A program made the position numbers and the translations under genes. A stretch of DNA of 44,671 nucleotides from positions 1-44,671 of the IMG/VR virus record IMGVR_UViG_3300005607_000006; one strand, written 5' to 3'. This DNA is from a virus. The notes under the pieces were generated by a model. It was not told where the DNA came from, ran no database searches, and worked only from the letters and a program-made list of their open reading frames with translations. Positions 1 through 44,671 of the stretch are shown here, piece by piece (the first letter of the stretch is position 1; each line of letters opens with the position of its first letter).

Positions 1-27
1 TTGAACCCTTGACCTGCGCATTACGAG
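1..27. repeat. left copy of 27-bp direct repeat (att core)
   Basis: These 27 bases recur exactly at 44645-44671. They match a tRNA-Thr from the T-loop back to the anticodon loop, read on the minus strand. Such a repeat is expected either at both ends of a prophage integrated in a tRNA gene or at the ends of a circular contig. The bases to the right of this copy do not continue the tRNA, so this is the phage-side junction. Confidence 0.8.
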
Positions 28-181
28 GGCTTTGGACTTACGTCTCATATTTCTCAATCTTCTCAAATGTCCAATAGAAATAGTCCTAATATACTCTATA
101 CCATATTACTACATATTATGAATGATGGGAAGAATGAGATAAATATGCTGGCCAGTTGGGACAAAGTTGGGACACAACTGA
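28..181. other. non-coding left end next to att
   Basis: No convincing gene is seen. The stretch is AT-rich. It carries an 11-bp tandem direct repeat based on AGTTGGGACA at 154-163 and 165-174. Its bases and reading frame resemble the 3' end of the integrase gene (44558-44587), where AGTTGG-ACAA is also doubled. It may be a decayed integrase tail or integrase arm-binding sequence; this is inference only. Confidence 0.35.
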
Positions 182-490
182 TTATGATAAATACTGACTT
201 CCCACTGGCATCGTATGGAATCTGTCGTCAATGCCCTCAGTCGGCTCTCCTATCTTATCCCCTTCTATCTCGAAGCGCATAATGCTGTGGGCATTACAGC
301 ATGGGCAAACTATCAGAAGTGGCACCTCAACCTGATGCACATGATAGTCTGCAAATACGGTGGCGATAACGCGTAAATATCTCTGCTGTATCTGCGTTGA
401 AAATAATGCTCCACACGCCGTGCACGCAACCACATTTGTAGGCTCCGGCAATGTGAGAAACCCTGTGACCTCTTTAACGCGTAAGCGCAT
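182..490 (-). CDS. small zinc-ribbon-like protein
   Basis: A 102-residue protein with two Cys pairs, CTAC near residue 23 and CPCC near residue 62. The spacing is typical of a rubredoxin-like zinc ribbon binding one metal ion. No signal peptide or membrane segment is seen. A strong ribosome site (AAGGAGA) lies just before the ATG. It is the last gene of the long leftward transcript, after three small coiled-coil or membrane proteins. The function is unknown; metal binding is inferred from the Cys pattern only. Confidence 0.7.
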   Translation of the reverse strand: MRLRVKEVTGFLTLPEPTNVVACTACGALFSTQIQQRYLRVIATVFADYHVHQVEVPLLIVCPCCNAHSIMRFEIEGDKIGEPTEGIDDRFHTMPVGSQYLS

Positions 491-505
491 TTTTTCTCCT
501 TATCA

Positions 506-751
506 TCACACTCCCAACTTTTTTAACGCTATTAAAATTAGTATCGGAATCATCCCCCCAAGCAGCGACCAAATCCCCGCTTTTAGATTCAGTATGCCAA
601 TGTTACGATCAAACTCTTCCGCTTTTCTCTCCAACTTCTCTATCCTATATTCAAGCCTGTCAAGCCCTGAGAGCACAACCCTCTTATACTCATTCCACGA
701 GAGTTCATCTGAGTCAATGTGACGTGTGCCGGGGTGTTGTCTCTCATCCAC
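506..751 (-). CDS. coiled-coil protein with C-terminal membrane segment, holin-like
   Basis: An 81-residue protein. Residues about 25-50 form a charged amphipathic helix (LEYRIEKLERKAEEF). A hydrophobic stretch follows near the C-terminus (GIWSLLGGMIPILILIALK), with a short basic end. This architecture resembles XhlA-type phage holins or holin accessory proteins, which are small coiled-coil proteins with one C-terminal membrane helix. It lies directly downstream of another membrane coiled-coil protein, as lysis genes often do. A role in lysis is inferred from shape and position; no sequence family was firmly recognised. Confidence 0.65.
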   Translation of the reverse strand: MDERQHPGTRHIDSDELSWNEYKRVVLSGLDRLEYRIEKLERKAEEFDRNIGILNLKAGIWSLLGGMIPILILIALKKLGV

Positions 752-754
752 CTT

Positions 755-1264
755 CTATTTCCCTTTCTCGATAGTTTTTAACTTCTCCATCAAGATATTT
801 TGTCTCTGTTCGCAGCTGTTGAGCATCCCTTCATATTTATATATTTCCATTTTAAGGGATTTAATCTGTTTCTCTATAGTTGCGACATTTGGATTAAGTT
901 TGCTGATTCGTGTATATAGTGAGGCTAAATCTATTGCATACTGATTTACTGATGCTCTATATGTATCAATCAGAGTTCTGTTTCTCTTAACCTCATCGTC
1001 AAGTATCAGATACTGTTTTTTTAGCTCTTCAAGATGTGCAACTGTCTTTTCCCTTTCCGCTTCAAATCTTGCAATATTTTGATTGTTTGCCTCTATAGCT
1101 TTGTTGAGATCGCTATACGTAAGAATGCGCGGAGCAAGAGAGAGCATAAAGACAAATAAAAGCGCAAGGGCAAGAAAGAGCGCAGCAGCCCAGAAGGTTT
1201 TACGAGTAAAACCTTCATCTATTGGCAACATCCCGCGCCACCGCTTAGGATCGAGTTTCACCAT
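755..1264 (-). CDS. membrane-anchored coiled-coil protein, spanin-like
   Basis: A 169-residue protein. One N-terminal membrane helix (about residues 24-45, WAAALFLALALLFVFML) is followed by about 110 residues of predicted coiled coil rich in E, K, L and N. This is the layout of an inner-membrane spanin or other periplasmic-spanning phage lysis protein, although these are usually shorter. Two lipoproteins further upstream (1977-3052) could be outer-membrane partners, but that pairing is speculation. It is tightly spaced with the genes at 506-751 and 1268-1456, so the three are probably co-transcribed and translated together. Confidence 0.65.
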   Translation of the reverse strand: MVKLDPKRWRGMLPIDEGFTRKTFWAAALFLALALLFVFMLSLAPRILTYSDLNKAIEANNQNIARFEAEREKTVAHLEELKKQYLILDDEVKRNRTLIDTYRASVNQYAIDLASLYTRISKLNPNVATIEKQIKSLKMEIYKYEGMLNSCEQRQNILMEKLKTIEKGK

Positions 1265-1267
1265 AGC

Positions 1268-1456
1268 CTATTCCCTCCGAGGCTTGCGCCTGTACTCTTT
1301 ATCCTCGCCATCCCAAATCACGTTGATACGCTCAAAATCAAACAATGCCTTCTCAAGCAGAATCCGAAGAGCCTTCTCCCACGTAATATGAAACCCGTTG
1401 GCTATAATGTTTACCTTTTCATCCAAATCTCTGGGGACCATCCTTGAGACCGCCAT
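1268..1456 (-). CDS. small ribbon-helix-helix-like protein
   Basis: A 62-residue basic protein. The pattern MAVSRMVPRDLDEKVNIIAN followed by two helices resembles the ribbon-helix-helix fold, with a short strand and then helix-turn-helix, as used by small CopG/Arc-type DNA-binding proteins. It ends in a basic tail. The stop lies 4 nt before the next gene. The ribosome site is purine-rich (GGAGGCAGGAGA) but lies about 15 nt upstream. A DNA-binding role is a guess from the fold pattern. Confidence 0.55.
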   Translation of the reverse strand: MAVSRMVPRDLDEKVNIIANGFHITWEKALRILLEKALFDFERINVIWDGEDKEYRRKPRRE

Positions 1457-1536
1457 AGAACCTTTTCTCCTGCCTCCCTACGTCCGACACTTCCAGGGCC
1501 TGAGCTGTGATCCTTGATCGAATGTGTCAGACAAAT

Positions 1537-1932
1537 TTAAGTTTTTCTTGTCAACGCTCCGAGATCCTGATACATAGACATAGGGTCATACGTTACCCAC
1601 ATGTCCCTCGCTTTCGGCTCGAATGCACCGAGATTATCGAGATACATTTCTATTGCCTCAATCCAATTGCTCACTTTGCTCATATTCCCATTTGTTTGTT
1701 GGTATACAGCCTGCCCTATCTCATATACCAACCGCACAGTAGCATCCTCAACCCTTGCGAATACGGGCAAGGTCTTGAGGTATGCAATATTCACCTCTCG
1801 CACTGCTGCAGGTTCAGGTGAGGGAGCGAACTGTGGCTTCGAGAAAAGCTGCTGCAAGATAGAAACTATCTCTGCCCAGGGAATTTGAGCGAGTATTTGA
1901 AAAATCGCAATGATAACTTGTAGAGCGTTCAT
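1537..1932 (-). CDS. hypothetical protein with N-terminal hydrophobic segment
   Basis: A 131-residue protein read from the ATG at 1932, chosen because a perfect AGGAGGT site lies about 8 nt upstream; longer in-frame starts have no such site. The N-terminus (MNALQVIIAIFQILAQIPW) is hydrophobic and could be a membrane segment or a short amphipathic helix. A Pro-rich spacer (QFAPSPEPAAV) then leads to a mostly helical C-terminal half. No family was recognised. It sits just after a lipoprotein gene in the leftward operon. Confidence 0.6.
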   Translation of the reverse strand: MNALQVIIAIFQILAQIPWAEIVSILQQLFSKPQFAPSPEPAAVREVNIAYLKTLPVFARVEDATVRLVYEIGQAVYQQTNGNMSKVSNWIEAIEMYLDNLGAFEPKARDMWVTYDPMSMYQDLGALTRKT

Positions 1933-1976
1933 TCTATTTACCTCCTGTCTTTCGATTAACGCTTCAAAAGGAGTAG

Positions 1977-2540
1977 TCACGCTTTACTCTTCCAGCCGAT
2001 AAGACCGATAAGATTCCCACTTACGTAGAAGGGCCCGGGCACGACTGCCCTGGGTGCCTGCGCCATGTAGCGCATCTGAGGAATAACTCCCCCAAGCGCA
2101 TCCTTGATACCGTTTGCCACCGCTCCCGCGAACAACGAGAGATCAGCAGGCGTTGTAACTCCTTTCCATACCGTATTTAATATTCCCGCCGCAACTGTTG
2201 CCCCTGAGACAAAATACGCCGCATAAGCCGGGTCCACCACCTCAAGCTTAGAATTAATCTGATTAAAGAGATTCACGACATCCTGAGCAATTACCGAAGC
2301 GGTAATGCTGTTGGACGATATTAGCGTTGTGATGTCCGTATAAGCATAGCCCATGTATTGCTCAATTGGGGCAACCAGATCGGGACGCTTAGCCTGGACA
2401 AATGTGAGAGTCCCTTTAAGCAGCCCGGAAAATGCGCCCTGTATGGTTGCAGCTAAATCAATTTTGCTGACTATCATCCCCCCAGCGCAACCTGCTAGTA
2501 TCAAGCCTAAAACAAGTGCTAAGATTCTTTTGTTTTTCAT
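1977..2540 (-). CDS. lipoprotein, unknown function
   Basis: A 187-residue protein read from the ATG at 2540, which has an AAGGAG site. It has a short basic N-terminus, a hydrophobic core and a lipobox LAGC with the acylated Cys at residue 18, so it should be a membrane-anchored lipoprotein processed by signal peptidase II. The mature part is Ala/Gly/Val-rich with several hydrophobic helices near the C-terminus. The start codon overlaps the stop of the upstream lipoprotein gene (ATGA), which indicates translational coupling. The function is unknown. A lysis (outer spanin) or lysogenic-conversion role is possible; it is longer than usual outer spanins. Confidence 0.7.
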   Translation of the reverse strand: MKNKRILALVLGLILAGCAGGMIVSKIDLAATIQGAFSGLLKGTLTFVQAKRPDLVAPIEQYMGYAYTDITTLISSNSITASVIAQDVVNLFNQINSKLEVVDPAYAAYFVSGATVAAGILNTVWKGVTTPADLSLFAGAVANGIKDALGGVIPQMRYMAQAPRAVVPGPFYVSGNLIGLIGWKSKA

Positions 2541-3052
2541 TTGCCTCTCCTTTGTGGCATCAAGAATTTTGTACATTTATTTGGAACATCTTCTTTGACT
2601 TCTTTTGGGCATTTGCCTAATTGAACGCAAACATCCCTCCACTCATGGGCATCGTAAGCGAGCCGTCCATTAGGAGTATCCATCGCAAGGATGATATAGT
2701 TTTCAGGATCATGAATGTGATACTCTCCTCCGCACCACGAATGATATGGGCACTCGAATTGTTTGGGCACTATGATATACCTGAACTCTAATCCCATATC
2801 GGGCGTGATTTTTGTATTATATTGAGTCTGCATACACCATTCGAAATTGTTGTAATCAGTGTCGAGTTGGGCTAAAAGCCAGCTATTGGCAGGGCAATCA
2901 ACCTTATAGCAGCTAACCTTGAAGTGATAATCAAGAGTTTCCACATAGTAGAGATTGAGCAGGGCATTACGGTCAATCTTGTCGGCAGTCAGAGAAGCAC
3001 AACCTGCAAATAGAAATACTCCCGCTAAGAAAGCTAAGATTCTATTGTTCAT
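2537..3052 (-). CDS. cysteine-rich lipoprotein, unknown function
   Basis: A 171-residue protein with an N-terminal signal and lipobox FAGC (Cys 18). The mature domain has about nine further cysteines, many in pairs (SCYKVDC, CPYHSWC, VCVQLGKC), which suggests disulfide bonds outside the cytoplasm. A His-rich section, EYHIHDPENY, and a later AHEWRDVC could bind a metal ion, but no HExxH motif is present. It overlaps the 3' end of the upstream gene by about 11 nt and is coupled to the next lipoprotein gene by an ATGA overlap. No family was recognised. Confidence 0.7.
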   Translation of the reverse strand: MNNRILAFLAGVFLFAGCASLTADKIDRNALLNLYYVETLDYHFKVSCYKVDCPANSWLLAQLDTDYNNFEWCMQTQYNTKITPDMGLEFRYIIVPKQFECPYHSWCGGEYHIHDPENYIILAMDTPNGRLAYDAHEWRDVCVQLGKCPKEVKEDVPNKCTKFLMPQRRGK

Positions 3053-3575
3053 GTTTTTTACTTAAAATCTCAAATCTTATTTCATCAGCCTTAGCTTTTG
3101 CATTCGTGTAGCAAAGTCTTACATGAAGCGCATCTGACTCATTAGGGCACGAATTAATTTGTACGGCTATATCGTTTAGCTCTTGAGCGTATTGATTGGC
3201 AGTATCTATTGTTCTAGCAGCTTCGAGAGCACTGAGAGCGTCCTGCTGTGCTCGCTCTATTTGTTCTTGCGTTGGCTGATTTTCAATATCGCTTAAATCT
3301 TTCACAGCCTCCCATGCGCTTTCGACTGCAAGGTCTACTACTTTCCTGAGTTCAGGAGAGATACTCGCTTTCTGTATGTGCTTATCAAATATGCTCCACA
3401 CCGCATCAACTAGATTTGGATTGTCAGTCTGAGTGTTTATATAATCCAGGAGAGAAGCGCATCCAGCGTTGACAATCTCAAGGACATCTTGTTTCTCCGT
3501 ATCTGACAAGTCTTTTGCCGACAGACGCTTCTCAAACTGCTCTTTCCAAATACTCATTTCATCTAAGTAATCCAT
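3042..3575 (-). CDS. helical cytoplasmic protein, unknown
   Basis: A 177-residue, acidic, probably all-helical protein with no signal peptide or membrane segment. It is rich in Ala, Gln and Glu, with long stretches that could form coiled coil (from about residue 100 on). The start may alternatively be the second Met (MSIWKEQF). It lies in the tightly packed left-end operon between a broken membrane peptide and the Cys-rich lipoprotein. No family was recognised. Confidence 0.6.
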   Translation of the reverse strand: MDYLDEMSIWKEQFEKRLSAKDLSDTEKQDVLEIVNAGCASLLDYINTQTDNPNLVDAVWSIFDKHIQKASISPELRKVVDLAVESAWEAVKDLSDIENQPTQEQIERAQQDALSALEAARTIDTANQYAQELNDIAVQINSCPNESDALHVRLCYTNAKAKADEIRFEILSKKHEQ

Positions 3576-3590
3576 GTTTGCCTCCCTGCG

Positions 3591-3667
3591 TCAGTTTTTC
3601 ACTCCATAGAAAAAGAGCCAGATTGTAAACATAATTGCAGCCCACACGAGAAATATCGTTACCCCAT
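3591..3667 (-). pseudogene. frameshifted single-TM small peptide
   Basis: An AAAGGAG site with good spacing precedes ATG-GGG-TAA at 3667. If the run of four G were five, the reading would continue for 25 residues as a single membrane helix (VTIFLVWAAIMFTIWLFF) ending GVKN and TGA. The reading frame, ribosome site and fit between its neighbours (gaps of 4 nt and 15 nt) suggest a real small membrane protein gene that has lost one G. The cause could be mutation, a sequencing or assembly error in the homopolymer, or ribosomal slippage. Confidence 0.5.
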
Positions 3668-3671
3668 TAAG

Positions 3672-4088
3672 CTATCTCCTTTCACAGTTCAATTTGCCTT
3701 TCGCGTATCTTCTTCCCAATAACCCGTCGAATTCCTTTACAACCTCAGCCTTTACCATCTCCGCCTCGTCTTTCGATACTGCCCATTTTGTGCCTTTATA
3801 CTTGTTCATCAAATACAGACTTAAATCACTCTGTGAGAACCCTGCTATGCCCACCACCCTTGCGAGCACAAGAGGATCATGTTCTGCAAATGCGAGCACC
3901 TGCATTGCTACAGCCTTTCTCTCTATAGAGAGCCTGGGAAACATTGCATCTTGTGTTTTCTTGCTCTCTTTAGCGGCTTTTGTGAGCGCCTCTTTCTGCT
4001 CTTTTCTCTGTTCTGGTGTGAGCGGGTGGGCAAAAGTACCCACGCTAAATATCATTAGTAGAATCAGAATCATTATCAATTTGACCAT
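3672..4088 (-). CDS. secreted or periplasmic hypothetical protein
   Basis: A 138-residue protein with a clear N-terminal signal peptide (MVKLIMILILLMIFSVGTFA, cleavage after about residue 20). The rest is charged and helical (LTPEQRKEQKEALTKAAKES...). It has no Cys lipobox and no second membrane segment. An AGGAGA ribosome site precedes the ATG. The first 44 nt lie inside the upstream gene in another frame. The function is unknown; it belongs to the set of exported proteins at the left end of the element. Confidence 0.65.
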   Translation of the reverse strand: MVKLIMILILLMIFSVGTFAHPLTPEQRKEQKEALTKAAKESKKTQDAMFPRLSIERKAVAMQVLAFAEHDPLVLARVVGIAGFSQSDLSLYLMNKYKGTKWAVSKDEAEMVKAEVVKEFDGLLGRRYAKGKLNCERR

Positions 4089-4446
4089 TTAAATTCTCCT
4101 GTAATGGAAATTCCCGCCTCTCCCAATTTTCTCCAGTTTTATGCATGTAACCTTTCATTCTTATCCGCCTATTAAAGCGTGCCTTAAGGAGCATCGAGAA
4201 CCCTGCCATCCAGGGTTTAATATCCATGACCTGAAAAATCTCCATCACGAACTCGATCTCTTCTCGTATCTCTTGATATGTAAGATATGACGAGTACCTC
4301 CATTTCCCTGCTATTATGAACCCTGCACCGTATGCGTGCATCATGTTTTTTACCCGCTTGGTTGTCTCGCACTCGGCATAAAGGGCATCTCCCATCTCTT
4401 GCTCTTCCATCACTTTCTTTATCTCTTGCTCTTCTACTTTGTTCAT
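4045..4446 (-). CDS. hypothetical protein
   Basis: A 133-residue, highly charged soluble protein. The N-terminus is Glu/Lys-rich (EEQEIKKVMEEQEMG). The middle (about 35-65) contains Gly and Tyr residues (YGAGFIIAGKWRYSSY). The tail is acidic and Asp/Ser-rich (DNDSDSTNDI). No Shine-Dalgarno sequence is seen before the ATG; the leader is pyrimidine-rich. It is the first gene after the large adhesin gene and a 139-nt spacer. No family was recognised. Confidence 0.55.
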   Translation of the reverse strand: MNKVEEQEIKKVMEEQEMGDALYAECETTKRVKNMMHAYGAGFIIAGKWRYSSYLTYQEIREEIEFVMEIFQVMDIKPWMAGFSMLLKARFNRRIRMKGYMHKTGENWERREFPLQENLNGQIDNDSDSTNDI

Positions 4447-4585
4447 TTAAGCATCAAAAAAGGAGGTAAGGCATCTCAAGACCGTTAAACCATTTTGGAT
4501 GGGCGCATGGCTGCCTTTCTCCTTGAGGCTGGCTCTTGAGAGTGGATTTGCCTCGACCTCAAAAATTTAATTAGCCCTTTCGTTT
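4447..4585. other. spacer after the large adhesin gene
   Basis: No gene is seen. An 8-bp inverted repeat, TCTCAAGA at 4474-4481 and TCTTGAGA at 4534-4541, could form a weak hairpin in the leftward transcript. On that strand it is followed by CCTCC and a run of six T (4453-4458), so a weak terminator is possible. A perfect AGGAGGT is present on the + strand with no gene behind it. Confidence 0.35.
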
Positions 4586-6925
4586 TCAATGCAATAGCCG
4601 TCCCTGCTCCCACGAAGGTTGACAAACATAGTTTGTTTGTCTCGTGCAGGTAAACGCATTACCTGCTGGAGCAACCGTAATATCATCACTCCAGTTTGGC
4701 ACTATAAATCTTATTCCCCTCTCTGCTCCGCAGTTGTACGTCGCCTTACATGTATAGATATTTTGCTGTTGAGATGGACTCAAAGAAGGCGGGATAACCG
4801 GCGCAGGTACGTTTGACTGGATGTGATTCCCCCATGTTCCACTGCAATCGCCATCGCTAATTCTGTCGCAAGAAAATGATAGGCTGCTATCTATTACCTG
4901 CGAATTGATGCCCTGATAGCTGTATCCAATTAGGGTACCGCTCCCTGGCACGTGACATTCGTAATACGCCCTGCATGTGTAAATATTGATTGCAGGTGTG
5001 GTATCAGGCGCGGGAGTAGGATTGGGATAACCAGCATAATGCATTACTCTTACCACAGGTGGCTGTGCGGGCACAGCCGTTGATGAGAATTTGCACCCTC
5101 CCCATTGAGCAGGTGTATTGTCCGTTGCCGATGTTCCGAATCCAATTTGCTGCACATAGGCGTGCGCATCCACATCCTGCACCATAAATTGACACGCATT
5201 TACCGAATCCGGCGCAACGTCCTCATCTATGTCCATGCACCCTTCCTCAGTCCATGATGAGTCGGCGATGGCATTGTTGAGTGTGCCAAGCATGGCTACG
5301 GATTGAAGAACATTTGCCGTCGTCCATGTGAGTGTAGCCCCCCCGCCGTTTCCCTTGAGGGTGGTGTAGTGGTTCGTGATCGAGGACATGAGCTTTCTGC
5401 TCGTAACATCAAATGCCGTCGCAGGATAGACCTTAGAGAACCAAATTTCAAAAGAGTCGTCTGTGTATTCCGTCGCAGTTTGGTTCGATGCTACAGTCCC
5501 TCTCAGATCGGCATCGTTCTCTAGTAAGCACCAGCATAGCCGGTTCGGAGTTGGAGCTATGTTGTGGTGCCAGAGAACTTTAAGAGTCGTTCCGGTGTTG
5601 TTCCAGCTTGATGATTGATACCCTGTCCAATTGAAAACATTCGCCCTATTCCACGCGTATTCGTTGCAGTTACCATCAACCGTGATTGTCTGTGATCCCA
5701 GCTCAAGGATTTCGTATGAGAATGGAGTCGGGGTCGGGCTTGGTGTAGGAGTTGGTGTTGGCGTTGGCGTTGGCATTGGTGTTGGCGTTGGCGTTGGTGT
5801 TGGCGTTGGCGTTGGTGTTGGCGTTGGCGTTGGCGTTGGCATTGGTGTTGGCGTTGGCGTTGGTGTTGGCGTTGGCGTTGGAACAGGAGGCATATTCAGG
5901 ATTGCATCCTGGGAGGTTCCAGTCTGTCCGTTCTCTGTTGATTCGAAATGGTAGTGGTAAACAGTATTCGGCAGGAGGGAACCGACAATCACTGTATGTG
6001 ATGTATCGAGTATTGCATTGCCGCCGCACTGCTCATTCTGTATGGTTGTTCCTATGCAGACGTTATTAACTGTTGTTGGAATATCCGTGATCCATGAGCA
6101 TGTAGCTGATGTCGAGGTAAATACATTACACGATCCGCTTATAATCTGAGGGGTAGGTATTGGAGTTGGAGTAGGACTGGGAGTTGGAGTAGGACTGGGA
6201 GTTGGAGTAGGACTGGGAGTTGGAGTAGGACTGGGAGTTGGAGTAGGTCCGCCTATGGGTATGGCTTTTATAGCGTCTATTTTTGTTCCGCCTGATAGGG
6301 CGAAGAAGAAGCAGTGCCTCCCGGAAGGCACTACAAAGATTCGGGGGTTAATCCCTATGATACCCTTTGAGAAATTATCGTTACTTCCTGCCTCATTGAC
6401 ATAATCCCAATCATATTTAGCGCTGAATCCGTTATTGAACATTATCCACGCCTGAGCGTTATCAGGAGGCAATTTAACAGGCGCATCCACTTGAACCCAC
6501 GTGCGGTTTGCGCTCATGCTCGGCACTAAAGCTCTAACTTCAAGCTTGTAGTTATTCGCCGCGAAAGAACCACAAAGCTTGCTCTGCCCTGATGCGTATG
6601 GCTGACCAGAACCCAAATACACAACCGTACCTGAAGCAGATTGTGCGTCTGAGACGAATTGCGCCCCACCAGCTATAACAGCATCCGCAGCATTAGCGCA
6701 GTAACCATCTGCACATGGGGTGAAGGCATCCGCTTTAGAGCAATTTGGGTCGGCAGAATCTATGAGATGATTGCCATCATTGTCTATACCATCCGAACAC
6801 GTCTGGTCGCCGCCAGGACCTTCGGGGACGGATGGCACCATGGCGGAATGAATGCACGAGGCGCCGACTATAGAGCCAATAATGATGAGAAGTCCCATGA
6901 GGTACCATCTAAAGTGTTTGATCAT
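4586..6925 (-). CDS. exported fibre/adhesin with Thr-Pro linkers and CBM9-like domain
   Basis: A 779-residue protein read from the ATG at 6925 (AGGAG close upstream), just past the stop of the spike gene; longer in-frame readings overlap that gene. The N-terminus has a hydrophobic segment (YLMGLLIIIGSIVGASC) acting as signal peptide, membrane anchor or imperfect lipobox. A CSDGIDNDGNHLID motif follows, of the type seen in secreted surface proteins. Next come a beta-rich domain, a TP linker (about 225-255), a fibronectin-like section, a second TP linker (about 348-395) and a beta domain resembling DOMON/CBM9 sugar-binding modules (about 400-610). The tail is Cys-rich with repeated YTCRAYYEC-like motifs. 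It probably binds surface glycans. An export signal is unusual for a virion fibre, so it may sit on the host surface instead. Confidence 0.75.
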   Translation of the reverse strand: MIKHFRWYLMGLLIIIGSIVGASCIHSAMVPSVPEGPGGDQTCSDGIDNDGNHLIDSADPNCSKADAFTPCADGYCANAADAVIAGGAQFVSDAQSASGTVVYLGSGQPYASGQSKLCGSFAANNYKLEVRALVPSMSANRTWVQVDAPVKLPPDNAQAWIMFNNGFSAKYDWDYVNEAGSNDNFSKGIIGINPRIFVVPSGRHCFFFALSGGTKIDAIKAIPIGGPTPTPSPTPTPSPTPTPSPTPTPSPTPTPIPTPQIISGSCNVFTSTSATCSWITDIPTTVNNVCIGTTIQNEQCGGNAILDTSHTVIVGSLLPNTVYHYHFESTENGQTGTSQDAILNMPPVPTPTPTPTPTPTPMPTPTPTPTPTPTPTPTPTPTPMPTPTPTPTPTPSPTPTPFSYEILELGSQTITVDGNCNEYAWNRANVFNWTGYQSSSWNNTGTTLKVLWHHNIAPTPNRLCWCLLENDADLRGTVASNQTATEYTDDSFEIWFSKVYPATAFDVTSRKLMSSITNHYTTLKGNGGGATLTWTTANVLQSVAMLGTLNNAIADSSWTEEGCMDIDEDVAPDSVNACQFMVQDVDAHAYVQQIGFGTSATDNTPAQWGGCKFSSTAVPAQPPVVRVMHYAGYPNPTPAPDTTPAINIYTCRAYYECHVPGSGTLIGYSYQGINSQVIDSSLSFSCDRISDGDCSGTWGNHIQSNVPAPVIPPSLSPSQQQNIYTCKATYNCGAERGIRFIVPNWSDDITVAPAGNAFTCTRQTNYVCQPSWEQGRLLH
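5739..5881. repeat. 6/12-bp tandem repeat coding Thr-Pro
   Basis: About 140 bp built from GGCGTTGGTGTT-type units lie inside the adhesin gene. Read leftward they encode alternating Thr-Pro with occasional Met. The units are multiples of 3, so copy-number changes keep the frame and only lengthen or shorten the linker. Confidence 0.85.
6163..6247. repeat. 18-bp tandem repeat, 4.7 copies
   Basis: The unit GAGTTGGAGTAGGACTGG repeats exactly four times from 6163, then partly. It encodes a Thr-Pro-Ser linker in the adhesin on the minus strand. Identical copies suggest recent expansion and in-frame length variation. Confidence 0.9.
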
Positions 6926-6938
6926 GTCTCCTAGTATC

Positions 6939-9359
6939 CTAGTAGCATTTCCAAGCACCCCTGATTCTCTTTGCCCATGCTCCTGCTTTATCGCCTGAGC
7001 TTGAGCACGTCGCACCTTGCGAAGCAGGTGTATCGCAATCAGAGCAATAAATCTCGGTTCCGTTTGCAGGTGCGCCAAGTGATGCAAATGCGATAGAAGC
7101 CATAGTCAGAGAACCTGTACCGTTCATAGTGATTGTCGCTGGTGTGACGGGATTACCTGCCGTTCCCGATGGAGCAACATTAAATGAAAGGGTATCGTTA
7201 TACAGCGTAATCCATTCGGCTGTGCCGTTGTTTCTATATACGTTGTTAGTCCCATTGTAATAGGCATTATGGTACAGGATGCCCATATCCAAAACCGTTA
7301 TACTCTCTAACAGGAGATTTCCGACTATAGCCCCAGGCTGGCTATTGTTTTTTGGTATATCAAGATAGGTCGGTGTGGAGCTAAAGCTGGTCTGTCCAAT
7401 ACGGAGCTTGTGGTTGGTCGAGTCATATCCAAAATTGGTGTCAGTACCGAATTGACCCGCGCCTGAGAAAAAAGCCATAGCACCACTGGAACCAACCGAG
7501 TAATTCGTAATAAAGCTATTGGTATCAAACGCTACCACTGTTCCGCTTGCGCCTGCCCCGTTTTGCGTAGGAGCAAAATACGGGCATACACTTGTCGGGC
7601 AATCTGTATTTACCATTCTTAATGCGGAAGGGAATGTACCAGAATGGGACTCAACCCATTTTGGACCAGTATTCTGAATCGTAACATTTTCGATAGATGA
7701 ATTGGCAAAAGACTTAGTATTGTCGAGATAGATATTGGCTACTGTGGCTGGGTCGCCGCCGCCTATATTCGTATTGTACCATTTGCTTGATTTGAAGTTG
7801 CCAGTAAACTCCACCGCCTTGCTCGTATGCCCGCTCGGCGCATTCGTGGTATCGTGAATCTCAAGATTGGAGAGCGTAGAATCACTAACATTGACAACCT
7901 TAATATGCTCATCATTTGCTTCAAACGTGCAGGCGTCTAGGTGAGAACCGGAAAGCTGATTTGGAGTGCCATCTGACAACGTGCCTAACAATGCCCCAAG
8001 ATGCGCATTTTCTATTCGGCATCCCTGGAGATTTGACATCGTGCCATTCAGAATCACCGCCGTATCAAAAGAGGTGCAATCTACTCCAGTCGCCGTTACA
8101 TTGCCTTGGAAGGAAACGCAGAACCCGCCGGGAGCCATGCCTATAAGATTATTGTTTGAGTCGGCACCGAGTCCCACAAAATCATTTACTACCCATGTTC
8201 CGTTATTTCCATTTGTGAGTCCCCTGTATGCGCGGCAAAGAACATGCTCAATTGTGCCACCTACAGAGTTAAAAAATGCTATGCAGTACCCAGTCGCAGA
8301 CGTATTCTCAATAGATAGGTTGCGGATAACGGTATTGCCCCAAAATGCACCGACCTCATCCACAATCCCGTCATTAGCGATATTGCCTACAATTTTGGTA
8401 AGCTCCCTTCCAGCTCCCTCAAGCTGAAACATATTCGTAGAGACAGTAGGCTTGATTGGAGCCGAGACTTTATAAGTGCCTGGAGGAAGGTAGACATGGA
8501 CATTATTGGCTGAGGATACAGCCGCGTTTATGGCGGCAGTGTCATCGGTCACACCATCACCCTTTGCGCCATAATTTTTCACATTTACAACATCTGTACG
8601 GATAAGCTTGATTTTGACTAATGGGGTTGAGGGATTGGGCTGGCACGTTAAATTAGACGTGAAATCATCGCTTTCTATCTCAAGCGTGGTTGAGAGCGAC
8701 GCGGAACAGGAAGAGGAGCCATTTGAGATTTGATTGAATGCGTCGCCATAAATACCAAAGCTGTAGCAGTTGCCTCCCTTTGTGAAACAGATATAAGGTG
8801 TCGGGGGGTCAGTCGTGGGGTCGAGATATATTTTCCCAGGATTTCCGATCCCAGCGGCAGGAGTGCCGGAGCCTACCTGATATGTGGCTATCTGACCATT
8901 TGCACCCGCCAAATCCTCTGTCGTAAGTAAGGTCTCATCTTGTGCAACCCAGCAGGCTTGAGATGAATCGTACAGAAATTGCAGAGAGTAGTTGTTCGTG
9001 AACGTATGCGATGTACGGGCGCAAACGCCATTTCCACTAGAAATAGTTACAGTATTTGTATTGCTCTTGCCAACTATGGTAATTATCTGTCCGTCCGAGC
9101 CAGGGGAAATCTGAGGATTGCTCTGCAAAGTAATCGCTCCGCCAGAGCTTTGAATAGCGATTGTTGAGCCTTTTGTAGAGTCAATCGTAGATGATTGGTC
9201 AAGTGTCTGTGATGTTTTTACAGGACGGAGTTTTTTAATCAGAGCGTCATCAATAACAGTGGGAATCGAATAAGCCCGTTGCTCGCAGATGATAGCAGAC
9301 AGCAAAAGAATCATAAAAACTAGGAACCATAACCTATGAAATAGATTGCTTCTTCTCAT
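6939..9359 (-). CDS. pectate-lyase-fold tail spike with signal peptide
   Basis: An 806-residue protein read from the ATG at 9359, which overlaps the previous stop (ATGA). The N-terminus (MRRSNLFHRLWFLVFMILLL...) is a signal peptide or membrane anchor. The Pectate_lyase_3 signature VKNYGAKGDGVTDDTAAIN lies near residues 256-275, followed by about 300 residues of beta-helix-like repeats with many Asn/Gly turns. The family forms trimeric beta-helices that bind or cut polysaccharide and is common in tail spikes. The C-terminus (CSDCDTP...GAWAKRIRGAWKCY) resembles short Cys-containing ends seen on many phage and environmental surface proteins. The signal peptide is atypical for a virion protein. 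Confidence 0.85.
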   Translation of the reverse strand: MRRSNLFHRLWFLVFMILLLSAIICEQRAYSIPTVIDDALIKKLRPVKTSQTLDQSSTIDSTKGSTIAIQSSGGAITLQSNPQISPGSDGQIITIVGKSNTNTVTISSGNGVCARTSHTFTNNYSLQFLYDSSQACWVAQDETLLTTEDLAGANGQIATYQVGSGTPAAGIGNPGKIYLDPTTDPPTPYICFTKGGNCYSFGIYGDAFNQISNGSSSCSASLSTTLEIESDDFTSNLTCQPNPSTPLVKIKLIRTDVVNVKNYGAKGDGVTDDTAAINAAVSSANNVHVYLPPGTYKVSAPIKPTVSTNMFQLEGAGRELTKIVGNIANDGIVDEVGAFWGNTVIRNLSIENTSATGYCIAFFNSVGGTIEHVLCRAYRGLTNGNNGTWVVNDFVGLGADSNNNLIGMAPGGFCVSFQGNVTATGVDCTSFDTAVILNGTMSNLQGCRIENAHLGALLGTLSDGTPNQLSGSHLDACTFEANDEHIKVVNVSDSTLSNLEIHDTTNAPSGHTSKAVEFTGNFKSSKWYNTNIGGGDPATVANIYLDNTKSFANSSIENVTIQNTGPKWVESHSGTFPSALRMVNTDCPTSVCPYFAPTQNGAGASGTVVAFDTNSFITNYSVGSSGAMAFFSGAGQFGTDTNFGYDSTNHKLRIGQTSFSSTPTYLDIPKNNSQPGAIVGNLLLESITVLDMGILYHNAYYNGTNNVYRNNGTAEWITLYNDTLSFNVAPSGTAGNPVTPATITMNGTGSLTMASIAFASLGAPANGTEIYCSDCDTPASQGATCSSSGDKAGAWAKRIRGAWKCY

Positions 9360-9733
9360 CTTTCTATTTTCCAATGCACTATAATTGAATTGCCCAGCCC
9401 CGGAGCCGCGCTTATGTTTATCGTGAACCCCTGCAACGTGACATTCGAAGCGGGAAGTATCACGACATCGGGCGGAGTTCCCTGCCCTGCTCTTGCTCCT
9501 TGCAGTATGATGTAATCAAGGTCTGGCTGGTCGTCATATCCTAAATCAGCAAAGACCACCTCAGCCGATTGGCTGTCTCCTGTTATTTGCACAGAGCCAT
9601 TTATGGGCTGCGTCCTTTCCTCGACCACTGCGATCCGTCTGTCCAGATCGCCGAACACGTAATTAAAGAATGCCGCATTAAGCTGTGTGACCCCGTCTGT
9701 CACTTTGTACAAAATTGCTCTCAAATTTTGCAT
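9356..9733 (-). CDS. small beta-rich tail-associated protein
   Basis: A 125-residue protein. A short helical N-terminus (about 1-40, including DRRIAVVEERT) is followed by a domain rich in Val, Ile and Thr, probably a beta-sandwich (about 45-125). It lies between the large tail protein gene and the pectate-lyase spike. It could be an adaptor or a small receptor-binding domain, as with short H-type-lectin-like proteins in tail-fibre clusters. No named family was recognised with confidence. It is translationally coupled to the spike gene. Confidence 0.65.
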   Translation of the reverse strand: MQNLRAILYKVTDGVTQLNAAFFNYVFGDLDRRIAVVEERTQPINGSVQITGDSQSAEVVFADLGYDDQPDLDYIILQGARAGQGTPPDVVILPASNVTLQGFTINISAAPGLGNSIIVHWKIER

Positions 9734-9742
9734 AAGCGTTAC

Positions 9743-12094
9743 CTAGCTTTCTATATCCGTTCTTTGCGCCACCGAGAAGGCATCAAGCGGAGTATCTGTA
9801 CTTCCAAGAATCTCTATCTTGAATGTATTAAGCGCAAGCGTGAATGTTGCCTTTCTGAGGGTCGAGCCATCCGGTAACAGCGTATCAATATAAGGCTGCG
9901 GCGGGCTTCCTGGGGCATCGGGATTGTGGACAGTTAAGTAGCCCGTCCCCGAAAGAATCTTTATATCGCAGACATCGTTTGCAGGACTACCGGGCTTCCA
10001 GTTCTTCAGAATAAGTTGGACAACTATAGTAGTGCTGGTGGATGCAAGATTTCTCGGTGTTGATATGTGAGTAAAAGAGTTCGCACCTCTGGATAAAGTG
10101 ACCAGCGAGTTCGTTAATCTGAGCGCCGGCATCGCGTCATTTGTGCCCACGAACGTAACCCTAAAGGGCAGGAGATCGGGAAGCGCCTGCAACTGCGTCC
10201 ACGTAAGCTCGTTTACCGGATACCAGACTCCATTCATCTGATACTCATAATAGAGTTGAGTCCCGTTTGGCACTACCGCCTGCGAGATTATATCTATCGT
10301 ATTCATTCCCCCAGCGAGAGATAGAGGAGTAAGGTATATCTGCACAAATGAACTCGGGAATTTGAGATATGAGAAATTGAGTCTCACAAATCTATCCGAG
10401 GCTCCTTGAATGAAAGCGCCACTTTGATTGTAGAACCAGGCGGGATAGGAAGGAGTTTGCTGTGTGGGGAAAGGCTGCCCAAACGTTGACTGCCCACACA
10501 TGTAGAGATAGTGAGCGCCTTGAGTCGTGATCACAGCCGCGTATCTTATCCCCGCCTTCACGAATACTGGTGTTGAAAAAACGAACTGTGTAGCTTTATT
10601 CTCGCCCGCACCTGAGTCCGCGCTCTTGATGTCTGAAGGGTTGACACTCGACGAGGCTATTACACGTGTGAGGTCGGGGAGACCATTTATCACCTCGCAC
10701 AAATGCAGATACACAGTTCCCGTCGAGCCATGCGCTGTAAAGAAAACCCCCACTGATGAGAGCCATCCGGTTGTGGAATTGAGAAATGTCTGCGCGACCT
10801 GCATTCCATTGAGCGATATTGGAGTGTTTATCGTGTACCAGTAGGGATTAGCAAAATAATCGCTCCAATAATGATCTATTCGTGATGATATGACAAGGCT
10901 CTCGTCATCCTCTATTGCGTATGAGTCCCCAGGCTCAAACAGGTTGTCCTCTATCGCGCTTGCGGCGTTATTGGATGCTTGATTCGCAAAAAGCCCAGTG
11001 CTCTGTCGCCACCTGCGCCTTGCAGGGGTTCCCTGCCTAAAATTATAGGTCTGTGCTTGGTACTGAGAAATGAGAAGGTACGCGATATAATCATCTTTAA
11101 GAGAGGCGAGGCTTGTCGTGCTTTTGGGCACGGGAAGTATGAGACCGTCAGGGTATTGGACGACTGTGGGGTCAGTAGGATTAAATAGCTGAATTGCTCC
11201 CGACTGTGAGGCAGCGGGAGGGAATTTAAGCCCCTCGTTAATCCTTGCATTGTAACTCGGATTTGCAATATCGCTCTTGCTCGTATCTACAAAATAATCC
11301 GTATCGGTGGCCGAGAACGTGCCAGGCGCGGGCAGCTGGTTTTGATTAAGAAGATAATTGACCTGCGCTATAAGCCATGCAATTTTAGCACCCCACGAGG
11401 GATCAACCGGATTCTGAGTGAGAGCAGCGTATTCAGATGTGAGTGTTTCCACGACCGGCTCTGTTGCGGCTTCCCAATTCTCTAATGATTCAATCCTCTC
11501 TTCATGGTCAAAAAGGTTCGGGAGCTGGTTTGTGGTATCGTTCTCTATCGCCTGTATGCCTCCCGGGTTCAACAATACATAGCCCAAAAGCACATGTCCT
11601 GTAGGGGCGCTCTGCTTTGATGGCGTGGGGGATTCCTGTCCGGGTGTAAGCTGAATGCTTACAATCCAGTCGTGCTCCATTGCAACCGATGACGGCTGCA
11701 CCTGTGGGGGATTCGTTACCTGTCCGTTTATAATCTGAACGAAATCACGCGGCTCTATATCGCTATCAAGTTCAGCTGTGAATGCAGAGACTGTTACATA
11801 TTTTTGGTCGGTGATAGGCAAATATGAGAATACCGACTCGGTAAGCTGGCTTCCGCTATCAGACGGATTAGGGAAGAGGTCATAGATTATTCCCGTAGTA
11901 CCGTCCCATAATTCTCCAGCTGCTATATATATCTCTGTTGCGCTCTTTTGAGTTATGGTTAGCCCGCGCACCATTTTTTGACCCGTGATGGCGCGCATTA
12001 CGAGCTTTGCTATGGTCTCATTTATAAACTGAGAAATATTGGTCAGGTCTAATGCTGGCAATTCTTGCAAGTCTCTAAAATTTACGATTCTCAT
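9743..12094 (-). CDS. large baseplate/tail protein, DUF4815-like
   Basis: A 783-residue protein with no signal peptide. The N-terminus (about 1-150), with IAAGELWDGTTGIIYD and a beta-rich region, resembles DUF4815-type baseplate or tail proteins found downstream of baseplate genes in contractile-tailed phages. The middle has beta-rich sections compatible with carbohydrate-binding or jelly-roll folds. It follows gpI directly and precedes the spike genes, so it is a probable fibre adaptor or baseplate-periphery protein. The start has GGGAG about 13 nt upstream. The family name is tentative; the structural role is well supported by position. Confidence 0.7.
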   Translation of the reverse strand: MRIVNFRDLQELPALDLTNISQFINETIAKLVMRAITGQKMVRGLTITQKSATEIYIAAGELWDGTTGIIYDLFPNPSDSGSQLTESVFSYLPITDQKYVTVSAFTAELDSDIEPRDFVQIINGQVTNPPQVQPSSVAMEHDWIVSIQLTPGQESPTPSKQSAPTGHVLLGYVLLNPGGIQAIENDTTNQLPNLFDHEERIESLENWEAATEPVVETLTSEYAALTQNPVDPSWGAKIAWLIAQVNYLLNQNQLPAPGTFSATDTDYFVDTSKSDIANPSYNARINEGLKFPPAASQSGAIQLFNPTDPTVVQYPDGLILPVPKSTTSLASLKDDYIAYLLISQYQAQTYNFRQGTPARRRWRQSTGLFANQASNNAASAIEDNLFEPGDSYAIEDDESLVISSRIDHYWSDYFANPYWYTINTPISLNGMQVAQTFLNSTTGWLSSVGVFFTAHGSTGTVYLHLCEVINGLPDLTRVIASSSVNPSDIKSADSGAGENKATQFVFSTPVFVKAGIRYAAVITTQGAHYLYMCGQSTFGQPFPTQQTPSYPAWFYNQSGAFIQGASDRFVRLNFSYLKFPSSFVQIYLTPLSLAGGMNTIDIISQAVVPNGTQLYYEYQMNGVWYPVNELTWTQLQALPDLLPFRVTFVGTNDAMPALRLTNSLVTLSRGANSFTHISTPRNLASTSTTIVVQLILKNWKPGSPANDVCDIKILSGTGYLTVHNPDAPGSPPQPYIDTLLPDGSTLRKATFTLALNTFKIEILGSTDTPLDAFSVAQRTDIES

Positions 12095-12121
12095 TATTTT
12101 TGTTTCTCCCTGATATGTGCG

Positions 12122-13486
12122 CTAATTTAAATCCAATACCGACTGTCCGGATGCAAACTCTCCTGCCATAATCCCTGTCCCAGCCCTTACTGTGCGATAC
12201 ACTGTAGTCTTTGCCCAGATTTCGACACCCGCTGCCCTTGAAAGCTGTACCGCCCATTCCATGAGTTCTATTTTCCCATCCGCATCGCCACGCTGAGGAA
12301 AACCGCCAATAGCATTCCCCACGAACATCGCGCCTGGCTTGGCTTTGCCAATCATATCAATCCATATTTCTCCTGTGAATTTGGGAAGATTGCCCAATCG
12401 CATCGCTCCCAGAAAACTCATCATGGGCACTTGAGGAAATTTAGCTCTCGACGGATCGAAGAGCTTAATCATCTTGTAGAGACGGTTCTCCGGGTGCGTG
12501 TCCACTATGAACGTCGAGTGTCCTATGAAAGACCCCGCATGGACTGGATAAACGTCCAGGTACCTATTCCTCAAAAAGCAGCCAAACTCCTGAGCCTGTA
12601 TGTGCTCCTCGGTGTAATATGTTTGGACTGGAGCAAGAGAAGGAATGATTGATAGCGGATGCCTTTTTTCCACCTCATCCTGGTACGGCCTCAAAAACTC
12701 GACTGAGTAATACCGTCTCTCAGGATGCTGGTCTACGGTAAAGCCGTAGTATTTATTTCCATTTGTCTTTATTCTGATTGAGTGGAGAGAGTTTTTCCCC
12801 AAATATATCCCATAGCCCATTTCTGGAAGCGCGAAGTTCTCAATGCCTGAGGCTTCTTTCTCTACTTGTTCCTGCGTGATTTCATAGATATTGAGCGGCA
12901 TTGCCTCTTGAGAGACAGGGTCATAGTAGTCAACCTCGTCTCCTATCCTTAAGATAGCATCCGTGCGAAATGGGAATGACGTGGAGCCTGGATAGGAGCT
13001 GGATATGCAATCAGAAACAAACATGGTTTTTTTCGTGGAGCCGTGGCGGAATTGATAAACCCTGATCTCAGGCATATCAGCGTAGAATGCATCCTTCTCC
13101 GCTTGAGTGAGTGTGTGGCCACAGAATGCTTTAGCGGGCGGCTGGAGATATTTGAGCTGCTTGAAATCTGTAAGGAGAGCCAGGTGAAGGGCAGAGCCGT
13201 AAAAAGTCCCCCTGCTTTTATAGAGATTAAAGAGGTTTTTGAGGACATTTCTCTTTCTCGTATCGTCAAAGTCATCCCTCAGATAGTCCTCTCCGGCAAG
13301 GGCATAGTAGAGCCAGGGTATCCACGAGTCGGGAGCAGAGTCGGGAAGGAGATTCTTGATAAATGATTCTAAGATAGCGTCAATTTCAAATAGCGGCTTC
13401 TCAACGGATTGTAAAAAGGCAGTCTGGAAGAATGTCCTCGCAAGGGGCAAAAACAACTCTGCCTTTGAGGTGGGTTTTATAGGCAT
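12122..13486 (-). CDS. I: tail protein gpI (P2 family) with C-terminal extension
   Basis: A 454-residue protein. Residues about 45-115 (LPDSAPDSWIPWLYYALAGE... then RNVLKNLFNLYKSRGTFYG) match the P2 gpI family signature, a baseplate wedge component. P2 gpI is about 176 residues, so the C-terminal 300 residues are an extra beta-rich domain of unknown role. The gene has its own upstream motif: TATAAATA-TTTGCA 34 nt before the ATG, with no Shine-Dalgarno sequence. It therefore opens the gpI-fibre transcription block, although the order gpJ then gpI is as in P2. Confidence 0.8.
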   Translation of the reverse strand: MPIKPTSKAELFLPLARTFFQTAFLQSVEKPLFEIDAILESFIKNLLPDSAPDSWIPWLYYALAGEDYLRDDFDDTRKRNVLKNLFNLYKSRGTFYGSALHLALLTDFKQLKYLQPPAKAFCGHTLTQAEKDAFYADMPEIRVYQFRHGSTKKTMFVSDCISSSYPGSTSFPFRTDAILRIGDEVDYYDPVSQEAMPLNIYEITQEQVEKEASGIENFALPEMGYGIYLGKNSLHSIRIKTNGNKYYGFTVDQHPERRYYSVEFLRPYQDEVEKRHPLSIIPSLAPVQTYYTEEHIQAQEFGCFLRNRYLDVYPVHAGSFIGHSTFIVDTHPENRLYKMIKLFDPSRAKFPQVPMMSFLGAMRLGNLPKFTGEIWIDMIGKAKPGAMFVGNAIGGFPQRGDADGKIELMEWAVQLSRAAGVEIWAKTTVYRTVRAGTGIMAGEFASGQSVLDLN

Positions 13487-13519
13487 TGATAGAAGAATAG
13501 AAGGGATTAAAAGAGGCTT

Positions 13520-13535
13520 TGCAAATATTTATAAA
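13520..13535 (-). promoter_or_regulatory. late-promoter-like motif upstream of gpI
   Basis: On the minus strand the sequence is TTTATAAATATTTGCA. Exactly 34 nt separate the final C of TTTGC from the ATG at 13486. The leader lacks a ribosome site and is pyrimidine-rich (CCCTTCTATTCTTCT). The core TATAAATA is the T4 late promoter consensus; use by a late sigma factor is inference. One of five copies. Confidence 0.7.
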
Positions 13536-13549
13536 CAAGCACATTAAGG

Positions 13550-14611
13550 TTAGATGGTATTTATAGTGAGAGCGCCCAACTCTGCTAATTCATACGGCAA
13601 AAGAGATATATTCTCCTGAGGCAATATAAGCTCGTCCACAAAATCAATCCCCTGCACACCTGAAAGCGTAGCTTCAATTTCTGCAATGCTTATCTTGCGT
13701 CCAAAAATCCACGTTAAAGGGTTAAATTCATTTTGCAGGGCGTTCTGCGCAAGGAGCCTGATCGTCTGAAGAGAATATCCCGGTAATAATCTTACATTTG
13801 CTGTGATATTGACAGGATGCAATACGGCAGGATAGCAATTGAGTGCGATGCCCTGGCTTCGCTTATCCTCTAAGTAAGCAATCACTTGTTCAATCAACTG
13901 TGAGTTCGCAGGAGTACCATCGGCTGCTAGAAGATATAAAGCAACCTGTCCTACATCTTCAATTGCCTTAGCCCTCGATATGCCTGAGACATCCACAGCG
14001 ATGTTCTCAAAATCTGAATTACTTATCGCTCTATAGAGAGTTCTTATTATTTGCCTTCCCCTGTCAAGCGTATCCTGATCTAATTCCGTATCAAATCCTC
14101 CCGCAAGAGGCTCGGCATTATAGACCTCCGAGACATACGGCAAATTCTGGTAGAGATGGATTATTGAATTTGCGGGGACGTTGCCGATTGAGCCTCCTGT
14201 CTCGCACTCAATTGACACATCCGCCTGGGTATCGCCAATTGGAATTACCACCTCCTGAGTAGATATGAATGTAAGCCCATTCTCATCTATAAAGCGTGTG
14301 CCAAGAGGAATGATGTAATCGTTTGGCTGCGCCTCTTCAAGAACAACCGTCATGGTTCCCCGCGCCGCCGTTGCCCCTTTCTTTATTACTCCGAGATAAT
14401 TCACCCAACTAATCAAACTAGCATTAGGAAGGATATTCTCTTTGATGCCAAGCAGTGAAATCATCTGAATTAGAGTGCCGAATACAATGACCAATGGATC
14501 GGCGGAGAGGAACGGGTAATCGGGAATTGCGCCCGTAAGGTCATTCTTGCCTTGAGTATAGAGTTCTGGATAAGTGGCCGTCCAAATCTGAGGGGGGGTT
14601 ACGCCTGCCAT
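13550..14611 (-). CDS. J: baseplate J protein
   Basis: A 353-residue protein of the Baseplate_J family, which forms the baseplate wedge with gpW and gpI. The family signature LAGGFDTELDQDTLDRGR lies near residues 171-188, followed by ISNSDFENIAVDVSGI. The length is close to P2 gpJ (about 300 residues). A strong AAGGAGA site precedes the ATG. It is followed by a promoter-like motif and then gpI, and preceded by gpW. Confidence 0.9.
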   Translation of the reverse strand: MAGVTPPQIWTATYPELYTQGKNDLTGAIPDYPFLSADPLVIVFGTLIQMISLLGIKENILPNASLISWVNYLGVIKKGATAARGTMTVVLEEAQPNDYIIPLGTRFIDENGLTFISTQEVVIPIGDTQADVSIECETGGSIGNVPANSIIHLYQNLPYVSEVYNAEPLAGGFDTELDQDTLDRGRQIIRTLYRAISNSDFENIAVDVSGISRAKAIEDVGQVALYLLAADGTPANSQLIEQVIAYLEDKRSQGIALNCYPAVLHPVNITANVRLLPGYSLQTIRLLAQNALQNEFNPLTWIFGRKISIAEIEATLSGVQGIDFVDELILPQENISLLPYELAELGALTINTI

Positions 14612-14625
14612 GATTTTTCTCCTTG

Positions 14626-15042
14626 CTAGCTAATCACAACCCATCTTGCTTCATCACGTAAATAAAGAAGCTCTACGGCTATTGTGACTTCGTGCTCAAC
14701 TAAAAAATAAACCGTGATTTTTAGCTGTTGAATCTCCGGGTTCTCTATTATTATCTTTTTAACCTCGCCTCTTGTCTCTTCCAGCAGTGCGTTATAGATT
14801 TCCAATCTTATCGCAGCTATTGTGGCGCGGTTAATGGGGTTATCTATATATAAAAATAAATTTGAGCCTAGCCAAGGCTTCATTACAACAGCACCTTTTG
14901 GGATGGTAAGCAAAAGGAAAATGCTTTGAGCAATGTGAGAAAGCCCAGCTTTCCTCTTAACCGTCCCTGCGCTTACATCAAAGTCAATTGGGTAAGCGCA
15001 CCCATTACCTAAAATAGAATCATAATCAGGAGCATGCGGCAT
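14626..15042 (-). CDS. W: baseplate protein gpW/gp25
   Basis: A 138-residue protein of the GPW_gp25 family, T4 gp25-like, which helps initiate sheath assembly at the baseplate. The ATG at 15042 was chosen because GGAGG lies just upstream, at the end of gpV, and because the alternative starts overlap gpV by about 85 nt. The family region SIFLLLTIPKGAVVMKPWLG and the helix that follows lie near residues 40-95. The order gpV-gpW-gpJ is P2-like. Confidence 0.85.
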   Translation of the reverse strand: MPHAPDYDSILGNGCAYPIDFDVSAGTVKRKAGLSHIAQSIFLLLTIPKGAVVMKPWLGSNLFLYIDNPINRATIAAIRLEIYNALLEETRGEVKKIIIENPEIQQLKITVYFLVEHEVTIAVELLYLRDEARWVVIS

Positions 15043-15043
15043 T

Positions 15044-15616
15044 CTAGTCCTCCAAGCAGCCAAATCCGCCAGGACCTTGCTGTCTGTCTCTCGGATACCC
15101 GGCATTTGTGTGCTCGGTAAGAGAGCCAAATTGGTCCCTGACGCTGCCGTGCACTATCAAATCCCCAAATATATGAAATTCATCGCACGTGAATCTGAAT
15201 TTCGCTTTCCCTTCGCAATTCCTGTGTGCAAGCATCTCCCAAAACTTTCCCGCCTTCCTCCCGGAAATGATATATGTGTCCCCATTGGCATATGATGGAG
15301 GCTTGTCATCATCATTGAAAGCCGATCCAAGGATAATTCCTTCCTCGTGCGATTCAGAGAGCGTGAGGCAGAAAACCATCTCGCCTAAGTCAGGCAGCCA
15401 GTATTCCTTGTCAACTTTTGTCTTATGGGCGACTACCTGATACCAGCCCGACTCAAGCGGTTTCATTGTCATTGGGTCTATAATATCAGGAAAATTCACC
15501 CTGCAACGGTGCGTCTTCGGGTCTCTGTTTATCACCACACCTTTCCTGTAGAAGTTTGCCCTTGCCCTCTGAAGCTCATGAATTGCTTCCCATATTCTTC
15601 GAAATTCGTCTATCAT
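15044..15616 (-). CDS. V: baseplate spike protein gpV
   Basis: A 190-residue protein of the Phage_base_V (P2 gpV) family, the membrane-piercing central spike. The OB-fold signature FYRKGVVINRDPKTHRCRV lies near residues 22-40, and the LGEMVFCLTLSESHEEGIIL segment near 78-97. The C-terminus ends in a Gly-rich tail (GPGGFGCLED). The usual metal-binding HxH tip was not identified. The start overlaps the end of gpD by 4 nt (ATGA). Confidence 0.88.
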   Translation of the reverse strand: MIDEFRRIWEAIHELQRARANFYRKGVVINRDPKTHRCRVNFPDIIDPMTMKPLESGWYQVVAHKTKVDKEYWLPDLGEMVFCLTLSESHEEGIILGSAFNDDDKPPSYANGDTYIISGRKAGKFWEMLAHRNCEGKAKFRFTCDEFHIFGDLIVHGSVRDQFGSLTEHTNAGYPRDRQQGPGGFGCLED

Positions 15617-17280
15617 TTGGGAATTGAAACTTTTGCAGTCCGCAAGGACAGAGAAAGCTGTGTTGTCGCGGGCTGCGGTAATCTGATGGCATCTCCGGTT
15701 ACTGTAACCGGAGCAACGTTTGAAAGCTTATATCCTCTCATCTCAACGGTGTATCCCCTCTTTTTTGAATCCTTGTGATGTGCCTCTTGTATATGCCATA
15801 CGCCGTTATTCAAGCCACCCATATTTGATATGACAATATTGCAGGGAGACCTGAGCTCAGGGGTTCCCATGCAAAGAAATGTCCCCTCGCTATTCCATTG
15901 ATTAGCCCAATTATGCTTTGCCTGAGCGATGCGTAAGGCTTGCTGGAAGTCAGTGGCTCTTAACCTTATTAGCTGTCTTTGTATTGTTGCCGTAGGGTCG
16001 GATTTTACAGTAGCTTGATTGGATTGGTTCGTTTGCGGGTCATAATATGTTGCTGTAGTCGTCTGAACTGCGCCCCAGGTCTGATACCGGAAGAATCTCC
16101 TCTCAAGTACTTCATCTATTGCCCAGGTCTTAAATAATGGATTTATGTCTGCGACATTTTTTTCCCTGAAATACAATGTCGCTGTGGGATCCTGTCCGAG
16201 CTGCTTCACATTGGTAAAAAATCCGTAATGGTCTGCAAGCCGGGCCAGAAAAGCCATGTCGCTTTCAGATGCCTGTTCCTTATAGACCTTGCTCTCAGTT
16301 GTTAAATCCACATCTTTCCCTTCCGTAAGGGGCGGAAAATGCCATTCTGGGTGCCTCTTTGCCACTTCCCTCACGATCCCAAAGAGGGTTGGATTAGAAT
16401 AACTTATTTGCCTCTCCGTTCTGGTTGCATCTTCTACAATATCAGCAGAAAGACCGCTGATTCTCACCGTCGCTGGGGGATCGCTGTCCTCTATCTCGTC
16501 AATTGTATAGAGACCAAAATCCTGTCCTTCGTGATCGGAATAAAAAAGGACTATCAAGACCTGATCGCCCGGTCTTAGCAGATCAATATCTCCAAATACT
16601 GGATTATTTGGGTCGCCCTTGCCAGTGAAAGTGAAACGGTGGCCGGTGTTATCAAGGGTAATAGAGAAATCATCGCACTGTCCTGTTTCATAGAAATTTA
16701 CCTCTATTTCCTCAATGTATTCTTCAATAAACTTGAGAACCTTATCGCGCACAAGCAGTACGCGCCATTCAGCCATGCGCAACCTGGCAATGCTGTCCTT
16801 GAGTAGCTGAGCTGTAGCGCCTCCCCCGCCTCCGGTTGTCGTTCCTCCCGTCCCTGCGCCGCCAGTGGAATACTGACCAGCGCAATTAAGCACGCTATTA
16901 ACATAGGAAGCATTCGCATACGAGCCATCTGGATTCTTCAGCGCATGTCCGCCATTATACGCACTTATCGCGTCTGGCCAGTTTCCATAGCGCTTGTATT
17001 GATACGCAAGATATGCAGTACCCGCGTCAATGTTGTTTGCTGGCTGCATAAGCGGGTCTGTGGGCTTTGGAGGGTTCGATGGCGCAGGACCTTTGTAGCC
17101 CATATCCTTTGCCGTTCCGTACTGGACGCCCATAAGTCCGTAAGAAGGGTCATTGGGGTTATAGGCGTTGGGATTCCCTCCGCTTTCTTGATGGATCACG
17201 GCATTAATAATATCGGGCGGCACTCCATATTTAGCCGATGCAGCCTGAACTTCAGAATCATAGTACGACGCGCAAGCCAT
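15613..17280 (-). CDS. D: tail hub gpD fused to lytic transglycosylase domain
   Basis: A 555-residue fusion. Residues about 1-135 are a transglycosylase SLT domain: catalytic Glu32 in HQESGG, the GLMGVQ motif at 48-53, and AISAYNGG near residue 105. A Gly/Thr linker (about 138-155) leads to a P2 gpD-like tail hub (about 160-555), with the usual ESDMAFLARLADHYGFF and a long beta-rich C-terminus. The hub connects the tail tube to the spike, and the SLT domain probably cuts peptidoglycan during DNA entry. The transcription start is probably its own: a motif variant lies 35 nt before the ATG. The fusion is evidence for a peptidoglycan-bearing host. Confidence 0.9.
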   Translation of the reverse strand: MACASYYDSEVQAASAKYGVPPDIINAVIHQESGGNPNAYNPNDPSYGLMGVQYGTAKDMGYKGPAPSNPPKPTDPLMQPANNIDAGTAYLAYQYKRYGNWPDAISAYNGGHALKNPDGSYANASYVNSVLNCAGQYSTGGAGTGGTTTGGGGGATAQLLKDSIARLRMAEWRVLLVRDKVLKFIEEYIEEIEVNFYETGQCDDFSITLDNTGHRFTFTGKGDPNNPVFGDIDLLRPGDQVLIVLFYSDHEGQDFGLYTIDEIEDSDPPATVRISGLSADIVEDATRTERQISYSNPTLFGIVREVAKRHPEWHFPPLTEGKDVDLTTESKVYKEQASESDMAFLARLADHYGFFTNVKQLGQDPTATLYFREKNVADINPLFKTWAIDEVLERRFFRYQTWGAVQTTTATYYDPQTNQSNQATVKSDPTATIQRQLIRLRATDFQQALRIAQAKHNWANQWNSEGTFLCMGTPELRSPCNIVISNMGGLNNGVWHIQEAHHKDSKKRGYTVEMRGYKLSNVAPVTVTGDAIRLPQPATTQLSLSLRTAKVSIPK

Positions 17281-17314
17281 TTCCGAACAGATTACAAAGA
17301 TGTTCTAGACACTC

Positions 17315-17330
17315 TGCAAATATTTACAAA
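17315..17330 (-). promoter_or_regulatory. late-promoter-like motif upstream of gpD (variant)
   Basis: On the minus strand the sequence is TTTGTAAATATTTGCA, one base away from the other four copies. Exactly 35 nt separate the final C of TTTGC from the ATG at 17280. It lies immediately next to the + strand cargo gene, so it marks the downstream edge of the inserted cargo. Confidence 0.6.
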
Positions 17331-17373
17331 TGTTGTATCAGGAACTATATTTAAGACAGGGAGGAGAGGACAG

Positions 17374-17952
17374 ATGAAAGCTTCAATCTACAAGCGTTTG
17401 TATGAAGTTTGTTGCGTTGCAGTATTTTTTATTTGTATATCAACACAAGCAGTAGATGGAAAGGAGGAATGCCGCACCACTTCATCTTTTCCACCTCATC
17501 TGGTATGCACTCATACCGAAGAGCCTATCCCCACTCCTTATGCGCCAACCAATGCGGAGGAGACGCAGGTTCAAGCACAAACCCAAGCTCAAATTCACAT
17601 CCTAATAGAAAATGTGAGAGATAGATATGGACCTGGAAAAGATACTACAATCCACTCCGCAATAATTCCCCGTCCTACCGGCTATCAGGTCTATTTATGG
17701 ATTTATCCAAACCCCAGATATAGCAGAAATACAGCCGAGGCAATTATAAGGAATTTTAGCGCCGAACTCTATTACGCCCTATATACTAGCAAACATGATA
17801 TAGAACTGGTGCATATCCAAACCCAGTTCCCATCCGAGGAATCAAAAGCCACGGAGATAACTCGCTCCCAGGCAGATACGATTCCCTGGAACATGAGCAA
17901 AAAACTAGTGATAGAATCCCTCATTCATTGGATGGAGATCAGACAAGGCTAA
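17374..17952 (+). CDS. secreted protein, only + strand gene in the structural region
   Basis: A 192-residue protein with a strong GGGAGGAGAGGA ribosome site before the ATG at 17374; a longer in-frame reading would overlap gpD antisense. An N-terminal signal peptide (MKASIYKRLYEVCCVAVFFI, cleavage near residue 28) is followed by a Cys pair (EECRTT...LVCTH), a Gln/Ala-rich linker and a mixed alpha/beta domain (about 75-192, with YQVYLWIYPNPRYSRN). The orientation is opposite to all neighbours, so it is probably a moron with its own promoter; ACTATATTTAA upstream could supply a -10. The function is unknown. Its 3' end abuts the 79-bp duplicate of the capsid gene start. Confidence 0.7.
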   Translation: MKASIYKRLYEVCCVAVFFICISTQAVDGKEECRTTSSFPPHLVCTHTEEPIPTPYAPTNAEETQVQAQTQAQIHILIENVRDRYGPGKDTTIHSAIIPRPTGYQVYLWIYPNPRYSRNTAEAIIRNFSAELYYALYTSKHDIELVHIQTQFPSEESKATEITRSQADTIPWNMSKKLVIESLIHWMEIRQG

Positions 17953-17966
17953 ACCACATAAGATTT

Positions 17967-18045
17967 AGTTGAAAAACCGGCTTAGATCAATTTGCCATGC
18001 CATTTCTATTTACCCCCGTATTTTATTGTTGAATCTACAATCCTT
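17967..18045. repeat. 79-bp perfect repeat, cargo copy
   Basis: Identical to 31680-31758. This copy holds the first 12 codons of the capsid gene plus its ribosome site, and the last 13 codons including the stop of the DUF5131 gene. It is a displaced fragment of the capsid gene start region, carried with the cargo. Identity without any mismatch suggests a recent event or an assembly join. Confidence 0.9.
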
Positions 18046-18779
18046 AATAAAGCCAGTTGAGAATTACCATTACCTAGAGGTATTTCGTCATAGGTCTGAC
18101 CATTTAATTTACGTCCGGTAAGGTCTTTTCGCACGCCACCCCATTGCTTGAAAAAGAACGGCACGTCAGCTTTACGGCATTGTTGGAGGATTGATTCTAC
18201 CCATTCTTTTCTCATAGGTCTTGCCCTTGGACCGGATTCTCCACCTACAATTACCCATTGAATATCTTTAAGGGGTAATCCATTGAGTGGGCCTATCAAT
18301 GGTTCACAGGAGAGAAATCGAATGTATGCTGGCACCTGCTGCAAGTCATACACGCGATGGAGCACTCTCATATCTTCTATACTAACCCCCATCCAAACAT
18401 TAGAAGGCCAAGGTAATTTATTCGAGACCTCACATAATCGCTTACTCCGCTTCGTGAGTATTTGAAAGATGTGTTGTGGACAACGCTCCATCGTGTCAAA
18501 TACTCGCTTAATAAACTCTAAAGGTATTTGCTCATGAAACATATCACTCATGGAATTGACAAAAATCAGGCGAGGTTGTTGCCATCGAAGTGGCAATTCA
18601 ACAATATCTTCATGTAGAGTTACAGCAAAGCCATTTTTGTATCGCTTGACTCCCATTTCCTTAAGACGCTTTGCTAATCTTTCTGCGTAGCAGTATTTAC
18701 AGCCCTGACTAACCTTGCTGCACCCAGTCACCGGATTCCAGGTTACTTGCGTCCATTCAATTTTACTATTGGTCGCCAT
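18006..18779 (-). CDS. DUF5131 (phage Gp37/Gp68) three-Cys protein
   Basis: A 257-residue protein of the DUF5131/Gp37-Gp68 family. It has the characteristic WNPVTGC-x6-C-x2-CYAE motif with Cys20, Cys27 and Cys30, and the conserved PRLIFVNSMSDMFHE, LTKRSKRL, WMGVSIE and VIVGGESGPRARPM segments. The Cys triplet is proposed to hold an Fe-S cluster in a radical-SAM-like TIM barrel; the substrate is unknown. It overlaps the TcmP-like gene by 14 nt, its usual genomic partner, and has an AAAGGAGGG site. The natural end is probably near residue 245. The last 12 residues (RIVDSTIKYGGK) come from the 79-bp capsid-leader duplicate, so the 3' end has been replaced. Confidence 0.88.
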   Translation of the reverse strand: MATNSKIEWTQVTWNPVTGCSKVSQGCKYCYAERLAKRLKEMGVKRYKNGFAVTLHEDIVELPLRWQQPRLIFVNSMSDMFHEQIPLEFIKRVFDTMERCPQHIFQILTKRSKRLCEVSNKLPWPSNVWMGVSIEDMRVLHRVYDLQQVPAYIRFLSCEPLIGPLNGLPLKDIQWVIVGGESGPRARPMRKEWVESILQQCRKADVPFFFKQWGGVRKDLTGRKLNGQTYDEIPLGNGNSQLALLRIVDSTIKYGGK

Positions 18780-19362
18780 ACCCTGTCCCTCCTTTCTTTG
18801 AGAAAGTGATTATATCACCATCCTTAATACCGGTTTTCTTGGATTCAACACGGTTAATTACTACTTCACCAGCGGCCTCCATTTGCTTAATTGCTTCACG
18901 ATAATGCTTTTCAATAAAAGGCAATCGGTAAGTTTCTTCTTGTAGCTGCAAAAATGTAATTTCCCTACCGCTTCCAACGTACGCTTTTTGCAGATATTTT
19001 ATCAACTCTTGTACTTGAGGTGTTCCGCTAAATAATACTCCCTGATGAGAAGCAGAATAATCAAATGTTCCTTCTTCGTCTCCCAGATTCCACATTATCT
19101 GCTTCATTAAGAGAACAGCCTTTAGATGGTTTGAGAAGTGGATTAAGTAATACTTAGTACGGTCACTACTGACTCTATCTTCGGGACTGAATCTGACTCT
19201 GAATTCCTTAGAATATTGAGCACCAATCTGTGATAACAGATATTCTAGAAACTGTTTTTCTCGATTTTTGCCATGCATTTTCATGAACGGCTGCATCTGC
19301 CATTCTGAATGTCCAAACATTCTATTAATGGCTTCCTTTTCCTTGGGATTGCTCAAATGCAT
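18766..19362 (-). pseudogene. TcmP-like protein, N-terminal half missing
   Basis: A 198-residue reading that matches the C-terminal half of the three-Cys-motif partner protein TcmP: SNPKEKEAINRMFGHSEW, a middle YSKEFRVRF segment and YYLIHFSNHLKAVLLMKQIMW. TcmP proteins are normally about 350-400 residues, and their N-terminal part is absent. Upstream is only 48 nt before gpX. TcmP travels with DUF5131-type proteins and is thought to act with them, but its activity is not established. This copy may be non-functional, or a minimal version reading from the ATG at 19362, which has no clear ribosome site. Confidence 0.75.
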
Positions 19363-19410
19363 ATTAAGGGAGTTAATTTATGCTAAGTTATTATGTCAAC
19401 ATAGGAGTAG

Positions 19411-19581
19411 TCACCGTTTCTTCGGGTCCGGTATCTGCAATTGTATCCCGGCGGGCAATCTCACAACCAGAGGGGCCTTTGCATTCAGAGCAAGAATGGA
19501 TGGATATAGTGCAGGATTACCCAGCAGATTCCAAGCTATCAGATCGTAGCGATCTCCTTCGCTCGTCGTATAGATTCTCAT
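19411..19581 (-). CDS. X: tail protein gpX (LysM-like)
   Basis: A 56-residue protein matching the P2 gpX family: YTTSEGDRYDLIAWNLLGN near the start, then a central VLAAN-type ILALNAKAP and a final RLPAGIQLQIPDP. P2 gpX is about 67 residues and links gpU and gpD at the tail tip. It is short and easily missed. In P2-like phages gpX lies directly beside gpU and gpD; here it is separated from gpU by two cargo genes and from gpD by three. There is no clear ribosome site upstream, only a 15-bp hairpin. Confidence 0.85.
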   Translation of the reverse strand: MRIYTTSEGDRYDLIAWNLLGNPALYPSILALNAKAPLVVRLPAGIQLQIPDPKKR

Positions 19582-19595
19582 TTAAATTCTAAATT

Positions 19596-19635
19596 GTAGA
19601 AGATTGAAGATTGTAATTCTTCTTCAATCTTCTAC
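19596..19635. repeat. perfect 15-bp inverted repeat
   Basis: The arms GTAGAAGATTGAAGA (19596-19610) and its exact complement (19621-19635) are separated by 10 nt. The hairpin lies in the leader of gpX, 14 nt before its ATG. It has no T-tract on either side. It might act as an RNA-processing or attenuation structure, or be a remnant of a mobile element. Confidence 0.85.
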
Positions 19636-19666
19636 TCCTGAACCTTTCCTAATTCGGCAACGTTTT

Positions 19667-19688
19667 GGCAATATTGCCGCAATATTGC
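19667..19688. repeat. two adjacent short palindromes
   Basis: GGCAATATTGCC at 19667-19678 is followed directly by GCAATATTGC at 19679-19688. Both are perfect palindromes. They lie just after the stop of the Ig-like gene and may be a protein-binding site or an insertion scar. Confidence 0.8.
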
Positions 19689-19696
19689 TTCGATCC

Positions 19697-20128
19697 TCAC
19701 TTCGGCTGTACCTGTCCGGGCACAATAGCCACGCTACCAAATCCAGAATTTACGATGGTTATATCATCGGTACCCGTAAATGGCTGCCCTTTGACGATGC
19801 ATGTCATCTGAATCTGCCCTGAGTTCTTCGTGGCATCGCTCGGGTCTCCTACCGCTACAACATCGCACGACATCCCATCTACAGATGGTACGGCCTGAAA
19901 AGCATCAGGATTAGAGCTTACCCACGAGGGCGGTGAGTCAAAATCAGATGGGTTAGTAGGCATAACGAACCCAGCCTGATCCTTCTCAGCTATGGTGTAG
20001 GTGATCTTTGAATTGTCTGGTAAGTTGGTCATCAGGAAAAACCTCCTATGTTGTTTATTTGCATATTGCGAAGTTAGAACTCCTATGGCAAAACCTAAAA
20101 GCAAAAACACAAGAAAAATCAGCATCAT
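19697..20128 (-). CDS. membrane-anchored Ig-like protein
   Basis: A 143-residue protein read from the ATG at 20128, which overlaps the stop of the C1 peptidase gene (ATGA). Residues 2-22 form a membrane helix (MLIFLVFLLLGFAIGVLTSQ). The rest resembles a bacterial Ig-like (BIG2-type) domain, with PSWVSSNPDAFQAVPSVDG and a later IVKGQPFTGTDDITI. Such domains often mediate weak surface binding. Coupling to the peptidase suggests the two act together, for example as a membrane-held pair. The function is not known. Confidence 0.7.
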   Translation of the reverse strand: MMLIFLVFLLLGFAIGVLTSQYANKQHRRFFLMTNLPDNSKITYTIAEKDQAGFVMPTNPSDFDSPPSWVSSNPDAFQAVPSVDGMSCDVVAVGDPSDATKNSGQIQMTCIVKGQPFTGTDDITIVNSGFGSVAIVPGQVQPK

Positions 20129-20934
20129 GTATCTGCGCTTATTACCCAAAAATCGCTGCTTAAATTTATATCGAGAATATAACGGTCGGGGAAAATACAC
20201 GAACCCTTATCGCCCCATTCTTCCCCCCATGAATTATCCACTATATACCATTGTTTATATTTCCTCGTAACCGATGTGATTGTTGGCTCATAACCTACAA
20301 TTGTCATACAATGCCCGCCAACAGGCGTATTACAGGTCAAATCCGGCATTGGCACTTCACCAGAAGTCCCTACCTCTTCAAAAGCAGCATAGACAGCGCA
20401 TCCAAACACTATAAAGAGCTTCTGTGTAAGAGCCGACATAAGCTCTTGTGGATTTGCATTGTTGATTGAATAATACTTTGTGGCTACATGCAGTTTGGCA
20501 GCCTCGTAGCAATTATCGGATGGCTTTAGAGTAAGAGCTGAATCCACATACGGCCATAGAGACTCATCGCATACTCCCACCGTTGTCAGAGCCTTGAGTG
20601 CATCCCTTACCTCTGCACCGCTATCAAAATCGGTTGTACCCTCAATGTAGCGCGTATTATAGTATTGAAACAGCCGTGATGGCATAAACTCAGGATGCCC
20701 TTCAACCCCCAGTGTGAATATATATGCTCGGAGCGAACCATGCGCCGTGCAGCTTCCAAGATCACCCTGATCCCATATCATTGGACGGGACGGATCGCCC
20801 CGCCAGTCAACCTTTTGAGGTAAATTCTGAACGATATGAGGCTTGGGGGTAAAACGCAGATCGCGCGGGTCTGGAAGAGACCGCCGCCAGCCATACTTTC
20901 GAATTTTCACAACCCGTAATTTTTCTAACGACAT
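20125..20934 (-). CDS. papain-like (C1) cysteine peptidase
   Basis: A 269-residue protein of the C1A peptidase family. The catalytic set is complete: oxyanion Gln56 in WDQGDLGSC, nucleophile Cys62, His208 in GGHCMTIVGYE and Asn234 in VDNSWGEEWGDKG. There is no signal peptide, and the short N-terminal extension (about 40 residues) has the usual LPDPRDLRF pro-like start. It has an AAGGAGA ribosome site. It lies in the tail operon between gpU and gpX, an unusual place. Possible roles are cutting a virion or host protein, or host interaction; none is proven. Confidence 0.85.
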   Translation of the reverse strand: MSLEKLRVVKIRKYGWRRSLPDPRDLRFTPKPHIVQNLPQKVDWRGDPSRPMIWDQGDLGSCTAHGSLRAYIFTLGVEGHPEFMPSRLFQYYNTRYIEGTTDFDSGAEVRDALKALTTVGVCDESLWPYVDSALTLKPSDNCYEAAKLHVATKYYSINNANPQELMSALTQKLFIVFGCAVYAAFEEVGTSGEVPMPDLTCNTPVGGHCMTIVGYEPTITSVTRKYKQWYIVDNSWGEEWGDKGSCIFPDRYILDINLSSDFWVISADT

Positions 20935-20948
20935 AACTTAATTCTCCT

Positions 20949-21335
20949 TTACAGGAATTCTCGAACCTTCAACGCAATAGTCACCTCTAAAATCTGTCCA
21001 TTCGGAAACAACTTTTTATACTTCTCCGTGATCCCGACAACAACCACACGCGCAAGAACCTCTCCGCTCCCAAGAAAGAGCGGAAGTGGCACAAGGCTAT
21101 TGGGAGAAGAAGGCGCAAGGGCATAAAGCTTCGCTATCTCGTCCTCAGGAAAACAAAAGGAAGCATGATAGTCTATCTCCAGTTCATACTCTTTTGGCTC
21201 ATAGCCTTTGTATTGCTGCTTTGTATAGAGATTGAGTATCGGATGTTCAGCATAATCAAACTGCTTGCCTCCCTCAAGGCGATTAGGGCCGATAAGGCGG
21301 TCAAACACGTAACTCCCAATTGATCCCCAGCTCAA
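20949..21335 (-). CDS. U: tail protein gpU
   Basis: A 128-residue protein matching the P2 gpU family (Phage_P2_GpU): an N-terminal IGSYVFDRLIGPNR and a later GYEPKEYELEIDYHASFC, followed by LRALAPSS-like and VVGITEKYKKLFPNGQ segments. gpU acts at the tail tip, close to the tape measure. It overlaps the tape measure stop by 4 nt (ATGA), so the two are translationally coupled. The usual next genes, gpX and gpD, are displaced by cargo. Confidence 0.85.
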   Translation of the reverse strand: MSWGSIGSYVFDRLIGPNRLEGGKQFDYAEHPILNLYTKQQYKGYEPKEYELEIDYHASFCFPEDEIAKLYALAPSSPNSLVPLPLFLGSGEVLARVVVVGITEKYKKLFPNGQILEVTIALKVREFL

Positions 21336-23572
21336 ATCCTGAATCTCCCCCTCAAGGCAGATTGTATTTTCATTGAAGCCGATTGTGCAAATACATCTGC
21401 AAGCTCTCTAGCATCCCTCACATCTGCCCCCTCGATTATGATGTCCCCCGCAAATGTGACATTAATTGTTCCACTTCTCCCCACCCCAGGTACAGCCATC
21501 TCTGGACCAGCAAACGCTCCTTCCATGCCCAGACTAAGCCCTCCCATTGATATTGTATTCCGCGCGTCTTGCATTATAGATGCAAGACGTGATACAAGAG
21601 GGTCGGGCTTTACAGTTTTTGCTATCTCATCAATAAGAGCAATTCTATTTATATCCGAAAACGGGCCGACTGTAGGTATAGAGAAACCAAAAAATTTTCT
21701 AGCCTCGTGAAGGGCAGTTTTGAATTTCAAAGGTATACCCGAAATCTTTGACTCCATTCCATGAATTGCCGATTCAACCAGGTTCGCTCCCCAGTTATAG
21801 ATTTCAGAGATCATGGGCTTGAGCGAGCTGATTATTCTTGAACCCAAACTGGTAATATCCTTTTCCGCACCTGAGAGAGTGCCTCTCCAATCAAATCCCG
21901 CTATGTCACGAGCCAGATTCGTTATCCATGACCAGGTTTTAGAACGCATCTCAACCTGCTTGCGCTCAGATTCGGGCGTGGCTCCAAAGAACCAGTCGGA
22001 GAAGGAAAATACCTTTTGCATAGCGCTTAGCTTCTTTCCGTCTTTCTCCACATCCTTCAGCCAGCTGCTCCAGTATTTGTGCAACTCGTATACCGCAATG
22101 CCAGCAGCCACAGCGCCCAAAACTACCCAGGTTAAGGGGTTGGAAAGAAGCGCTGTGGTAAATGCCCAGGCTCCGGTTGTAGCAGCCCCCTGGGCAACTG
22201 TAAACATGTTGAGCGCCGCCGATGCTCCCTGCATTGCAGCCGCAAATCGGGTAAGGGTTAGCACACCTGTACCTACAAATCCGATTGCCGTAAGCACCCC
22301 TCCCACTCCAACCGCAAGAGTAGCAAGCCCGCCAAGAGGCAAAAGCACAGCTTTTGCCAAAGCCGGATGGGCATCTATAAATCGCTGCATTCGTATAAAG
22401 CCTCTATCCAGCAGATCAAGAAATTTTGTGTAGGTGGGAAGAACCTTATCTCCAATACTGCTTCGCAGATTCTCCCACGCGACCTTGACCCTGTTTGCCG
22501 CCTCTTCCTCTTCCTTCATTTTTTCTACGTACTGAGCATTGAGCGTGCCGTAAGCATTAGCGAAACTCTGCGCCGATGCCACAATCGCTTTGCGGTTTTG
22601 AAGTAGTCTATATATGTTGTCTGCTTCTTTCTTTCCAAAGACCTCTAAAAGTGCTGCATAACCCATTTGAGAATCGGCTATGGCATCTAATGCTTTTGCG
22701 TAATCAACGTGAAATTCCTGCACCTTTTGCCCGTTTCGTACAACCTCAACCATCTTAAACGCGCTTGCGAATGCGTCCCCGCCCAGCATTGCTATCTGCT
22801 GCCTAAGCGCTGCTGTCTTTACCCCCGGAGTGAGCATCGCGCTTCCTATATCGCTTATATATCGGATGAACTTATCCGTCGCTCCTGCCGCCTCATCCGC
22901 GTTATTCGCATATAGAGGAAGGAATTCTTTTGTAATAGCAAGAAGCCCGCTCCAGGCTATATGGGTAGCCTCGCCTAAATGCGTGAGCATACCGATAGAG
23001 GCAGATGTGAGGGGCAGTTGTGATTTTGCAAGTATGTCGTACATCATGTTTATATTTTCTATCCCAAGTCCATAGTTCTTGAGGAGCTGCATCCCAATTG
23101 TAAGCGACTCTCCAAAGCTTATGTGGCGGAGGATAGCGAATTTCGCAGCCGCCTCATTTGCTATCATTGCCTCCGAGTTGTTATGCACAATGTCGGTAAA
23201 TGCTTCGAAAATTGTTTGGGATAGCTCAATATCCACTGCGCTTCTGCCATACTGCGCAGAGAGCCTCTTTGTGTCCTCCGCCAGCACCGCAAGATTAAAT
23301 TTATTGGGGTCTAAGGCAAGTGCAACCTCGCTCATTGCGGACTCGAAGGATGCAGCTTGATGGATTGGTTCGCGAAACGAGTCGAAAATCCTGGATCCAA
23401 CTGCACCCATCGCGCTTCCCCCCCCCACAAAAGTCGTGAATGTTTGCTGAAGCCTCGCTGTCCTCTTTTCCAGCTCGTTCATCCTATCAAGCGCAGCAGA
23501 GGTAGGCCCTGTAAATTTATCCAGGAAGGTGAGCGCCAAGCCTACATCGAAAATTCGTGAAAAATCAGCCAT
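21332..23572 (-). CDS. T: tail tape measure protein
   Basis: A 746-residue tape measure protein. The N-terminus (DKFTGPTSAALDRMNELEKRT) resembles Mu/P2-type tape measure proteins, and long helical sections follow. Hydrophobic, Gly/Ala-rich stretches at about 405-500 (LPLGGLATLAVGVGGVL, TWVVLGAVAAGIAVYEL) may form membrane segments during DNA ejection. Tape length sets tail length, and 746 residues would suggest a tail of about 110 nm by the usual rule of 1.5 Angstrom per residue. It follows the gpE/E' chaperone. Confidence 0.88.
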   Translation of the reverse strand: MADFSRIFDVGLALTFLDKFTGPTSAALDRMNELEKRTARLQQTFTTFVGGGSAMGAVGSRIFDSFREPIHQAASFESAMSEVALALDPNKFNLAVLAEDTKRLSAQYGRSAVDIELSQTIFEAFTDIVHNNSEAMIANEAAAKFAILRHISFGESLTIGMQLLKNYGLGIENINMMYDILAKSQLPLTSASIGMLTHLGEATHIAWSGLLAITKEFLPLYANNADEAAGATDKFIRYISDIGSAMLTPGVKTAALRQQIAMLGGDAFASAFKMVEVVRNGQKVQEFHVDYAKALDAIADSQMGYAALLEVFGKKEADNIYRLLQNRKAIVASAQSFANAYGTLNAQYVEKMKEEEEAANRVKVAWENLRSSIGDKVLPTYTKFLDLLDRGFIRMQRFIDAHPALAKAVLLPLGGLATLAVGVGGVLTAIGFVGTGVLTLTRFAAAMQGASAALNMFTVAQGAATTGAWAFTTALLSNPLTWVVLGAVAAGIAVYELHKYWSSWLKDVEKDGKKLSAMQKVFSFSDWFFGATPESERKQVEMRSKTWSWITNLARDIAGFDWRGTLSGAEKDITSLGSRIISSLKPMISEIYNWGANLVESAIHGMESKISGIPLKFKTALHEARKFFGFSIPTVGPFSDINRIALIDEIAKTVKPDPLVSRLASIMQDARNTISMGGLSLGMEGAFAGPEMAVPGVGRSGTINVTFAGDIIIEGADVRDARELADVFAQSASMKIQSALRGRFRI

Positions 23573-23580
23573 CTATGTTG

Positions 23581-24050
23581 CTATTCTTTCTCAACGGCAT
23601 TCTCCGCTTTCTCTTTTGCCTCTTCTATCGTTCTCGCGAGTTCAGATGCCCAAAAGAGGATTTCCTCTACTGGTAACGTCATTAATTCGTTGTATGAGAA
23701 TCCGTTCGATGCGAGGGCAAGGATGATGTCTGGGAAACTTGCGGGGAGAGCAACAAAAAATCCGATAACACCAGTATGTCCTCTAAGTACATCTTACCGA
23801 CTTCCTCATAAGTTACTCGCTTTCCATCTATCTCGGCGACAACCGCGATAAGAGCCATATTGACGCAGAATTGCATCGTGCGCTCCGATGCAGGCATCAT
23901 CATAAAAGCAATCTTCGCATCGTCTCCTATAGGCTTTCTCAAAATCCTTGCACGGCCTCCTGAAGGAAGCTTAATCTCATCGGATATACCGGGCTTTGAA
24001 GCCTGATGAGGCTGCTGTTTCTGTGAAGTTTCTTTCTTTCCGTCTTCCAA
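23581..24050 (-). CDS. tail assembly chaperone gpE+E', -1 frameshift product
   Basis: Joined reading: 24050 down to 23754, then from 23754 in the -1 frame down to 23581. It gives 156 residues: 99 before the slip, then 57 more that begin VALPASFPD and end EKAENAVEKE. The extension has the usual ELMTLPVEEILFWASELAR type of sequence. In P2 and lambda both the short and the extended chaperone are needed for tail assembly. The extension has no start of its own close to its beginning, which supports slippage. Confidence 0.75.
23682..24050 (-). CDS. tail assembly chaperone gpE
   Basis: A 122-residue protein from a TTG start with a GGGGG purine run upstream. Residues about 20-100 resemble the Mu gp41/P2 gpE tail chaperone family (MQFCVNMALIAVVAEIDG...VTYEEVGKMYLEDILVLSD). 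It lies between the tube and tape measure genes, as in all contractile and lambda-like tails. The last 23 residues (after the slippery site) are low-complexity Ser/Thr-rich, as expected for the unused 0-frame end of a frameshifting gene. Confidence 0.8.
   Translation of the reverse strand: MEDGKKETSQKQQPHQASKPGISDEIKLPSGGRARILRKPIGDDAKIAFMMMPASERTMQFCVNMALIAVVAEIDGKRVTYEEVGKMYLEDILVLSDFLLLSPQVSQTSSLPSHRTDSHTTN
23754..23760 (-). promoter_or_regulatory. -1 ribosomal frameshift slippery heptamer
   Basis: On the minus strand this is T-TTT-TTG, correctly phased with the gpE frame (codons GAT TTT TTG), as required for simultaneous -1 slippage. The same heptamer type is reported for the P2 E/E' genes. 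It leads from gpE into a 57-codon extension. Confidence 0.8.
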
Positions 24051-24141
24051 TGTTTCCCCCTGTTTTCAGGTATTGGGTGTTAATCCCGAATCCCTAATAC
24101 CTAACCCCTGGTTTTTCCTGAGACCTAACACCCGAGACCTA
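24051..24141. other. repeat-rich spacer between tube and chaperone genes
   Basis: No gene is seen. The inverted repeat GGGTGTTA at 24075-24082 and TAACACCC at 24126-24133 encloses imperfect direct repeats of CCTAATACC/CCTAACCCC/CCTAACACC type. It resembles a REP-like or small mobile repeat from a chromosome. No T-tract typical of a terminator was seen. Confidence 0.6.
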
Positions 24142-24657
24142 TCACATTCCCAAAATACTTCTCACTTCAGCATAGACATCGCCTTGGGCCGTGTTCCAAA
24201 TATTATTGAGAAGGTCAATCTCATAGACAGTTTCTCCGTCTATCTCACACTTACAATAATTCACTGCAAAAGACATATCAGGCATCCCCTCTCCCTTTTT
24301 GGTTGTGGCCGGGGCTATCTCCTTGCAGAGCGCCCGTACGGTATACGCGACTTGCTCATATCCCACAACAGAGCCATCCTGCCATACCTGTTGCGCCACA
24401 ATGAATGTGAGCATTACGGACGTGAAAGGATCAATATTGTCGAAAGCCCCTTTAATGTAGGCAGCCCATTTAACCTTGCATTCCATCTTCTCCACGCCGT
24501 CGGTAAGCTCCACCGGGCCTATGCTTGCAAGGGTTTGAAAGTCTACGGTGTGGTGACTAACCTTGGGAGGATCGAACTCAAGAGCCTTCCCAACGTAGTT
24601 AGTGCCGTTCAAATACACATTTGCATCTAGTATTTTAGAGATTTGCCTTCCTGCCAT
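24142..24657 (-). CDS. FII: major tail tube protein
   Basis: A 171-residue protein of the P2 gpFII tube family. The typical N-terminus ISKILDANVYLNGTNYVGKA and the ELTDGVEKMECKVKW segment (about 52-66) are present. The length equals P2 gpFII (about 172). It forms the inner tube of the contractile tail. It has a GGGAGGGAA ribosome site and follows the sheath gene. Confidence 0.9.
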   Translation of the reverse strand: MAGRQISKILDANVYLNGTNYVGKALEFDPPKVSHHTVDFQTLASIGPVELTDGVEKMECKVKWAAYIKGAFDNIDPFTSVMLTFIVAQQVWQDGSVVGYEQVAYTVRALCKEIAPATTKKGEGMPDMSFAVNYCKCEIDGETVYEIDLLNNIWNTAQGDVYAEVRSILGM

Positions 24658-24680
24658 GTTTGTTCCCTCCCAAAACTTGA

Positions 24681-25997
24681 TTAACTAAAGAGCTGTGCTA
24701 AAGGAGCGATATCAAGCACTGTAAGTTCTGTGATTCTTTCCGCAGGCGGCGTAGGCGTGATGGTAAGCCTCATCGTGACGTGCCCCTGAATGACCTGTTC
24801 CGATGGATTATCTGTTGCTGTGAAATCCGCCTTGCCATAGTTGATAATTCCCGCGCCTACAAGCCCATTTAAATACGCCTGCACATCGCCTTTAAATAGC
24901 GTGAAAAAAATTTTATTTATCGGGCGGTCCAGCATAGAGAGATTTCCCTGCTCGATTGAATCCTCTATCGTGTCAAATTGCTGCCTAATTGCATAGAAGA
25001 GCCAAGGGGAAACGGTAGAAACGCTTCTATCGCCCCATACGCGGAAGCCCTGAGCGTTTATAATCGTTGTGATATTCTGAGAATTAAGGTAATTTGCCTC
25101 CGAGTCTTGAGAATGAAATGTGATGTATGGGATTGGTCTTTCAAGTCCAGTGATTCCTAGTATAACCTGATTTGACGTAGACCAGTTAAATCCTTTCGTA
25201 TTAATCGTTCTCGACATCACCCCGGCTACCCAAGGCGAGGCTGGCATAATTTCCTCAGTTTCCGATACCAGGTTCTCGTACCGGACCTGCGGGTACGCAA
25301 GAATCATACGCTGATTATCAAACTCCCCGGCATAACCAATAATGTCCGTATCCTTCCATCCAAGCTGCGAATCGGCGATTACCCTTGCCCTGAGAGACGA
25401 GGCAACGGCAAGAAGGGCATCGGCTACAGTCTTTGACGAAGAGTATCCAGGAGCTATGAGAATCTTAGGGGCCACACCGTAGAGCGAGCTTGCATCAAGA
25501 AGCGCCTTGATACCGGTTTTATTACCGTTTCCATCCACCCCACCTACAATATCAGAATCGCCAATGTCGGAGGGGCTTGGAGGGCTGCTTATAGAACCGT
25601 CATAGACATTGACAACGATAACCATTCCCACTCCATCACCTTGAGCGAATATGGCGTTTAACGCATCTGGAATAGTAAAACCTGGTGTAGAAGGTCCGAA
25701 TGTAGTGTCATCACCGTTTAGTACGAGGTATGGAGTGTTGACCGGCCCCTGAGGAGCGGTTCCCACAAGACCTATAATTGAGGCGTCAATTGTCTGTATG
25801 CCCTGGAATGTAGTGGACTCGATAAACTCAAAGCCGTGAAGGAAATCCAGACCCGCTCCGAGCTTACCCGTGCCAGCCTTAGCCACCTTCTCAAGACGTT
25901 TTTTAGCAAAGAGCAGAGTCCTCTGCTTTGCCCTTGATAGAGCCTTGAGATTTATCACCGGCTTTCTGTATTTAACCTGCGAAGATAATTCAATCAT
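24681..25997 (-). CDS. FI: tail sheath protein
   Basis: A 438-residue protein of the contractile tail sheath family (P2 gpFI-like). Residues 45-100 hold GFEFIESTTFQGIQTIDASIIGLVGTAP-type sequence (a typical beta-strand start). The conserved C-terminal half contains GFRVWGDRSVSTVSPWLFYAIR (about 320-341) and a final NPSEQVIQGHVTMRLTITPTPPAERITEL. It has an AGGGAGG ribosome site. It encloses the tube and contracts on infection. Confidence 0.92.
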   Translation of the reverse strand: MIELSSQVKYRKPVINLKALSRAKQRTLLFAKKRLEKVAKAGTGKLGAGLDFLHGFEFIESTTFQGIQTIDASIIGLVGTAPQGPVNTPYLVLNGDDTTFGPSTPGFTIPDALNAIFAQGDGVGMVIVVNVYDGSISSPPSPSDIGDSDIVGGVDGNGNKTGIKALLDASSLYGVAPKILIAPGYSSSKTVADALLAVASSLRARVIADSQLGWKDTDIIGYAGEFDNQRMILAYPQVRYENLVSETEEIMPASPWVAGVMSRTINTKGFNWSTSNQVILGITGLERPIPYITFHSQDSEANYLNSQNITTIINAQGFRVWGDRSVSTVSPWLFYAIRQQFDTIEDSIEQGNLSMLDRPINKIFFTLFKGDVQAYLNGLVGAGIINYGKADFTATDNPSEQVIQGHVTMRLTITPTPPAERITELTVLDIAPLAQLFS

Positions 25998-26015
25998 GAT
26001 TGGCCTCCCTATATT

Positions 26016-26294
26016 CTATATGCTTTCTACTTCTTGCAACTCTCCTCTTTCGATCATTCTCCTAACCTGCGGAGCATTCACTGGAAGAGGATACACATAT
26101 GGCTTCCTATGAGATGTGACAGGAAACATCTCATAGTTTTGCCCTCCCCATGAAAAGTGAGTAACAGTTCGTCCCATGTAAGCATATCGACGGATGTATG
26201 GGCTCAGTAAGTCGCTATCTTCTGTGATCCGTGGAGCATATGACTCTTCCTTCTGTGCCTCTTCTAAGTCTTCACCCTTTTTTTTCTTTGCCAT
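26016..26294 (-). CDS. small protein between connector and sheath genes
   Basis: A 92-residue protein with a highly basic N-terminus (MAKKKKGEDLEE) and a C-terminal half with Tyr, Pro and Arg (YIRRYAYMGRTVTHFSWGG). The ATG at 26294 has GGAGAAGG directly upstream. Mu-like phages carry a similar small gene beside the sheath gene. The function is unknown. Confidence 0.65.
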   Translation of the reverse strand: MAKKKKGEDLEEAQKEESYAPRITEDSDLLSPYIRRYAYMGRTVTHFSWGGQNYEMFPVTSHRKPYVYPLPVNAPQVRRMIERGELQEVESI

Positions 26295-26303
26295 CACCTT
26301 CTC

Positions 26304-26909
26304 CTAAACTTGATTGATATTTGAGGCCTCTTCGTTAAACCCAAGTGGCAACCCATACCTTCCAGTCTCCGTCTCCAGGTCGAAGTAACGGAAATAAATC
26401 TGTCCCTCATAAACTTCTGTATATGAGAAATCGAAAGCCGCCTCTTTTGCCACGTCTGGATTTATGCGGTTGTTAATTAACTCTTGAGATTTGCCCGCAA
26501 GCCTCACCACCAGAGCACCGTCCCAATGAAGGTCAGCAAGGTCTGGAAAAGAGAATCCCATGTCTACTGGACTCTCATCTGAACGGAAATATGTGGCAAT
26601 CTGAAAAGAGAGATCATAGATAATCGTCTTTATCGCATTCTCATTCCCCTCAACATATAGCATTGCGTCAAGCGGAACATACACATCAATCCATCTGCCC
26701 TTGTATGTTTTCCCGTCAAAGGTTCTATCTGCCCAGTTCTGCTCCTCTTTTACCTCGATACCATGAGAGCGAATGGAAAGTTTGAGATAAGGGTTTTGTG
26801 GAATTATAAGAGTCGGGTCTACTATGCAGGAAAACTCAGACTGCGGCATCATAGCCTGAATGTCAGATTCGAGCTTTTCTGCAAGGGCGGAGAGCATTTC
26901 GTAAATCAC
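26304..26909 (-). CDS. head-tail connector or tail terminator-like protein
   Basis: A 201-residue protein starting GTG at 26909, chosen because the conserved promoter-like motif lies exactly 34 nt upstream. The N-terminal helix (LSALAEKLESDIQAMM) and the central beta-rich region (ETRPYLKLSIRS-like segment, DVYVPLDAMLYV) resemble tail completion/terminator proteins of contractile phages. It opens the tail block before the sheath. No specific family was confirmed. Confidence 0.65.
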   Translation of the reverse strand: MIYEMLSALAEKLESDIQAMMPQSEFSCIVDPTLIIPQNPYLKLSIRSHGIEVKEEQNWADRTFDGKTYKGRWIDVYVPLDAMLYVEGNENAIKTIIYDLSFQIATYFRSDESPVDMGFSFPDLADLHWDGALVVRLAGKSQELINNRINPDVAKEAAFDFSYTEVYEGQIYFRYFDLETETGRYGLPLGFNEEASNINQV

Positions 26910-26942
26910 GATGAAGAGAATAGAGAAGGAAAAGAAAAGGCT

Positions 26943-26958
26943 TGCAAATATTTATAAA
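26943..26958 (-). promoter_or_regulatory. late-promoter-like motif upstream of tail block
   Basis: On the minus strand the sequence is TTTATAAATATTTGCA, with 34 nt from the final C of TTTGC to the GTG start at 26909. The pyrimidine-rich leader (CTTCTCTATTCTCTTC) closely matches that of the protease/scaffold gene (CTCTCTATCCTCTTC). No ribosome site is seen. Confidence 0.7.
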
Positions 26959-26990
26959 AGGAGTAGAATATCGACATAAGGGGAGGCGCA

Positions 26991-27623
26991 TTAGCTCTTC
27001 TCAATGTGCCTTCCTGTCATATCAGCAATAACTTTGCGGTCAATATCATCCACATAGAAGACATTACGTGGCTGAAGTGTAATGGATGCCTTTCTAATAA
27101 ACAGCACTTTCACCTTCCTATTTAATCCAAACTGTCTCTTTGCGCCTGACGGATCCCCCATTATTGCCCCATCGGTGAAAAATATCTTCCATCCCATGCT
27201 CTTGAAATAGTCCAGGGTTTTCCGCACGCTTCCACCGTTGGCATCGGTAATATGCTTAATTTGAGCATTAGCGGGGAATGCAAGCTTCTTTGCGCTCTGA
27301 GGCTTTATCTTACCGCCTGTCATTAGCAATTCTAAGAATTTCCCTCGTTTGCTTCCTATTACCGTCGTCCTATCATTATCTGTTTCCTTATGAGTGATCG
27401 AGGCAATAAACTGTCCGCTATCCTGCAATGGTTTATTCCCTTTCTTTGTCGCAATAGTAGCAGGGGAGTTCGGGGCAAATTTCCCTTCGCGGATTTTCCT
27501 CTGCGTTGAGCTAACCATATATGCGCCGATTTGTTTCATCAAGGGCGCAGTATTCTGAAGGGATATAAGCTTTTCCCGGAGCGTTGGAATTTCATTTCTG
27601 AGAACTGCAAATTTTATAATCAT
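26991..27623 (-). CDS. virion morphogenesis protein (gpS/gpG family)
   Basis: A 210-residue protein of the phage virion morphogenesis family (P2 gpS, Mu gpG), which completes the tail and allows head joining. The ATG at 27623 has AAGGA upstream; a longer reading gains 16 residues without support. The family region TQRKIREGKFAPNSPATIATKKG lies near residues 41-63, and LQDSGQFIASI near 66. The protein is longer than P2 gpS (150) and has a basic C-terminal half. Confidence 0.8.
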   Translation of the reverse strand: MIIKFAVLRNEIPTLREKLISLQNTAPLMKQIGAYMVSSTQRKIREGKFAPNSPATIATKKGNKPLQDSGQFIASITHKETDNDRTTVIGSKRGKFLELLMTGGKIKPQSAKKLAFPANAQIKHITDANGGSVRKTLDYFKSMGWKIFFTDGAIMGDPSGAKRQFGLNRKVKVLFIRKASITLQPRNVFYVDDIDRKVIADMTGRHIEKS

Positions 27624-27779
27624 CAGCTTCCTTAAATCGACATTGGGTACGGATTTAAGGAGGTGGATCATCTCTTCTTTTGTGTTTTTTGCATATCTTA
27701 TTCCATCTGCTGGCAGATCGCCTCACGTATAGCAAGCAAAGCACGCTTATCCAGCGAGCTGGTCTGTGATGGTATCCAT

Positions 27780-29402
27780 CTAAAAACTGATAGATCCAAG
27801 CGCCCTCCTCCAGAGATACGAAATAAACATATCCGATTTTAATAACCCTTCCTCATCCATATCAACTATGATTTTAGTTGCTTCACGGCTTCGGAATGTG
27901 TTATTCGACAACATGAAGCAATAGGAATTGAGATTAAAGAGTTTCTCGTGCTCCTCTTCCGTCCGCCTGATTGCGAATTTCTCGCTCTCGTGCCACCCCA
28001 CCGGCATTATGGTCTCAGTGGGCAGGAGATGGTATTTCCCTGCATTTTGCTCAATAGCAATATTCATGGGAATGGACGCAAGGTCTAGCCATTCGAGTTT
28101 CTTGCGAGACCTGAGTTTGTCACAAACCATTTGATAATGAGTATTTATGACAGTGCCGCCGGGAACGGATGCCATCAAATTGCAGCTCATATAAGCCTGA
28201 GGCTCCCTGTATCCCACAAACCCATGATTCTCCGCAAGTTGTAGTATTGGAGAAAGTCCTTTCATCACAATACAGTCCGCATCAATGTAGAGTCCACCAT
28301 AATACTTTAGAAGGTAGGCGCGAATAAAATCCGATTTATGGTTCATTGCAAGAGAATCAATTGGAATATCGCGGTCATGCCTCCATAGCAAATCAAATGA
28401 CCTTCTGTCAAGGAGTCGCACATTATTATTATGGGCGTGGATGGTTTTGATGCAAAGCTTGATGTATGCAGGCATCAGTCCTTCCCAATAGAGCCAGATT
28501 TTAGGAGACATAGAGTACTTCTCATTGTCTGACACCTTAGCGATCTCAGCTCTGGCCACCTCCTGAGTGTGTCGGACGGCGCTATCCTCTTCATAATTAT
28601 TTCCCCTCTCCCTGATAAGCGATCTGAGAGGATCTTTGATTGTTCGTGGAACTGGATGAAGCCAGAAGACATCAGGACGCCTGAAGGCTGTTGCCATTTC
28701 TTCGGCCGTATATCCGGCCCGGTATCTTACATAATCATATGAGCACGGGCTATGAAGATATTTGAGGCCGGAAAGCGCGATAAGGGTAGGGAGCACAATT
28801 TCTTCCGTCGCCCAAATTTTGGATTTGGACATAATTTCTTGAAGCTGGCCATCCTTGAACATTTCAATGAGAACCTTTACGCCATCTTTACTGAAAATAG
28901 TGCTTGGCCAATATGCCCATGAGACAAACTTGCGCTCGCCATCCTTGAATCTCTTTAAAAAGGGCCTCCATAATTCTATTTCTTTTCTTGCATTCGTAAC
29001 GGGAGAGACGATAGAATCAATGGGCTGGGTGCCTGAATAGTTCCCCAGCATCCCAACATCTATTTTATCTGAGAGGAAATTCTCTATATACATTACATAC
29101 CCAGAGCGGATGAAGAGCTGGTCCGAGTCCACGATGGTCAGCGTATCGAATTCAATATTATCAAGTGCAAATTGCATTGAATCAAGGGCAAACTTATGAA
29201 GGGTTCCCCACTTCTGCGGATGCGGATGCGGATGCATGATTATCCCATCATCGGCAAAGGGGAGATTAACCACGCTTACATCATTAGAGCCCCGGTAGAG
29301 AAGAATCGCCGAAGCCGGGTCATAGTATCTAAGATTGCGCGCGAGGTCAGCAACGCAATCTGCCGCTTCGTGAACTAACACGCAGTGAATATTTCGTAGC
29401 AA
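27780..29402 (-). CDS. two-domain glycosyltransferase
   Basis: A 540-residue protein with two parts. The N-terminal half (about 1-290) has a nucleotide-sugar-type fold with a D-x-D at residues 92-94 (TIVDSDQLF). The C-terminal half (about 300-540) matches Caps_synth/Gly_transf_sug glycosyltransferases: PKIWLYWEGLMPAYIKLC and MNHKSDFIRAYLLKYYGG followed by the metal-binding DAD (IDADCIV). It begins inside the end of the GT2 gene and has the same direction. Likely substrates are phage proteins or host surface sugars; which is not known. Confidence 0.8.
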   Translation of the reverse strand: MLRNIHCVLVHEAADCVADLARNLRYYDPASAILLYRGSNDVSVVNLPFADDGIIMHPHPHPQKWGTLHKFALDSMQFALDNIEFDTLTIVDSDQLFIRSGYVMYIENFLSDKIDVGMLGNYSGTQPIDSIVSPVTNARKEIELWRPFLKRFKDGERKFVSWAYWPSTIFSKDGVKVLIEMFKDGQLQEIMSKSKIWATEEIVLPTLIALSGLKYLHSPCSYDYVRYRAGYTAEEMATAFRRPDVFWLHPVPRTIKDPLRSLIRERGNNYEEDSAVRHTQEVARAEIAKVSDNEKYSMSPKIWLYWEGLMPAYIKLCIKTIHAHNNNVRLLDRRSFDLLWRHDRDIPIDSLAMNHKSDFIRAYLLKYYGGLYIDADCIVMKGLSPILQLAENHGFVGYREPQAYMSCNLMASVPGGTVINTHYQMVCDKLRSRKKLEWLDLASIPMNIAIEQNAGKYHLLPTETIMPVGWHESEKFAIRRTEEEHEKLFNLNSYCFMLSNNTFRSREATKIIVDMDEEGLLKSDMFISYLWRRALGSISF

Positions 29403-30064
29403 CTGAAATCCTCTCCCATAATCTTTTTTGTCTCGTCAATCGGAATTGCCTTCCACCATGGACCATTCACCTTCTTTGCATTGCTGTTTGAGCTGTGAAT
29501 CATGTGGACGGCAAAGGCGGGGTTCTCTAATATCTTGATTCTCTCTAGCGGAATCCCCCATACAAATAATGCATCCATACCGACATCTATATTCTTGAAG
29601 CGATGGCCTTCCCAGAGCGATTTCCTATAGCATAGCGAGCTGCCTGAGAGCCAGAGCCTCTGCGTATCTGGATAGACGTATTGATAAGCCCCTCCGGTAC
29701 GCAGATCATAGTAATAGAGCCTATTAATTCCGCAGATGCCTTTATTCTTTTCTCTCAATGCTTCTACCTGATATGAAAGGCGCCAAGGAGCATACCAATC
29801 ATCATCATCAAAGTGGGCAATTATTTCGCCGTTTGCATATGCGCATCCTAAATTCAGCTTTACTCCAAGGGAGATTTTCCTATTAAAATAATAAAACTGT
29901 ATACAGTCATCGGACGGGATTAAATCGCGGACGCAATCAGAGCCATCGTCAATGATTATTAATTCTTTATTCGGATAGGTTTGAGAAAAAAAATATTTAA
30001 GCGCCAAGGGGATGAATCGCCTTCTATTAAAAGTTGGCATAAGACAGGAGACGAGAGGGTACAT
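29375..30064 (-). CDS. GT2-family glycosyltransferase
   Basis: A 229-residue protein of glycosyltransferase family 2 (GT-A fold). The N-terminal VSCLMPTFNRRRFIPLALKY is typical, as are Asp40 in IIIDDGSD (donor binding) and the metal-binding Asp run HFDDDDW at residues 85-90. It has no membrane segments and is short for the family. It overlaps the next glycosyltransferase gene by 28 nt, so they are co-expressed. It lies between a head connector gene and gpS, which is unusual for a phage. Confidence 0.85.
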   Translation of the reverse strand: MYPLVSCLMPTFNRRRFIPLALKYFFSQTYPNKELIIIDDGSDCVRDLIPSDDCIQFYYFNRKISLGVKLNLGCAYANGEIIAHFDDDDWYAPWRLSYQVEALREKNKGICGINRLYYYDLRTGGAYQYVYPDTQRLWLSGSSLCYRKSLWEGHRFKNIDVGMDALFVWGIPLERIKILENPAFAVHMIHSSNSNAKKVNGPWWKAIPIDETKKIMGEDFSCYEIFTAC

Positions 30065-30070
30065 TAGCGA

Positions 30071-30568
30071 TTACCATGGCCAAAACCAATCATCTTCCGG
30101 GAAGCCCGTCACACCGCCCCTTGCAATGAAAATATAGGGATTCTCATTGAAGTTATGCCAGCTTTGACTGCCCTGTATTACGCTGGCGACAGAACTGACC
30201 TTCTCCTCAACCTTTTCTTCCGCGCCTTCACCTGATACTCCACCCTCAAGCATAGCGCGGAGCGAATCAATCGCATCCTCTCTATTTGCTGCAACCTTCT
30301 CGCCCTGGTCCATATGGTCGAATAAATACCATTTCGTAAGCGGAATAAGCACGGAGGTCTTGAGGTCATCCACCCATTTTGTTACGGCATCGGGATTGTT
30401 CTGAATCGCAGGAGGATATGGATAGGCTCCATATTTTGTGAGACGGATTCTCACATACTTCTCGGCTTTGTCTATCGCTGTGTCTTTATAATTTTCATAA
30501 TCGAGATTCGTTTTCCACCATGACGAGATTTCATCGTCCATATCTACCGCATTTAACCATTCACCCAT
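30071..30568 (-). CDS. head-tail connector-like protein
   Basis: A 165-residue protein; the ATG at 30568 has GGAGAAA upstream. The all-helical N-terminal half (EISSWWKTNLDYENYKDTAI) and the Ala/Glu-rich middle are like DUF1320/Gp36-type head-tail adaptors, usually encoded after the capsid gene of Mu-like phages. The C-terminus is Trp/Phe-rich (DDWFWPW). It comes after a terminator-like hairpin. Function is inferred mainly from position. Confidence 0.6.
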   Translation of the reverse strand: MGEWLNAVDMDDEISSWWKTNLDYENYKDTAIDKAEKYVRIRLTKYGAYPYPPAIQNNPDAVTKWVDDLKTSVLIPLTKWYLFDHMDQGEKVAANREDAIDSLRAMLEGGVSGEGAEEKVEEKVSSVASVIQGSQSWHNFNENPYIFIARGGVTGFPEDDWFWPW

Positions 30569-30596
30569 TTTATTTCTCCAACTTGTTATTAGCATC

Positions 30597-30638
30597 AAAA
30601 AGGGCAGCGAGACAAGGAGGTCAAATCGCGCTGCCCTT
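30597..30638 (-). terminator. rho-independent terminator after the capsid gene
   Basis: The stem GGGCAGCG / CGCTGCCC at 30602-30609 and 30629-30636 (two extra A-T pairs) has a loop of 19 nt and is followed, on the minus strand, by TTTTT. It could lower expression of the connector and later genes compared with the capsid gene. Confidence 0.7.
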
Positions 30639-30678
30639 CCTTCTTAAAGGAGGAGTATGAGGATACCCGGTTGCAATT

Positions 30679-31716
30679 TTATGGCGGGCTTGTAGGAGCC
30701 GTGACTATGGCGTTACAAACAGCGCCCGGAATGGAGATGGGAAGAGGCTTTGATTTAGAAATGAGCTTAAGCCCAGAGGGATCATCTTGGAGAATTGAAT
30801 TTGTCCAGAATGGAAGAGGCTCTGGGCCAGCCTTGAGGTCGTCAATCATGCAATAATATAACCACCAAGGGGCATCCTGAGCAATTACGGTTATCCCGTT
30901 TGAAGGAATCGCATCAACCCATGTGTTACTAAAATAGTCCCAATACCGCGCGACAACATACTCAAGAAAATAGCCGCCAATTCTGATACCGTTTTCGGTT
31001 ATTGATCCGGTCACAATCACTTCGCCGCTTGCTCCCATTGTGCTGAAAATCGGGGTGAGTTTATCTACAAGCGCTGTATACGTTTCTGATCCTATGTAAT
31101 ATTTAAACATATTCCCATACCCATTCTCGTATATGAGCCTTGTGATGGCTATGAGATCTTTGATGATATGGGAGAGTTTTGTATTTGGATCATCCCAGAG
31201 CGATGCAGGCTCAAAACTTAGAGGCCCTAGTGCACCATCGTTCGTAAAATCCACGACGTAGTGGTCATAGCCGCCTTCCACCTTCAAGGCATAATCAATC
31301 TTGCCGGTAATCGCCTGTGTGCAGAGGGCTTCGGTTGTTCTCTGAGTCGCATAAAGCATCTCCTGGAGTTTCTGGTCGCGCCACATCTCTAGCCGTATGC
31401 CGGTGAGGGACTGAAGGTCGGCAAGGTCTTTGCCCTGTATAAAATCCGAGAGGTCTATTCCGCGCGGCTCGATAAATGAGATGTCGCGCCTCCCCTGCAC
31501 TAGAGGCAGAGCCGGCGCACCACGTTCAACAAGAGGCATATTTTTAAAGAGTTTCTTCCAGATGTCCGCGCCTACAAAGGCAAATGGATGATTTACTCTT
31601 CTTGCGGGCGGATATATCTTATCCATTATGGGCGTGATAAGAGGCGGAATATTCTGAATTCTTGGCCCTACCGTTTCCCAGTTGAAAAACCGGCTTAGAT
31701 CAATTTGCCATGCCAT
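30679..31716 (-). CDS. major capsid protein, lambda gpE family
   Basis: A 345-residue capsid protein of the Phage_cap_E family (HK97 fold). A DISFIEPRGIDLSDFIQGKD-like region lies near residues 78-97, and the C-terminal half contains TENGIRIGGYFLEYV and WDYFSNTWVDAIPSNGITVIA. The length equals lambda gpE (341). It is preceded by a D-type decoration protein and a protease, the lambda order. GGGGGTAAATAGAA upstream is a good ribosome site. Its first 12 codons and leader are duplicated 13.7 kb away. Confidence 0.9.
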   Translation of the reverse strand: MAWQIDLSRFFNWETVGPRIQNIPPLITPIMDKIYPPARRVNHPFAFVGADIWKKLFKNMPLVERGAPALPLVQGRRDISFIEPRGIDLSDFIQGKDLADLQSLTGIRLEMWRDQKLQEMLYATQRTTEALCTQAITGKIDYALKVEGGYDHYVVDFTNDGALGPLSFEPASLWDDPNTKLSHIIKDLIAITRLIYENGYGNMFKYYIGSETYTALVDKLTPIFSTMGASGEVIVTGSITENGIRIGGYFLEYVVARYWDYFSNTWVDAIPSNGITVIAQDAPWWLYYCMIDDLKAGPEPLPFWTNSILQDDPSGLKLISKSKPLPISIPGAVCNAIVTAPTSPP

Positions 31717-31758
31717 TTCTATTTACCCCCGTATTTTATTGTTGAATCTACAATCCTT
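31680..31758. repeat. 79-bp perfect repeat, capsid-leader copy
   Basis: Identical to 17967-18045. It covers the intergenic leader and first 12 codons of the capsid gene. This is probably the original location because the leader includes the ribosome site used here. Confidence 0.9.
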
Positions 31759-32144
31759 TATACCCACACTGTCTGAATAAGCGGCTTCATTAAATCTGTG
31801 TCCGCCCGAGTCGCGGCTGTTCCAGGATCGTCAAAATCCGTGACAGCGCCTACGATAAGCTGATTGCCATATACCTTGCCATCTTCTACAAGAACCCCTT
31901 CGGTAACCTTTGATGTATCAACATCAGAAAGAAGAATACCCCTTGGAGTATTAAGCCCATTGGAGCCATTCGGATCGTACGGATACCAGAGTTTGTCCGA
32001 CGAATTCTGCGCCATAAGAGTGCCGCGCTTGAGAATCCCGATCCCCGACTTTATTGGCTCTGTAAAACGCTTCGAGTCATACCCATCAACAAGTATCGAA
32101 ACATCAGCCATCACAAATCTTATTTTCACTGCATCTACTGTCAT
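31758..32144 (-). CDS. head decoration protein, lambda D-like
   Basis: A 128-residue protein; the ATG at 32144 has GGAGGGAA upstream. Central SGIGILKRGTLMAQ and the GILLSDVDTS segment match the lambda D (HDPD) family, whose trimers stabilise the capsid. The length is near lambda D (110). It is directly before the capsid gene, as in lambda. Confidence 0.85.
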   Translation of the reverse strand: MTVDAVKIRFVMADVSILVDGYDSKRFTEPIKSGIGILKRGTLMAQNSSDKLWYPYDPNGSNGLNTPRGILLSDVDTSKVTEGVLVEDGKVYGNQLIVGAVTDFDDPGTAATRADTDLMKPLIQTVWV

Positions 32145-32162
32145 GTTTATTCCCTCCAATCG

Positions 32163-32555
32163 TTATCTGCTTATTCCAAAGAACTTGTTTACTGCCTTTC
32201 TTGCGTCCTCTCTTGCATTCTGCGTTACATCTCCAAACTCAATCTCACCAGGAGGAACAGTTACAGCCTCAATACGCTCGCACGCCTCTATGAACGCGTC
32301 CCTTTTCGAGCGCGTTATCTTCTTGCCATCCGCATCAGCAAGCTCCATCATATCCGTTAGAGGCATTCCATTGAGCGTGTCCATAAATACCTGCATGGCA
32401 AACTTATCTTTTACGGGAATCTTGCCCGCAAGGGCTTTGCGGAGCCTCGCCTCATCATTTTTCTTTATACTTGCGGTGATAAGCTCGTGTTCCCTTTTCC
32501 TCTGCCCCTCTTCCGCTTTCAGTCTTTCTAATTCCTTTTTCTCTGCGTCGGACAT
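32163..32555 (-). CDS. nested scaffold protein (internal start)
   Basis: A reading within the protease gene, in the same frame. A perfect AGGAGG lies 8 nt before the ATG at 32555 (MSDAEKKELERLK), although the reading frame is already open. It would give 130 residues of charged coiled coil, like Mu gpZ or lambda Nu3, the free scaffold made from inside the protease gene. Evidence is the ribosome site and fit to the known arrangement. Confidence 0.6.
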   Translation of the reverse strand: MSDAEKKELERLKAEEGQRKREHELITASIKKNDEARLRKALAGKIPVKDKFAMQVFMDTLNGMPLTDMMELADADGKKITRSKRDAFIEACERIEAVTVPPGEIEFGDVTQNAREDARKAVNKFFGISR

Positions 32556-33719
32556 TGCCATTTCCTCCTGATTTTCGTTTTCCTCATCTTCGGATTTTTC
32601 CTTTCCGTTCATATCTTCTTGCTCGTCTTCATATTCATTGCCATCCTGCTCGGACATCATCCTTATATGATCAGAATCGCCATCGAGTACATTTGCGAAA
32701 GCTTCAATCACATCGAGAGAGGGCTTTTTCACCTCAGAGCGGAGATGAGCACGAACGCCGTGCGGAGTAAGCCCGGCTTCTTCAGCCATCTTCTTAATCA
32801 ATTCCGCTTTCGCATCATCGTCGCCATTTGATTTCTTCTTGAGAAGCATATTGAGATGAGCACAGTAATGAGATTTATCATTGCTATTATTTTGCATGGC
32901 GGATTCTTCTTCAGCGTCCGCCGCTTCTTTCTTCCCGTTTTCCTTGGTCTTATCTTTGTTCACCTTGACATCAAGACGCTCAACCTTGGGCCTTACTTCT
33001 TTGACAATGTCCTCAGATGTACCGCCGCGCCCGCCTTCTATGATTGCCTTTGAAGCAGATACAGCCCTTGCGACAATCTTTGGCTCCCCGCCTATGATGT
33101 CCACAACGAGAAACTTGTACGCAGTCTTATTTTCAGGATCAGCTTCCGGGTCTTTATAGAGGGAGTACTCTCTCAGTCCTTCTATGCCGTACTTATCAAA
33201 TACCCGTTTTGCGGCTTCATTTACATCCCAGGAGGAGTTGGAAATCTCAAGTGAATCCATTGACGGGGGCTTAGGCTTCTTTTCTTCACCATCATCTGCA
33301 AAATTAAAAGTCCAATATTCATCAACATCGGCCGCATTGATAAAATTTAGCCCTTCAAGAATCTTTAAGCCCTTTATTTTCGGGGGGACACTGCCGAGGT
33401 ACGCAAGATGATGAATGTATTTCTTCCCATCTTCTGCGCGCTTTCTAATACCGATAGACACTTTGTCCCAGATTCCCTTTTGTTCCGCATCGGCAAGGAG
33501 CGAATTGGGTATGACTTCAGCTCTGAGTGTTTTTGTTTCAGGATCGTAAAAAGGATTCTTAACGGAGCCGAGCTTGGGCATATAGTCGGCTGTAGAGTGT
33601 CCAAGGGAGATTGGAGCCTCATCAATAAAGGTCTCGACAACCTCTTTTAGATCTTCCTCTGTGATTGTCGTTCCATCCTGTCCCCACGTGCCCACTTTAG
33701 CTATTTCTCTGAGTGGCAT
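32163..33719 (-). CDS. capsid maturation protease/scaffold, multidomain
   Basis: A 518-residue protein. Start at 33719, chosen because the late-promoter-like motif lies exactly 34 nt upstream and a longer reading would begin inside the leader. Residues about 1-150 match Mu gpI-type/DUF2213 protease (ISLGHSTADYMPKLG, IHHLAYLGSVPPKIKGL). A DUF6582-like section (AAKRVFDKYGIEGLREY) follows, then an XRE-type DNA-binding-like motif (EEAGLTPHGVRAHLRSE), an acidic low-complexity linker, and a C-terminal coiled-coil scaffold part. Proteases of this group release scaffold and process the capsid. Confidence 0.8.
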   Translation of the reverse strand: MPLREIAKVGTWGQDGTTITEEDLKEVVETFIDEAPISLGHSTADYMPKLGSVKNPFYDPETKTLRAEVIPNSLLADAEQKGIWDKVSIGIRKRAEDGKKYIHHLAYLGSVPPKIKGLKILEGLNFINAADVDEYWTFNFADDGEEKKPKPPSMDSLEISNSSWDVNEAAKRVFDKYGIEGLREYSLYKDPEADPENKTAYKFLVVDIIGGEPKIVARAVSASKAIIEGGRGGTSEDIVKEVRPKVERLDVKVNKDKTKENGKKEAADAEEESAMQNNSNDKSHYCAHLNMLLKKKSNGDDDAKAELIKKMAEEAGLTPHGVRAHLRSEVKKPSLDVIEAFANVLDGDSDHIRMMSEQDGNEYEDEQEDMNGKEKSEDEENENQEEMAMSDAEKKELERLKAEEGQRKREHELITASIKKNDEARLRKALAGKIPVKDKFAMQVFMDTLNGMPLTDMMELADADGKKITRSKRDAFIEACERIEAVTVPPGEIEFGDVTQNAREDARKAVNKFFGISR

Positions 33720-33738
33720 GTGGAAGAGGATAGAGAGT

Positions 33739-33864
33739 TTATACAAAAGCTTTGCAAATATTTATAAATGGATTAAAGCATGATATATCAATGCGGAACA
33801 TCAACACTTCCTGACCTTTAGCCAGCTCCCGGAGAACAGTATTTCCCTTACAGGCTTCAATCAT
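33739..33864 (-). CDS. possible 41-residue protein coupled to gpF
   Basis: An open reading from the ATG at 33864, overlapping the stop of the minor head gene as ATGA. Sequence MIEACKGNTVLRELAKGQEV is plausible, but the 3' end runs through the promoter-like motif. It could be a real small protein or chance. No family was recognised. Confidence 0.3.
   Translation of the reverse strand: MIEACKGNTVLRELAKGQEVLMFRIDISCFNPFINICKAFV
33753..33768 (-). promoter_or_regulatory. late-promoter-like motif upstream of protease/scaffold
   Basis: On the minus strand the sequence is TTTATAAATATTTGCA, with 34 nt from the final C of TTTGC to the ATG at 33719. The leader has no ribosome site and a pyrimidine-rich end. 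A second TATAAA (33744-33739) is present within the leader. Confidence 0.7.
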
Positions 33865-34925
33865 GCCTGCTTAGGCGACAAATCACCCATCTCGATTTTC
33901 TTTTTTAAGCCTATCTCGTTTGCTAATTTTCTAATCTCCCCCAATATCCCATATTGCTTTGCCCTTTGTTTCATGGATTCAGTCATCAAGTAGAACGAGC
34001 CGGTAGAGAGCGGATTGCCGCCAAAGCCGGGCATGGGCGGCGGAGAGTCCGGCGGATTGGGAGTTGGCCGCAACCGACGCACCGTGACTTCTTCGGGATA
34101 GATAAGGCGAACGGTTGAACGGCAATTCCAATGATTAGGCGGCCAGTTGTTATTCCACCAAGGATCATCTGCATTTAAAATTACACCGCTTCTCACTTGA
34201 CATATTTCCGTCTGCCTATCATCATCAATGCCGATGTATTCCATCATCACGGGATTTGTTTCTTGCACCTCAAGGGCGCGCCCGCCATTATATGCGGTCT
34301 GAACGTTCATCCTATAGACGAGATTATAATACCAAGGCTCCTGCTTGCCCCATCCCGCCGCATCGAGTAAGGCATCTTTTCCACTTTCTTCCATGAACTC
34401 AGGGAAAGTCTGCCCTTCTTCAAGAGCCTCGGTTAATTTCGCTCTTACAGCGTTAATCGCATCCAACTGAGTAAGCCTGCCTACTGTAAAAGCGCGGAAC
34501 CGGAGTTTATCTTCCAAATCGTAATATTGTTCCTTGCTAAGCGGAACTCTTGCCCGGACAAATTTAATGGCCTCCTCAAATGGGATTTCATGGACAGCAA
34601 TATTCATATCGAGCGGTTCATCGGCAAGTTCTTTATTTTTGTTCTCCTTCCAGGCGGACAAATCCGCCAAATGAACATTTGGCTTGGCATGTTCATTGCC
34701 AAGCAAGAATGAGAGTAGCAATAATTCGTGAATGTGATTATTCAGCTCTTTGGATGGTGCGGGCTTCCAGTTCCTCTGCCCCTTTGCATACCTGTCCAGA
34801 TACTCGTCTATAAGATTGCTGATATAGTGCCTTGCGAAGTATTGAGCGGAGCGGGCAATGCCCTCAAGCTCGTTGGCTTTTAATTCTTCCTGGGTATAAT
34901 GGAGAGCCAGGGACGTTTCTGCCAT
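33861..34925 (-). CDS. minor head protein, Mu gpF-like
   Basis: A 354-residue protein of the Phage_Mu_F family, which joins the portal and head. The C-terminal signature PPNHWNCRSTVRLIYPEE lies near residues 264-281, preceded by RQTEICQVRSG (with the usual C) near residue 238 and NVQTAYNGGR near 209. It overlaps the portal gene by 46 nt, as is common for this gene pair. Confidence 0.85.
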   Translation of the reverse strand: MAETSLALHYTQEELKANELEGIARSAQYFARHYISNLIDEYLDRYAKGQRNWKPAPSKELNNHIHELLLLSFLLGNEHAKPNVHLADLSAWKENKNKELADEPLDMNIAVHEIPFEEAIKFVRARVPLSKEQYYDLEDKLRFRAFTVGRLTQLDAINAVRAKLTEALEEGQTFPEFMEESGKDALLDAAGWGKQEPWYYNLVYRMNVQTAYNGGRALEVQETNPVMMEYIGIDDDRQTEICQVRSGVILNADDPWWNNNWPPNHWNCRSTVRLIYPEEVTVRRLRPTPNPPDSPPPMPGFGGNPLSTGSFYLMTESMKQRAKQYGILGEIRKLANEIGLKKKIEMGDLSPKQA

Positions 34926-36247
34926 AAGATCTGTTTTTTTTTAAAATCATCGGCAAACAGCAATCCACCTTGAGGCGCAGAAGGCTTATCAGGCATTATG
35001 AAACTATCCTCATTGGATTCCGGGGCAATCATAGCAAAGTTTGAATAAATCCATTTTTTTGACAATGGAACTTTGCGGTCTATCGCATCCCTTACAATAT
35101 CCCATGAAGCAAATCCTTCGGTCTCAAATGATAACTTTGGCATAGGAGCATCTTTGCCATAGTTGCGCTCGATTATCCACTTCAGCAACGTATTATTCAG
35201 CGTAAATTCTATTTGCTTAACAGCTTGCGCCCCTGAGTCTCTAAGAATCTTCTCGTGTACTTCACTGTGGGCACGGGTGCCATACTCTGCCTCAGATGAG
35301 GCTAGGACCTGGTCCGTAATGGCATAAGATAACTGAGCATCACAGCACTCAATTAATGTCCTGAAATCAAATGTTCCCTTTCCTTCAATGGTCAGTATCT
35401 GGTTAACATTAGCAAGAGCAACACCAGCATCGCTCTTTACTCCCATAAGTACTTGTGCAAGATCATCTGCGATTTTCTTGATCTCAGAAGGGTCTTTGTC
35501 AGACTCAAACAGAACTACAATTGGAGGGACGCCGAATTTATCGCTGGCCGTCATCCAGAACCGCCAGCCGGCTTTCTTAAATATCCAAGGCCAGTAGCAG
35601 CCCCGAAGAAGCGACACCCCGTATGGGTTCTCGGCCTCCGAGTGCGTGCGGTGTATGATGAACTTGTATGGATAGGCATTTGGCTCAAAATGGGTTATGC
35701 CACCTATTGTAAATGCTACTGGTGTGCCAGTGTATTTGAATTGAAACCGCTCCTGTCTTCTTGACACTATTCTGTCAATCCAATTAATGCCATCAGTTTC
35801 ACGTGGATCGGACCAGACGACCTCCTGAATTGAGAAGCCGAATTCATCGGCCGTCATCATCTGCCGCAACAGGTCTATGAAATCAATCCTGTCAATCTGC
35901 CTTTGAGCGTGATCAGCAATCTCGGCTGCAAGAGGGGACGCATCGAATGGGATAATTTTATAGGGGAATTTAATAGCCGTTTTTTTTCTGAGATTAAGCA
36001 GGGATTGTATCTTCGCATCTGTTGTCATTTCCCTATAGACCTCAAGGGTCTGGAAATTATTTCTGAGAATTGGGTCGGGGTTTGGCATAAAGCTTAAAAA
36101 GGTTTGAAAACTTGCAAAAATCGGCGCTGCAATCTCTTTAAATAAATTTTGCTCGTTATTTGGAATAGGAACGGCAATGATAGTTTTCTCTTTACCCTGG
36201 TAGGGGTTATTGGGATTTACGGGAAGATTCGTTTTCTCATCAGCCAT
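34880..36247 (-). CDS. portal protein, Mu gp29-like (DUF935)
   Basis: A 455-residue protein of the DUF935/Mu gp29 portal family. Conserved features include the DEFGFSIQEVVW segment (about 134-145), RRQERFQFKYTGTPV (about 165), SLLRGCYWPWIFKKAGWRFW (about 211) and DQVLASSEAEYGTRAHSEVH (about 325-345). The portal ring is the DNA entry and exit point of the head. A GGTGGG ribosome site precedes it. Confidence 0.88.
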   Translation of the reverse strand: MADEKTNLPVNPNNPYQGKEKTIIAVPIPNNEQNLFKEIAAPIFASFQTFLSFMPNPDPILRNNFQTLEVYREMTTDAKIQSLLNLRKKTAIKFPYKIIPFDASPLAAEIADHAQRQIDRIDFIDLLRQMMTADEFGFSIQEVVWSDPRETDGINWIDRIVSRRQERFQFKYTGTPVAFTIGGITHFEPNAYPYKFIIHRTHSEAENPYGVSLLRGCYWPWIFKKAGWRFWMTASDKFGVPPIVVLFESDKDPSEIKKIADDLAQVLMGVKSDAGVALANVNQILTIEGKGTFDFRTLIECCDAQLSYAITDQVLASSEAEYGTRAHSEVHEKILRDSGAQAVKQIEFTLNNTLLKWIIERNYGKDAPMPKLSFETEGFASWDIVRDAIDRKVPLSKKWIYSNFAMIAPESNEDSFIMPDKPSAPQGGLLFADDFKKKQILWQKRPWLSIIPRKN

Positions 36248-36286
36248 GTTAACCCACCTTCTAATCTCTTAAATTTGCATCTGTAA

Positions 36287-37837
36287 TTATTTGTACCTCT
36301 CAAGGATTTGCGCCGCTTCACTCTTTTGTCCAAGTCTATGTGCTGAGGGCTGTGGCTTTGGCTCTTTTATCCAGGGTGCTACAGCCATCTCGAGGGCATC
36401 CGGGAGGTCGAGCAGCCCCTTCGGAAATTCATCAAGGTAATTGGGAAGCTTTAGCCCGCATTTGAATCTTATAATGCCAGATTCAACAGGAGCCGCGAGC
36501 CTGGAGATCCTAAAGAGCTTGTTCGCAGTTTGTTTCCTGCCAGTGACATTCATTGTCACGCCTTTTTTCATAGCCTCCCTCACAAGAAAATTTTTGTATA
36601 TTTCCTGAAACACCATCTCTTCAAAAATGACATACCTAGATGGTTTACCTGAGAGCTGCATCCAGAGAAGATATTTTTCTATGATTATATCTATGAATTC
36701 GAGGTCGGAGATCTGCCCGGCGAACTCGTCAAGCACGTCAATATATCCCCTCTGATGCTTACCTACTATGGCTATAGCCGAAGCAGATCCAAGTTCTTTG
36801 CCAGTTGCGGGGTCAATGCCCATGGATATCTCGTACTCCATCAGGTTCACGTCCTCAATATTGAAATACTTCATCTGCTCTTTTCTGAATTTCTTTGCCG
36901 AATTGGGCAGGGGATTATTGTCCCATTCTGTAGCAAAAACATGTGTACCGAGGCTAATCTTTTTCTGCTCTATCGCCTCAGCAGGCCACATCTGAGGCCA
37001 TAGCGGTTTGCCATTAGGGAGCACCGCAGAGAACTTGAGTCCAATCCACTTTGTGAGTTTCCCTTCTGTCAGGTCATTAAGGCGCCTCGATGGGAGATCA
37101 TCCGGGTGCATGATTGTGTTTACGAGGATTATGAGAGATTCTTTGCCAAGGTTCATGATTACGCGCTTGAACCATGTATCTGTGTATTCTCTGAGAGTTG
37201 GGCTTTCTACTTCTTTATCTTTGAGAAGATCATCGCAAATGATATGGGTTGGGCGTCGGTATTTGTATTTTATTCCGCGTATGGACTCGCCGCGTCCAAG
37301 GGCGGCTATCGCGTTCCCGTTCTTGAGCACAATCCTGTTTGATTTCCAGATGTGCCCTCTCTGGTCTCCGAAATCTTCGTTAATCAAATCATTGTTGTCG
37401 AGTTCAAGTTTAATTGAGTCAAGATACTCTGTTGCCTTCTCCCGCGACATGGCGATTATAACGGGAAAGACCTCTTTCTTTGTGAGCGCAAGCCACAGTG
37501 GGAATGCCTGCGACATCCGCGTTGTCTTTCCATGCTCGCGAGGTTCGACGTCAATTATGCCTTCGAGTTTCTCTACTGGCTTAAGATATTTGTGATAGTC
37601 GGATTTTATGAGAGGCTTTAGTTTTTCGATCTGAACGGGAGTGATTTTTTGTTGATTGATGATTTCGATTAGAATTTTGTGATAATCGGCAAATGGAACG
37701 GTGAAGGCTTCGGAGAGGTAGAGCGCACAGAAATAAGCAAAGTCGGAGGTAGCCTGTTGAACACGCTGAAATGTTTGTTCTACGTCTTCAAAATACGCCA
37801 GACGCGGCTTAATGATACTCATTAGTGTTCGACACAT
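36287..37837 (-). CDS. large terminase subunit
   Basis: A 516-residue packaging ATPase/nuclease. The P-loop-like EPREHGKT (98-105) is atypical but fits large terminases; the Walker B is IICDDL (199-204). The RNase-H-like nuclease has GIDPATGKELGSASAIAIVG (near 344) with later acidic residues (FEEMVFQE, LLDLPDALEMA). The start codon could also be ATG at 37822. It overlaps the small terminase 3' end. It packs DNA with the small subunit. Confidence 0.88.
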   Translation of the reverse strand: MCRTLMSIIKPRLAYFEDVEQTFQRVQQATSDFAYFCALYLSEAFTVPFADYHKILIEIINQQKITPVQIEKLKPLIKSDYHKYLKPVEKLEGIIDVEPREHGKTTRMSQAFPLWLALTKKEVFPVIIAMSREKATEYLDSIKLELDNNDLINEDFGDQRGHIWKSNRIVLKNGNAIAALGRGESIRGIKYKYRRPTHIICDDLLKDKEVESPTLREYTDTWFKRVIMNLGKESLIILVNTIMHPDDLPSRRLNDLTEGKLTKWIGLKFSAVLPNGKPLWPQMWPAEAIEQKKISLGTHVFATEWDNNPLPNSAKKFRKEQMKYFNIEDVNLMEYEISMGIDPATGKELGSASAIAIVGKHQRGYIDVLDEFAGQISDLEFIDIIIEKYLLWMQLSGKPSRYVIFEEMVFQEIYKNFLVREAMKKGVTMNVTGRKQTANKLFRISRLAAPVESGIIRFKCGLKLPNYLDEFPKGLLDLPDALEMAVAPWIKEPKPQPSAHRLGQKSEAAQILERYK

Positions 37838-38339
37838 TTATCTTGTTATCCTTTGCAACCTTATCGAGAATTTCTAAAACATGCTTCTGCGCTTCGGGAT
37901 GCTTCATAAGCTCAAGCCTAAAAAGTTCTTTAAGGTGCTCAAGTGCTTTGAGGTAATCTGTCGTATGATCAGAGAAATGTAAAAAGTTTTTCGATAGAAA
38001 TATCCACTGCGTTGATCTGTCTTTGTAGTAGGGCGCAAGGCGCACAAAATAATCTTCCCTAAACACTTCCCATACTTTTATGATGCGGAAAAACTCTGGA
38101 TATTGATCTTTGAATGTATCGAGCGTGTTACGGTCAATTCCCAGGAATTTAGCCACCTGCCCAAGCGTGGAAAAACTAAAAAACTCGTGCAGAATGGTCT
38201 TCTCACATTTTTTGCCCTTGAACGGGTTCCATGACAACAGCTTATCTTGTAGCTTCGCAACCATCTCCTCACTATAGGTGGTAGGACGTCCGCCAGGATG
38301 ACGGTTGCGGTCAGAGTTTTGAAGATGCTTCTTAGCCAT
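37809..38339 (-). CDS. small terminase subunit-like DNA-binding protein
   Basis: A 176-residue protein read from the ATG at 38339. The N-terminus (HPGGRPTTYSEEMVAKLQ) is typical of small terminase or HTH packaging proteins, and an HTH-like segment follows (TLGQVAKFLGIDRNTLDTFK). The rest is helical. It recognises the DNA for packaging with the large subunit. A 13-bp tandem duplication at the start creates a decoy ATG just upstream (38352). Confidence 0.75.
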   Translation of the reverse strand: MAKKHLQNSDRNRHPGGRPTTYSEEMVAKLQDKLLSWNPFKGKKCEKTILHEFFSFSTLGQVAKFLGIDRNTLDTFKDQYPEFFRIIKVWEVFREDYFVRLAPYYKDRSTQWIFLSKNFLHFSDHTTDYLKALEHLKELFRLELMKHPEAQKHVLEILDKVAKDNKINVSNTNEYH

Positions 38340-38357
38340 CCTATTTAGCCATCCTAT
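38332..38357. repeat. 13-bp tandem duplication at terminase start
   Basis: The unit TTAGCCATCCTAT appears twice without gap (38332-38344 and 38345-38357). Each copy contains ATG plus a weak ribosome site (AGG). The upstream ATG reads only ATG GCT AAA TAG, so it is a dead start made by the duplication. Confidence 0.95.
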
Positions 38358-38388
38358 ATAGATTCTATTCGAATGAGAACAAATCATC

Positions 38389-38404
38389 TGCAAATATTTA
38401 TAAA
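38389..38404 (-). promoter_or_regulatory. late-promoter-like motif upstream of terminase genes
   Basis: On the minus strand the sequence is TTTATAAATATTTGCA. It is 37 nt from the ATG at 38352 and 50 nt from the in-frame ATG at 38339. Without the 13-bp duplication the distance would be 37 nt, near the 34-35 nt seen elsewhere. It opens the packaging/head block. Confidence 0.7.
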
Positions 38405-38411
38405 CGTTATA

Positions 38412-38717
38412 TCAAGCTTCGTCGTTCATATTAAGGGGACAGTGCTTCTCAAGAAACTCAAGAAGAGCCGTAGCAGGGATAATCCATGAACTCTTATATC
38501 CTCCGAGTCTCACTGCTTTTATCTCTCCAACTTTTACCAGGCGATAAATAATCCAATACGAGACTGGAGGAGGAACTGTATCGCCATTAAGAAGCCGTAC
38601 AGCGTATTTGATTGAGAAGAAACGCGGCTTATGCGGATTTTTCTCTAGCTCCTTGCGAATGGCTCGGATCTGTCTAAGCGGTATAGCCCTATTCGTTTTT
38701 ACGGTGGCTTGAGACAT
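38412..38717 (-). CDS. excisionase-like helix-turn-helix protein
   Basis: A 101-residue basic protein. The C-terminal half (YWIIYRLVKVGEIKAVRLGGYKSSWIIPATALLEFLE) has the MerR/HTH_17 excisionase layout, a winged HTH with a terminal LEFLEK. It has a CAGGAG ribosome site and overlaps the replication protein gene by 29 nt. It may act as recombination directionality factor or late regulator. Confidence 0.65.
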   Translation of the reverse strand: MSQATVKTNRAIPLRQIRAIRKELEKNPHKPRFFSIKYAVRLLNGDTVPPPVSYWIIYRLVKVGEIKAVRLGGYKSSWIIPATALLEFLEKHCPLNMNDEA

Positions 38718-39492
38718 TTTCGCTCCTGAGCTCGTATCCTTGTCTGCAAAATGGATTTTTGAGCATACCCTGTAAAATCATAACCTTTCGCGTATTCTCA
38801 TTTACCTTGCGCCTCCACTCTTCAGTATCTGTCTCGTCGAGCATAGCATGAGCGCAGTTGAGGAGGCTTTGGATTTGTGGTTTGTAGTTTTGGGGATGGG
38901 GAGGGTCTTTTTCTTTTCCCATAAAAGAAATATCTAAATCATTTTTGTCTTTTGAGGAGTTCTCTTCCTTGCTCGATTCTACCTCTTTACTAAGTAGTAT
39001 ACTACTCTGCTCTGTTTTTACTTTTTTTTCTTTTTCTTTTATTTTTTCTTTTACTTCTTCTTTTTCCCGAGGGGCTTCGGAGGGGCTTAGAAGCCCCTTA
39101 TAAGGGACTTGAAGTTCTACGTAATGCTCAAGAAAAGCCCCTATCAAAGGGCATCCATGTAGGGTCTCAAAATGCTTCGCTATCCCTTTTAGTCTATTGT
39201 CGCATTCTCCATGCGACAACTGATATTTAGCCATATTGATAACCCACATAATCTTATATGAAGTATCATATCGAATCTTACCTCTTTCTTCTAAGATATG
39301 AACATATAGTTTGACTTCCCTTAACGTCAAACCTGTTTCCTCGGCAATTATTGAAAGAGGTAAATAATACAGCCCGCAATAATGGGTATGGGGATTAGTG
39401 ATTAAATAGAAGTAAAAATACCTTTGTTTGATTGTTAATGATTGAATAAATGGGTCGGTCCAGAATTGCTCGTCTATGGATTTATACGACAT
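38689..39492 (-). CDS. replication initiator-like winged-helix protein
   Basis: A 267-residue protein. Residues about 8-95 resemble N-terminal winged-helix domains of phage replication proteins (FWTDPFIQSLTIKQRYFYFY then LPLSIIAEETGLTLREVKLY). A Lys/Glu-rich linker (about 140-195) leads to a short helical C-terminus. It probably recruits the replication machinery at the phage origin, as lambda O or DnaD-like proteins do. An AGGAGA ribosome site is present. Confidence 0.65.
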   Translation of the reverse strand: MSYKSIDEQFWTDPFIQSLTIKQRYFYFYLITNPHTHYCGLYYLPLSIIAEETGLTLREVKLYVHILEERGKIRYDTSYKIMWVINMAKYQLSHGECDNRLKGIAKHFETLHGCPLIGAFLEHYVELQVPYKGLLSPSEAPREKEEVKEKIKEKEKKVKTEQSSILLSKEVESSKEENSSKDKNDLDISFMGKEKDPPHPQNYKPQIQSLLNCAHAMLDETDTEEWRRKVNENTRKVMILQGMLKNPFCRQGYELRSENVSSHRKNE

Positions 39493-39558
39493 TATTCTCC
39501 TATGGAAATTGAATGTGTGATCTGTTTACTTTATTCCCCTTCTCTTTCCCATCCACAG

Positions 39559-39960
39559 TCAATTCTTAGTGATGGACTTCATCCATCTTCTTGTCCTGTG
39601 CTTCGCCAATGCCCTTTCTTTGCAAAGAGGGCAAAGCATAGCCCTCTCGTGCCTGGCTTTGAGCTTTTGCTCAAGCTCGAAGCCGCCTTCCCAGACCCTC
39701 ACTAAAATAAAATGAATCCCTGCTTCTCTAACAATTTGAGCGATGCGGGAGCCTCGCCCGTTTGCATCTCTATGCTCCTTGAGCCTTCTTTCTAAATCCA
39801 ATGTGCATCCAAGATAGTGACGGACAGTCTGCTTTCTTTTCCCTGTGCGGCTCACATAAGGCCTGAGGAAATGAAGCAGATAGCAGACCTGCTTTCCTTT
39901 ATACTGTGTCGGACAGTCCCCTGTCCCAGACGGAGCTGTCCGAGTCTCTTTGTCAGACAT
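39559..39960 (-). CDS. GIY-YIG nuclease-domain protein
   Basis: A 133-residue protein of the GIY-YIG superfamily. The CYLLHF motif (26-31) corresponds to GIY and HYLG (48-51) to YIG, followed by CTLDLERRLKEHRDANG. It has the extra CPLC near the C-terminus seen in a small subgroup of such proteins. It could cut DNA during recombination, packaging or homing. The N-terminal 20 residues are probably not structured. Confidence 0.8.
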   Translation of the reverse strand: MSDKETRTAPSGTGDCPTQYKGKQVCYLLHFLRPYVSRTGKRKQTVRHYLGCTLDLERRLKEHRDANGRGSRIAQIVREAGIHFILVRVWEGGFELEQKLKARHERAMLCPLCKERALAKHRTRRWMKSITKN

Positions 39961-40069
39961 CTTATTTTAGCTCCTCTCATGGTTATTCGTTGCATTATTC
40001 TCACCTTTCACATTTATTGGGAGGCCCCGCCGTTCAGCTAGCGTGACCTCCCTGTAGTGGAGGATGGAT

Positions 40070-40855
40070 TTATTTTAAATCCAATTTCTCATGTGCCTTC
40101 GCGGAAAGCTTCTCCTGCATGGCGATCTCGAACTTATCCCATAAATCCTCATTTTTCACAAATGCTGTTAGCGATTCGACCTTAGGAAAGCCGGCCGAAG
40201 TGGAAATTGCCTCTTTGATTTTGTTTTCGTCTTCAGTGCCATCCAGCTCCTTAAACCAGCCGAAAAGATTTTTGAGTCTCTGGTTGTAAATTTGCTGCTG
40301 GGATTTCCCGCCGTTCTCGTCCGTGCCGCCTTCTTCCGTAAACAGCTCTGAGACAAAGGGCAAGTGCCTCGTGGCATTCACCAAAGCCCTTTTCCTCGCC
40401 ATCTGCGCTATCGTATTTCTCAAGTTTCCTAATCCCTGGCTTTCTATCCGTGTGGCAAAATTGGACTCTTGAGAATTTGCCCATCCTAAGCCTTCCCATA
40501 CTGCGCCGTTCGGATGCTCTATAAGACATTTCACCGTAACTGCGTAGAATCCTGGCTCGCCTGCCTGCGCAGGCAGAGATGTCTCTTTGATGAATTCAAG
40601 CGGATACTTCGGGATTACCCCGAAAAAGTTACAAACCAGGAACGCGCCATCTTGAGTTATCTCCGGCTTTCCATTCTTTTGGTAGCTCCTGTAATGAATA
40701 TTTCCCTTCATAGATTTGCGGATAAAGCTGACAAATGCCCTCTTCTGATTGTATTGATTCCTCAACCTCGCTTCAATTTCCTGTGGGCTGAGTCCTATGT
40801 CTGTGATGAATTTCGCCGGACCAGGAATCGTTGCTAAAATTTTTGTCTCGCTCAT
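40070..40855 (-). CDS. phage recombination-associated protein, possible annealing protein
   Basis: A 261-residue protein; the ATG at 40855 overlaps the previous stop (ATGA) and lies downstream of GGAGGT. The middle and C-terminal part contain the pattern LGNLRNTIAQMARKRALVNATR, which recurs in phage single-strand annealing or related recombination proteins. The N-terminal part has KGNIHYRSYQKNGKPEITQDG. The exact family is not certain. It lies in the early operon with nuclease and replication genes. Confidence 0.5.
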   Translation of the reverse strand: MSETKILATIPGPAKFITDIGLSPQEIEARLRNQYNQKRAFVSFIRKSMKGNIHYRSYQKNGKPEITQDGAFLVCNFFGVIPKYPLEFIKETSLPAQAGEPGFYAVTVKCLIEHPNGAVWEGLGWANSQESNFATRIESQGLGNLRNTIAQMARKRALVNATRHLPFVSELFTEEGGTDENGGKSQQQIYNQRLKNLFGWFKELDGTEDENKIKEAISTSAGFPKVESLTAFVKNEDLWDKFEIAMQEKLSAKAHEKLDLK

Positions 40856-41142
40856 GGCCGTCTTACCTCCGAATTGATTATTTTGATCCATCTAAGGAAT
40901 AACCGTCTGTATTGTTCTTTCAGTTCCCTTGATGGCTCTATCCCTCGCTCTCCCAGATTTATCATCCGCGCCTCGATTGGATTTAATTTCCTGTCTATCT
41001 TGTCCAGTATCCTCTCCATTCTTACAAATCTGTCTTGACGGATATGGTTTCGTTTGCTATTCTTAGTCTCATATCCGTTTAACGTTGGCTGGGTCTCAAG
41101 TGTTCCTGCACTTTGAGACCCTTCTTGTTTTGATTCACTCAT
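40852..41142 (-). CDS. small hypothetical early protein
   Basis: A 96-residue, basic, helical protein; the ATG at 41142 has AAAGGAGGT at ideal spacing, while a longer reading overlaps the upstream gene. It contains RQDRFVRMERILDKIDRKL. Translationally coupled to the recombination protein. Confidence 0.6.
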   Translation of the reverse strand: MSESKQEGSQSAGTLETQPTLNGYETKNSKRNHIRQDRFVRMERILDKIDRKLNPIEARMINLGERGIEPSRELKEQYRRLFLRWIKIINSEVRRP

Positions 41143-41302
41143 CTTGCACCTCCTTTTGGTTTTCTGTTCCCCCGTTGAGCCAATGCACTCTCTTCGCCGC
41201 CTCCTCTGCGCTATTATGGTCGCTTTCGGGAATAAATTTCCCTCTCGGATCATAAAATCCGACTGTCCATAAATCTTTTTCGCTAGGGACATATACGTAC
41301 AA
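41135..41302 (-). CDS. small hypothetical early protein, TTG start
   Basis: A 55-residue protein from TTG at 41302, chosen because GGAGGT lies 8 nt upstream at the end of the previous gene; the in-frame ATG at 41350 has no such site. Sequence contains LWTVGFYDPRGKFIPESDHN. Function unknown. Confidence 0.5.
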   Translation of the reverse strand: MYVYVPSEKDLWTVGFYDPRGKFIPESDHNSAEEAAKRVHWLNGGTENQKEVQDE

Positions 41303-41303
41303 T

Positions 41304-41504
41304 CTAATCACCTCCTCCGGCTTGAATTTCTCTATGCTTGTAGAGAGCATCGGAAATCAATTTGCTCTCCTGCCTTACAACATCCCTTCTAACTATCCAT
41401 CCCACGCCCTGGTCATACAGTTTCCTGGCATGGGCGGGGCTAGTCGCGTCCACTTCTACATATGTTTGAATGACCTCTTCCTTGCAAAATGTGTATATCG
41501 CCAT
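41304..41504 (-). CDS. small hypothetical early protein
   Basis: A 66-residue protein read from ATG at 41504 (GGAGG 11 nt upstream; GTG at 41516 is an alternative). Contains EVIQTYVEVDATSPAHARKL. Function unknown; followed by an overlapping ribosome site for the next gene. Confidence 0.5.
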   Translation of the reverse strand: MAIYTFCKEEVIQTYVEVDATSPAHARKLYDQGVGWIVRRDVVRQESKLISDALYKHREIQAGGGD

Positions 41505-41512
41505 CTCTTCTC

Positions 41513-41707
41513 TCACCTCCTCCGGTCCTTCTCTTCCCTAATGCTTGCATTTGGGTATTTTGCCCTCATTCTTGCTATGAACTCTTCAAATGATTCATTT
41601 TCTCTTTGTTTTCCCGCCCAGAACCTTCTTATCCGGGGTTTACTGCCCTGCGTTTCTACACGGATTGCCACGGCCGAAGAACGGCTTCTATGTATTTCGA
41701 TTATCAT
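41513..41707 (-). CDS. small basic early protein
   Basis: A 64-residue basic protein; ATG at 41707 has GGAGG with good spacing. Contains RRFWAGKQRENESFEEFIAR. The 3' end overlaps the next gene's ribosome site. Function unknown. Confidence 0.55.
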   Translation of the reverse strand: MIIEIHRSRSSAVAIRVETQGSKPRIRRFWAGKQRENESFEEFIARMRAKYPNASIREEKDRRR

Positions 41708-41718
41708 CGCGCCCCTCC

Positions 41719-41892
41719 TCATCTCCACACAAAGAGTAAGATGCAGAAGATAATGGTTGCTGAGGCAATGCCAATGAAAAACGGCTCAAGCCATTGCTCG
41801 TGCTTTTCGGTTGTCTTGCCGGTCAGCTCCACGATGTCGGTAATGATGCGGATGTGATGGGTCTTTTTGGCTATGAGTGCGTCGAGGTTCAT
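41719..41892 (-). CDS. small membrane protein, C-terminal TM
   Basis: A 57-residue protein: charged N-terminal half (LIAKKTHHIRIITDIV) and one C-terminal membrane helix (FFIGIASATIIFCILLFVW). The ATG overlaps the previous stop (ATGA) and lies after AGGAGG. It sits in the early operon, so a role in replication-membrane or superinfection control is possible. No family was recognised. Confidence 0.65.
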   Translation of the reverse strand: MNLDALIAKKTHHIRIITDIVELTGKTTEKHEQWLEPFFIGIASATIIFCILLFVWR

Positions 41893-42194
41893 TCCCCTTT
41901 CCTCCTCAGCATATTTGAAAGGCGGTGCGATTCGAGATATTCAGTGAATTTCTGTGGATCAATAAGAATCTTGGGCTTGGATTTCTTCCCGTATTTTGCG
42001 CTCTTCTCAAATACGAAGATAGCCTCCGGACACCGGCGCTCGGATGCCCATTTGCGAAGCCACGCATAAGACCCGCCGCCAAAGAACCTCTCAGATGCTT
42101 CGCGGATAGTTAGAAGTCCATTCGGATTTGGGGGATGAAATGGCTTCCGTTTCTTTGCCTGTCCATTTATCTCGATTACATTTTTATTGTCCAT
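41889..42194 (-). CDS. helix-turn-helix DNA-binding protein
   Basis: A 101-residue basic protein. The region LLTIREASERFFGGGSYAWLRKWASE matches HTH_17/MerR-type winged helix in excisionase-like proteins, followed by a basic K-rich section and ILIDPQKFTEYLES. Candidate excisionase or early regulator. Confidence 0.65.
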   Translation of the reverse strand: MDNKNVIEINGQAKKRKPFHPPNPNGLLTIREASERFFGGGSYAWLRKWASERRCPEAIFVFEKSAKYGKKSKPKILIDPQKFTEYLESHRLSNMLRRKGE

Positions 42195-42204
42195 GACTTC
42201 CTCT

Positions 42205-42396
42205 CTATGTTGCTTTCTTTTCGGCTACGGGAGCCGGTTGCTCTTCTCTATATGGCTCTATTTCTTTGGCTTCGGTTTGGGTTTCTCTGGCCTCGGGTCC
42301 TTCGCTATCCTCATGGCGCACCTGGATATTGACAACGCCTTCGCGCACACATAGAGCCGTAGCCTTGATTTGCCCTTCAATGGCTATTCTTAGCAT
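42205..42396 (-). CDS. small acidic early protein
   Basis: A 63-residue protein; the ATG at 42396 has GGAGG 8 nt upstream. The N-terminal half (MLRIAIEGQIKATALCVREG) could be a small beta domain, followed by a Glu-rich, Pro-rich tail. Function unknown. Confidence 0.5.
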   Translation of the reverse strand: MLRIAIEGQIKATALCVREGVVNIQVRHEDSEGPEARETQTEAKEIEPYREEQPAPVAEKKAT

Positions 42397-42416
42397 CTCA
42401 TTCACCTCCATTAATC

Positions 42417-42662
42417 TTATTCTCCGTTGATGAGACCTTGATTCTTTAAGGTTCTCCTAAGCCTGGCCGCTACTATTCCGCCTCTCTTTGTCCCCAAGCC
42501 TTTCTTAAAAAACCCCCACACATACTTGCGGTCAAAGTCATTCGCTTTCGTCCATTCTCTGACCGTGATGCCTCTGTCGTGGAGCCTCGATACGAATTTT
42601 TCGTATGTGGTTGATTTTTCCGAATTACTATTTATATTGTGGGTAGATAATTGTAGATTCAT
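42417..42662 (-). CDS. first gene of the early leftward operon, Cro-like candidate
   Basis: An 81-residue basic protein; the ATG at 42662 fits a transcription start about 6 nt upstream. The segment TTYEKFVSRLHDRGITVREW then KKGLGTKRGGIVAARLRRTLKNQG could form an HTH. It is divergent from the repressor gene, like cro beside cI. Alternative start ATG at 42677 lies in the -10 box and is unlikely. Confidence 0.55.
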   Translation of the reverse strand: MNLQLSTHNINSNSEKSTTYEKFVSRLHDRGITVREWTKANDFDRKYVWGFFKKGLGTKRGGIVAARLRRTLKNQGLINGE

Positions 42663-42675
42663 GTGGTCTAAAATC

Positions 42676-42704
42676 ATTCTAAACCTAAATTTATGCGTTG
42701 TCAA
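42676..42704 (-). promoter_or_regulatory. early leftward sigma-70 promoter
   Basis: On the minus strand TTGACA (42704-42699), 17 nt spacer, then TAGAAT (42681-42676). This is one base from full consensus at both boxes together. It points to the early operon and lies at the operator. Confidence 0.75.
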
Positions 42705-42716
42705 GGGGTTTTGACA
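42699..42716. promoter_or_regulatory. operator-like dyad between the divergent genes
   Basis: TGTCAA (42699-42704), 6 nt, TTGACA (42711-42716): a perfect 6-bp dyad. It overlaps the -35 box of the leftward promoter; TTGACA on the + strand may be the -35 of the repressor. Likely repressor-binding site. Confidence 0.6.
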
Positions 42717-42723
42717 TAAAATT

Positions 42724-43434
42724 ATGGTAAAAGAGAAAATAACGCATAAAAACGTGTTATTAAAGGGACTTGGGGAGCGTATAAAAATAGTGAGAAACAC
42801 TTTAGGTTTCACACAACCCGACTTTGCCGAAAAAATAGGTCTGACAGCTCATACGACAATCCAAAAGTGGGAAGCGGGTGGCTTACCCAAAGGGAAAATC
42901 TTGGAAAAGAGATTACAAGCTATTGAGAAGGCTTTCCCTCAAGTCAATTCGGAATATCTCCGCGAGGGTAAGGAAACCCCTTTAAAAGAGCCAATTGCTT
43001 TCGACCGCTTTCAAGGCAATGCACATTACGGACCTGAGGATTTTATTGATGTTCCTGTTTATCACATGGCCGGTGCAGGTAGGGGGATTAAATTTTATGA
43101 ACCCGAGCCAAAAGAAATTATTATGATTCCCCGCCAAAAAATGAAGCAATCCATGAGGGCCATTAAGGTTCGAGGCCCTAGCATGGAACCTACAATTTTA
43201 GATGGAGCAATTGTAGGAATAGACACTGACGATAGGGATATTATGAGTGGACTTATCTACCTTGTCTGGAAAAATTATGAGGGAGCTGTAATACGGAGGG
43301 TGTACGTAAGGTCGGGAAAGATAATATTGAAACCTGATAATCCGGTATATCCCGAAGATGAGATTCCACCGGAAAACAATGATGAAAATATAATCATTGG
43401 TAAGGTAAAATGGATTTTTCAAAGCATGCCTTAG
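42724..43434 (+). CDS. prophage repressor, XRE + S24 domains
   Basis: A 236-residue repressor. The XRE HTH lies near residues 16-52 (LGERIKIVRNTLGFTQPDFA). The S24 domain (about 108-232) has Ser153 in GPSMEPTI, but the place of the catalytic Lys holds Arg (AVIRRVYV, 190-191). The segment VPVYHMAGAGRG may replace the usual cleavage loop. It controls the divergent early operon. GTG at 42754 is an alternative start. Lack of the Lys suggests it may not self-cleave. Confidence 0.85.
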   Translation: MVKEKITHKNVLLKGLGERIKIVRNTLGFTQPDFAEKIGLTAHTTIQKWEAGGLPKGKILEKRLQAIEKAFPQVNSEYLREGKETPLKEPIAFDRFQGNAHYGPEDFIDVPVYHMAGAGRGIKFYEPEPKEIIMIPRQKMKQSMRAIKVRGPSMEPTILDGAIVGIDTDDRDIMSGLIYLVWKNYEGAVIRRVYVRSGKIILKPDNPVYPEDEIPPENNDENIIIGKVKWIFQSMP

Positions 43435-43477
43435 TGGCATGGTGGTACTATAAAAGACGAAACGGTTGATTGTCGAT

Positions 43478-44587
43478 ATGGGAGTTTATAAGCGACCCAG
43501 AAAACCTAAGAAGGGCGAAAAGCAATACTGGTACATCCGCTACCTAATTCCAACTAACGAGAGAAAGCCAAATGGAAAGATAAGATACATAGATAAGTCC
43601 GAGGCGATAGGTCCTTGTGGACAGGTCACAAAATCAATGGCTGAGATCGTCCTTGCCGATCGCCTAAAGAAAATTCACCAAGGTAAACTAGATGAGCTAA
43701 TAGTCGAGATTCCGACACTGAAAGAATTCTCAGAAGAGCACCTAGAATATCTCAAAAAGGTGAAGCTCATACGCTCGTACAGGCGTTCCCGAGAGTGCAT
43801 AAACCATTTCCTACGCGCCTTTCCCCACAAGAGGCTAAACGAAATCCACGCAGAGGACATTGATTCATATAAGGCAGCGAGGCTGAGAGAGGGGGTCAAA
43901 TTGGGCACAGTAGCACGGGAACTTAGAGTCTTAAAGCACCTCTTCAACCGTGCTATAAAGAATAGAAAGCTCTTTGGAGACAACCCCGTCACCAAATCCG
44001 GTATCCCTAATGTAAATGACCAGAAGGAGAGGATCCTCAAGCCTGACGAAGAGGAGAGGCTGCTTGCATCAATCCGCTCCATAGACCTGTACCACGCTGT
44101 TCAGCTTGCCATTACCACTGGAATGAGAGAAATGGAAATCCTGGGACATGAGTTCTCATGGGTGAATTGGGAAAGCCGCTATACGGAGATCCCGCAGACA
44201 AACACAAAGAGCGGAGAGAAAAGAAAAATAAGATTAAAGACCATCGCCTATCAAATCCTGCTTGAGAGAAGAAAGCTCCATCCCACGAGCAAGTATGTGT
44301 TCCCCTCGGACTCGACAACAGGGCATCTTATGAGCGTGAAAACGAGCTGGAGAGCCGCTTGCAGACGGGCGGGTATATACGACCTCAGATTCCATGATTT
44401 AAGGCACACTGCGGCAACCAGGATGCTCGAGAAGGGCATTCCGCTTCAGAGCGTAGCCAAAATTCTTGGGCATTCATCTACGAGAACCACAGAAAGGTAC
44501 GGGCACCCGGATGATTCGGTGGATATGGGATTGGAAGTGTTGGATGGGTACTCTCAGAAAGTTGGACAAAAGTTGGAACAATTATAG
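43478..44587 (+). CDS. int: tyrosine integrase
   Basis: A 369-residue tyrosine recombinase; ATG at 43478 preferred over an upstream TTG. It has an N-terminal arm-binding region, a core-binding domain (about 80-165) and a catalytic domain with Arg217 (GMREMEIL), Lys244, His306-x-x-Arg309 (HDLRH), His332 and Tyr341 (TERYGH). All catalytic residues are present. It acts on the att site directly downstream in a tRNA-Thr gene. Confidence 0.92.
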   Translation: MGVYKRPRKPKKGEKQYWYIRYLIPTNERKPNGKIRYIDKSEAIGPCGQVTKSMAEIVLADRLKKIHQGKLDELIVEIPTLKEFSEEHLEYLKKVKLIRSYRRSRECINHFLRAFPHKRLNEIHAEDIDSYKAARLREGVKLGTVARELRVLKHLFNRAIKNRKLFGDNPVTKSGIPNVNDQKERILKPDEEERLLASIRSIDLYHAVQLAITTGMREMEILGHEFSWVNWESRYTEIPQTNTKSGEKRKIRLKTIAYQILLERRKLHPTSKYVFPSDSTTGHLMSVKTSWRAACRRAGIYDLRFHDLRHTAATRMLEKGIPLQSVAKILGHSSTRTTERYGHPDDSVDMGLEVLDGYSQKVGQKLEQL

Positions 44588-44630
44588 ATTCCAGACGTCA
44601 TAATTCAACCTAACCTCCTGTCATTACAAA

Positions 44631-44671
44631 GCCGACGAAGGGATTTGAACCCTTGACCTGCGCATTACGAG
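44631..44671 (-). other. tRNA-Thr(CGT) 3' half, attachment site
   Basis: On the minus strand: anticodon loop CTCGTAA (CGT anticodon), 3' anticodon stem TGCGC, AGGTC, a T-arm with perfect 5-bp stem and TTCAAAT loop, then acceptor CGTCGGC. It is the part of a tRNA gene carried by the phage to restore the host gene on integration. CCA is not encoded. The 27-bp repeat of 1-27 lies within it. Confidence 0.85.
44645..44671. repeat. right copy of 27-bp direct repeat (att core)
   Basis: Exact match to 1-27. It begins in the T-loop and ends at the 5' side of the anticodon loop of the tRNA-Thr remnant. Crossover is probably in or near the anticodon loop, as for many tRNA-targeting integrases. Confidence 0.85.

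Follow-up and report, generated by a model that had tools for sequence, protein, structure and literature searches.

A three-domain glycosyltransferase module of contractile injection systems in a temperate myophage, a candidate for particle glycosylation

Virions of mycobacteriophages, Che8 and Rita among them, are glycosylated by phage-encoded glycosyltransferases (GTs), in the account of Freeman et al. 2023 given in PMC11256854. The locus described here is alike in that its GTs are phage-encoded and plausibly act on virion proteins of the same infection. It differs in enzyme type and in position: its three domains (GT2, GTn and GTc) are of a type found with extracellular contractile injection systems (eCIS), and their genes separate the head genes from the tail genes; in Maravista, by comparison, the GT genes sit near the 3′ end of the genome. 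Each of the three domains has its closest homologues in gene clusters of Afp/PVC/AlgoCIS-type eCIS, with the module beside Pvc16 and sheath genes or at the operon's other end, whereas the DNA analysed here belongs to a phage, as its terminase, portal and capsid genes show. GT modules go unmentioned in the eCIS literature that we examined, the Rho-modifying Afp18-type toxin excepted; a 2019 eCIS survey fell outside that scope, so absence from the literature as a whole is not shown.

At the level of fold, GTn resembles family GT14 (core-2 GlcNAc transferase and xylosyltransferase 1, the latter of which modifies Ser in protein), with TM-scores of 0.58–0.64 over the query but 10–14% sequence identity. 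GTc shares its GT-A fold and DXD motif with the effectors YeGT and PaToxG and with Och1-like DXD enzymes (PF04488), from which it differs both in sequence and structure (16–18% identity, TM about 0.49) and in being an apparently cytosolic domain, stand-alone or fused, that neighbours methyltransferases and other GTs.

We analysed the full 44,671 bases of IMG/VR record IMGVR_UViG_3300005607_000006, referred to below as the window. On the evidence of the surrounding genes, the window is a temperate Mu-headed myophage: its plus strand encodes an integrase and a LexA-like repressor, and Pfam and PHROGs matches place terminase, Mu portal, Mu F, head maturation protease, decoration and major head genes on one flank of the enzyme pair and Neck1/gpS, sheath and tape measure genes on the other (Table 1). 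The original prediction of two overlapping GT genes between head and tail genes is borne out by these flanks and by the ORF calls. Its expectation that they are made late, with virion proteins, agrees with their place in the late structural gene block. It had also proposed that the pair interrupts a connector–gpS order, which stands on the gpS-like side; the connector label on the other side is positional, since that gene has no family match. Two other features of the tail region were recorded: at 18006–19362 (minus strand), DUF5131 (5e-99; a radical SAM mobile-pair model also matches) adjoins a GMT-wHTH protein, a recurrent mobile pair with no assigned function, and a papain-family cysteine protease gene lies among the tail genes at 20125–20934 (minus strand).

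Table 1. Features of the window at and around the glycosyltransferase genes.
Feature	Position	Strand	Evidence
GT2 glycosyltransferase, 229 aa, first domain of the module	29375..30064	-	PF00535 5.5e-20
Two-domain glycosyltransferase GTn + GTc, 540 aa	27780..29402	-	ORF call; PF05704/PF04488 in C-terminal half; tblastn
GTn domain, residues 1-267 approx.	28600..29402	-	41-52% identity alignment; AlphaFold2 fold
GTc domain, approx. residues 285-540	27780..28547	-	PF05704/PF04488; AlphaFold2 pLDDT 88.3
Major head protein, upstream flank	30679..31716	-	phrog_29 5.1e-14
175 aa protein, connector by position only	30071..30598	-	No Pfam or PHROGs match
Tail completion/Neck1 (gpS-like), downstream flank	26991..27671	-	phrog_222 7.4e-16; PF05069 5e-5, just below cut-off
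Contractile tail sheath	24681..25997	-	PF04984 6e-16; phrog_23 5e-80
Exported protein with Thr-Pro linkers	4586..6925	-	ATG at 6925 after AGGAG; N-terminal hydrophobic signal; 86 residues in TP-rich linkers

The first enzyme belongs to family 2 (72.4 bits against PF00535, cut-off 23.3) and carries its metal-binding DxD motif as HFDDDDW, with D86, D88 and D89 invariant across 15 sequences. Its ORF overlaps that of the second by 28 nt, both on the minus strand, and the 540 aa ORF starts at a TTG inside this overlap, with a GGAGAGG ribosome-binding site upstream. The C-terminal half of this larger enzyme matches PF05704 (2.2e-8) and PF04488 (3.1e-7). This domain, GTc, is thus of the Caps_synth/Gly_transf_sug type, has the DXD motif YIDADC and is homologous to stand-alone eCIS-linked GTc, with 32–38% identity; its AlphaFold2 model matches the folds of YeGT, PaToxG, SetA, GT8 and Och1 enzymes.

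The N-terminal half, GTn, gave no Pfam match at E≤1, and membership of the GT14 sequence family was not found. Aligned with 16 bacterial relatives (17 rows, 41–52% identity), the phage copy keeps every invariant column; the invariant DxD motif VDSDQL and a conserved WATEE core are both retained, identifying it as a homologue of the eCIS-linked GTn. Its AlphaFold2 model (pLDDT 85.5) has as best PDB folds core-2 GlcNAc transferase (C2GnT-L) and human xylosyltransferase 1, both GT14 enzymes of GT-A fold (Foldseek E 4e-8, probability 1.00). On this model GTn is a second GT-A domain with a GT14-like fold, and the earlier description of the pair as a GT2 and a two-domain DXD enzyme holds. A joint alignment of the N and C fragments (A4) was misaligned and was discarded; matches of an iterated GTn profile at residues ~640–740 of eCIS proteins fell within the methyltransferase domain and were ignored. 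Signal peptides and membrane segments are absent from both enzymes, which look cytosolic and soluble from their sequences.

A scan with the GT2 alignment, using one genome per species, found 79 bacterial loci. The closest eCIS-linked GT2 domains are 51–59% identical to the phage enzyme and come mostly from Bacteroidota, with Bradyrhizobium, Ktedonobacteraceae and Desulfobacterales also represented. GTn adjoins the bacterial GT2, as does GTc in about ten loci (tblastn), and genes adjoining eCIS are 41–52% identical to the N-terminal half and 34–40% identical to the C-terminal half of the phage enzyme. Pfam matches next to the module include Pvc16_N (2e-31), sheath, gp19 tube (3e-46) and FkbM methyltransferase. 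When 76 host genomes were searched for the tube family PF06841, GT2 lay ≤41 kb from a tube gene in 51, mostly at 5–8 or 20–28 kb, with contig identity inferred from coordinates, so that single short-contig cases may be wrong; a tube gene was absent from 21, mostly those with weaker GT2 matches. Module clusters fetched whole held the eCIS sheath family in 22 of 22 cases and the tube family in 21 of 22.

Linkage was also assessed in an independent sample of Chitinophagaceae and Myxococcia genomes, taken with no selection by GT2. Among 119 Chitinophagaceae genomes, 38 have a tube gene and 6 have GTn; all 6 of the latter have both, on the same contig 21–26 kb apart in 5, including all 3 non-seeds. 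GTn was found in 17 of 147 Myxococcia genomes, and the 13 non-seeds among these all carry tube genes, 20–38 kb from GTn on the same contig in 11. Pooled, 14 of the 16 non-seed genomes have GTn and an eCIS tube gene on one contig, 20–38 kb apart, a closeness far beyond chance because the genomes span 5–14 Mb. Judged by this linkage, the GT2/GTn/GTc module belongs to eCIS. It is missing from many eCIS clusters and so is dispensable to the machine. Two Myxococcia genomes carry decayed remnants of GTn (G254:C1:3522135-3522515 and G293:C17:30251-30529), which indicates that the module has been lost as well as gained.

The domains are fused in different orders: GT2 | GTn-GTc in the phage, GT2-GTn-methyltransferase | GTc | FkbM in Bacteroidota and GTn-methyltransferase-GT2 in Myxococcota. 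Such permuted fusions suggest that the three domains act in one pathway. Three placements recur: at the operon head, before Pvc16, an unnamed 350 aa protein and sheath (11 loci); at the operon end, after a DUF6519 fibre-like gene; and after DUF4157-type proteins. The phage order of GT2, GTn-GTc, tail completion gene and sheath resembles the operon-head placement. Many eCIS copies include a methyltransferase of sugar type (PF13578 or FkbM); none was found in or beside 27780–30064. The phage module also lies outside any eCIS operon: terminase, Mu portal, Mu F and major head genes in the window make it a phage-borne relative and not part of an eCIS. At six eCIS loci (L033, L035, L051, L053, L054 and L055), a gene that by eye is NusG/RfaH (UpxY)-like, an antiterminator, directly precedes the operon-head module.

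In a tree of 142 GT2 domains (quick search, SH-aLRT without bootstrap, some long branches), the phage enzyme falls within a 31-row clade (SH-aLRT 99) whose other members are 28 eCIS-linked domains and two further copies from genomes; the GT2s of viruses almost all fall outside it. The simplest reading is that the module moved from an eCIS lineage into the phage, a direction that we infer. Recent acquisition as judged by GC content was rejected, the module genes not differing from their neighbours. One further contig (L002) encodes identical proteins; it is perhaps from the same sample and probably not independent. That possible shared origin leaves an assembly chimera at the module–phage junction as a formal alternative, against which the gene overlap, GC and reading frames argue. 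At loci L176/L177, a provirus abuts that end of an eCIS cluster which carries the module, and eCIS–phage exchange may have taken such a route.

Among other phages, tblastn with the whole protein found no GTn in 50,697 GenBank records, and none was seen in 29 other GT2-bearing virus records. IMG/VR yielded only the identical contig and L176, in scans with short patterns that can miss divergent copies. We rejected L176 as a second GTn phage: its GTn lies in the host eCIS flank, with a DUF4157-like neighbour, beside the provirus. When viral contigs were searched with single proteins, the matches were further copies of this phage and, beyond those, just two distant GT2s. Distant GT2s (30–44%) are common in unrelated phages. 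Directly upstream of such related phage GT2s lies the major head gene in 19 of 48 cases and a connector, tail-terminator or virion structural family in ~11 more, about 30 of 48 together (approximate, as counts were tabulated per family); downstream lie methyltransferases (9 match PF08241) and other GTs. Glycosylation cassettes thus recur in the head-to-tail region of phages. Four unrelated phage contigs (L013, L015, L018 and L022) have, right after capsid/connector genes, a GT2, mostly a second GT of VIIPSKN type, and a SAM methyltransferase. In L005 (9111–10714), a small virion-region protein with a terminal Ser/Thr run, two genes upstream of the GT2, is a candidate acceptor.

eCIS have no capsid and package no DNA. 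The particle's own proteins would thus be the most economical target of an eCIS-type module, and a role limited to capsid or DNA is unlikely for it. The module contains no flippase, lipid-carrier enzyme or membrane protein, which, with the lack of signal and membrane segments, makes direct cytosolic glycosylation of a particle protein the best explanation. We put at roughly even odds (about 0.5) the reading that the phage shares with eCIS a three-domain glycosylation module, likely eCIS-derived, that builds a glycan on a contractile-particle protein. The module would have reached the phage from an eCIS gene cluster; its enzymes would be made late, in the cytosol, alongside virion proteins, and by their predicted activity would assemble a short glycan straight onto Ser/Thr (or Tyr) residues of a structural protein before the particle is put together. 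The acceptor would most likely be a tail or fibre component, favoured because the tail is common to myophage and eCIS, and the benefit may be shielding, stability or receptor binding.

The modelled fold of GTn, nearest GT14 and its protein-Ser-modifying xylosyltransferase 1, counts for protein glycosylation. Against it we count that the modelled GTc folds like enzymes by which toxins modify host proteins, that Ser/Thr/Pro linkers do not co-occur with the module, that GTn is present in only one phage plus the probably non-independent contig, and that many eCIS clusters do without it. The prediction that the phage glycosylates its own virion or fibres gains from the late block, the phage GT2s recurring beside capsid genes and the eCIS module; its Thr-Pro fibre component does not. 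Self-glycosylation of the particle is the best reading, unproven as it stands.

A serious rival acceptor is the capsid, which the module would coat with a glycan shield, as in some mycobacteriophages. Capsid glycosylation is reported for Che8 and Rita (PMC11256854), the major head gene is the most frequent upstream neighbour of related phage GT2s, and here it lies 0.6 kb from the module; with the nearest relatives of all three domains in capsid-less eCIS, we consider this unlikely. Slightly less likely is alteration of a host cell-surface glycan, excluding superinfecting phages or protecting an eCIS producer from its own particles. PF05704 and many GT2s do work in capsule or O-antigen synthesis, and RfaH/UpxY-like genes precede some eCIS copies; both enzymes look soluble, the module lacks the membrane and lipid-carrier functions named above, and its genes sit in the late structural block, not among the lysogeny genes. 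Less probable still, the GTs are cargo that eCIS carry into target cells, with the phage copy a borrowed effector: GTc's best folds are the effectors YeGT and PaToxG, and in several loci the module has neighbours of DUF4157 type, which are often associated with eCIS cargo, yet three GT domains with sugar-type O-methyltransferases look like a biosynthetic pathway, delivery and processing domains are absent, the operon-head position recurs, and a phage would have no evident use for such cargo. Glycosylation of phage DNA, for which phage enzymes are known, is very improbable given that eCIS package none and that no hypermodified-base synthesis genes were seen in the window.

Within the self-glycosylation reading, the proposed Thr-Pro substrate fares poorly. 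The predicted Thr-Pro protein is real: one protein of the window has two TP-rich stretches, 86 residues with 34 Thr. Its export signal sets it apart from the apparently cytosolic enzymes, and eCIS with the module show no excess of such linkers: two Ser/Thr/Pro-rich stretches were counted in 713 kb of clusters with it against two in 392 kb of clusters without. Among about 170 other loci, one (L139) has a strongly Thr-Pro-rich protein; a shorter one is present in the L176 eCIS. These counts do not support a Thr-Pro substrate, although this phage may yet use one. A pectate-lyase-fold, tail-spike-like protein next to the Thr-Pro gene (6939–9374, minus strand) likewise has a strong export signal, which is unusual for virion proteins, and the two may be exported adhesins of the lysogen.

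More broadly, and a little short of even odds, eCIS of several phyla and this phage may be glycosylated particles, O-methylated in bacteria, with a horizontally moving GT2-GTn-GTc cassette decorating a contractile-tail component, an undescribed layer of eCIS. GTn is defined here as a GT-A domain family that tracks eCIS and for which Pfam lacks a model, and the distribution of the module points to concrete strains and genes in which the idea can be tested. If the reading is true, virion glycosylation would reach beyond a few actinobacteriophages and take in contractile tail machines generally; for eCIS, studied as protein-delivery particles, a glycan of their own would matter for stability, for targeting and for visibility to the immune system.
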